NCBI GenBank assembly: GCA_012519385.1
Contig: JAAYQI010000114.1
Location: forward strand, 1 to 47,980
Direction: 5' to 3'
DNA: 47,980 nucleotides
Origin: Candidatus Epulonipiscium sp.
GTDB taxonomy: Bacteria; Bacillota; Clostridia; Lachnospirales; Anaerotignaceae
Position 1 is the first letter of the stretch. Each line of letters begins with the position of its first letter. Below, one piece after another: positions 1-47,980 of this stretch. A program made the translations under genes and the position numbers. The notes beneath the pieces are model-generated. The model did no database searches. It was given only the letters and a program-made list of their open reading frames with translations, and was not told where the DNA came from.

Positions 1-1
1 A

Positions 2-1737
2 GGACTTACATCCATCACTATCCCTGACTCTGTAACCACCATTGGTAATTACGCATTCTACAATTGCTCGGGGCTTACTTCCGTCACCTTCGGCAACTCC
101 GTAACGTCTATCGGAGAGAATGCATTTTACAACTGCACAAATCTTACGAATCTCTATTTTAAAGGTGATGCCCCAGAGATTAAAGCAAATGCTTTACCTA
201 ACACAAATATAATATTGCACTTTTCAAATGCAAAAAATTGGCCTATCAGCGGTGGTAAATACACCTGTAATGGTGTTTCCTATGACGTGGAAGCAAACGT
301 TCCTGTACTTTACTTCAACAGCAACGGCGGCACAGGTGTTACTCCTCAGGCTTTAATAGCCGGTGAAAAAGCCGTTAAGCCTCAAGACCCCACAAAAGAA
401 GGCTATACCTTTGCGGGCTGGTTTAAAGACGTAGAACTGGAAAACCAGTGGGATTTTGAAACCGATACCATGCCAGCGGACGACTTAACTCTCTACGCAA
501 AGTGGAGTACTAATGCCTATACAGTCACATTTAACAGCATGGGCGGAAGCACTATAGCCTCCCAGCAAGTAAACAAAGGGGCATATGCAGTCAAACCCGA
601 TGACCCAGTTAGGAAGGGTTATACCTTCATCGGTTGGTACAAAGACAGTAATCTCCAAACTGAGTTCCATTTTACTGAGTCCATAACAGACAATATCACC
701 CTTTATGCAAAATGGAAGGTTAAATCTTCATCTTCAGGCACATCTGGCGGCGGAAGTAACGATACCTCTCCTGCCCCAGTCGTAAGCCAGTTCCAAAGTG
801 GCGAGATTATTACCAACGCAATCCTTAACCAACTGGTGGCTGAAGGGAAGTCCTTAACCATAGAGGATAAAAGTGGAGCGAAGCTAGTGTTTGATACCGA
901 GGCATTAAAAGGCATCATCAGCCAGAGCACAGATTCATTAAAGTGGAAATCAAGGATGTTTCCAAGGAATATCAAGAAACCTATCCGGATAGAGCGGTGT
1001 TTTCCCTCAGCGTTTTCTCTGGCGGCAGCATCATCTCCAATTTTGGTGGAAAAGTCACTGTTTCCCTGCCCTACACGCTGAAAGAAGGAAAACGGGCAGG
1101 TGACGTCACCGTCTGGTACATGGCAAATGACGGCACTTTGACCGAAATTCCCTGTACCTACAACTCAGTGAAAAAGCTAGCAAACTTTACAGTTGCACAC
1201 TTTTCCCTCTATGTAGTAGGTGTAGTAGATGGCAAGCCTTGGGTGAACCCCTTCACCGACGTGAGCAAAAATGACTGGTTCTACAGTGCAGTGGAATATG
1301 CAAACCAAAACGGACTTTTTGCGGGTACCACTACCAATACCTTCTCGCCAAACCTCCCCATGACCCGTGCCATGCTTTGGACCGTGCTAGGACGTATGAA
1401 CGGACAAAATCTTTCTGGTGAAGATGTATTTGATGTTGCTCGTATCTGGGCTATAAATGCTGGCATTACAGATGGCACTAACCCTAGCAAAGATGTTACC
1501 CGTGAACAGATGGTCACAATCCTGTGGCGGTATGCAGGTTCTCCCAAGACCGACGGCGATTTGAGCAATTTTTCCGATGCAGGCAGTGTATCCAGCTATG
1601 CGATAGACGCTATGGTCTGGGCAGTAGAAAACGGCATCCTTTATGGTTCTAATGGAGCCTTAATGCCTCAAGGCAACGGCACTCGTGCTCAGGCAGCCGC
1701 CATTTTGCAAAGATTTATGGAATCGACAGCCAAATAA
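2..1737 (+). pseudogene. LRR_5 (BspA-like) / InlB B-repeat (Flg_new) / SLH-domain surface protein, 5'-truncated by window edge and interrupted by a frameshift near 940
   Basis: Frame 2 reads [25 protein letters not shown]... (LRR_5), then two repeats ([14 protein letters not shown]...[10 protein letters not shown]...LTLYAKW and [11 protein letters not shown]...[10 protein letters not shown]...LYAKW), then an S/G-rich linker. Frame 1 continues from about 943 with a beta domain and SLH repeats (FTDVSKNDWFYSAVEYANQNGLFAGTTTNTFSPNLPMTRAM..., ..DGTNPSKDVTREQMVTILWRYAG...). Confidence 0.8.
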
Positions 1738-1747
1738 ACACAGCTAC

Positions 1748-1793
1748 AAAAAAGCATTAGAGGGAACCAAATTGATTCCCTCCAATGCTTTTT
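1748..1793. terminator. Bidirectional intrinsic terminator between convergent SLH genes
   Basis: aaaaagcattagagggaa-ccaaattga-ttccctccaatgcttttt inverted repeat with A/T tracts on both sides. Confidence 0.75.
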
Positions 1794-1821
1794 ATTTTTA
1801 CACCTGCAATTTGAAATTTTA

Positions 1822-4800
1822 TTATTCTACCGCAGTATCACTGGAAGCCTCCAGTTCAACAAAGCGGCGTAGTACTGATGACACCTCTGCACGGGTAGCT
1901 GTACCCTGTGGGTCAAAAAGGTTATTATTTCTGCCGCTGATAATGCCTGCCATCTGCACCTGTTTTACGTCCTCTTTAGCATAAGCACTGATTTTAGTGC
2001 TGTCACCAAAGGTGTTTTCCTCATGAACTTTTGGCAAGGTTAATTCCACTGCTTTAGCATAACTTTGCAGTATAACTGCCATCTGCTCACGAGTTATGCT
2101 TTTATCTGGAGCAAATTTTCCATCACCGATGCCCATTACAATGTTATTTTTATTTGCCCACTCAACGTAGCCCATATAGTAGGCGTCAGATTTTACATCG
2201 GTAAAGCTTGATTGCGTATAAGTGCTTACATCGGCATTTGCAAGTCTACCAAGTGCGGTAACAAACATTCCCCTTGTCATGGAAAGGTCAGGGCTAAAGT
2301 TGGTTGCGGAGGTTCCACTAAATATCCCCCGATTTGCAACAAAAGCAATGTCATCCTTTGCCCAATGGTCACTGATGTCGATGAAACTAGGTGCATCCTG
2401 CTTGTAACCCACACCATAGATAGAGAAATGATTGGTGGAAAAGCTCAGTTCTCCTTTGGAACTGTCATAAACAGAATCTAGCCACTGCAAATTGCCTTTT
2501 TCATCCACATATACCGCCTGTATATTCTCAGGGTTTTCATTGGCACCAAGGGTATAGGCAACAGTAACGGATACACTGCCTGCGCCAAAGTTTTGTACCG
2601 CTTTGCCGTTATCGCAGTCTGCTTTAAAGTTAAACACTGGTCGGTCGCCGATAGCATCCTTAGCGTTACCAGTAAGAGTATCCTTATTCACACGGTTGAT
2701 GTTGAGACTTACGTTCCCTCCCGCCTGAAGATTCATTTCCTTTAATGCCGCTATATCCATACTTATGGCAATGTCAGAGCCACCTACCGTAATGGTAAGA
2801 ACGGATACTCCCTTCCCTATGAGGGTATCCTGCACTTCCTTTGACAATTTTACCGAAAGGTTATCTACAGGCTTGCCATCTGTATTAATATCTAGTATGA
2901 GGGTAATACCATTTTGCTGGGTGCCATTTTTTCCTGCCTCTTTCATTGCTTTATCAATAGCATCGAACACCGTTTTGTTTGCAATATCGGCTACGACATT
3001 ACCGTTATTATCCACCGTACCTTGGATATTCACGCTCTGCTGTGTAGGGGCATTGGATGCCTTTGGAGAAGAAGCAACCCCACCACCAGCGCTACTATTG
3101 CTCTCAGAAGAACTGTCATTACCGCCAGAGGAGCTACTGCTGCTAGAAGGCCGTTTTACAGTTACGGTAGCCATATCGCTACCGATACCATCGGTACCAT
3201 CTGTATCGAACATACAAAAATACTGATATGTCCCTAGGGTTAGATTTGCGGGGATGGTAAATGTACTGCTTGTTGCACCTGGTATACGCTCCGCGTTATC
3301 ACTACCGATACCGCCTAAAGCACGATGCCATTGATAGCGAACAGGCTTACCATTGTTTGAGATAGCTTTCGCTTCCAAAGTTTCATGAATTCTGCCCTGT
3401 GTTACAGTTATATCCTGAGGGTGCTTTGTAATGGTAATAGTTGGAGTTGTATCTTCCGCTGTAGTTGCCGTTATCATTTTATATGCCGCCATGCCCTCGT
3501 TATCGTCTAAGACGAGTATATTAAAGTAATAAGTGGTATTGGGTGACAGGTCATTGACAACATAGGTATTTATGTCATCAGAGCTGTTCAACGGTGGGTA
3601 CTTATACTTTAAGCATTCTATCACTGTGGAAATGTCTGGGCTTGTGGATTGAAACACAGCATATTGCAAACCGCCGCCTACCGTAGTTGTGGCTCTTTCC
3701 CAGTTAAGCGTCAGAGAGTTTCCTGTAATGTTATCCACCGTGATTGTTCCTGTATCGCCTGGTATTGGTGCAACATTCTCGCCAATGCCTGTAATTTTAC
3801 AAGCAATATCCACCGTGCCTTCCACAGAATTTATGGTATAGGTGCTTTCCGTTCCGCTGATTGCTTCCCCACCATGGGTGCCACTCCATTCGTATGTGTA
3901 GTTTTCTGCACCAAAACCCATAGCGGTAAATGTAACTCCAGTTCCTTCTTCAAGATAACCGCCAGAAGGTATATAATCAGGGTTTCCTATCCAAGGTCCT
4001 TGGGAGATGAAAACTCCTCCATCGGTTGTTGTTCCGTCCTTGACAGCGGAATAGTTAACTGTATAGTAATCCAGTGTGGCATCAACGGGTGCATAGGCTA
4101 CAGTAATAGTTACATCTGTGTAAGAATATCGGCCCTCACAGACTCTCCATGTGCCTTTTCCTACTGACACTGTTCTGGTTTCACCCGTTCCTGTCATTAG
4201 GACTTGCGTGGTTTCGCTCCCCTTTTTAAGTTCCAAATAATATGCTCTCTCTTGAGAGGTAAATGGAGCACCATCCTTGCGAATATTTAACGTAACAGGG
4301 TAAGTTTGGTTCAGTGGTTCTATTGTCACAGTGGCTATCTCGCTAGTGGTGGTAGCGGTTTTATTTGTAGTAGCTTTGTCGTTGGTACTTGTAACTACAC
4401 AATAATAGTAGCTTGTGCCCACCGTATCAGTGGATGGCGTACACCCATTTACAGACGCCGAGCCAGAGATTGGTGTTCCGCCATCTGTGCTTTCTGTTGT
4501 ATTTTTGTACCACTGGTAGGAAAGGCTACCGCCATCTGTGCTACTTGCCAACACCAACAAATCCCTGGGCGTCTCGTTTTGCTCATAGGTTGCGCTGGTG
4601 GGATGTTCGTAGATGTTTGGCGGTTCAGCATCGGTCGGCGCTATATATGCTGGTACTTCGAAGCAGTATAGCTCGCTCTTTACACCTGCATCGTTTTCAA
4701 TTTGAAGATATAAATCAAGAATATCATACGCAGAGATATCAGTATTTACTGGGGTAACATTGTATTCTTGGATACTCATCATGTCATGGTTTAACCAAAG

Positions 4801-5049
4801 GTCAGTCGGTGCAAGTGAGCCTTGTTTCTTAATTACATATCCAAACTTTCCAGTGGTGCTTGGGGTAAAGTAAAAATTGACTGTTTGCTCTCCGACGCGC
4901 TCAGCCCGAAAGCCTGTTACAAAAGGTTCCTCTCCCGACTCATCAGCAAGCACCATTGTAGGCAACATGGTAAATATCATGCAAAAAGCTAAAAAAAGAC
5001 TGCCAATCCTTTCCCATAATCTTTTCATTTCCTCATTCCTCCTCATCAT
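1822..5049 (-). CDS. Secreted SLH-domain protein with Ig-like/Fn3-like modules
   Basis: Signal peptide (MKRLWERIGSLFLAFCMIFTMLPTMVLADE; start probably at 5028), Ig-like segments (LSYQWYKNTTESTDGG...), Ser-rich linker, C-terminal SLH repeats (FIDISDHWAKDDIAFVANRGIFSG..., FTDVKSDAYYMGYVEWANKNNIVMG...). Confidence 0.85.
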   Translation of the reverse strand: MMRRNEEMKRLWERIGSLFLAFCMIFTMLPTMVLADESGEEPFVTGFRAERVGEQTVNFYFTPSTTGKFGYVIKKQGSLAPTDLWLNHDMMSIQEYNVTPVNTDISAYDILDLYLQIENDAGVKSELYCFEVPAYIAPTDAEPPNIYEHPTSATYEQNETPRDLLVLASSTDGGSLSYQWYKNTTESTDGGTPISGSASVNGCTPSTDTVGTSYYYCVVTSTNDKATTNKTATTTSEIATVTIEPLNQTYPVTLNIRKDGAPFTSQERAYYLELKKGSETTQVLMTGTGETRTVSVGKGTWRVCEGRYSYTDVTITVAYAPVDATLDYYTVNYSAVKDGTTTDGGVFISQGPWIGNPDYIPSGGYLEEGTGVTFTAMGFGAENYTYEWSGTHGGEAISGTESTYTINSVEGTVDIACKITGIGENVAPIPGDTGTITVDNITGNSLTLNWERATTTVGGGLQYAVFQSTSPDISTVIECLKYKYPPLNSSDDINTYVVNDLSPNTTYYFNILVLDDNEGMAAYKMITATTAEDTTPTITITKHPQDITVTQGRIHETLEAKAISNNGKPVRYQWHRALGGIGSDNAERIPGATSSTFTIPANLTLGTYQYFCMFDTDGTDGIGSDMATVTVKRPSSSSSSSGGNDSSSESNSSAGGGVASSPKASNAPTQQSVNIQGTVDNNGNVVADIANKTVFDAIDKAMKEAGKNGTQQNGITLILDINTDGKPVDNLSVKLSKEVQDTLIGKGVSVLTITVGGSDIAISMDIAALKEMNLQAGGNVSLNINRVNKDTLTGNAKDAIGDRPVFNFKADCDNGKAVQNFGAGSVSVTVAYTLGANENPENIQAVYVDEKGNLQWLDSVYDSSKGELSFSTNHFSIYGVGYKQDAPSFIDISDHWAKDDIAFVANRGIFSGTSATNFSPDLSMTRGMFVTALGRLANADVSTYTQSSFTDVKSDAYYMGYVEWANKNNIVMGIGDGKFAPDKSITREQMAVILQSYAKAVELTLPKVHEENTFGDSTKISAYAKEDVKQVQMAGIISGRNNNLFDPQGTATRAEVSSVLRRFVELEASSDTAVE

Positions 5050-5283
5050 TATTTTGGCTTTGTATTACTCACCAGAGGATAGAAGCATCCCTAAGACCTC
5101 CTCTAGCATAATGAATCCCCCGCCAGTCCAGCAGATTGACCTGCTATTGGTATATGGTTTGCAAAGTTGCCGCTATCAATCAGAGTGGCAAAGTCAGATT
5201 CCATTTCCATAAGCCACTCCCCTTCCACACACATCATAAAGGGCAAAACGTATTCCTAATTTTACCATACCCAAAAATCAAAA

Positions 5284-5317
5284 GTGGCGAGAGTAACAAA
5301 ATTGTTACTCTCGCCAC
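5284..5317. repeat. Long perfect inverted repeat (hairpin)
   Basis: gtggcgagagtaacaa-aa-ttgttactctcgccac, about 16-bp perfect arms. Confidence 0.8.
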
Positions 5318-5494
5318 AAATATCTTTTTAAAATCGCTGTTCTTCTTTCTCAAAACAGTGTTTTTCTATTGCATAAAACTATGTTTCATGTGAGCCTGTA
5401 AGCCCTATTGTAGGAAAAGGCTCTGCTACCTTCGCCATAGTATTTAAGCCTTCCTTGTAGGGACTAAAACGGCTGAAGTAACCATAACTGGCAA

Positions 5495-5814
5495 AGATGC
5501 AGTAATTTGATACTGCTCGTAACTGGGCTATAGACACTGGTATCACAGACGGTACAAACCCTAGCAAAGATGTTACCCGTAAACAGATGGCCGCAATCCT
5601 GTGGCGATATGCAGGTTCTCCCAAGACCGACAGTGATTTAAGCAAGTTCTCCGATGTAGGCAATGTATCCAGCTATGCTGTAGACCCTATGGTTTGGGCG
5701 GTGGAAAAAGGCATTCTCCATGGCTCTAATGGTGCTTTGATGCCTCAGGATAGTGCCACCCGTGCTCAGGTAGCTGCCATTTTGCAAAGATTTATGGAAT
5801 TGACTGAACAATAA
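5495..5814 (+). pseudogene. Decayed SLH-domain gene fragment, near-duplicate of the 3' end of the first SLH gene
   Basis: FDTARNWAIDTGITDGTNPSKDVTRKQMAAILWRYAGSPKTDSDLSKFSDVGNVSSYAVDPMVWAVEKGILHGSNGALMPQDSATRAQVAAILQRFMELTEQ matches 1430-1737; no intact start, stops in frame upstream. Confidence 0.75.
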
Positions 5815-5820
5815 ACATAA

Positions 5821-5856
5821 AAAAAGGAGTGTTTCTCTTGAAGCACTCCTTTTTTT
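5821..5856. terminator. Intrinsic terminator
   Basis: aaaaaggagtg-tttctcttgaag-cactccttttttt. Confidence 0.75.
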
Positions 5857-5945
5857 ATAGTTTTAGCACGTATACCAAAACCAATATAATTGATAAAAGA
5901 AAATTGTTTTGTTTACACAAGGCGAGAAATTCGGCTACTCTCCGA

Positions 5946-7655
5946 TTAAGGAAGGTTGAACTTTTGTACCATTTCCTCCAAAACGGTAGCTTGTGCGCTC
6001 ATTTCTTCTGCCGAAGCTGCGCTTTCTTCTGCAAGAGCACTGTTAGACTGTATAACGGAAGCAATCTGATCGACTCTCATATTAATCTCGTCAATTGAGT
6101 TTCTTTGTAATTGAGATGCTTCATTTACCAGTTGTATGCTTCTTGCATTTTCGGCAGATATCAGTGACATTTCTCTGAGTTTTTCTTCTGCCTTCCGCAT
6201 GGTTTGACTTCCCAGTTTCACACTGCGTTCACTGTTTTCAATCATATGAACTGTTTCTCTTGCGGCTTCCGCACTCTTTTGTGCCAAATTCCGCACTTCA
6301 TCTGCCACAACTGCAAAACCTTTGCCCTGCTGTCCAGCACGAGCTGCTTCCACAGCCGCATTCAGTGCCAGAATATTGGTACGAAAAGCAATATCGTCTA
6401 TTACCTTTATAATATTGGAGATTTCTCGGCTATCCCTCTCGATGGAGGTCATAGCTTCGCTCAGCTGATTTATTTGCTCAACGCTTTGTTCAATCAACTC
6501 ACTGGCTTTTGCCACTTGTTCCAAAGCTTTTGCCGTCGCCTCCGTATTTTCCTTCGCCTGATGATGGACATCAGATATGGAAGATGAAAATTGTTCCAAT
6601 GTAGTAGCTTGCTCTGAAGCACCTGTGGCCAAGGATTGAGCAGTACTTGCCACCTGAGATGCACCACACGCTACCTGTTGTGAAGAGTTTTGAATTCCTG
6701 AAATCAAACTAATATTGTTATCCAATATGAGCTTAATGGCTCGGTTAAGCTCGTCCTTTGGACTTCTCGGAGCAATGTCAACCGTATAATCGCAATCAGC
6801 AATCCGAGTGAGAACTTCCACTTGATGCCTAGTGCTTTCGGCCATTTTATTAAAAGCTTGTATTAACTGTCCAATTTCATCGAGATAGGTTGACTTAACA
6901 TTGATGTCCATGTCACCAACCGCAATTTGATTGGATGCTACTGCCAATTCATCAATGGGTCGGCCGATTTTTCTGTTTATATACCGTACTATAACAAAAC
7001 CCGATAACAAAGACGTGATAAGTGCTGCACCAAGCAGCTTTAATCCAAACAACAATACTGCCTTCATTACTGTACTGAGAGAAATATCGACACCAACGAC
7101 ACCCACAACCTGTCCTTTGGAATTCGTAACAGGTGCAAATCCCGAAACCATCTTGCCGTATTCACCGCTTTGGTATATTTCGGAGATACTCGGCTCACCA
7201 GTTTCTAAGGTGACGAAAGCTTTTTCACTGTAGGTTCCTGCCGGCTCAACTTCTCCGAATTTACCGATATCCTTAATATCCTCTGTTGGTGTTTGTCCCT
7301 CTGCAACATATTTAATCTTTCCGTCAACACCATTGTTAAGCCCGTACAAGTATCTGCTGTCTGTTTGCGTTTTTATTTCATCAAAAAGTGCCTTTAATTC
7401 GTCGTAATATTCGTCTTCGATTGAAGATTGCGCCAATTTTTCGTATTTATCTCCGTCTATGCCAGCAGCTGTGCTTAATGCAATTTTCTGTGCTAAATTT
7501 GCATTGGCTGCAACTACACTTCTGTCATAAAAGAAAAGGCCAAGTGCACCAATAATAAGAGCCGAAGCAAGTAGCAATGTCAACATAGAAAAAGTCAGGG
7601 TAAGCGCGAGTGATGATTTTATCTTATACATAGTATTATGTATCATAATTATCAA
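5946..7655 (-). CDS. Methyl-accepting chemotaxis protein (TM, extracytoplasmic sensor, HAMP, MCP signalling domain)
   Basis: Hairpin motif [51 protein letters not shown]-like segment after second TM. Confidence 0.95.
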
Positions 7656-8066
7656 ACCCTCCCTTCAAGTACAGTAATTAATAAATTTACTATGAATAGT
7701 ATACTACAGAGATTGTTCTAAAGAAAGATTGTTCTACATATTTTTTCATTTTTTGGAAATTCTAACAAAAAACACAAAAATATGATGACTATTTGCTGCA
7801 CAAAAGGAGTAAAAACTGTAGAATAATAACAACTAAATCGAAAGTGCAAACATATTAGCCAAAACGTTTATGAGTAAAATTAATGTCATAAAACAGATAT
7901 GAGGCAGTTTTAAAGGAATACACCAAATTAGACATACGTGATGAAATAAAAAATGAATTAATAAAGAAGATTATAGACAAAATAATGCATATGCGTCTCG
8001 GCTAAACGGGACGATAATTTAAATCAGAAGTTAAATTAAAAAATCAAACAGAAAGGCGGTGTCCCT

Positions 8067-10094
8067 ATGACAAATCAAGCAAAAGTACCCAATAGATTGA
8101 TTTCTGAAAAATCCCCCTACCTCTTACAGCACGCATACAATCCTGTAAACTGGTATCCTTGGGGAGAGGAAGCCTTTACTAAGGCGAAACAAGAAAATAA
8201 GCCTGTTTTTCTTTCTATCGGTTATTCCACCTGTCACTGGTGTCATGTGATGGAAAAGGAATCTTTTGTGGATAAAGAAGTAGCCGAGCTATTAAACCAA
8301 AACTTTATTTCCATTAAAGTAGATAGAGAAGAACGACCCGATGTAGATTCTATTTATATGTCTGTATGTCAGGCATTAACAGGTTCTGGGGGCTGGCCTT
8401 TGACCATTTTGATGACGCCAAGCAAGATGCCCTTTTATGCCGCTACCTATCTGCCAAAATATCAGCGGTATGGTACGGTTGGGCTTCTTTCCTTATTGGC
8501 AGAAGTCACCTCTCTCTGGAAAACCGACCAAAACCAGCTTTTGGCTTCTGGCGAAAAAATTTCAGAGCAAATCAAAAAACATTTGGAAGCCTACGAGTCC
8601 CCCTGCCAACCCAATAAGGCTATGTTTTACTTGGCATGGGAGGAATATCGCCGTAGTTTTGATGAGACCTATGGCGGCTTTGGCACAGCACCAAAATTTC
8701 CTGCTCCTCATAATCTTCTGTTTCTGCTACAATATGCTGCCTTAGAGGAGGAAAAAGATGCCCTCTCCATGGTAGAAAAAACTCTGGTACAAATGTATCG
8801 AGGAGGCATATTTGACCATATCGGCGGCGGATTTTCCCGTTATTCCACAGACCAAAAATGGCTTGTACCTCATTTTGAAAAAATGCTCTATGACAATGCC
8901 CTTTTGGCTATGACGTATTTGGAGGCGTATCGTACTACAAAAAATAGCCTTTACAGCCATGTGGCTGAAAAAACACTGCAATATATCCAAAAAGAGCTGA
9001 CCCATGCTGATGGCGGATTTTATTGCAGCCAAGATGCCGACAGCGAAGGGGTAGAAGGAAAATATTATGTTTTTACCCCAAAAGAAATAGAAGCGGTATT
9101 GGGTAAACAAGAAAGCCTCTCCTTCTGCCAGTGGTTTGGCATCACTTCAGAAGGTAATTTTGAAGGAAAAAACATCCCAAACCTATTAGAAAACCAAGAG
9201 TATAGCCACACTCCTTCTTCCATTACAGCTTTATGCCAAAAGCTATATGATTATCGTAAAACACGTACAAAATTGCATACCGATGATAAAATTCTCACCT
9301 CTTGGAATGGCTTAGCAATTACCGCCTTTGCCGATGCCTACCGTATTTTGGGGAAAGAAGAATATCTCACCATAGCAAAAAATGCAGTACAATTTATAGA
9401 AACTCATTTGCAAAACCCTGACGGAACCTTATTTATCCGCTGGCGAGAAGGAAATCGGGCACATCAAGGACAGCTTGACGATTATTCCTTTTATACCAAT
9501 GCACTACTGGGGCTTTATGAGGCTTGTTTTGAAGTTTCCTATTTGCAGAAGGCGATTGCTATGGCACAGCATATGATTTCTCTATTTTTTGACCAAGATT
9601 TAGGAGGGTTTTACCTTTATTCCAAAGAGGGAGAACAGCTTCTTAGCCGTCCCAAGGAGTTATATGATGGAGCCATGCCTTCTGGAAACTCCGTAGCGGC
9701 ACAGGTGCTGATTCGTCTGGCACAGCTAACAGGAGAACCCGTATGGCAAGAATATTCCGATAAGCACCTTGCTTTTTTAGCGGGAAATATCGGTCAATAC
9801 CCTACTGCTCACAGCTTTGCTTTATTGGCTATGACACAGGCTCTCTATCCTTCTGAGCAGCTTCTTTGCACCTGTTCTGGGCAAATACCAGTAAAGGAAC
9901 TGCATCATTATGTCGGCCAAGTAAAGCTACCCCTTACCATATTGGTAAAAACAGCACAAAACCAAGCAGTGCTGGAAGAAGCTGCACCCTTTGCAAAAAA
10001 TTATCCCCTCCCTCAAGAGGGAAACGCATATTATCTGTGCCAAGGAAATACTTGCTCGGCACCTGTCACAGATTTGAATGCACTGTTATCTTAA
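8067..10094 (+). CDS. DUF255 / YyaL-SPATA20 family thioredoxin-domain protein
   Basis: N-terminal [27 protein letters not shown] and [14 protein letters not shown]; ggcggt RBS region upstream. Confidence 0.93.
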
Positions 10095-10145
10095 TAAAAA
10101 AAGAAGTCCAAGTTCTTCCTTTCTGGAAAAATCGGACTTCTTTTT
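10095..10145. terminator. Bidirectional intrinsic terminator
   Basis: aaaaaaagaagtcc...ggacttctttttatt. Confidence 0.7.
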
Positions 10146-10156
10146 ATTATCATTTC

Positions 10157-10321
10157 TTATTCTTTTACTTCTTCAAAATCTTCTTTGCCTACGCCACATA
10201 ATGGACATTCCCAACCATCTGGCAATTTTTCAAATGGTGTTCCTGGTGCAATGCCATTATCAGGGTCGCCGATTGCTGGGTCGTAAATGTAACCGCATAC
10301 TGTGCATTCATACTTTTTCAT
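10157..10321 (-). CDS. Rubredoxin (54 aa; not listed in the ORF track)
   Basis: Manual translation: [54 protein letters not shown], with the two CxxCG knuckles of rubredoxin. Confidence 0.97.
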
Positions 10322-10450
10322 ACGATATCCTCTCCTTCTGATTCAATAAATGTTACCCAAGCCTTCCAAAAAAGGAAGATGGGCATATTATGAAATTTAT
10401 ACTCTCCTTGAGGATATTACCCTATAAAACAGGGATTCATTCAAAGAAAA

Positions 10451-11290
10451 TTATAAATTGCAGTAACCGATAATTTCAAAATCTTCAGGAATTACAACAG
10501 AGCTTGCTGGTCTTGTTAACTTCCAGCTTAAGCTAAAGAGAGTGCTATCCACAATTGCCTGGAAGAACAGCATAATAATACCTGCTGCAATTTTTTCTTC
10601 ATAGGAAGAAAGTTCTTCTTTCTTAACAGCTAAAATAACATTACCGCCATCAATTAAGAATCTCCAAGGCTGTTTGTTCCATGCGGAAGGAGCAAGTCTT
10701 GCAAATGCAAATGCATCTAAGATACCTCTTTCTTCTAAAGTGGTATTATCTGCACCGTTGCCCCATGTATTCAGGTAAACAATTTCATCCAAGCCCATGC
10801 GGTATGCAGGGTTTAAAGTAGCCTTGCCAATTTTGGGCTTGTCTAACTCAAAACCAAGAGCAATCAAAGCAACTACTTCCTTGTCAGAAACAATGTTTAA
10901 TTTTTCTTTTACTGCTTTGCTGTCACTAAAGGTAACCCAACAGGAATCCACGCCGATTTCAGTTGCTTTTAAAATCAATTCTTGACCTACAAAGCCAGCA
11001 TTTTCGATGTAATGCTCCGCAACGTCGGAAAGTAAAATAATATACGCAGGTGCATCTATCATATGTCCTTTATAGCCTGCAATGCCATCTAAAGGAAGAT
11101 ATACTTCGTTGTTAGCCATAATTCTAACATCCAAAGCGATAGAAGACACTAACTTTTTGCAATCATTTGCATAATCCTTAATTGCTTTTAAATCTGCGTT
11201 TTTTACAGCGTCCTTTTTAAAATCTCTCACGGACTTTGTGTTCAAAATTAGAGTTTGATAATCCAAACCGAGCCCCTCCTCATAATCCAT
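10451..11290 (-). CDS. Nitroreductase family protein (TM1586-type)
   Basis: TKSVRDFKKDAV..., LARLAPSAWNKQPWRFLIDGGNVILAVKK. Confidence 0.8.
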   Translation of the reverse strand: MDYEEGLGLDYQTLILNTKSVRDFKKDAVKNADLKAIKDYANDCKKLVSSIALDVRIMANNEVYLPLDGIAGYKGHMIDAPAYIILLSDVAEHYIENAGFVGQELILKATEIGVDSCWVTFSDSKAVKEKLNIVSDKEVVALIALGFELDKPKIGKATLNPAYRMGLDEIVYLNTWGNGADNTTLEERGILDAFAFARLAPSAWNKQPWRFLIDGGNVILAVKKEELSSYEEKIAAGIIMLFFQAIVDSTLFSLSWKLTRPASSVVIPEDFEIIGYCNL

Positions 11291-11324
11291 AAATGATATT
11301 TATAAAATCCCTTTTATTACGAAA

Positions 11325-11535
11325 AACAGAGAATTAGAAATCGCTTTCTATACAGAATTTCTTTTCCTTTTTTCGCACTGCCCGTATCTTGCGTGGACAT
11401 TTATCATAAAAGCGAAGATAAACAGACAAACAAACGCAAGCCGCAAATTTTCATTTGGGACTTGTGTTTGGAAGCCACCCTTGCATAGTAAGGGTCAAGA
11501 ACTCCCGCAGGATTCTAGGTTCTCCGCTTCTAAAT
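11325..11535 (-). ncRNA. ssrS: Probable 6S RNA (SsrS)
   Basis: Minus-strand sequence ...AATCCTGCGGGAGTTCTTGACCCTTACTATGCAAGGGTGGCTTCCAAACACAAGTCCCAAATG...GCGGCTTGCG... resembles clostridial 6S RNAs from memory; no ORF; strong minus-strand promoter upstream; ends of the RNA are approximate. Confidence 0.55.
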
Positions 11536-11541
11536 AACATG

Positions 11542-11570
11542 ATTATACCATATACCCCTATATTTTACAA
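11542..11570 (-). promoter_or_regulatory. Sigma-A-type promoter for the probable 6S RNA
   Basis: Minus strand TTGTAA (11570-11565), 17-nt spacer, TATAAT (11547-11542). Confidence 0.75.
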
Positions 11571-11618
11571 ACATATTTCCCACTTTATTGCGGTATCTCC
11601 ATTGTAAAAAATAAGGTT

Positions 11619-12824
11619 TTATTGCCGTCCCATAGACTGAGCAATAGCATCTGCCATGGCATTAATTTCTGCCAGCTGGTCTTTCTTTAAAGTGGATTTA
11701 ATACTTACCTTTTGCTCCAAAATAGTCATGTTTTTGCATTTTTCAAGCTCAGCACAAATTAGCTTTCCGCTGACAGGTGCCCAAGAACCGTTTTCAATGA
11801 CTGCTACGGTACGGTTTTGCAGGTTATGGTTCACAATATCAAAAATAAGTGCCTCCATACTGATAAACATACCGTTATTATATGTTGTGGATGCAAATAC
11901 TAAGTGGCTGTAACGAAATGCTGCCGCTACAATATCGGAAGTGTGTGCTACAGAAACATCAAACATTACTGTTTTGATTCCTTTATCCCATAGGCGAGAA
12001 GCCAATATCTCCGCAGTATTTTCCGTATTGCCATAAACAGAGGCATAAGCAATCATAACGCCTTCTTCTTCAGGAGTATAGGTACTCCATCTTTCATATT
12101 TCTCCACATACTTCTCAATATCTTTTCTCCATACAAAACCATGGAGAGGACATAAGAGTCGAACATCCTGTGCAGAAATCTTTTTTAGTACTGCCTGCAC
12201 TTGCTGACCATACTTGCCAATAATATTGGCATAGTATCTTCTTGCTTCTTGCATATAGTTGTGTTCAAAATCCACTTCATCGGCAAAAATAGCACCGTTT
12301 AATGCACCAAAGCATCCAAATGCATCAGCGGAAAACAATATTCCGTCTGTTTTATCATAGCTCATCATAACCTCAGGCCAGTGCACCATAGGTGCCATAA
12401 AAAAGGTTAGCTCATGCTTGCCTGTAGAAACGATATCGCCTTCTTTTACCACCAGCACACGGGAATCAATATCAAAATCAAAAAATTGCTTAATCATGGT
12501 AAGTATTTTTGCATTACAGATAATCTTCACATCAGGATAGCGAAGCACCAGTTCTTCCAGTGTAAAGGAATGATCTGGCTCCATATGATGCACTACCAAA
12601 TAATCTAACTTTCTGTCACCCAATGCTTGTGTTACGTTTTCAAAAAAAACTCTGCTGACTGCTTTGTCTACCGTATCAAACAAAACCGTTTTTTCATCTA
12701 ATAACAAATAGGAATTATAGGATACTCCGTCAGGCACAGAATATACTCCTTCAAACATTGCCAAACGGCGGTCATTTCCTCCAACCCAAGTTAAATCATC
12801 GGTAATCTTTTTTAAGCAATACAT
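11619..12824 (-). CDS. FprA-family A-type flavoprotein (flavodiiron protein)
   Basis: Metallo-beta-lactamase-like HHMEPDHS plus C-terminal flavodoxin domain (IAYASVYGNTENTAEILASRL). Confidence 0.95.
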   Translation of the reverse strand: MYCLKKITDDLTWVGGNDRRLAMFEGVYSVPDGVSYNSYLLLDEKTVLFDTVDKAVSRVFFENVTQALGDRKLDYLVVHHMEPDHSFTLEELVLRYPDVKIICNAKILTMIKQFFDFDIDSRVLVVKEGDIVSTGKHELTFFMAPMVHWPEVMMSYDKTDGILFSADAFGCFGALNGAIFADEVDFEHNYMQEARRYYANIIGKYGQQVQAVLKKISAQDVRLLCPLHGFVWRKDIEKYVEKYERWSTYTPEEEGVMIAYASVYGNTENTAEILASRLWDKGIKTVMFDVSVAHTSDIVAAAFRYSHLVFASTTYNNGMFISMEALIFDIVNHNLQNRTVAVIENGSWAPVSGKLICAELEKCKNMTILEQKVSIKSTLKKDQLAEINAMADAIAQSMGRQ

Positions 12825-13120
12825 ATAACCTTCCCCTTTCCGCCTATATTTACTGTTACCCTAAAAAACATTTCCTCTTGATAGGCAATAGATACTACCA
12901 TTGCCTTTGATATCATGATGAAGCAAAAACATAGGGTTGTCAATATTTTCACCAAACTTTTCAAATATTATTGAAGAAAATAATACATATTTATCAAATC
13001 GGCGGAAAACTCTATGGTCTTTCCTTCATGCCAAGCACAGAAACCTATAAATCAAGCTATTTATAATATTATATATCAACCGATAATTATTATCAATCAT
13101 TTTTTATAAAATTTCCCTAC

Positions 13121-13155
13121 AAAAAAAGTCACAGAAGCTTCCTTCCGTGACTCTT
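13121..13155 (-). terminator. Intrinsic terminator of the HTH-desulfoferrodoxin gene
   Basis: Minus strand agtcacggaaggaagcttctgtgacttttttt. Confidence 0.75.
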
Positions 13156-13169
13156 TATGCATATCCTTT

Positions 13170-13760
13170 TTATTTTTTACTCTCATGCACCCATAACCCA
13201 TGTTGGCTACACCCAAAGTACAGCTTGCCTCTGCGTATTTTAGGAAAGCGCAGTTCATTTCCCTGCTCGGGATATAAGCGAGTCAAAAGCATTCTATCAT
13301 AATCTGCATAAGCGATAAAATTAATATAATGCTCCTTTTTCATATCATGGGAAAATGTAATATACAACTCCCCATCCATTTCCTCCACCTGAATAAAATG
13401 CTGTGCATCCTCAGGTTTTGGCAAAAGCGCCTCTAGCTTTCTGCCGCAGCAGGATACTTCTGGCTCTCCTGTAGCAGTTACAATGTTTCCACAGGCAGGG
13501 CAGGTATAAAATTTTATTCGTCTCATATTTCCTCCATCCTTTTCATTGCTTTGCATATTTCCCGTTAAAATCCGTTCAATATTCATTTCCAAAACTTCAG
13601 AAAGCTCCGGTAACAAAGACACATCGGGACAGCCCAACCCTCGTTCCCATTTTGATATGGTGCGGTCACTTAGATTCATTTTATCTGCCAGCTGTTTTTG
13701 GGTCCAGCCTTTTTCTTTTCGTAAACTCAGTATCAGCTTTCCGATTTGCGTGTTATCCAT
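13170..13760 (-). CDS. XRE-family HTH protein fused to a desulfoferrodoxin-like (Dx + superoxide reductase) domain
   Basis: HTH: IGKLILSLRKEKGWTQKQLADKMNLSDRTISKWERGLGCPDVSLL; Dx centre YTCPACGNIVTATGEPEVSCCG; SOR-like ligands QHFIQVEE, SHDMKKEHYINFI, CSQHGLW. Confidence 0.85.
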   Translation of the reverse strand: MDNTQIGKLILSLRKEKGWTQKQLADKMNLSDRTISKWERGLGCPDVSLLPELSEVLEMNIERILTGNMQSNEKDGGNMRRIKFYTCPACGNIVTATGEPEVSCCGRKLEALLPKPEDAQHFIQVEEMDGELYITFSHDMKKEHYINFIAYADYDRMLLTRLYPEQGNELRFPKIRRGKLYFGCSQHGLWVHESKK

Positions 13761-13857
13761 ACCTTCACCTCCTGTAAAACAGTATACGAAAACAACTGCT
13801 GCAAAACAACAAACGCTCCGTAGAGTTAGGGAAATTCCTTAGTAGCTAGGTGTTTTC

Positions 13858-14427
13858 TTATAGTAGCTGCTTTAATTTTTGCAAGTCTTCCCCATATACG
13901 GCAGATAATTTTTGATTATAAATCACTGCCGCAGGGTGATAAAGAGGAAATACCTTCTTGCCCGATGGGCTTATCAAAAGCCTGCCATGCACCTCGCCTA
14001 TGGTAATGGCTTCTTTTTGCATTACCGCCTTTAGGGGTACATTCCCCAGGGTAACAATATATTCTGCATTTACAATATCCAACTCCTCCAATAAAAACGG
14101 AGTAAAAAATCCCTTTTCTTGAGTATCAGGAGGTCGATTAATGGGTTTTCCCGTTTTGGGGCTTAGGCGAAAGGGACGTATTTTTACCACATTGGTGATA
14201 TATAAATCATCTCTGTTTAGTCCTACGGCATTTAAAAATTCCGTAAGGTTTTTCCCTGCCTTACCCACAAAGGGATGACCTTGCTTTTCCTCCTCTGCTC
14301 CGGGAGCTTCTCCTATCATGCAGATTTTCCCGCCTAGTACGCCCTCTCCCAAAACCATTTTTCTACCAGGAAAAGCTAGTGTAGCTTGCGTCATTAATCT
14401 TTGCTGAAATTCTTCTACGGTATTCAT
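13858..14427 (-). CDS. Uracil-DNA glycosylase, family 4/5 type
   Basis: GEAPGAEEEKQGHPFVGKAGKNLTEFL and LYHPAAVIYNQKL motifs; start assigned at MNTVEEFQQ. Confidence 0.9.
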   Translation of the reverse strand: MNTVEEFQQRLMTQATLAFPGRKMVLGEGVLGGKICMIGEAPGAEEEKQGHPFVGKAGKNLTEFLNAVGLNRDDLYITNVVKIRPFRLSPKTGKPINRPPDTQEKGFFTPFLLEELDIVNAEYIVTLGNVPLKAVMQKEAITIGEVHGRLLISPSGKKVFPLYHPAAVIYNQKLSAVYGEDLQKLKQLL

Positions 14428-14470
14428 TTTTTTGTGGACTCCTTTCCAAAATAATGAGATTTTTTGAGAC

Positions 14471-14515
14471 TTATCCACATATCCACTCGGTTGTCCACAA
14501 GATTTTTGTGGATAA
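14471..14515. promoter_or_regulatory. DnaA-box cluster 1
   Basis: TTATCCACA (14471-14479), TTGTCCACA (14491-14499), TGTGGATAA (14507-14515). Confidence 0.7.
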
Positions 14516-14662
14516 CCTCAATTTGTGCACACTATATTTAGTATAAAGAGAAAATATATTTCCTGAAAAACGGGGTTTTCCTGTTATTTGCAGTTACAGC
14601 ATATTGTGGTTACCCTATTTTTTCCACAGAAATGTGTATAACGTTATCATTTTATTCTCAGA

Positions 14663-15760
14663 CTATTGTGGACTACTTTCTTTTTCCAAGGCCAGCAAAA
14701 TTCCAGCCACAATCATCCCCGTCAAAAACCCTCCGATATGTGCCGCAACATCCACATTGGTATCCAAAAATCCTGATAAAAGACCCACCACTGCCAAAAG
14801 TACCAATGTGGCATAGTTAAGGCCAATATTTTTCTTACCATGACAATAGCTATAGCTAAGGATAGACCCTATCAGCCCAAATACCGCTCCCGATGCCCCA
14901 ATGGCAAGGTGACCGCTAAAAAACACACTGGCTATACTTCCTCCTATGCCCGATAAAAAATAGAGTAGCAACATATCTCCTTTCCCAAACAAAAGTTCAT
15001 TCCGACTGCCGAAAAAATAAAGATAAATGCTATTTTGAGCCAAATGCAGCAGGCTGCCATGGAGAAATAATGCTGTAACCAAACGGTAGAACTCTCCCTG
15101 CATCACCACAGCCCTTCGCTCCACACCAAATGCCATTATCCACTCATCTTGTTGCCCGCTAGTGTACATCAGTATAAAAATCAACACATTGATGCCAAGA
15201 AGTGCATAGGTAATCAAAAGGTTAGAGGTTTTTGCAACGGGGAGGGCATCATAGGCCGCCCTTTCCTTTACCTGCTCCAAAGATAGCATATCATTAGAAG
15301 GAAGGCTATCCGCCAAAAAGGCTTCTTTCAAAATACTTTGTATATTCAATAATTTATCTGGATGACCCTTGGCCGCTAAAATTGTCTGATTTTGTGGATT
15401 AATGTACCACCAAATCGTATGAAGTTTTTCACCTGGTAAAAAATCTTTGTTATACACATATTCCACAGTTCCAGGTATCCTCTGGTTATCCACAAGAAGT
15501 GTTAAGCAAACAGCGTGCCTGCATCCATACTCCACAGCAGTATCCTGCCATGCCAAAGTCAGCTTGGCAATCCATTTTTCATATTCTTCTCTTTCCATAA
15601 CAGAAGAATCCAATATGGATACCATATAAAAAACTGGGCTTTCCGCTTTGGCAAAAAGCAACGGCGGCAGTTCCCATTTGGGCATATCTTTTACCTGTAT
15701 CTCATGAAATCCACTACGAATTAAGCCTGCCACTACTTCTTTTATGTAGGAAGAATACAT
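14663..15760 (-). CDS. Rhomboid-family intramembrane serine protease with N-terminal extension
   Basis: LAQNSIYLYFFG, GASGAVFGLIGSILSYSY (GxSG), AHIGGFLTGM. Confidence 0.9.
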   Translation of the reverse strand: MYSSYIKEVVAGLIRSGFHEIQVKDMPKWELPPLLFAKAESPVFYMVSILDSSVMEREEYEKWIAKLTLAWQDTAVEYGCRHAVCLTLLVDNQRIPGTVEYVYNKDFLPGEKLHTIWWYINPQNQTILAAKGHPDKLLNIQSILKEAFLADSLPSNDMLSLEQVKERAAYDALPVAKTSNLLITYALLGINVLIFILMYTSGQQDEWIMAFGVERRAVVMQGEFYRLVTALFLHGSLLHLAQNSIYLYFFGSRNELLFGKGDMLLLYFLSGIGGSIASVFFSGHLAIGASGAVFGLIGSILSYSYCHGKKNIGLNYATLVLLAVVGLLSGFLDTNVDVAAHIGGFLTGMIVAGILLALEKESSPQ

Positions 15761-15820
15761 GGCCTCACCTTCTTTCTGTCTATTGGTATTTATTGTATCA
15801 TATTTACTCTTTGTTGCAAT

Positions 15821-15856
15821 AAAAAACTCATTGGAGGGTTTCCAATGAGTTTTTTA
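15821..15856. terminator. Intrinsic terminator-like hairpin
   Basis: aaaaaactcattggaa-type inverted repeat with ttccaatgagtttttt. Confidence 0.65.
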
Positions 15857-15918
15857 TTGGGCGATAAGAAATGGGGGTTTCTTATCCTGGAGTTTATCCT
15901 ATTCACTATGGAGTTTAG

Positions 15919-15960
15919 TTATGCACAAAAATATATATATTATCCACAACTTTATCCACA
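15919..15960. promoter_or_regulatory. DnaA-box cluster 2
   Basis: TTATGCACA (15919-15927), AT-rich atatatatat, TTATCCACA (15940-15948), TTATCCACA (15952-15960). Confidence 0.7.
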
Positions 15961-16013
15961 TTCATCATAACATTACTTTTTTGGTACGTCAACGTAAATT
16001 AAGTAAAAATATT

Positions 16014-16283
16014 CTACAAAAAAATACTTAAAACCAATAAACCCGCCAAACCTGGAATTCCTAACAGCCCCACAAATGCGGCAGTAAGAAAATTGGCTCC
16101 CAAGCCTAAACCAATGCTGTTAAAAAAGTATAACAGCCCACCTCCCACTAAAGCACTGATGATAAATTTCAATAAAAACTTAATAGGTTTTGCCAAAAGT
16201 ATCAATAACAATAATCCCAGACAAACCAATATCATTGCTGTAATGATTCCCGTAGAATCCATACTATATCCCCCCTTATGCAC
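16014..16283 (-). CDS. bofA: BofA-family (pro-sigma-K processing inhibitor) protein
   Basis: Small TM protein, GANFLTAAFVGLLGIPGLAGLLVLSIFL C-terminus; adjacent to a YaaL-like gene as in recR-yaaL-bofA loci. Confidence 0.85.
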   Translation of the reverse strand: MHKGGYSMDSTGIITAMILVCLGLLLLILLAKPIKFLLKFIISALVGGGLLYFFNSIGLGLGANFLTAAFVGLLGIPGLAGLLVLSIFL

Positions 16284-16285
16284 AT

Positions 16286-16555
16286 TTAACTGATTTTATA
16301 AAACATATCTTTTACTAGTCCCATTTCTTTTGCAATTTTTAAATAGTACTCATACTTTTTATGGAGTGCAGTCATTTCGTAAATATAACACTCAATTAAT
16401 GCATCATCTGTTGCGGCATCAAATCGAGCTTTTGAATCTTCTAACTGTTGCTTTATTTCTTCAATCGCCGCAATAATGGTTCTGCCTTCCTCGGAAAGAT
16501 GGCTGATTTTAGAGCTATTTCCTGCAGTTCTATTTTTTTTGACTCCCATGCACAT
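16286..16555 (-). CDS. DUF2508 / YaaL-like protein
   Basis: IEEIKQQLEDSKARFDAATDDALIECYIYEMTALHKKYEYYLKIAKEMGL; next to bofA. Confidence 0.8.
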   Translation of the reverse strand: MCMGVKKNRTAGNSSKISHLSEEGRTIIAAIEEIKQQLEDSKARFDAATDDALIECYIYEMTALHKKYEYYLKIAKEMGLVKDMFYKIS

Positions 16556-16674
16556 TCCTCCTATTGTTATTTATTATAGGACAAAATCGCATGATTTATT
16601 CCTAAAAAATGGAAAACTTGTAGCATACCCACATTCCATTCTGTAGTTGGCACCAACTCTCAAAAGTGCATCAA

Positions 16675-16700
16675 AAAAGGGTGCATTTCTGCACCCTTTT
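16675..16700. terminator. Intrinsic terminator downstream of nifJ
   Basis: aaaagggtgca-tttc-tgcaccctttt. Confidence 0.7.
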
Positions 16701-16737
16701 GCAAAAGAAAGGGGGGCTTTCCTTTGCATCTTTCTAT

Positions 16738-19700
16738 TTAAAATTGTTGAGCTAGGCGTAAATAGGTTTTATATTTTTCCTCTGCTGCCTTTTTTGCTTC
16801 TTCCAAAAGCACTTCGGCTCTTTCAGGGAAAGTACGCAGTAAGGAAGCATATCTTACCTCTCCCATAAGGAAGTCTTTATAATCTCTCGTTGGCGCACCA
16901 GAGTCCAAAATAAATGGATTTTTGCCTTCCTTCTTCAAATCAGGATTGTAGCGATATAAGTGCCAGTAACCAGATTCTACTGCCAATTTAGATTCTTCCT
17001 GAACACTATTCATGCCCTTGGAAATACCATGATTGATACATGGTGCATAGGCAATAATCAGAGATGGGCCTTTATAGCTTTCTGCCTCTTTCAGCACCTT
17101 AATTAAGTGAGCAGGATTTGCACCCAATGCCACCTGTGCTACATAAATATGGCCATAACTCATAGCCAGCATTCCCAAATCCTTTTTCACACTTGGTTTT
17201 CCAGCAGCAGCAAACTGTGCTACAGCACCGATTGGTGTTGCCTTAGAAGCCTGACCACCTGTATTGGAATAAACCTCTGTATCCACAACCAATACATTTA
17301 AGTCTTCTCCTGTTGCCAGTACATGGTCTAATCCACCATAACCGATATCGTATGCCCAGCCGTCACCACCATACATCCACATGGATTTTCTCACTAAATG
17401 CTCCTGGTTATTTAAAATTTCATCTTTTAACGCTGCTGTTTCTCCCGATACCTTGAGGTTATTCAGTGCTTCCAGAAGAACTCTGGTATCTTCCTTGCTT
17501 CTATGACCTTCATCAAAGTATTCCAGCCATGTATTAGCAGCCTCTAAGAAGGCAGCATCTTGTGTCATGCCCATCAGCTCTTTTATCTTCATGGCTACTC
17601 TCTGTCTTTGCTGTTGAACAGAAAGCAACATTCCTAAGCTGAATTCCGCATTATTTTCAAACAAGGAGTTACTCCATGCAGGGCCATGACCATCTTTATT
17701 GGTGGTATAAGGCACAGAAGGTGCAGCCGCACCCCATGCTTGGGTACATCCTGTTGCGTTTGCAAGATACATTCTATCTCCATAAAGCTGTGTCATCAAT
17801 TTTGCATAAGGAGTCTCTCCACAGCCTGCACAAGCACCGGAGAACTCCAACAGAGGTTTTTCAAACTGGCTGCCTTTTACACTGTATTTATCCAAAGGAT
17901 TTTCTTTTTCAGACAATGCCAAAGAATACTCCCAGTTTTCCATTTGACCTAACTGTGTTTCCAATGGACGCATGGTAAGTGCCTTACCCTTTGCAGGACA
18001 AACCTGCGCACAGCTTCCGCATCCTGTACAATCCAGTGGGTCTACCTGTATTCTAAACTGATATCCTGCCATAGATTGACCGCCGGCCGCCTTCTTTGTT
18101 TCATAGGTTTTAGGGGCATTTTTCACCTCTTCTTCCGTCAATAAGAAAGGACGAATACTAGCATGAGGACAAACATAGGAACACAAGTTACACTGAATAC
18201 ATTTGGTAACATCCCATTCCGGTACATCAATGGCAACACCACGTTTTTCGTAGGCACTGGTACCCATAGGTGCTGTTCCATCTTCTCTTCCCATAAATAC
18301 GCTGACAGGAAGGCTATCTCCCTTTAAGGCGTTCATTGGAATCATAATTTTTTCCACATATTCTGGTAAAATACGTTTGATTTCTTCTTGTTTATCCTGT
18401 GCATCAGCCCAGTGTGCAGGCACATTGATTTTTACCAAACCACTGATGCCACGGTCAACAGCGGCATAGTTCATAGCCACAATTTTTTCTCCCTTTGCAC
18501 CATAGGATTTATCAATTGCCGCCTTCATATATTTTACGGCATCATCCACAGGAATTACATTGGCAAGCTTGAAGAAAGCCGCCTGCAATACGGAGTTTGT
18601 TCTGTTACCAAGACCTATTTCACGGCAGATTTCTACAGCATCTATGGTATAAAAATGAATGTTATTTCTAGCAATATACTGCTTTACCTTAGCAGGAAGC
18701 TTGTGCTCCAATTCGTCCTCTTTCCAGCTACAGTTCAGCAAGAAAGTACCATTTGGTTTTACTTCAGAAACAATATCGTATTTTGTTATGTAAGATTGAT
18801 TATGGCAAGCAACAAAGTCTGCCGAGAATACCAAATAGCTGGAGCGAATAGGAACATGGCCAAAACGAAGATGGCTCTTTGTAATACCGCCTGATTTTTT
18901 GGTATCGTATTCAAAGTAGGCTTGTGCGTATTGGTCGGTATGGTCACCAATAATTTTGATGCTGTTTTTATTGGCACCTACTGTTCCGTCAGAGCCAAGA
19001 CCCCAGAATTTGCAAGAAACTGTTTTTGCATCCATTACATCAGGCTCTTCACCTACAGGTAAGGATAAATGAGTTACATCATCTACAATACCTACGGTAA
19101 AATGATTTTTAGGCTCATCAAGTTTCATATTTTCAAACACAGCCACCATTTGTGCTGGTGTTACATCCTTGGAGGAAAGACCATATCTGCCCCCGTAAAT
19201 TTTTACAGGGATACCTTTTTCCATCATTGCGGAACAAACATCCAGATACAATGGCTCACCCAATGCGCCTGGTTCTTTTGTTCTATCCAAAACAGTAATC
19301 TTTTTCACTGTTTTTGGTAAAGCATCTACAAAGTGGCTAATGGAGAAAGGACGATACAGGTGTACCTGCAAAAATCCTACCTTTTCACCTTCATTATTTA
19401 ACTTCTCTACAACTTCCTGAATCGCACCTTTTACAGAGCCCATAGCAACCACTACATGCTCTGCATCTGCCGCACCATAATAATTAAATAACTTATAATC
19501 TCTTCCTGTAATGCGGTTGATTGCATTCATATACTGCTCTACAATCTCAGGAAGACGGTTATAATAAGGATTGGCAGCCTCTCTTGCTTGGAAAAATACG
19601 TCAGGGTTTTGCACTGTGCTTCGCTGCACAGGACGCTCAGGGTTTAAAGAATTTTTGCGGAATTTTTCAAGCTCATCGTAATTCAATAACTTACCTAAAT

Positions 19701-20271
19701 CTTCATAATCCAGTACTTCTATTTTTTGTATCTCATGGGAAGTACGGAAACCATCAAAAAAGTGCATAAATGGAACATGGCCTTCAATAGCCGCTAAGTG
19801 TGCTACCGCACCCAAATCCATAACCTCCTGCACCGATGCGGAGCAAAGCATTGCTGTACCAATTTGACGGCAAGACATTACGTCAGAGTGGTCACCAAAT
19901 ATAGAAAAAGCATGAGTACCCACTGTACGGGAACTAATGTGGAACACACCTGGTTTTAACTGCCCTGCAATACGGTATATTACAGGAAGCATTAATAATA
20001 ATCCTTGGGATGCCGTATATGTAGTGGATAATGTACCCGCCTCCAGCGAGCCATGCATAGCGCCTGCGGCACCAGCCTCAGACTCCATCTCAACCAAGCG
20101 AACGGTTTGACCAAAGAGATTTTTTTTGCCGTTTGCAGACCAAGTATCTACGTGCTCCGCCATTGGGGAAGATGGCGTAATGGGATAAATGGTAGCAACT
20201 TCTGTGAATGCATAGGAAACATAAGCCGCAGCTTCATTTCCATCCATTGTTTTCATTATCTTTGTGCTCAT
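16738..20271 (-). CDS. nifJ: Pyruvate:ferredoxin (flavodoxin) oxidoreductase
   Basis: MSTKIMKTMDGNEAAAYVSYAFTEVATIYPITPSSPMAEH, two 4Fe-4S motifs (CIQCNLCSYVCPHA, CTGCGSCAQVCPAKG), CAGCGETPYAKL. Confidence 0.98.
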   Translation of the reverse strand: MSTKIMKTMDGNEAAAYVSYAFTEVATIYPITPSSPMAEHVDTWSANGKKNLFGQTVRLVEMESEAGAAGAMHGSLEAGTLSTTYTASQGLLLMLPVIYRIAGQLKPGVFHISSRTVGTHAFSIFGDHSDVMSCRQIGTAMLCSASVQEVMDLGAVAHLAAIEGHVPFMHFFDGFRTSHEIQKIEVLDYEDLGKLLNYDELEKFRKNSLNPERPVQRSTVQNPDVFFQAREAANPYYNRLPEIVEQYMNAINRITGRDYKLFNYYGAADAEHVVVAMGSVKGAIQEVVEKLNNEGEKVGFLQVHLYRPFSISHFVDALPKTVKKITVLDRTKEPGALGEPLYLDVCSAMMEKGIPVKIYGGRYGLSSKDVTPAQMVAVFENMKLDEPKNHFTVGIVDDVTHLSLPVGEEPDVMDAKTVSCKFWGLGSDGTVGANKNSIKIIGDHTDQYAQAYFEYDTKKSGGITKSHLRFGHVPIRSSYLVFSADFVACHNQSYITKYDIVSEVKPNGTFLLNCSWKEDELEHKLPAKVKQYIARNNIHFYTIDAVEICREIGLGNRTNSVLQAAFFKLANVIPVDDAVKYMKAAIDKSYGAKGEKIVAMNYAAVDRGISGLVKINVPAHWADAQDKQEEIKRILPEYVEKIMIPMNALKGDSLPVSVFMGREDGTAPMGTSAYEKRGVAIDVPEWDVTKCIQCNLCSYVCPHASIRPFLLTEEEVKNAPKTYETKKAAGGQSMAGYQFRIQVDPLDCTGCGSCAQVCPAKGKALTMRPLETQLGQMENWEYSLALSEKENPLDKYSVKGSQFEKPLLEFSGACAGCGETPYAKLMTQLYGDRMYLANATGCTQAWGAAAPSVPYTTNKDGHGPAWSNSLFENNAEFSLGMLLSVQQQRQRVAMKIKELMGMTQDAAFLEAANTWLEYFDEGHRSKEDTRVLLEALNNLKVSGETAALKDEILNNQEHLVRKSMWMYGGDGWAYDIGYGGLDHVLATGEDLNVLVVDTEVYSNTGGQASKATPIGAVAQFAAAGKPSVKKDLGMLAMSYGHIYVAQVALGANPAHLIKVLKEAESYKGPSLIIAYAPCINHGISKGMNSVQEESKLAVESGYWHLYRYNPDLKKEGKNPFILDSGAPTRDYKDFLMGEVRYASLLRTFPERAEVLLEEAKKAAEEKYKTYLRLAQQF

Positions 20272-20736
20272 GAAAAGACTCCTTTCTCTATTCTGCAGTG
20301 GACAGAATTGCACATTGTATACATGATATAGTATAAGAATATCCTTATGTTTATAGATTGTCAATAGGTCTTAAAGATTTCCAGCGTATTTTTTTGAAGA
20401 AATCATTTATTTTGTATAAAACCATATACATTATCCAAATATTATTATACATTTGTTAGATTTTTCTTTTTTTCCTGTCCTTACTCTTTTTGTTTTGTAC
20501 AACATATTGTACATAATATTTTGCATAAAAAATGTAAATTCACGAAAATTTGACTTGGTTTTGTGGTAATTTTTTTTATGTTCTCAAAAAAATACATTAT
20601 AGTTTTTCCTGTTGTCTTACATCCCCTCCCTTGTTTTATTTGTTTTTTTCATCATCTGCTCTCTTGTGATTTTACGTATGGGAAAAGTGCCCCTTGAATA
20701 CAATAAAAGTATATTTCATAAAAGGTGTGATGATAT

Positions 20737-21672
20737 ATGTTGGGAATTATCACCTATGATTGTCAAGGAAATCTTTCTTGCAAAAAAACAGAAAAGTCTT
20801 TCTTGCCTTCCAAAGTAATGCATTTTTACATAGAACATTTTCGCCCTTATACCATCTGCGAAACAGAACTGCTGGGAGCAAAAGGATATCACGCAAAGAT
20901 ACACCTTTCGGAGGAGCAACTACAAAAAAAAGAATTAAAAGGACAAAAAATAATAGAAAAAATGTTAAAAAACCTAGAAGAACTGGGTGTGCAGATTGTT
21001 GTACCGCCGCCAAAGCAGGGAAATATCCCTACTGGAATTCTTCCCATCTCTAACGGCAAAATTGTGAAGGGGCTTTATGTAATGGAGGCTATCACAAAAT
21101 TTTTAACCCTTCAAAAAAAAGACCTAAAGGATGCTCGTATTGTATTGGTGGATGGTGGAAATGTTCTGACTCATCTAATATTGGACAGGGTATATCCGAA
21201 TGTGAATTTTCTTTCTATCTTAACCGACAGACAGGAGGATTTTGAAAAAAAGATTCAAGCAATTTATGAAGACTGCGGTTTAAATGTATATTTATTTTCA
21301 AATGGGAAAAATACTGCCATGGCAGAAGCCGATATTATTCTGAATTGTGGCTGCGAAATGGAAAACTATGATTATACCATAAAACCACAAGCATTTTATT
21401 TTGACATTGCTCAAAATAGAAGAAAGCTACAACGGCTGATGCTACGGCGTGATGATATCTTTATTGCTGATGGTATCTTATTACAAAAGGAAAAAAAGCC
21501 CTACACCGATAAAGAAGTAGAGGCGGCGGCATATGTAAGCAAAAACGAATTTAAAACCCTTGTGTCCTCGGCTTATGATTTACAGGAGGCGCTCAGTGCC
21601 AAACATAGCCTTGATACCCAAGCCTTGAAATTTTTGGGCTTTACTTGTCTGGAAAAAAGGGTTCGGCCTTGA
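20737..21672 (+). CDS. Hypothetical protein with Rossmann-like central region
   Basis: Single ORF with no family I recognise; central ARIVLVDGGNVLTHLILDRVYPNVNFLSILTD. Confidence 0.6.
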   Translation: MLGIITYDCQGNLSCKKTEKSFLPSKVMHFYIEHFRPYTICETELLGAKGYHAKIHLSEEQLQKKELKGQKIIEKMLKNLEELGVQIVVPPPKQGNIPTGILPISNGKIVKGLYVMEAITKFLTLQKKDLKDARIVLVDGGNVLTHLILDRVYPNVNFLSILTDRQEDFEKKIQAIYEDCGLNVYLFSNGKNTAMAEADIILNCGCEMENYDYTIKPQAFYFDIAQNRRKLQRLMLRRDDIFIADGILLQKEKKPYTDKEVEAAAYVSKNEFKTLVSSAYDLQEALSAKHSLDTQALKFLGFTCLEKRVRP

Positions 21673-21689
21673 TACTTGTTGGGAAAACA

Positions 21690-21718
21690 TTGACAAGGCA
21701 ACAGGGGTAGAGTATAAT
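21690..21718 (+). promoter_or_regulatory. Consensus sigma-A promoter upstream of greA-lysS
   Basis: TTGACA (21690-21695), 17-nt spacer, TATAAT (21713-21718). Confidence 0.8.
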
Positions 21719-21904
21719 TTTACAATGAAATTTGGGGCATATATTACTGCCTAGGGCTACGGATTAGCCTTTTTAAAAAAAAAGAAGTTTTTGACATCTT
21801 GGGCAGGTACTGCACCTGCCTATTTTATGGCAATCATGACAGATATGGTAAATATTCGCCGCAAATGTGGCTGCTGAAAGATAAAACTGAGGGAGTGAAT
21901 CGCA

Positions 21905-22381
21905 ATGGCAGAAAAAAAGGTGGTTCTGACTTATGAAGGTCTCAAAAAAATGGAGGAAGAACTGGAAACCCTAAAGACCGTCAGAAGAAAAGAAGTTGCG
22001 GAAAAAATCAAAGAAGCCAGAGGACAGGGGGATTTGTCCGAGAATGCAGAGTATGACTCTGCCAAAGAAGAACAGGCTGAAATTGAGGCCCGCATCGTTG
22101 TTTTAGAAAAAATGCTTCGCAATGCAGAAGTAATTGATGATGAGGAAGTAAGCCGTGATGTCATCAGCGTTGGCTCTATTGTAAAGCTGTATGACCTTGA
22201 ATTCAATGAAGAAGTAGAGTACATTATTGTAGGCTCTGCCGAGGCGGACCCCATGAATGGAAAAATCTCCAACGAATCTCCCGTAGGGAAAGGGTTATTA
22301 GGGCATAAGGCAGGAGAAACCATCACCATCGATACCCCTTCTGGAGATGTCGTATTCCGCATCGAAGCAATTAATAAATAA
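21905..22381 (+). CDS. greA: Transcription elongation factor GreA
   Basis: [50 protein letters not shown]. Confidence 0.97.
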
Positions 22382-22417
22382 CTGGCCTATGGTAGATACT
22401 ATAAGGAGGAAACAGCA

Positions 22418-23929
22418 GTGGCAAAAGAAACCAATGATATGCAAGAAACCGTTGAGCTAACACAACAAGAGTTAAGTGAGCAAAATAGAATTCGTAGAGA
22501 AAAGCTCATTCAGCTACAGCAAGAAGGAAAAGACCCCTTTCAAAAGGTAAAATATGATGTAACAAAGCATAGCAATGAAATCAAAGAGGACTTTGAAGCC
22601 TTAGAAGGTAAAGAAGTTGCCATTGGCGGCAGATTAATGTCCAAACGTATCATGGGCAAGGCTTCTTTTTGTAATGTTCAAGACAGAAACGGAGTCATTC
22701 AATGCTATGTTAGTAAAAATGATATCGGCGAGGAAGAATATGCCGATTTTAAAAAGCTGGATATAGGCGATATTGTTGGCGTAAAAGGCTTTGTGTTTAA
22801 AACAAAAACGGGAGAAATCTCTATCCACGCAAAAGAGCTGGTACTCTTGGCAAAGAGCCTTCAGGTATTGCCTGAAAAATTCCACGGCCTGCGTGACCAA
22901 GAGCTTCGCTATCGCCAAAGATACATGGATTTGATTGTAAACCCCGAAGTAAAAGATACCTTTATGAAGCGTTCCGCAATCATTAAGGAAGTTCGTAATT
23001 TCTTAGATGCTAGAGGATATTTGGAGGTAGAAACCCCTGTACTGCAAACCATTGCAGGAGGTGCATCCGCTAGACCTTTTATCACCCATCATAATGCTTT
23101 GGATATTGATATGTATATGCGAATTGCATTGGAACTACCTTTAAAACGCTTGATTGTAGGCGGTTTTGAGAGAGTTTACGAAATCGGACGAGTATTCCGT
23201 AACGAGGGTATTTCCATCCGTCATAACCCTGAGTTTACCCTCATTGAAATCTATGAAGCATTTACAGATTATCACGGTATGATGGATTTAACTGAGGATT
23301 TATTCCGCACTGTTGCACAAAAGGTTTTAGGTAAAACCACAGTACAATATGGCGGTCACGATATTGATTTGGGCAGTTCCTTTGCTAGAATGACTATGAT
23401 TGATGCAGTTAAAAAATATGCAAATGTGGACTTTGACGCTATTGCTACTACAGAAGAAGCAAAGGAAATTGCAAAAGCGCATCACATTCCATTTGAGGAC
23501 CGTCATGCCAAAGGTGACATCTTAAATCTTTTCTTTGAAGAATATGTGGAGAAAAACTTGATTCAGCCAACCTTTATTATGGATTACCCTGTGGAAATTT
23601 CTCCTCTTACTAAGAGAAAGCCTGATAAACCAGAGTATACCGAACGTTTTGAGCTGTTTATTGTAGGTAGAGAATACGGCAATGCTTATTCTGAGTTAAA
23701 CGACCCTATCGACCAAAGAAAACGCTTTGAGCATCAAGAAGCAATGCGTGCTGCAGGTGATGACGAGGCAAATATGATTGATGAAGATTTTATGACAGCT
23801 TTGGAATACGGTATGCCTCCTACAGGCGGGCTTGGTATCGGTATTGACCGCTTGGTAATGCTCTTAACAGGTTCCGTTTCCATCCGTGATGTCATTTTGT
23901 TCCCAACAATGAAGAGCCCTAATAACTAA
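22418..23929 (+). CDS. lysS: Lysyl-tRNA synthetase, class II
   Basis: [67 protein letters not shown]. Confidence 0.98.
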
Positions 23930-24110
23930 AGGACGAACGGCATTACTGATGATGGCCTTAGAAAGCCAGAGTATTTGTAGTCAGCCACTAGTTGCCAACA
24001 AATAATACACCATCAAAGGCTCATTCAGGATACCGTATGGATTTTGAACCATACATTCTAGGTCATATATGGTATCGCTAAATCTGTAATACCAAATTAG
24101 TAATAAATCA

Positions 24111-24160
24111 AGACACTTACGTGTTGGTAGAAATGCCATTCGTAGGTGTCTTTTTTACGT
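24111..24160 (+). terminator. Terminator-like hairpin after lysS
   Basis: agacacttacg-...-cgtaggtgtctttttt. Confidence 0.6.
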
Positions 24161-24312
24161 AAAACAGTGATTCGTTGCAATATAAATCATCTGACTTACA
24201 GGTTCGCAAAATATAATATACCTATGCCTGTGGAAGAATCTATGCTTTATAGTATATGGAGTGCTTCAAGATTACAGATAACGTCGCATTTTTATTGAAA
24301 ATGTCAAATAAT

Positions 24313-24326
24313 TCGAGTATACTCGA
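24313..24326. promoter_or_regulatory. 14-bp perfect palindrome upstream of the Ter biosynthetic genes (possible operator)
   Basis: TCGAGTATACTCGA, self-complementary. Confidence 0.4.
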
Positions 24327-24403
24327 TTACAAGAAAGTATCTTAAAATTGGATATAGTGGGGGTAAGGGGTAATTCATTATCATTTACAATATGTGCTAT
24401 ATG

Positions 24404-24440
24404 AGCGTTGTGAGGATGAACCTATGCAACGCTTTTCTTC
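24404..24440 (+). terminator. Terminator-like/attenuator hairpin
   Basis: agcgttg-tgaggatgaacctatg-caacgcttttctt. Confidence 0.45.
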
Positions 24441-24540
24441 TTGAAATGAGAACACCTAGTTTAAAAAAACATCTTTTAGTTTGTTTGATTTAAAGAAAAA
24501 TAGTTTGGGGTTATTAAATTAAGAAACGAGGGATAGTTAA

Positions 24541-25641
24541 GTGGGATATGTGGAAAGCGACTTAGTTCGGATTGCAAAAAGAGAAAACAATACAAAAAGA
24601 GGATATTTAGTGGTAGATCCGCTTCAAGGAAAACATATTCCGGTGTCTCCTTCCAAAGCTTTAAAATTGTTTAGTGATCTTGCAGATGTATTCAGAAAAT
24701 CCTATCAAAATGAAAGATTATTGTTGATTGGTTTTGCTGAAACTGCGACAGCTATTGGAGCTCAGGTGGCAATTTCTATAGGTGCAAAATATATTCAAAC
24801 AACAAGAGAAATGATACCTGATGTAGAGTATCTGTTTTTTTCGGAAGAACACAGCCATGCAACCGAGCAAAAGCTAATAAAGGATGATATCGATTCAATT
24901 ATGGATGATACTGATAGGATTATTTTTATTGAAGATGAAGTTACGACTGGTAAAACAATTTTAAATATAATCTCAATTTTGGAAAAAAAGTATCCGAGCA
25001 AAATGAAATATTCTGTAGCCTCTATTCTTAATGGCATGAGCGAGGAGCACCTTAATCTGTATGAGAAAAAAGGAATTATGCTACATTATTTAGTAAAAAC
25101 CAATCATAGTACCTATGATGAGCATGCTAATCAGTTCAAAGGAGATGGTCATTACTATGAAATGTACGAAAAAAACACAATTAATTATTCTCTCCTAAAA
25201 GTTAATGGTGCTATAAACCCTAGAAGATTGGTAAATTCCAAAGATTATTGGAAAGCATGTCAAAAATTATGGAATGAAATACATAATGTAATTGGACATA
25301 TAAGTGAGCAAAGTATCTTGGTGATAGGTACGGAAGAAACCATGTTTCCAGCATTATTTATCGGGACCGAGTTAGAAAAGCTAGGGAATAAAGTTCTAAG
25401 TCATTCAACAACAAGGAGTCCAATCGCTGTTAGTTTAGAAAATGAATATCCGCTACATACAAGATATCAGTTAAAGAGTCTGTATGATGCCCAAAGAAAA
25501 ACTTTTATTTATGATATTGGTAAATATGATAATGTACTCATTGTGACGGATGCACCAGAGTCAGAAACTGAAGGACTAGAAACATTGATAAATGCTGTAG
25601 CAGTTAAAAATAATACTATTACATTAATAAGGTGGTGCTAA
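24541..25641 (+). CDS. Ter-associated phosphoribosyltransferase (PRTase_2) with C-terminal TRSP domain
   Basis: PRPP-loop-like IIFIEDEVTTGKTILNII; TRSP-type STTRSPIAVS; GTG start. Confidence 0.85.
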   Translation: MGYVESDLVRIAKRENNTKRGYLVVDPLQGKHIPVSPSKALKLFSDLADVFRKSYQNERLLLIGFAETATAIGAQVAISIGAKYIQTTREMIPDVEYLFFSEEHSHATEQKLIKDDIDSIMDDTDRIIFIEDEVTTGKTILNIISILEKKYPSKMKYSVASILNGMSEEHLNLYEKKGIMLHYLVKTNHSTYDEHANQFKGDGHYYEMYEKNTINYSLLKVNGAINPRRLVNSKDYWKACQKLWNEIHNVIGHISEQSILVIGTEETMFPALFIGTELEKLGNKVLSHSTTRSPIAVSLENEYPLHTRYQLKSLYDAQRKTFIYDIGKYDNVLIVTDAPESETEGLETLINAVAVKNNTITLIRWC

Positions 25642-25642
25642 T

Positions 25643-26692
25643 TTGAGAAGCTCATATTCTAAAGATGATGTGATTCTTCTATTAAAAGATATAACCGGAT
25701 TGGTTGAACCTCTGCCAACAGAGGAAAGAGAAAAGCAGATTCAGGCAGGAAGGCATTATTGTGAAATGCTTCCTCTTGAATATGTGCCTACAGAAAAATA
25801 TATGCAGGTATATAATTCTGCTTTGAAGAATTATGCAGGCGTAGTTGCAAATGCAGTTGGTAACTTGGCAGACAAAGTTGTTACTCAAAGAGGCCAAAAT
25901 ATAGTTTTGGTCTCCCTTGCCAGAGCTGGAATTCCTGTAGGAATTTTATTAAAACGCTATATTAAGTTTAAATATGGATATAATGTTCCCCATTATTCTA
26001 TTTCCATTATTAGGGAAAGAGGAATAGATGATAATGCTATGAATTATCTGCTAGAACGGTATCAAGCTAAACAATTACTTTTTGTGGATGGTTGGATAGG
26101 TAAAGGTGCAATATTAAACGAGTTAAAAAAAAATCTTGCTGCTTATCATGGTGTATCATCGGATATCGCAGTTATTGCTGATCCAGCAAATGTTACTGAA
26201 TTGTGTGGTACTCATGAGGATATATTGATTCCTAGTTCTTGTCTTAATAGTACAGTATCAGGCTTGGTTAGTAGAACATTTCTTAGGGAAGATATTATTG
26301 GAACCAAAGATTTCCATGGGGCGGTTTATTATGGCGAACTAAAGGATTCGGATCTTTCGTATCAATTTATTAATGCTATTGAAAGGCATTTTACAGAACA
26401 ATCTAGAAAAGATACTTTTGAACTCGAAGGTTTTGGAATTGATGAAGTGAGATTTTTGGCTAAAAAATATGGAATTGATGATATTCATTTAATCAAACCA
26501 GGAATAGGTGAAACAACAAGAGTGTTGCTACGTAGGGTTCCTTGGAAAGTGTTGATTGATGAAAAATACAAATACGATGCTCAGTTAGAACATTTGATTA
26601 GGTTGGCGGATGAGAAGAAAGTTCCAATAGAATATTGCTCTTTGAACCATTATAAATGCTGTGGAATAATAAAAAAATTAGCTGATGCGTAA
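25643..26692 (+). CDS. StiP-family (PRTase-like/'cysteine protease StiP') protein with C-terminal PELOTA RNA-binding domain
   Basis: LVSLARAGIPVGILLKRYIKFKYG, LLFVDGWIGKGAI; C-terminal VLLRRVPWKVLIDEKYKYDAQLEHLIRLADEKKVPIEYCSLNHYKCCGIIKKLADA; starts 2 nt after the TRSP gene ends. Confidence 0.85.
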   Translation: MRSSYSKDDVILLLKDITGLVEPLPTEEREKQIQAGRHYCEMLPLEYVPTEKYMQVYNSALKNYAGVVANAVGNLADKVVTQRGQNIVLVSLARAGIPVGILLKRYIKFKYGYNVPHYSISIIRERGIDDNAMNYLLERYQAKQLLFVDGWIGKGAILNELKKNLAAYHGVSSDIAVIADPANVTELCGTHEDILIPSSCLNSTVSGLVSRTFLREDIIGTKDFHGAVYYGELKDSDLSYQFINAIERHFTEQSRKDTFELEGFGIDEVRFLAKKYGIDDIHLIKPGIGETTRVLLRRVPWKVLIDEKYKYDAQLEHLIRLADEKKVPIEYCSLNHYKCCGIIKKLADA

Positions 26693-26741
26693 GGGAGTAT
26701 CAAAACTAAAGATGGGCAAGTAATAATAGGAGGAATTAATC

Positions 26742-27446
26742 ATGTTATCATTTGAAACAATCAATGAACTTACCCTTAAGGTAACCTGTACAGGCAGTGA
26801 TGTTCTTTTTGTAAAAGCAGGTGCATTTATCGCTGGCGAAAATCCTGGAGGAAAAAACTACAAGTTTGAAAAGGTTATTCTTGGACCTCAGAATAATATA
26901 GGGCAAGCACTTCTCGGTCAACTGGCAAGACGTGTTACGGGGGAAAACCTTCCACTTATGAAGGTCAACTTTAATGGCGATTCTGTAACATACTATGCTA
27001 ATTATGGACAGCATGTTGTTATATATCACCTAGAACAAGGGGAAACAATTTCTGTCGAATCTGAGAACATTTTAGCTTTTACTCAAGACTGCGATTATAG
27101 CGTTAGATTTATAGGTGTGGGCGTACTTTCGCAGAGGGGTTTAGCAACTACCACTCTCACTGCAAGAGGAAGAAATGCATATGTCGCAATCCTTTCCGAT
27201 GGAAACCCTATTGTTTTAAGCAATGTTATGACTAGAGATACAATTTCAGTTGACCCTAATGCCGTAATATGTTGGATTGGTAATGGTCATTGTGACCCAC
27301 AGGTTACAGCTGATGTTTCTTGGAAAACATTCCTTGGTCAAACATCTGGTGAATCCTATCAATTCGAATGGAACGGTAGTGCTGGTGTTACTGTAATTAT
27401 TCAGCCATCTGAACATCGTGGTGGAATTAAAATCAGTATGGATTAA
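26742..27446 (+). CDS. AIM24-family protein
   Basis: VLFVKAGAFIAGENPGGKNYKFEKVI..., ESENILAFTQDCDYSVRFIGVGVLSQRGLATTTLTARGRNAYVAILSDG. Confidence 0.75.
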   Translation: MLSFETINELTLKVTCTGSDVLFVKAGAFIAGENPGGKNYKFEKVILGPQNNIGQALLGQLARRVTGENLPLMKVNFNGDSVTYYANYGQHVVIYHLEQGETISVESENILAFTQDCDYSVRFIGVGVLSQRGLATTTLTARGRNAYVAILSDGNPIVLSNVMTRDTISVDPNAVICWIGNGHCDPQVTADVSWKTFLGQTSGESYQFEWNGSAGVTVIIQPSEHRGGIKISMD

Positions 27447-27536
27447 AGAGAAGATATGATGCTATTTGCGAGGTCAAAGGGACTAACTGGCTTCTCAAAG
27501 GTTGGATGTACTTCCATAAACTACATACAATAAATA

Positions 27537-27565
27537 AAAGCGGGGCATCATCTTTGCTCCGCTTT
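27537..27565. terminator. Bidirectional terminator between convergent Ter operons
   Basis: aaagcggggc-atcatctt-tgctccgcttt. Confidence 0.65.
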
Positions 27566-28315
27566 ACTTATTATTTCAAGGCATCTTAATAATAATGCAT
27601 CTGAAAATATCTTATTTGATTCCATTTCTTCTAGTTTAAAATCAATACAAAATTGCGATGTAAATGCAAAAGGAACTAAACCAATATCTACCGCCTTTAG
27701 CATTGAAATATCAAATTCACTATCACCAGCTGCGATTGAAAACTTAGCTCCTATATAATCCATAAATCGCTTTACAGCTCTTCCTTTATTTAATGCTTTA
27801 GGAACAATATAAACCTTTGTACCATTATGAAAGATGTCTACAAATTTTTCATCTAGTTTTCCCTTTAACTCATCAACAACATCTTCTGGCGAATCACATT
27901 TTGTGAAAACAAATAGATTTTCGATATATCTCAGTTCAAAGGTTCGCCTCGGGTCTTTATCAAGAATACGAATTCCCTTTAAGACTGTATCTTTGCTATC
28001 TCTTATTTCTTTTATGGATTCATTGTACCACCAATCAACTTTTTTGCCATTTTCTAGCAATACCCCACCATTACATACAAGTGCATATTTAAATACACCT
28101 ACACCCAAATCTATCCTCTCATATTGTTCAACTGTCCTTGTTGATGTTGGTATAACAAGAATCTGTTCTCTCAATCTCTTTAAATACGCATAAGTATCTT
28201 CTGTAATAAAAGATATCTCTCGCCCTTGATAGATTTCAACATTTCTCTTGCGAAGACCTATATCATGCTTATATGAGTATATAATTGTATTATCTAAATC
28301 TGTAAAAAATATCAT
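27548..28315 (-). CDS. Ter-associated HAD-superfamily phosphatase
   Basis: MIFFTDLDNTIIYSYKH (DxDxT motif), FSIAAGDSEFDISMLKAVDIGLVP. Confidence 0.88.
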   Translation of the reverse strand: MIFFTDLDNTIIYSYKHDIGLRKRNVEIYQGREISFITEDTYAYLKRLREQILVIPTSTRTVEQYERIDLGVGVFKYALVCNGGVLLENGKKVDWWYNESIKEIRDSKDTVLKGIRILDKDPRRTFELRYIENLFVFTKCDSPEDVVDELKGKLDEKFVDIFHNGTKVYIVPKALNKGRAVKRFMDYIGAKFSIAAGDSEFDISMLKAVDIGLVPFAFTSQFCIDFKLEEMESNKIFSDALLLRCLEIISKAEQR

Positions 28316-28396
28316 AATCCATTCTACTCCATAAAAAATGTGGTACAGCAAATATTACTGTACCATATTCTCTTCGTAATTCAAAATTTACAATTT

Positions 28397-31030
28397 TTAC
28401 TTGCGAATAATAGCCTTTCTTACCATATCAACTGGAATAATCAAAATTGCCAAAGCCATTGAAACCAATAATGCCTTAACATCAAGAGTTGTTGTACTAA
28501 ATACGCTTCCGCCAATCTCAATGATTATCGTTTGAAGAATAAAAATTGCTCCCATAACCAGCATAAAATTCTTATTCTCCCCAATATGCTCAAACAAATT
28601 AAATCTCTCGGATCTGGTATTTAAACTATTAAATATTATTGAATAGATGAAAAAAGCAAACATAAATGTCTTCTTATAAAGTTCTGGATCCGCACAATCT
28701 GCAGGTGTAACATAACTTGTAATACCTGCAATATTTTCAAGAATTAAAATAGAACCTAATGTAATAAATATCGAACTTGTTCCAATCGCTGACTTAATAT
28801 AGGTGGTAAGAATATTATCTGTTCTCTTTGCAGGTTGATCCTCCATATATCTGTTAAGAATCGGCTCACTACCAAAGGCCATAGCAGCTAATGTATCCAT
28901 AATCAAATTAATCCAAAGTATCTGCACAATGGAAAATGGCTCTGTCCATCCAAGTATTGGTGCAATTATATTCATTAACAATGTACTAATATTAACTGTA
29001 AGCTGGAAGATAAGGAATTTTCCAACTGATTTTGCCATTGTTCTACTGTTCAGAACACAGTCCTTAATAGAAGTCAAACTGTTATTAAGAATTACCACAT
29101 CTCCTGCTTCTTGAGCTACGGCAGTACTATCTCCCATAGAAAAACCAATATCTGCTTGCTTCAAAGCTGGTGCATCATTAACACCATCCCCAGTCATACC
29201 ACATACATTATCAAGCTGCTGTGATATAGTAACAAGTCTTTTCTTATCAAGGGGCTTCGCTCTACTTACAACACGAAGGTTAGGTAATTTCTCCTTCAAT
29301 TCCTCATCGGACATACGCTCAAGCTGTTCATGAGTGAGTACTACATCTGTTGCTTCGTTCTTAAGAATACCTGTTTCTTTTGCAATTGCAACCGCTGTTT
29401 CTTCGGCATCACCCGTAACCATTACCACCTGAATACCGGCAGAATTAAGAATTTTAACAGTCTCAACAGCATCTGCTCGAACATTATCTCTTAAACAAAG
29501 AACCGCCAATAATACTGTCTTATCATTTGCAATCTTAACAACAGATAATAGTTTCATTGTACGTTTTGCCTGTGCAATCATCTGTTCTTGAACAGCCTTT
29601 TTATCCGCAGAAGTAAACTCTCTTTCTTCTCCATCTGGCAGAGCATAATGCGTAACCTGATCAATAATATTTTCTGTTGCACCTTTCCAATATACAATGC
29701 CATTTTTAAGACTTGCAGTTGCACACTTCTTCTCTGAATCAAATCCACTTATTTTGTCTACTCTATCTGGATCATTCTTAGAATCATCATATCCATTTTG
29801 AAGAGCATATGTAAGAAGTGCTCTATCCATATTATTACTACCGATAGATTTTCCTTCCGATATTTTTGCTAAGTTATTGAGGGTTATTGCTTCGATAAAC
29901 TCTCTACTTTGAATGTTATCTACAATTTTACCTGCGCCAGTAATAAATTCAACCAATGAGAGGTTTCCCTGAGTAAGTGTCCCTGTTTTATCACTGAACA
30001 GAATATTCATATATGCAGAATCAGAGAAAGCAGCTTTGTGACTTACAAGAATATTCTTTTTATACATTGATTCAGTATTCATGGACTGAACCAAGCTATT
30101 CATCATTGGTAAACCTTCTGGAACAGCCATAATTACAATGGAAGCCATAAGCATTACCGCTTCAGCAACTAAAAGAATAACGGAAACAGCTGAAGCTCCA
30201 CTTGTTGCTCTCGTCAAAGAAAGAACCACATGAAGTGCACCTGCGATTGTTGCGGCAGATACACCAAGCTTACCAATTCCAGCAGCTACTACTTCAAGCT
30301 TAAGACTAGAAGTATCTTTTCTTTCCTCTTCCTCGTTATTGTCGGTAAGGGATTTATTAATCTTTCCAAGCTCTGATGCATCACCAATTACGGTTGCAAT
30401 CATATATGCTTCTCCAGCTGTTACTACAGAGCCCATAAATACCTTTGATGTGGAAGAATAATCTGTAGATTCCGCTTCATCCATTGTTAAAGTAGCAGAT
30501 TTATTTTCATCTCTAGATTCACCATTTAATACAGCTTGTGAAACTTTAATATTCCCCTCAAAAACCAAGCCATCAACCGGAATCTTATCCCCTGCCTGCA
30601 CAAGAATGGTATCGCCCTTAACTATTTCACTCGTAAGAATATTTACAAGTTTTCCATTACGCATTACTTTAGCAAATGTCTTGCTATATTCCTCCTGAAG
30701 GGCTTCGCTTCTAGTTGTATTTCTGTACTCAGATAATGTACTAAATCCCGTTGCTAAAGCTATTGCCAACAATATACTTATGATTTCTATAACATCATTT
30801 TCTCCAGTAAGAGCAGGAACAAATACTCCAAGAACTGCTAGCACAATCTTCAAAACAAGTGCAGCACACAACACCTTAATCCAGATATCATCAAAGGCGC
30901 CGATAAACATTGACCATAATGACTCTGTTTCTTTTTTAGCAAGTTCATTTGTTCCATATTTCGCCTTGCTATCATTGACTTGTAAGTCGGACAGACCCCG
31001 CATCAATTCTTCTTTGCTCATACTACTCAT
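28397..31030 (-). CDS. P-type cation ATPase, Ca2+-transporting (PMCA/SERCA-like) family
   Basis: FSDKTGTLTQG phosphorylation motif, MTGDGVNDAPALKQADIGFSMG, PEGLP TM4 motif. Confidence 0.93.
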   Translation of the reverse strand: MSSMSKEELMRGLSDLQVNDSKAKYGTNELAKKETESLWSMFIGAFDDIWIKVLCAALVLKIVLAVLGVFVPALTGENDVIEIISILLAIALATGFSTLSEYRNTTRSEALQEEYSKTFAKVMRNGKLVNILTSEIVKGDTILVQAGDKIPVDGLVFEGNIKVSQAVLNGESRDENKSATLTMDEAESTDYSSTSKVFMGSVVTAGEAYMIATVIGDASELGKINKSLTDNNEEEERKDTSSLKLEVVAAGIGKLGVSAATIAGALHVVLSLTRATSGASAVSVILLVAEAVMLMASIVIMAVPEGLPMMNSLVQSMNTESMYKKNILVSHKAAFSDSAYMNILFSDKTGTLTQGNLSLVEFITGAGKIVDNIQSREFIEAITLNNLAKISEGKSIGSNNMDRALLTYALQNGYDDSKNDPDRVDKISGFDSEKKCATASLKNGIVYWKGATENIIDQVTHYALPDGEEREFTSADKKAVQEQMIAQAKRTMKLLSVVKIANDKTVLLAVLCLRDNVRADAVETVKILNSAGIQVVMVTGDAEETAVAIAKETGILKNEATDVVLTHEQLERMSDEELKEKLPNLRVVSRAKPLDKKRLVTISQQLDNVCGMTGDGVNDAPALKQADIGFSMGDSTAVAQEAGDVVILNNSLTSIKDCVLNSRTMAKSVGKFLIFQLTVNISTLLMNIIAPILGWTEPFSIVQILWINLIMDTLAAMAFGSEPILNRYMEDQPAKRTDNILTTYIKSAIGTSSIFITLGSILILENIAGITSYVTPADCADPELYKKTFMFAFFIYSIIFNSLNTRSERFNLFEHIGENKNFMLVMGAIFILQTIIIEIGGSVFSTTTLDVKALLVSMALAILIIPVDMVRKAIIRK

Positions 31031-31062
31031 ATTTTCGCATGTCCTCCTCTAAATTTATGTTT

Positions 31063-31094
31063 AAAAAAAGGGGAACTATCTTGATAGCTCCCCT
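31063..31094 (-). terminator. Terminator/attenuator between terD and the P-type ATPase
   Basis: Minus strand aggggagctatcaagatagttcccctttttttaa. Confidence 0.65.
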
Positions 31095-31119
31095 ACCATT
31101 TATGTAAATGTTTTGGTAA

Positions 31120-31731
31120 TTAAGTATAACGTACACAAAGTTCGCCAAGTCCAGGATCTTTTGTACCCTGACCGATAGCACTAAATTTCCATTCGCCGTT
31201 ATGTCTATATACTTCACCAAAAATCATTGCTGTCATGCCAGAATAATTCTCTGTTAAATTGTATTTACACATTTCATTGTTGTTTCTAGCATCTACAAGT
31301 CTAATAAATGCATTCTGAATCATTCCGAAATGCTGTCTTCTCTGTACTGCTTGATAAATATTTACAACAATCACTATCTTATCATACTCAGCTGGAACCT
31401 TTGAAAGGTCAATAAGAATCTGCTCATCATCACCATCGCCTGCACCTGTAAGGTTATCTCCCATATGCTGTACAGTTTTTGACCTATGTGTCAGATTACC
31501 AAAATAAACTAAATCTTCTTTATCAACAAGCTTTCCATTTTTAAGCATAATTGCTGAAGCATCACAATCTATGGCTTGTCCACCGCCACCGCCACCGAAC
31601 AATGCACCCAACAGTCTGCCCCCACCAGTCGTAGGTGCCTCATCCCAGCCAAGCCCTACTACAATCTTAGCAAGACCTGCGTTATCTTTTGACAGACTTA
31701 CTTTCTGTCCTTTTTGTAAACTAATTGACAT
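31120..31731 (-). CDS. TerD-family protein, Gly-rich-insert subtype
   Basis: [50 protein letters not shown]...[23 protein letters not shown]. Confidence 0.93.
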   Translation of the reverse strand: MSISLQKGQKVSLSKDNAGLAKIVVGLGWDEAPTTGGGRLLGALFGGGGGGQAIDCDASAIMLKNGKLVDKEDLVYFGNLTHRSKTVQHMGDNLTGAGDGDDEQILIDLSKVPAEYDKIVIVVNIYQAVQRRQHFGMIQNAFIRLVDARNNNEMCKYNLTENYSGMTAMIFGEVYRHNGEWKFSAIGQGTKDPGLGELCVRYT

Positions 31732-31914
31732 TCTTTGTCCTCCTCGCGAAAATTATCTTCTTCCAGCTTTCCATCTAAGTCCCCAATTTGAAAGCCTTAT
31801 CAAGCCAGATAAGAATCCCTGTTTTACTGGTCATTCATTCTAATTATAATTGACTAAAAATTCTCTAAAATCTGCAGGGGATTTCTTTTGGAAATTTACT
31901 TTTATGTATTCTCA

Positions 31915-32496
31915 CTATTCAACTTCTATTCCATAGTTGTTGCACAACGCAGCTAGGCCACCCTGATAACCGCTTCCGATGGCATTGAATTTCCACTCAT
32001 TACCATTTTTATACAATTCACCAAAAACTGCCGCTGTTTCGATAGAAAAGTCTTCTCCTAAATCATATCTGAGAAGTTCTTCTCCTGTAGACTCATTATA
32101 AATTCGAACGAATGCATTGTTGACCTGCCCAAAATTCTGATGTCTTGCCTCAGCTTCATAAATTGTAACTGTAAATGCAATCTTAGTAATATTAGCTGGA
32201 ACCTTTGTAAAGTCAATCTTAATCTGCTCGTCATCACCTTCGCCTACACCTGTAAGATTATCTCCTAAGTGCTGAACACTTCCTGACGCATGAATAAGAT
32301 TTCCAAAAAATATAAAATCGTTCTGGTTTGAAACTTTACCTGTGTCTGTAAGTAAAAATGCCGCAGCATCAAGGTCAAAGTCTCCGCCTGTATCAAAACC
32401 ATTTACATCCCATCCAAGTCCAACTACCACATTGGTTAGTCCAGGATTTCCTTTGGTCAGACTAACCTTCTGACCCTTCTGTAAACTAACTGGCAT
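31915..32496 (-). CDS. TerD-family protein
   Basis: [46 protein letters not shown]...[18 protein letters not shown]. Confidence 0.96.
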
Positions 32497-32509
32497 TAAC
32501 TTACACCTC

Positions 32510-33091
32510 CTATGCTACCTCAATTCCAAAATGTCCGCAAAGTGCAGCAAGCCCACCCTGGAATCCACTTCCAATGGCATTGAACTTCCATTCACCATTA
32601 TTTCTATACAATTCACCAACAACTATTGCTGTTTCGATTGAGAAATCTTCTCCAAGATCGTATCTAATAAGCTCTGAACCGTTTGAGTTATCTACCAAAC
32701 GAATAAATGCATTTGAAACCTGACCAAAGTTCTGACGTCTTGCTTCGGCATCGTAGATTGTAACAGTAAATACAATCTTTTCGATATTTGCAGGAACCTT
32801 TGACAGGTCAATAAGAATCTGCTCATCATCACCATCCCCATCGCCAGTAAGGTTGTCTCCCTGATGCACTACTGCCTGGCTTGAGTGAGAAAGATTTCCA
32901 TAGAATACAAATTCCTTATCTGTTGGGCATTTGCCATCTGCTCCGAGCATAAATGCTGCAGCATCAAGGTCAAAATCTGAGCCTGAATCGAATGCATTAA
33001 CATCCCATCCAAGTCCAACCATCACATTCTTGAGTCCAGGATTTCCTTTTGTTAAGTCTACCTTCTGTCCTTTTGATAAATTAATTGGCAT
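32510..33091 (-). CDS. TerD-family protein
   Basis: [46 protein letters not shown]...[18 protein letters not shown]. Confidence 0.96.
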
Positions 33092-33153
33092 TATAAAACC
33101 TCCTTAAGTGTGTTTTTTAAAATTTAGTTTATTTAATTGCGCTTACGCATAAA

Positions 33154-34305
33154 CTACTTTTTTGCTGGAGGCATATGATACTGCTTTTGGAAGTCTTCCT
33201 TAATTGCCTCAAGTCTTTTCTGATCTTCAATACGTTTCTTTCTGGCATCCTGTTCAATTCTTTTTGTTTCTTCGATACCATTTGTAATTGTTCTCCAAGT
33301 GGTTTCAAGTGTTTCAATCTGAATTGAGCTTCCTGATGCAAGTTTAGCTGTCTGCTTAGTAATTTCCATGTTATTCTGAGCATTCTTGATAAGCATCTCA
33401 TTTGTCTTCTTGTCAAGTGCAGCCATCGACTCAGCCTGAAGCTTTTGTCTTTTAAGCATAATAGCCTGGGCAAGAGCCTGCTTGAATACAGGAAGAGTAA
33501 TAATGAACGCAGAGTTAATCTTTCTAACCAAATTGTAGTTGCTAAATTCCATAGTTTTAATCATTGGAATTGACTGTATAGCTATATTTTCAGCGGTTCT
33601 AAGATCTTGGGTACGCTGCTCCATCATCATAAGTGCCTGATTAAGACTAGTAAGTTCAAATTGAATTGACTGATCTCCAGTTGATTCCATATCCTGCTGT
33701 CTCTGTGCAATGTAGTCCTCAATTTCCTTACATGCCTGTTCACCAGCAAGAATATATTTTACTAACTCATGATAATAATTCACATTAGCCTCAAACATCA
33801 TTGCAAGCTTACGATTTGACTGTTTAATCTCCGATTCATAGCCCTTTAACTGAACATAAATCTTATCAATTTCTTCCCCCATGGTATGATATTTTGCAAG
33901 AATCTTATCTAACTGCTTTTTCAAATTTCCAAAAAGCTTACCCAAAAGAGATGGATTCTCCTTTATCTCATCAATATCAAACTGATCCATAATCTTAGCA
34001 AGAATTTTTAACATCTCACTTGTTTCATCAAGCTGAGACATATTCATGCTATTTAAAACTACATCCGATGCCTTAGAAATCTCTTCAGCAACTTCAGATC
34101 CAAATGTTACAATTGTATCAAGGTTATGAACCTCAATAGTACTTACAATACGATCAACTTCTTCTGAATTGACAAGCTCCTGATTCATCTTCTGTCTGTC
34201 AGCAACGATATCGTACTGCTCAACTACAGCAATCTCATTTTTTGTGTCTGCCATAGTTGTTGTTGGTGTCGCTATATTCGTTGGTTTACTAAAATCAAGT
34301 CCCAT
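33154..34305 (-). CDS. Toxic anion resistance protein, TelA/YceH-like
   Basis: MGLDFSKPTNIATPTT..., helical body LFGNLKKQLDKILAKYHTMGEEIDKIYVQLKGYE; QALAQAIMLKRQKLQAESMAALDKKTNEMLIKNAQ. Confidence 0.92.
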   Translation of the reverse strand: MGLDFSKPTNIATPTTTMADTKNEIAVVEQYDIVADRQKMNQELVNSEEVDRIVSTIEVHNLDTIVTFGSEVAEEISKASDVVLNSMNMSQLDETSEMLKILAKIMDQFDIDEIKENPSLLGKLFGNLKKQLDKILAKYHTMGEEIDKIYVQLKGYESEIKQSNRKLAMMFEANVNYYHELVKYILAGEQACKEIEDYIAQRQQDMESTGDQSIQFELTSLNQALMMMEQRTQDLRTAENIAIQSIPMIKTMEFSNYNLVRKINSAFIITLPVFKQALAQAIMLKRQKLQAESMAALDKKTNEMLIKNAQNNMEITKQTAKLASGSSIQIETLETTWRTITNGIEETKRIEQDARKKRIEDQKRLEAIKEDFQKQYHMPPAKK

Positions 34306-36583
34306 ACTTATTACCTCTCTTAAATATTTTATCATGCCAAGAAGGACGTGCATTATTTAATGAAAGACGCTTCAGGTCAGGAACTTGTAGATCATATTTG
34401 TATTCCCCTATCTGATGTTCTTCCATCAGTTTCTTGTTAAAATGCTTTTCTATACACTGATAACCAGTTGGAACAAAGAAAATTACATCAAACCCAATAA
34501 GGTTTAAAAAAGCCGTTAAAATTGAATCCTCCAAAGATATGATTGTTTCCGTAGTATTTATATAAATCAATTTTGGATTCTTTTTTGTGAAATCAAACTT
34601 TTGAATCATCCTTACAATATCTTTCGGCAAATTCAAAACTTGTGCAATCACGGTATATTCTGTTCCATTCTCACCAATTCCTCGAATTAGCTTCTGGTCA
34701 ATCAGTACTTGAAGCTTATCCAAAATGAAATCTTGCATATCCTCGCGTAATATACTATAAGGATAATTCGGATGATTTTTAATTTTATTCCGTTGAAGCT
34801 TTCCATTTTTAAAGAATTCTGCGGAAAAAGATTTCATTGGATTTGGAGCCGTAGATTTAATATATGGTGCACTTGTTATTACGATTGTGTCATTTGTAAT
34901 CAGTTCCTTGATGTATACCCAATACGGAGCTATGAGTCCATCTTTGACTCCTGATATTTTTGCAAATACTACTGGTATATTAACTACACCATCCACTGTA
35001 CTAAAGCTCGGTCTATACTTCAATTCTTGATCCCAAAGAATCTTGATTTCTTCATACATCGTTTGAAGGCTAATTACATTTGCCTTTCCATATTGCTGAA
35101 TTCTATACATTCCTGTATCCTGATACATTAATGTATCAAGTTCCCGTTCTGCATGGTAAGCAACTGTTCCTATCTTCACTTGAGAGGACTCTTCAGGATA
35201 TTTTGTTATCGACAAGCTCTCTGAATAATTCACTTCATAAAGCAACTTGTCCTCAAGGCAACATTTTTTATTTAGATTAGGACATAGAATCAACACATCT
35301 ACTGGCAATCTTGCAAGAAAACTCAAGAACATAGCCTCATTATCATTCTTACAACCACCCATATATATGAAACATCCTATATCCGGCATTTTCCAGTTTG
35401 CTAACAAATCTGGAAGATATCTTTTAAACCAACACAATAAATATATCGCCTTATTGGTCAGTTTATTAAGGTTGCTTCCTTCTTTTTTTTGTTCCGCAAG
35501 AATTGCATCCACAAAACTTTTATGTACAATACGCTTTAATTCAATATTAGAAATAAAGTTGAGATTTTTTGCCAAATCAAGAATCATCTGATCGTGCTTT
35601 GTATAATTACCTCTCTTTATCCCAGCTATCTCTTCAGGCGTAGGCTTTGCAATTTCTTCGTTTACAATAACTAGTTTACGTTTTGAATTTCTTATTTCCT
35701 GTTGAAGTAGAAAAAGCTCATTCGTATAAGTAAGTTTATCTTGCACTCCATTCATTCTGCAAAAACAATTATAAAAGAACTTAGAATCATTTCCTCGAAT
35801 CGTTACACTTTCTCGGACGTCATCTAACCCCTTTCCTTTTATCCATGCATTTGTGCAATTATTGACTGTAGGTTTTGTTCCATACAATCTCTCATTATTC
35901 ATATCATTTTGGAGTTCATCTCTTATTGCCTTTATGCAAAATCCTTCAGGCCATGCCTGCATACCCTTCATCTGAAGGTTGTCAGACAAATACGAGTTGG
36001 CATCTACTTTAAGATAGCCCTCATCCCCGTGATATTGAAGTAAAACTACATCACATCCTGCCTTCGAAAGAATAGATATTAGCATCAATTCATATTTACT
36101 AATATCCCCCTCATAAAGCATTTTAGGGATGTTATTTTCACCTAGCTGAGTTACTATTCTCTCAAATTTGTAATATAGCCAACACATGAATTTAATATAT
36201 GCATTTTTTAGCATATTCTCTGTTTTCCCACTCTTTTGCATAGAATCCAGAGAATCATATATCGACGCAGCAACATATTGTCGCTGATAATCGTTCATTC
36301 TTGGAAGCCATTTCTTCAGACTCATAGTTATGAACCCAATATTCATTTGAAAATCCATACCCATTATTTCTGAATAATAAGCCAATTTTTTTTCGTCAGG
36401 ATTTTGTATCTTCCCTTCAATTACAACCCCGGTTCGCCTGGCTACATCATAGTATTTTTTTAAAAAATCACCTATTTCAGCCGAATATCCGTTGATACGA
36501 TAAAAATAAACTCCTTTGTCTTGCCTAGAATTCAGCTCAACAAAATAATCACCAAGGTTCCGAATCTTTTTGTGTTCTAACAT
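34295..36583 (-). CDS. YceG-like protein (Ter 'biosynthetic module' component, YceG_bac)
   Basis: 762-aa protein immediately upstream of and overlapping the telA/yceH-like gene, as in B. subtilis yceG-yceH; sequence KGVYFYRINGYSAEIGDFL..., DANSYLSDNLQMKGMQAWPEGF. Confidence 0.8.
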   Translation of the reverse strand: MLEHKKIRNLGDYFVELNSRQDKGVYFYRINGYSAEIGDFLKKYYDVARRTGVVIEGKIQNPDEKKLAYYSEIMGMDFQMNIGFITMSLKKWLPRMNDYQRQYVAASIYDSLDSMQKSGKTENMLKNAYIKFMCWLYYKFERIVTQLGENNIPKMLYEGDISKYELMLISILSKAGCDVVLLQYHGDEGYLKVDANSYLSDNLQMKGMQAWPEGFCIKAIRDELQNDMNNERLYGTKPTVNNCTNAWIKGKGLDDVRESVTIRGNDSKFFYNCFCRMNGVQDKLTYTNELFLLQQEIRNSKRKLVIVNEEIAKPTPEEIAGIKRGNYTKHDQMILDLAKNLNFISNIELKRIVHKSFVDAILAEQKKEGSNLNKLTNKAIYLLCWFKRYLPDLLANWKMPDIGCFIYMGGCKNDNEAMFLSFLARLPVDVLILCPNLNKKCCLEDKLLYEVNYSESLSITKYPEESSQVKIGTVAYHAERELDTLMYQDTGMYRIQQYGKANVISLQTMYEEIKILWDQELKYRPSFSTVDGVVNIPVVFAKISGVKDGLIAPYWVYIKELITNDTIVITSAPYIKSTAPNPMKSFSAEFFKNGKLQRNKIKNHPNYPYSILREDMQDFILDKLQVLIDQKLIRGIGENGTEYTVIAQVLNLPKDIVRMIQKFDFTKKNPKLIYINTTETIISLEDSILTAFLNLIGFDVIFFVPTGYQCIEKHFNKKLMEEHQIGEYKYDLQVPDLKRLSLNNARPSWHDKIFKRGNKYGT

Positions 36584-36598
36584 AGAGCATTCTCACCT

Positions 36599-37204
36599 TC
36601 AATATCTATTCATTTTATCTTTGTTCATTATAAAGCCTAAGCTTGAGCCAACAGCGCCTCCTATGATATGTGTCAAATTAGAAACATTATCTTTGATAAA
36701 TATTCCATCATAAACCTGTTGTCCTATATATATACAAGCTACAAGCAAAAAGGTTACAGGGATTTTACCCTCTTTAAAACTTGTAATTGATGATAACAAA
36801 ATAAGAGCAAACACAACGCCACTTGCACCTAAAAGTTGTAAATGTGGAAAGAAAATAAAATTGATAAGACCAGTAATCAATGCTGTCGCAAGAATTACAA
36901 ACAGTATATTAGATGACCCGTATTTTTCTTCAAGCAACGGACCAACCACCAATATCATCATTATATTCCCTATAAAGTGCTCCCATCCTGCATGCCCTAA
37001 CACATGGCCAAAAAACCTTACATATGTCAATGGACTTAGCAACGATGACCTATATACACTAAAACAAGCATTCGTTGCAAAACCGCCTGTAACTATATCA
37101 AGTAGCAACACCGCAAAACACGCTATTGTAAATCCTAGAATAACAGGGGAGTTAAAAGTTAATTGTAACTTTTTACTATTATAATTCATATATATCCCCC
37201 TCAA
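36599..37204 (-). CDS. Rhomboid-family intramembrane serine protease
   Basis: HAGWEHFIGNIMMILVVGPLLEEKYG, LGASGVVFALILLSS (GxSG), THIIGGAVGSSLGF (catalytic-type His). Confidence 0.9.
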   Translation of the reverse strand: MRGIYMNYNSKKLQLTFNSPVILGFTIACFAVLLLDIVTGGFATNACFSVYRSSLLSPLTYVRFFGHVLGHAGWEHFIGNIMMILVVGPLLEEKYGSSNILFVILATALITGLINFIFFPHLQLLGASGVVFALILLSSITSFKEGKIPVTFLLVACIYIGQQVYDGIFIKDNVSNLTHIIGGAVGSSLGFIMNKDKMNRY

Positions 37205-37316
37205 AATATTAATTATGCACTAAAATCATAACATAGTGCTGAAACGATTTCAAGACTTATGGGCTAAAAATGTGAAATTTTGTAAAATTTTAAGAAATTT
37301 GCAAAATTTAAATTTC

Positions 37317-38795
37317 TTAATAAAACCCTTTGGCAAACATCAAAATATTTTCATACCCTACTGCTAAGTTGATATTTTGACCATTATCCAGCCCTGCAGT
37401 ACTGATTCCTATTACCTCTCCCTGCATATTAAGTACTGCTCCTCCTGAGCTTCCTGGAGATATCGGTGCAGTAAATTGTATCATATCCTCATCTCTAATA
37501 GTTCTAAATCCAGAAATGATACCATCAGAAACCGAATTAAATAAACCAAGAGGGCTGCCAATTGCTACTACTTTCTGACCTCGAACAAGTTTTTGTTTCC
37601 CGTTATATATTGGTAGCGGCTGTAGTTTTCTTTTTATCCTGATTATTGCCATGTCAAGATTCGTATTATATTTTATAACTTCATCTGTAACATAAACTTC
37701 CTCATCATCCTCTATTCTAACGGAAAAATAACAACCACCATTTATAACATGGAAGTTCGTTAATATGTAACCATCTTTTCCTATCATAATCCCAGAACCA
37801 GTCCCTTCCACATTTCCATTTGCGTCATGCACCTCAATCATCACTATGGAAGATGCCAGTTGAGCTAACTCTTCAAAAGATTTTTCTTTGGCTTGACTTC
37901 TATTGCTTCCTTCTGTGCTAGCAGGAGTTGTAGGAATGTTTGTCCTTTGTGGGATAGCTATTTCAGATTGTGTTATTGCCATTGTCGAATTGGTTTGAGC
38001 CTTCTTCTTTGAACGGTTATGTTCTGGAATTATAACTCGCACTGGCTCCCATGGATTTTCTTTTTTTGTTATCGTGCTTACTTTATTTTTCTCTTTAGGT
38101 GGGGTATATCTCACGAATTCAGGCAATGTCAAATCTTCAAATTCCCCCAATTTAAATGCACTTGACAATCCTTTCAACTCTTCGCTAACAGATACATCCT
38201 CTTTCATTTCAAGAAGGAGTACATCGCATCCTATTTGAGTTAAAAAATAGAAAAATAAATATTCTTGTTCCTTCTTAATATTCTCTGCAACTATTTTTAT
38301 ACTTCTGCTTTCATTCCATTTACACAAAATTTCCTTCGCAATTCCATCTAACCAAAATAGCATTTTGGTAGACAAATTACGTATCATAGATTCAGATACT
38401 CCCAGTTTACATTTTTTATACACATTCGAAATATTCTGCAATGCATGAGCAACCATATTACTCAAATCTTCGGACATCATAACTGACTTTAAAGAGATGT
38501 TCTTTCCAGCCTTGAGCCAATTATCATATTCGCCAGAATAAAATAAAATATCTTTTTCTTCGGAAAGTTTCGGTAACCTTTTTAATCTAAAATAATCCAT
38601 CTTCCCATCATATGTATCTTTTCCTGCTTTTTCATCTATCTTTTTAATGACATCAATCATTGAGGAAGACACACCTAATGCTCTGACGAAATATACATCT
38701 CTTAATGAATTATTGCATCCACCTCGTATCCCCATAAAAGCTTCTAGCGAATTAATCCCCATCACATTATACCTATATGTAATCAAATTCCTCAT
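37317..38795 (-). CDS. YceG-like N-terminal domain fused to a trypsin-like (HtrA/DegP, S1C) protease domain
   Basis: C-terminal GSGIMIGKDGYILTNFHVING (His), YNTNLDMAIIRIKR (Asp), APISPGSSGGAVLNMQGEVIGIS (Ser); N-terminal VYFVRALGVSSSMIDVIKK and EYLFFYFLTQIGCDVLLLEMKED resemble YceG. Confidence 0.85.
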   Translation of the reverse strand: MRNLITYRYNVMGINSLEAFMGIRGGCNNSLRDVYFVRALGVSSSMIDVIKKIDEKAGKDTYDGKMDYFRLKRLPKLSEEKDILFYSGEYDNWLKAGKNISLKSVMMSEDLSNMVAHALQNISNVYKKCKLGVSESMIRNLSTKMLFWLDGIAKEILCKWNESRSIKIVAENIKKEQEYLFFYFLTQIGCDVLLLEMKEDVSVSEELKGLSSAFKLGEFEDLTLPEFVRYTPPKEKNKVSTITKKENPWEPVRVIIPEHNRSKKKAQTNSTMAITQSEIAIPQRTNIPTTPASTEGSNRSQAKEKSFEELAQLASSIVMIEVHDANGNVEGTGSGIMIGKDGYILTNFHVINGGCYFSVRIEDDEEVYVTDEVIKYNTNLDMAIIRIKRKLQPLPIYNGKQKLVRGQKVVAIGSPLGLFNSVSDGIISGFRTIRDEDMIQFTAPISPGSSGGAVLNMQGEVIGISTAGLDNGQNINLAVGYENILMFAKGFY

Positions 38796-38947
38796 AATGC
38801 ACCACCTTTTTACAATTTCCCACTTTATATTCTATCACATCTTTTTTTCGTTTACCATTTTTAATTGCATGTGTTATACTATTTCAGTGTGTCCTTTTTA
38901 CACACAGTATTAAGGGGAAAGTTAAGGGGAAAGAGGGAACGTATATC

Positions 38948-39910
38948 TTGAAAAATAATATTATGTACTACAGTGTAGGTGCATTACTATACTGCCCTGC
39001 CAACCAAAAAAATATAGTGGACTCCATTATTTCCGAGAAATTGGGGACAAAGTTTTCGTTAGCTTTATGCCTAGAAGACACTATCAATGATAACTTTGTG
39101 GAAGAAGCCGAAAAAATACTAGCTGAATCACTCTATCAAATCTATATAAATTACCAAACACAACCATTTTATTTGCCCAAAATATTTGTAAGAGTAAGAA
39201 ATTCAGAGCAAATTATACGGCTCACAAAAACCTTTGGAGATGTAATTGAAATTGTCACTGGCTTTATAATACCAAAGTTCTCAACAGACAATGCTTCAGA
39301 ATATATCCAGGCAATCATTAAGGCGAATGAAATTATTTCAAAACCAATATACATGATGCCAATATATGAAAACTCCTCCATCATTAATCTTAGAAATCGT
39401 ATTGACATACTGTACAGCTTAAAAGATTCTTTATCCGTAGTGGAAGACCGTGTACTTAATATACGTGTTGGCGGTAATGATTTGTGTCATATGTTTGGCT
39501 TTAGAAGAAATTCCGATGAATCCATACATACAATTAAACCTATATCCAATATTTTCTCAGATATTATCACTATATACGGTATGGATTATGTGATTTCAGG
39601 ACCAGTATGGGAATACTATTTGGGAGATAATTGGGAAAGCGGCCTAAGACAAGAAATTAAAGATGATAAATTATGTGGCTTTATTGGAAAAGCCGTCATC
39701 CATCCTAATCAGATTGAAATAATAAATGACGCCTACAAGGTTTCACAAAACGATTTTAATGATGCTCAGGCTATTTTAAATTGGAATAAGAACTCAAACG
39801 TATTTGTCTCAGGAAATATAACTAAAGAACGCATGAACGAATACAAAACCCATAATAATTGGGCTCAGCAAACCCTATTCTTAGCAGAAGCATTTGGCAT
39901 CAAAGCATAA
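38948..39910 (+). CDS. HpcH/HpaI aldolase / citrate lyase beta (CitE)-like protein, Ter-associated
   Basis: YSVGALLYCPANQKNIVDSIISEKLGTKFSLALCLEDTI, IYMMPIYENSSIINLRNRI, LNIRVGGNDLCHMFGFRR, GKAVIHPNQIEIINDAY; TTG start. Confidence 0.88.
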   Translation: MKNNIMYYSVGALLYCPANQKNIVDSIISEKLGTKFSLALCLEDTINDNFVEEAEKILAESLYQIYINYQTQPFYLPKIFVRVRNSEQIIRLTKTFGDVIEIVTGFIIPKFSTDNASEYIQAIIKANEIISKPIYMMPIYENSSIINLRNRIDILYSLKDSLSVVEDRVLNIRVGGNDLCHMFGFRRNSDESIHTIKPISNIFSDIITIYGMDYVISGPVWEYYLGDNWESGLRQEIKDDKLCGFIGKAVIHPNQIEIINDAYKVSQNDFNDAQAILNWNKNSNVFVSGNITKERMNEYKTHNNWAQQTLFLAEAFGIKA

Positions 39911-39914
39911 TAAT

Positions 39915-39934
39915 AGAGGGGCAAAATGCCCCTC
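39915..39934. terminator. Terminator hairpin between convergent genes
   Basis: agaggggc-aaaat-gcccctct. Confidence 0.6.
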
Positions 39935-39947
39935 TTATCGTATGATA

Positions 39948-40511
39948 TTACTTTAAAATTTTATCGATTTTTTCAGAATACTCATCTTTCGAAATGATTC
40001 CCATCTGAAGCTGCATTTCAATCTTTCTAAGCTTATCATAATTATCAAGCTTTTTTTGAATTACTGCTAACTTTTCGTCATATTCCTCCTGAGTAATAAT
40101 ATCTATTTCAAGTGCTTTGTTTAATTTCGCCTTTTCTTCTTCAAATTCATCCTGAGCTTTCTTTTGTAAACGAAGCTCATCTTCTCTTTTTGCATTCAGC
40201 TCTTTCTCCGCAATAGCTGTTTCAATTTCTGCAAGTTTATCAAGATCTGGCTTCATTGTCTCCAAAATATCAGACACATCAAATGCCTCTCCTCCATCTG
40301 CATTAGCCATATATTGTACATAACGTTTTCCAATTTCAGCATATGAATCTTGCAATCGCTTTTCAATAACTGATTTTTGTATCTTCAACCCTGCTAGTTC
40401 ACTTTGCTCTTTAGATGTAGAGTAAATACTAGAACCTAAAGACTTTGCAGAGTCAAAAACACTTTCACCCACTTCTTTTACAGCTTTTGTTGTTTTCTCA
40501 AACATATTCAT
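39948..40511 (-). CDS. Coiled-coil protein with two C-terminal SHOCT-like repeats
   Basis: LNKALEIDIITQEEYDEKLAVIQKKL and LRKIEMQLQMGIISKDEYSEKIDKILK. Confidence 0.7.
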   Translation of the reverse strand: MNMFEKTTKAVKEVGESVFDSAKSLGSSIYSTSKEQSELAGLKIQKSVIEKRLQDSYAEIGKRYVQYMANADGGEAFDVSDILETMKPDLDKLAEIETAIAEKELNAKREDELRLQKKAQDEFEEEKAKLNKALEIDIITQEEYDEKLAVIQKKLDNYDKLRKIEMQLQMGIISKDEYSEKIDKILK

Positions 40512-40592
40512 TTCTATTAACCTCCTTTTTATTATAATTATTTTTGTAAATATTACCTCTAAACAATGTGTACGTCCAAATAAACTAGTTTT

Positions 40593-41381
40593 TCAAACTA
40601 CCTGTACACCGTATAACTCACATAGTCCAGCAAGATCTTTTGCAACACCATTTCCTATAGCATTAAATTTCCATATACCATTATGCTGATATAATTCACC
40701 AATCATCATAGATGTAACATTTGCGTAGTATTCATCCATCTTGAAACTAACAAGCTCTCTATCGGAAGCATCCATAATACGGATATAAGCATCTTTGAGC
40801 ATACTAAAGTTTAGATGCTTTTCTAAAGCTTCATTGATAGTAAGAACAAATACAATTTTGGCAACCGAAGGATTCAATTTCGTAAAATCAACAGATACAA
40901 TTTCTCTGTCGTTGCCTTCATCTATGGAGAAAATAGTACTTCCATCTGGGCTAGATTCTTGTCCGTAAAACACAAACCACGAATCACCTATCACCTTACC
41001 AGTAGAACTGAGAAGGAATGCAGAAACATCCACATCACAATTTGCATTGGTAACGTTCCACCCAAGACATGCCTTTATACTAGATAGCTTTCCATTATTT
41101 TCTAAAGGAACTTTTTGTCCCTTTTGAATGCTATTTATTAATTGCGGAACATTTTTGAACACGGACATTGAAGCTGACATTGACGGCGTAGCTAGGGTAG
41201 CAGAATTATTTTCCGTGTTATTGGCATGAGTAGTAGGCATCCCACTAGAATTTGATTTTGATTCATTATTAATGGATAATATATTTCTCGTATTATTTGC
41301 ACCTCGAACTTTTTTTTGATTAATTGTAAGTATTGTTTGCTTGGTCAGTGGTGCAGATGATTTCATAGGAACGCTTATCAT
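40593..41381 (-). CDS. TerD-family protein with about 90-aa low-complexity N-terminal extension
   Basis: N-terminal S/T/N-rich segment, then QLINSIQKGQKVPLE...CLGWNVTNANCDVDVSAFLLSSTGK...IDEGNDREIVSVDFTKLNP. Confidence 0.9.
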   Translation of the reverse strand: MISVPMKSSAPLTKQTILTINQKKVRGANNTRNILSINNESKSNSSGMPTTHANNTENNSATLATPSMSASMSVFKNVPQLINSIQKGQKVPLENNGKLSSIKACLGWNVTNANCDVDVSAFLLSSTGKVIGDSWFVFYGQESSPDGSTIFSIDEGNDREIVSVDFTKLNPSVAKIVFVLTINEALEKHLNFSMLKDAYIRIMDASDRELVSFKMDEYYANVTSMMIGELYQHNGIWKFNAIGNGVAKDLAGLCELYGVQVV

Positions 41382-41885
41382 TTTTCGTCACCCCATAGTC
41401 ATACTAAAAAGTCTATTCTTTTAAATACAATTCTACAACCTTATAGCAAAAAATTCAATTTATTTAGCGTAATTATGCAAAATATTGTTACATATTGACA
41501 AATCACACGAATATACAACAAGGAAGCTGTATTAGCAGGATTCTTGTTGCTCTGTTTTTAATTCCAACCATAAAACCATTCCAGTAACAAATTTACTATA
41601 CAATAAAATGCGGCTTTATCCGATTTTTTTATGTGCTGATTTTTAGCAGAGAAAACACCCTGTTCTTTTCTTTCAAAAATACCGTAATATAAAATTAAGA
41701 AATTAACAGAGTTTTTATAACGCAACCTATTTTTTTATGATATAATGATATCAGTCAAAAACAGAAAACTTAAGAACCCTATTGGGGAGTTCGGCTTTTA
41801 TGAGCATAGGTCAGTCAGAAGAAAGCAACAATACAAAAAGAGGTGTTAAAACACTCTGATTATGGCACAGGAATAGGATGATTGT

Positions 41886-42746
41886 ATGGAGTTTATTAGA
41901 AGGTTATTCAGCGATCTTGGTATCACGGATTTCGCTATGCCCTCCGTGGGTATCTTTGATATTTTGGATATTATTATTGTTGCATATATCCTATATAAAA
42001 TTATATTCTGGATTAAGGAAACCAGAGCATGGGCGTTATTTAAAGGGATTTTAGTCATCTTTGCCTTTGCTGCCATTGCGCTGGTTCTGCGCCTAAATAC
42101 CATACTTTGGATTTTGTCCAATACCATTTCCGTGGGCATCATTGCCATTATTGTTGTGTTTCAGCCGGAAATGCGTAAAGCTTTGGAGCAACTGGGCAAA
42201 GGTCGTTTTTTTTCTTATTTTGCCAAAATGGATGCCTCTGCCGAGGATGAAAAATCGGCAGCCAGAACCATAGATGAAATCGTAAAAGCCACCGACAAAA
42301 TGGGTGCCGAACGCACAGGTGCTTTGATACTGATTGAGCAAGATGTCCCGCTGGGAGATTTGGAACGAACAGGTATCCCTATTGATGCCGTTGTTACCAA
42401 TCAACTTCTAATTAACATATTTGAACACAATACCCCTCTCCATGATGGCGCCGTTATCATCCGCAGAAATCGAGTTGCTGCTGCCACCTGCTTTCTCCCC
42501 TTAACAGAAAGCAATGATGTCAGCATGGAGCTGGGAACCCGCCACCGTGCTGCTATTGGCGCCAGTGAGGTATCGGATGCACTGGTTATTGTTGTTTCCG
42601 AAGAAACAGGAACCATATCCATGGCAAAAGGGGGTACGCTCTATCGAAACCTAAGCTCAGAAACACTGCGTAGTATGCTTTCCCACACAAGTCAACATTC
42701 TTCAAAAAGAAAATTGATGCTATGGAAAGGAAGGCTGGGCAAATGA
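41886..42746 (+). CDS. cdaA: Diadenylate cyclase (DAC domain)
   Basis: LLINIFEHNTPLHDGAVIIRRNRVAAATCFLPLTES, GTRHRAAIGASEVSDALVIVVSEETG. Confidence 0.97.
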   Translation: MEFIRRLFSDLGITDFAMPSVGIFDILDIIIVAYILYKIIFWIKETRAWALFKGILVIFAFAAIALVLRLNTILWILSNTISVGIIAIIVVFQPEMRKALEQLGKGRFFSYFAKMDASAEDEKSAARTIDEIVKATDKMGAERTGALILIEQDVPLGDLERTGIPIDAVVTNQLLINIFEHNTPLHDGAVIIRRNRVAAATCFLPLTESNDVSMELGTRHRAAIGASEVSDALVIVVSEETGTISMAKGGTLYRNLSSETLRSMLSHTSQHSSKRKLMLWKGRLGK

Positions 42747-44068
42747 AAAAATTCCAAGAAATGATTACAAAAGATTTGGGATGGAAGCTGCTTTCTGTGG
42801 TAATTGCAGTGGTGCTGTGGTTTATGGTTATTAATCTGGAGCATCCTATTGAAAGCAGGTCTTACACCCAGTCTATTGTTTTTGAAAATATAGACTCTCT
42901 AACAAATCAAGGGCTTACCCTTCGTAACCCTGATGAGTTGGAAAACTTAAAAATAACCATAAAAGTAAAAGCACAACGAACAGAATTAGACCGCCTAAAC
43001 CAGTATAAGCACCAAATTAAAGCATCGGTAGATTTAGGAAACATCCCCAATGCTCAGGGCGGCATGGTAATAAACCTGCCCGTGCACGTGAAGTTGCCAG
43101 AAGCTGCTGGAACAGGCTTTGAAATCATCAGCAGAACTCCAAGCATATTAACCCTTTCCTTGGAGAGGCTTATTTCTGTGCAAAAAATAATTGAGCCAGA
43201 GTTTACAGGCACTACTGCCCAAGGATATGTTTTGACAGATATGTCTTTAAACCCTGAAACGGTAAAAATCTCCGGACCAGAATCTTTGATTGACCAAATT
43301 ACCACGGTAAAGGCAGTCATCAATTCCACAGAATTACAAGAGAGTATTTCTACAACTGTAGTGCCTCTTGCTTATGATGCCAAAGGAAATGTCATTAACA
43401 AAGTTCACATTTCCCCTAGTCAAGTTACTGCATCTCTAGGGATTTATCATATGGATACCCTTTCTCTTTCTGCAAGCACAGAAGGCGAGGTACGCCAAGG
43501 ATATGTTGTGGGAAAAATATCCTGCTCTCCTTCTACCGTAGAAATTATCGGAAGCAAAGAAGCATTGTCACAGTACAAACAGATGGTACTGCCCCCTGTT
43601 GATATTACAGATGCTACCAAAACAGTGATAAAAACCTTTTCCTTACGTAACTTACTGCCCGACGGCATTTTGCTAAAATCTGACAATTCGGGTCTTGTGC
43701 AGGTAATGATTGAGGTAAATCCCGAAAGCAAAAAACAATGGAAGATACCTGTAGACAATATTGTACTGACAGGAAAAAATACAGAACTTTATGACTATTA
43801 TTTTGAACAAGATACCTTTACACTGGAAGCTGCAGGTTCTGCTACTCAGATAAACGCAGTATCCCCAGAGAAGCTTTCCGCAGTTGTAAATGTATCGAAT
43901 GTATCCCCGGGAAGATATACCCTGCAAATTGCAGTAGAGCTTCCAGAAGGAGTCCGTATTTCGGGAGTCATGCCGGAAACCACCATAACCATATCGGAAC
44001 GAAAACAACCAGAAAATCTTCCGGAGTCTTCCCCTTCCCAACCACAGGATACAGAAAACGAACCATAA
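42743..44068 (+). CDS. cdaR: YbbR/CdaR-domain protein
   Basis: N-terminal TM DLGWKLLSVVIAVVLWFMVINLEHP and YbbR repeats; between cdaA and glmM. Confidence 0.94.
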   Translation: MKKFQEMITKDLGWKLLSVVIAVVLWFMVINLEHPIESRSYTQSIVFENIDSLTNQGLTLRNPDELENLKITIKVKAQRTELDRLNQYKHQIKASVDLGNIPNAQGGMVINLPVHVKLPEAAGTGFEIISRTPSILTLSLERLISVQKIIEPEFTGTTAQGYVLTDMSLNPETVKISGPESLIDQITTVKAVINSTELQESISTTVVPLAYDAKGNVINKVHISPSQVTASLGIYHMDTLSLSASTEGEVRQGYVVGKISCSPSTVEIIGSKEALSQYKQMVLPPVDITDATKTVIKTFSLRNLLPDGILLKSDNSGLVQVMIEVNPESKKQWKIPVDNIVLTGKNTELYDYYFEQDTFTLEAAGSATQINAVSPEKLSAVVNVSNVSPGRYTLQIAVELPEGVRISGVMPETTITISERKQPENLPESSPSQPQDTENEP

Positions 44069-44089
44069 CATCTATCAGGAGGATATAAG

Positions 44090-45439
44090 ATGGGAAAGCT
44101 ATTTGGAACTGACGGAGTTCGAGGTATTGCAAATACAGAATTAACTGGCGATTTTGCCTATAATTTAGGGCGTGCAGGAGCATTTGTACTGACAAAAGAA
44201 ACCAAGCAAGCACCCCGCATACTGGTGGGGACTGATACCCGTATCTCCGCAGATATGTTGGAGTCTGCATTGGTTGCAGGCATTTGCTCCGTAGGTGCTC
44301 ATGCTGTTTTGGTAGGCATTGTGCCTACCCCAGCTGTAGCATATTTGGTGCGAAAATACCGATTGGATGCAGGTGTTGTTATATCTGCCTCCCACAACCC
44401 CGTGGAATATAACGGTATTAAATTTTTTAACAGAGACGGCTATAAGCTCCCTGATGCCTTGGAGGAAGAAATTGAAGACCTTATTTTAAACCATCCCGAA
44501 AAACTTCCTTCCCCTACGGGGGCAAATGTAGGCACCAAGTCTTTGGCGGAAGATGCTCTGGATGATTACATTGCCTATTTACAAACCACTACAGATGCAT
44601 CTTTTCAGCCCATAAAGGTTGCTATTGATTGCGCTAACGGTGCTTCTTATAAGGCTGCACCAATTACTTTGTTAAATTTGGGTGCACGTTTATCCATTAT
44701 ACATAATGAGCCAGATGGTACTAATATCAATAAAAACTGTGGCTCTACTCATATAGAGGATTTGTGTACCTTAGTGAAAGAAAATGGTGCAGATGTAGGC
44801 TTTGCCTTTGATGGGGACGCTGACCGCTGTCTGGCAGTAGATGAAAACGGAAACCTTATCGACGGAGATAAAATACTGGCAATCTGCGGTCAATATATGA
44901 AGCGGCAAGGCAGACTGAATCAAAATACTATCGTGGGTACGGTAATGTCCAATTTAGGCCTTACCATAATGGGGCAAAAAGAGGGTATTTCCGTTTTGCA
45001 AACAAAGGTGGGCGACCGCTACGTGCTAGAAGAAATGATGCAGCATGGGTATAACTTAGGCGGGGAACAATCTGGCCATGTTATTTTTCTCGATTATAAC
45101 ACTACAGGAGATGGTATCCTAACAGCCATACAATTTTTAACAGTTATGAAGCACACAGGCAAAAAAGCCTCAGAATTAGCACAAATCATGGAAACCATGC
45201 CTCAGGTTTTGGTAAATGCTCGGGTAAATAATGCTAGAAAAAATGATTATTTAACCGTTCCTATCATAAAGGATAAAATAGAAGCCTTAAATAAACAATT
45301 TGAAGGCGAAGGCCGTGTGCTAATTAGAACCTCGGGTACAGAACCTCTGGTACGTGTTATGATTGAAGGGAAAAATCAAGAATTGATGCAAAAAGAAGCA
45401 GAACAATTAGCAAAAATAATAGAAGAAAATCTTCAATAA
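44090..45439 (+). CDS. glmM: Phosphoglucosamine mutase
   Basis: [52 protein letters not shown]. Confidence 0.98.
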
Positions 45440-45445
45440 CCAATG

Positions 45446-45482
45446 AACAGGTGCAGAAAATAAATTTTGCACCTGTTTTTTA
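45446..45482 (+). terminator. Intrinsic terminator after glmM
   Basis: aacaggtgcaaaa-type stem: caggtgcagaaaataaattttgcacctgttttttat. Confidence 0.75.
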
Positions 45483-45587
45483 TCTGTTATTTTTAGGAAA
45501 AACAAAAGGAACCCCTTTTTACCATCTGTAATTTGGGGTTCCTTTTTATATTAAATGGATTTCTATATGATAGTTACAAAACTGCTG

Positions 45588-46688
45588 TTACAGGTCTTCT
45601 TCCAGCCATGTTTGATCTTCTTTGATATCACGGATGAGAATCTTTCCTCTATTTTCTGGATATTTTGCTTGATGATATTGAAATATCATCCTGCCATCAG
45701 GCAATACACCGATAATTTCAATTTTTCCTGTGGGGTGAGAAAATACAAATCGGAAACTTTTTCCATGACCGTTCTGTCTGTTTTTGGCTTCTTGAACAAT
45801 TCGGTACGCCTTTTGTAACGGTACCTGAAATTGATTTTTCACCCCTGCAACAGGGCGGCACTGAAATACGTAGTATGGGTTAATTCCATGCTTCGTCAGC
45901 TTTTGCAATAGCTCTGCCAGTATGTCTGGGTTGTCATTAACGCCCTTTAAAAGCACTGTTTGATTTCTAATAACGATACCCGCCTCTTTTAACCCTTCGA
46001 TAGCGGCAAGGGCTTCCTTGGTCAGCTCTCTAGGATGGTTAAAATGGGTTACCACGTAAATTTGTTTTTTCTTGCCATATCGTTTTAGTACTTCTAAGAG
46101 CTCTCTATCTTCCGTTATTCTTTGGGGAAAAACCACAGGCACTCTTGTGCCGAAACGAATCATATGCAAATGCTCTATTGCTGTTAATTCCCTTAAATAT
46201 TCTTCTATGACAGATGTAGTATTTAAAAAAGCATCTCCACCAGACAATAAGGCATTATTAATCTCCTTATGTCCTCGAATATAATCAATCACCGGATGAA
46301 TCTGGCTGGCTACCTCTTCATCAGACATTCCCACCAAGCGTTTGCGAAAACAATGACGGCAATACATAGCACATTGGTTCGTAGAAAGTATCATAGCAGT
46401 TTGGGGATATTTATGCTGCATCCCTTCTAAAACGGTATTTTCTTTTTCTCCACTAGTATCAAGGGAGCCGCTTTCATCTTCTTCTCCAATGGCAGGGATA
46501 CACATTTTGCGGATAGGGTCATCCTCATCCTCAAAATTAATTAACGATAAATAGTAATGGGTGACGGACATGGGGTACTTCTCCAAAATAGCTGCCATGG
46601 ATTTTTCCTCTTGTTCAGATAGGTGCAATAAATTCGCCAATTCTTTGGCTGTTGTTATGTTGTCTTTTAAATATTCAGCCCAACTCAT
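45588..46688 (-). CDS. KamA-family radical SAM protein (lysine 2,3-aminomutase-like)
   Basis: ILSTNQCAMYCRHCFRKRLVG (CxxxCxxC), NALLSGGDAFLN, HFNHPRELT, PYYVFQCRPVAG. Confidence 0.92.
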   Translation of the reverse strand: MSWAEYLKDNITTAKELANLLHLSEQEEKSMAAILEKYPMSVTHYYLSLINFEDEDDPIRKMCIPAIGEEDESGSLDTSGEKENTVLEGMQHKYPQTAMILSTNQCAMYCRHCFRKRLVGMSDEEVASQIHPVIDYIRGHKEINNALLSGGDAFLNTTSVIEEYLRELTAIEHLHMIRFGTRVPVVFPQRITEDRELLEVLKRYGKKKQIYVVTHFNHPRELTKEALAAIEGLKEAGIVIRNQTVLLKGVNDNPDILAELLQKLTKHGINPYYVFQCRPVAGVKNQFQVPLQKAYRIVQEAKNRQNGHGKSFRFVFSHPTGKIEIIGVLPDGRMIFQYHQAKYPENRGKILIRDIKEDQTWLEEDL

Positions 46689-47081
46689 ACAATCACCTTC
46701 TTATCTAGTTTGATATTAAAAATAGTATCCCCCCATATGATTATAGGATACTTTCCACAAAAAACTAAAACCATAGGCTTTTAGTTCTCGTTTTTTGGTT
46801 GGAATATAAGTATACCATAACTTTTTTTGAATAAAAATCCTTATTGTGTTTATTTTTTTATACAATAAAAAATTTTGTATATTATTACAAAAAAAACGTC
46901 TTCCTTACGCATTATCACAAACAGATTCAGTAAACCCTACAAATTTCAGTTTATGCAAAATAAACAGTACTTTTGGGAAATGTTTCCTCATAAATCCGTA
47001 GACATTTCCCTATTAGCTTTGATATAATATACAGAACAAAAAAGGATGTCATACTATCCACAGCCAAGAAAGGATATACCT

Positions 47082-47942
47082 ATGGAATTTACTTTAAAAA
47101 AAGAAATAAAACGCATCATACTTGTGCTGATTGCGGCAATTCTTACTGCGATTAACATTAAGACATTTGTACGTACAGGGGGGTTGGTACCTGGAGGGTT
47201 TAATGGATTAACTTTGCTGCTGCAAAGAAGCTGTTATCAGTTTTTTCAGATTTCTTTGCCCTTTACTGTAATTAACTTTTCTTTAAATGCGATTCCTGTT
47301 ATCATTAGCTTTAAAATGTTGGGGAAACGATTTACATTGTATTCCTGTCTTATGATTTTTTTGACAGGTATTCTAACTGATATCATACCCGCAAACCCTT
47401 TAACTTATGATATTCTTTTAATTTCTGTTTTTGGCGGTATCCTAAACGGCTTTGCCGTCAGCCTCTGCTTAATAGGCGGCGCAACCAGCGGCGGTACGGA
47501 TTTTATCGCAATCTTTTTATCAGAACGCTATAAAATTGATACTTGGTATCATATTTTGATGGCAAATGCTGTAATGCTTATGGTTGCAGGCTTTTTATTC
47601 GGATGGGATAAGGCGCTGTATTCTATTATATTTCAATTTGCCTCTACCCAGGTGGTACACACACTGCATTTGCGTTATAAAAAGCACACTCTTTTTATTG
47701 TAACGGATCACCCTAATGAGGTATATGGAGCTATAAAAGAGTGTACCCACCATAGTGCTACCATATTAAACGGCACAGGATGCTATCAGCATCAGCAACA
47801 TAGTGTGGTGTATTCCATTGTTTCCAGTGATGAGGTGAAGCTGGTTTTAAGTAAAATTCACTCAGCAGACCCAAAGGCATTTATCAATGTCATTAAAACT
47901 GACCAATTAGAAGGACGCTTTTATCATAAACCCACAGAATAG
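47082..47942 (+). CDS. YitT-family membrane protein with C-terminal DUF2179 domain
   Basis: GGLVPGGFNGLTLLLQR, GGATSGGTDFIAIFLSERYKIDT; C-terminal HHSATILNGTGCYQHQQHSVVYSIVSSDEVKLVLSKIHSADPKAFINVIKTDQLEGRF. Confidence 0.92.
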   Translation: MEFTLKKEIKRIILVLIAAILTAINIKTFVRTGGLVPGGFNGLTLLLQRSCYQFFQISLPFTVINFSLNAIPVIISFKMLGKRFTLYSCLMIFLTGILTDIIPANPLTYDILLISVFGGILNGFAVSLCLIGGATSGGTDFIAIFLSERYKIDTWYHILMANAVMLMVAGFLFGWDKALYSIIFQFASTQVVHTLHLRYKKHTLFIVTDHPNEVYGAIKECTHHSATILNGTGCYQHQQHSVVYSIVSSDEVKLVLSKIHSADPKAFINVIKTDQLEGRFYHKPTE

Positions 47943-47980
47943 AAAATAAAAAAAGAACCCCCTTGATTTCACAATAAAAT

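Follow-up and report, generated by a model that had tools for sequence, protein, structure and literature searches.

Proteases of the bacterial HtrA/DegP family (MEROPS S1C) usually carry an export signal or a membrane anchor, and usually a PDZ domain. In Hachiman, AVAST, Lamassu and DRT, sensor-fused proteases have an intracellular trypsin fold linked to a core component of a stress or immune system (PMC12799240). Fusions of trypsin with shared adaptor domains are common in conflict systems, among them those with VMAP, vWA and EAD proteins (PMC7159879). The main text of that study leaves YceG, TerY and tellurite unmentioned and names TerD once, as a nucleotide-binding domain. YceG is used here in the sense of Bacillus subtilis YceG (PF14266) and not of Escherichia coli YceG/MltG. 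YceG proteins have two or three copies of PF14266, and no biochemical function for them was found reported in the literature searched. In B. anthracis the published phenotype of yceGH concerns reactive oxygen (PMC6813211); in B. subtilis the stress sigma factors sigma-W, sigma-B and sigma-M control yceC-yceH (PMC3498285). The role of Ter islands beyond tellurite resistance is a question of long standing.

The window, the whole stretch of 47,980 nucleotides that was analyzed, contains a Ter island in which one gene joins a single YceG domain to an HtrA-type serine protease. This conserved YceG-HtrA fusion, present in Ter islands of many Clostridia-like genomes, is a new instance of the known theme of sensor-coupled proteases seen in Hachiman, AVAST and Lamassu. 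No mention of a YceG-trypsin fusion was found in the literature searched, though an earlier description may exist, for example in the main Ter review. The gene and its parts are as follows.

37317-38795, minus strand: fusion gene, 492 aa, with YceG_bac domain, linker and HtrA-type serine protease (open reading frame and Pfam)
38802-38809, 6 nt upstream of the fusion-gene ATG: ribosome-binding-site-like AAAGGTGG (sequence reading)
38067-38696, minus strand: YceG_bac domain (PF14266), residues 34-243 (Pfam, hhalign, AF2 model)
37878-38066, minus strand: low-complexity linker, about residues 244-306 (orthologue alignment)
37404-37799, minus strand: Trypsin_2/HtrA (S1C) protease core, residues 333-464 (Pfam, NCBIfam, solved-chain matches)
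37749-37751, minus strand: catalytic His349 in TNFHV (invariant, 22/22)
37653-37655, minus strand: catalytic Asp381 in NLDMAI (invariant, 22/22)
37446-37448, minus strand: catalytic Ser450 in GSSGG (invariant, 22/22)

A preliminary description, made from the letters of the sequence, had placed the gene at 37317-38795. These coordinates are correct, and the strand, which it did not give, is minus. The motifs that it quoted are all present in the translations: TNFHV, NLDMAI, SPGSSGGA, VYFVRALGVSSSMIDVIKK and YLFFYFLTQIGCDVLLLEMKEDV in the fusion, and VYFYRINGYSAEIGDFLKK and LMLISILSKAGCDVVLLQYHGDE in YceG. It had read the resemblance of the last four as a domain shared with YceG, a reading that a lack of structural similarity would contradict, and had described the C-terminal half as a trypsin-like S1C protease with an apparently complete triad and no recognisable PDZ domain or signal peptide, suggested to be cytoplasmic. 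The analyses below bear out both parts. Its further suggestion, that the shared domain recruits the protease to the Ter complex or to whatever YceG binds or makes, with proteolysis as an effector or regulatory output of the Ter stress response, is kept here as a hypothesis, and its interpretation as a whole is supported in part.

The N-terminal domain is a true member of the YceG family. Residues 34-243 match YceG_bac in Pfam (E=1.6e-10, 41.4 bits against a cut-off of 25), and both PF14266 (E<=0.001) and PF13365 are matched by all 12 fusion orthologues scanned. Aligned with hhalign, the fusion N-domains resemble YceG repeat 1 (E=2e-24) and repeat 2 (E=4e-26) and are barely related to repeat 3. 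Chance similarity of motifs is ruled out by the Pfam and hhalign matches and by negative controls, in which the N-domain profile gave no signal (E 0.05-0.7) against the TelA, rhomboid, C-C lyase, StiP, HAD and TerD proteins of the islands. An AlphaFold (AF2) model built with 50 homologues is confident (pLDDT 92.9), and its order of strands and helices is that of YceG repeat 2 when the AF2 models are compared by element order. In the aligned fusions that have the domain, residues N140, K144, W148, K167, K175, E178 and D191 are conserved (20-21 of 21 sequences); N140, W148, E178 and D191 also occur in the majority of copies of YceG repeats 1 and 2. The fusion differs from YceG in carrying one copy of the 210-residue domain, on a protease. 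In a tree with the YceG repeats, 11 of 12 fusion N-domains group together (support 0.99), and the tree does not clearly place them with respect to repeats 1 and 2. A Foldseek search of the N-domain against solved and viral structures gave no convincing relative and no pointer to a bound ligand. Many P-loop NTPase folds ranked high in both Foldseek libraries, yet with E values of at least 1.8e-3 and TM scores of ~0.3, and kinship with them was rejected. The model of the three-domain YceG reached a TM of only ~0.1.

The linker that follows differs in length between fusion orthologues. Residues 333-464 match Trypsin_2 in Pfam (E=1.6e-27, 97.5 bits). The best NCBIfam match is TIGR02037 (HtrA/DegP) at 120.9 bits against a curated cut-off of 416.2, and no curated HtrA model is matched above its cut-off. 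Among solved chains, the closest matches are the S1C-type domain of RsgI9 and Deg proteases from plants and bacteria. The residues His349, Asp381 and Ser450, with the GSSG around the serine, are unchanged in all 22 aligned proteins, one of them a clade member without a YceG domain, and on the strength of this triad the protease is predicted to be active. It shares with HtrA/DegP the protease core, the His-Asp-Ser triad and the GxSGG oxyanion motif, and differs in its sub-cut-off score, in having no PDZ domain, signal peptide or membrane anchor, and in the added YceG_bac domain. Pfam found no PDZ family in the fusion, which stops ~30 residues past the protease core. Hydropathy over a 19-residue window peaks at 1.38, at residue 179, and does not exceed 0.87 at the N-terminus. 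None of the fusions has a hydrophobic N-terminus or a convincing transmembrane segment by this measure, unlike five related HtrA-like control proteins, in which a hydrophobic stretch lies close to the N-terminus. The protease is therefore probably cytoplasmic, the most straightforward interpretation of these data. The source genome also encodes separate HtrA-like proteins, in a 370-aa frame on contig C226 and a 460-aa frame on contig C208. In a tree with 17 other HtrAs, the protease domains of the fusions separate as a single clade (support 0.99). Together with the grouping of the N-domains, this makes a single origin of the fusion likely. In one genus (L087:12938-14638; L162:9242-10237) ~110 additional residues extend the protease at its C-terminus; in one species there the YceG domain has been lost altogether.

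The preliminary description had also set the gene within a Ter island, and the surrounding genes agree.

36599-37204, minus strand: rhomboid intramembrane protease, next gene, same direction as the fusion (PF01694, 75.8 bits)
34295-36583, minus strand: YceG, three PF14266 repeats (Pfam, AF2 model)
33154-34353, minus strand: TelA (PF05816)
31120-33091, minus strand: three TerD-like genes (sequence reading; orthologues in related islands)
28397-31030, minus strand: P-type (Ca2+-type) ATPase (sequence reading)
27548-28351, minus strand: HAD phosphatase after the P-type ATPase (sequence reading and HAD matches)
26742-27446, plus strand: AIM24-family gene beside StiP
24541-26692, plus strand: PRTase_2-TRSP and StiP-PELOTA genes of the Ter biosynthetic module (PF15609, PF12500, PF11202, PF15608)
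38948-39910, plus strand, divergent from the fusion: C-C_Bond_Lyase of the Ter biosynthetic module (PF15617, 309.6 bits)
39948-40511, minus strand: small protein with a C-terminal SHOCT domain, adjoining a TerD gene
40593-41381, minus strand: TerD protein with an N-terminal low-complexity extension of ~80 residues

The rhomboid, which lies between the fusion and yceG, frequently precedes yceG in related Ter islands, whether or not these have the fusion (e.g., L102-L105, L110). It gives islands of this type a second protease, one of the membrane. Homologues of the AIM24 gene occur in some other YceG islands (L113, L116), and a homologue of the SHOCT protein lies near the fusion in L006 (5654-6403). 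The TerD protein at 40593-41381, with its extension, is a possible substrate of an island protease. Proteins of ~400-480 aa that combine a TerD-like domain with unassigned sequence are encoded near YceG elsewhere (L112:5243-6682, L120:5507-6916, L109:11388-12581, L119:1575-2957) and are possible further Ter fusions.

A scan of GTDB genomes gave two fusions, and surveys of the family, order, class and phylum of the window brought the count to 23 genomes from several families of one phylum. Since nearly all reading frames are uninterrupted across these genomes, the fusion is neither an assembly artefact, which the preliminary description had named as grounds for discarding it, nor a pseudogene. 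That description had also proposed a survey of Ter neighborhoods for the same fusion; in 18 of 23 genomes (the window and 17 of 22 others) it adjoins Ter genes. About ten copies directly precede (rhomboid-)yceG-telA-terD on the same strand, and the remaining Ter-linked copies are arranged otherwise. The gene is often beside PRTase, StiP and C-C lyase genes. Within the family of the window, the fusion is present in 7 of 18 genomes with YceG vs 0 of 40 without (Fisher p=1e-4, with related genomes not independent).

Five copies are found at a distance from Ter genes (G014, G702, G210, G1044 and G048). The genomes G014, G702 and G210 do have a Ter or YceG locus, but carry the fusion at another place. 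The N-domain of the G1044 copy looks truncated. In G048, a 97% complete genome, the fusion is the sole PF14266 protein, and TelA and TerD are still present. G483, of the same genus as G048, encodes a member of the protease clade without a YceG domain, in a genome without any PF14266. Because of the five copies away from Ter genes, and of G048, which has no other YceG, YceG cannot be an obligatory or only partner. The apparent truncation in G1044 and the loss in G483 indicate that the N-domain can be dispensable. TelA or TerD is present in every fusion genome checked for them, so TelA, TerD or a ligand remain candidate partners. This co-occurrence is consistent with docking, but both proteins are too common for it to be a real test.

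The fusion suggests a proteolytic arm in this stress system. In the reading that we prefer, with a probability of roughly 45%, a cytoplasmic, PDZ-less HtrA protease is attached by its YceG domain to an assembly of YceG, TelA and TerD and is activated there by clustering or by a ligand. The YceG domain would be a docking and sensing module, joined to the protease by a flexible linker, and would hold the protease either at the assembly itself or at a ligand bound by YceG domains. Clustering or ligand binding under stress would switch the protease on, and it would then cut a specific intracellular target, which may be an effector to activate or parts of the assembly to remove. The closest precedent for the clustering logic, not for the sequence, is the HamA-protease of Hachiman, which turned toxic once a leucine zipper replaced its sensor domain (PMC12799240). 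Counting against docking are the copies away from Ter genes, the G048 genome without another YceG, the loss or truncation of the N-domain in G483 and G1044, and the fit of the protease to ordinary HtrA profiles, which is better than to defence protease profiles. A wider proposal, held tentatively, is that a proteolytic arm, dedicated and regulated, belongs to Ter/YceG-TelA islands. In it, a shared YceG adaptor would recruit a cytoplasmic HtrA, silent until then, to the Ter assembly once this is activated, in parallel to the sensor-fused proteases of Hachiman and AVAST but with a separate origin, out of HtrA. If true, Ter would join the systems that use sensor-coupled proteolysis within the bacterial cell. 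The fusion gives a concrete handle on Ter islands and makes the question of their role testable, through the ligand of the domain, the target of the protease and the effect of a Ser-to-Ala change.

The conserved polar residues N140, K144, K167, K175, E178 and D191 of the N-domain, several of them common to YceG repeats 1 and 2, favor an account in which this domain is an allosteric sensor for a metabolite or metal made or sensed by the Ter system and gates the protease without touching YceG. A possible ligand is the nucleoside-like compound that the Ter biosynthetic genes are proposed to make, and the frequent position of the fusion beside PRTase, StiP and C-C lyase genes fits such a sensor. 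It would also explain the orphan copies more easily, including the one in a genome without YceG. However, no Foldseek match points to a binding site, and we regard gating without YceG contact as an unlikely, if plausible, function. A further account starts from the protease, whose closest profiles are DegP/HtrA (120.9 bits). Here the protein would be a quality-control HtrA that clears damaged Ter or other cytoplasmic proteins in oxidative or metal stress, with the YceG domain a mere substrate-selecting adaptor in place of PDZ. The link of B. anthracis yceGH to defence against reactive oxygen (PMC6813211) and the sigma-W, sigma-B and sigma-M control of B. subtilis yceC-yceH (PMC3498285) speak for it. 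The source genome has its separate HtrA-like proteins of 370 and 460 aa, though, and the linkage to Ter genes suggests a dedicated role; general housekeeping of this kind seems rather improbable.

Least probable is an anti-phage or abortive function, in which the protease, once infection is sensed by the Ter assembly, switches on a toxic pro-enzyme in the manner of the Hachiman, AVAST and Lamassu nuclease-protease pairs; we judge it very unlikely. The protease domain has weak PADLOC matches to RT-Protease_XI (2e-18), LmuA (1e-5) and HamA (5e-4), and sensor-fused trypsins recur in conflict systems (PMC7159879; PMC12799240). In those pairs the protease is N-terminal, whereas in the fusion it is C-terminal. 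The MBL-fold nuclease that defines the pairs does not adjoin the fusion gene: Pfam found none among its window neighbors (rhomboid, YceG, C-C lyase, SHOCT and TerD), and none was found among ten scanned neighbors of other fusion copies. Because HtrA models match better than defence models and the MBL nuclease is absent, the fusion is not classed with the Hachiman, AVAST and Lamassu pairs. Compared with the trypsin-fused VMAP, vWA and EAD proteins (PMC7159879), it likewise joins trypsin to a domain common to other members of its system; its adaptor is YceG_bac and its partner system Ter/YceG/TelA. An Exo_endo_phos nuclease lies near two fusion copies (L160, L161). These belong to one genus only, a tRNA-editing gene intervenes in one of them, and the proximity was judged incidental.

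The whole fusion was not found in the viral contigs or plasmids searched, which counts against an anti-phage function, and spread of the gene on phages or plasmids was rejected. YceG matches in phage records come from unannotated fecal 'Bacteriophage sp.' records. One of these, the unverified 'Bacteriophage sp.' scaffold L165 (MT836648.1) from human feces, carries an ordinary Ter island with PRTase, StiP, C-C lyase, YceG, TelA, TerD and ATPase genes and without fusion or rhomboid, and is probably bacterial DNA filed as phage.
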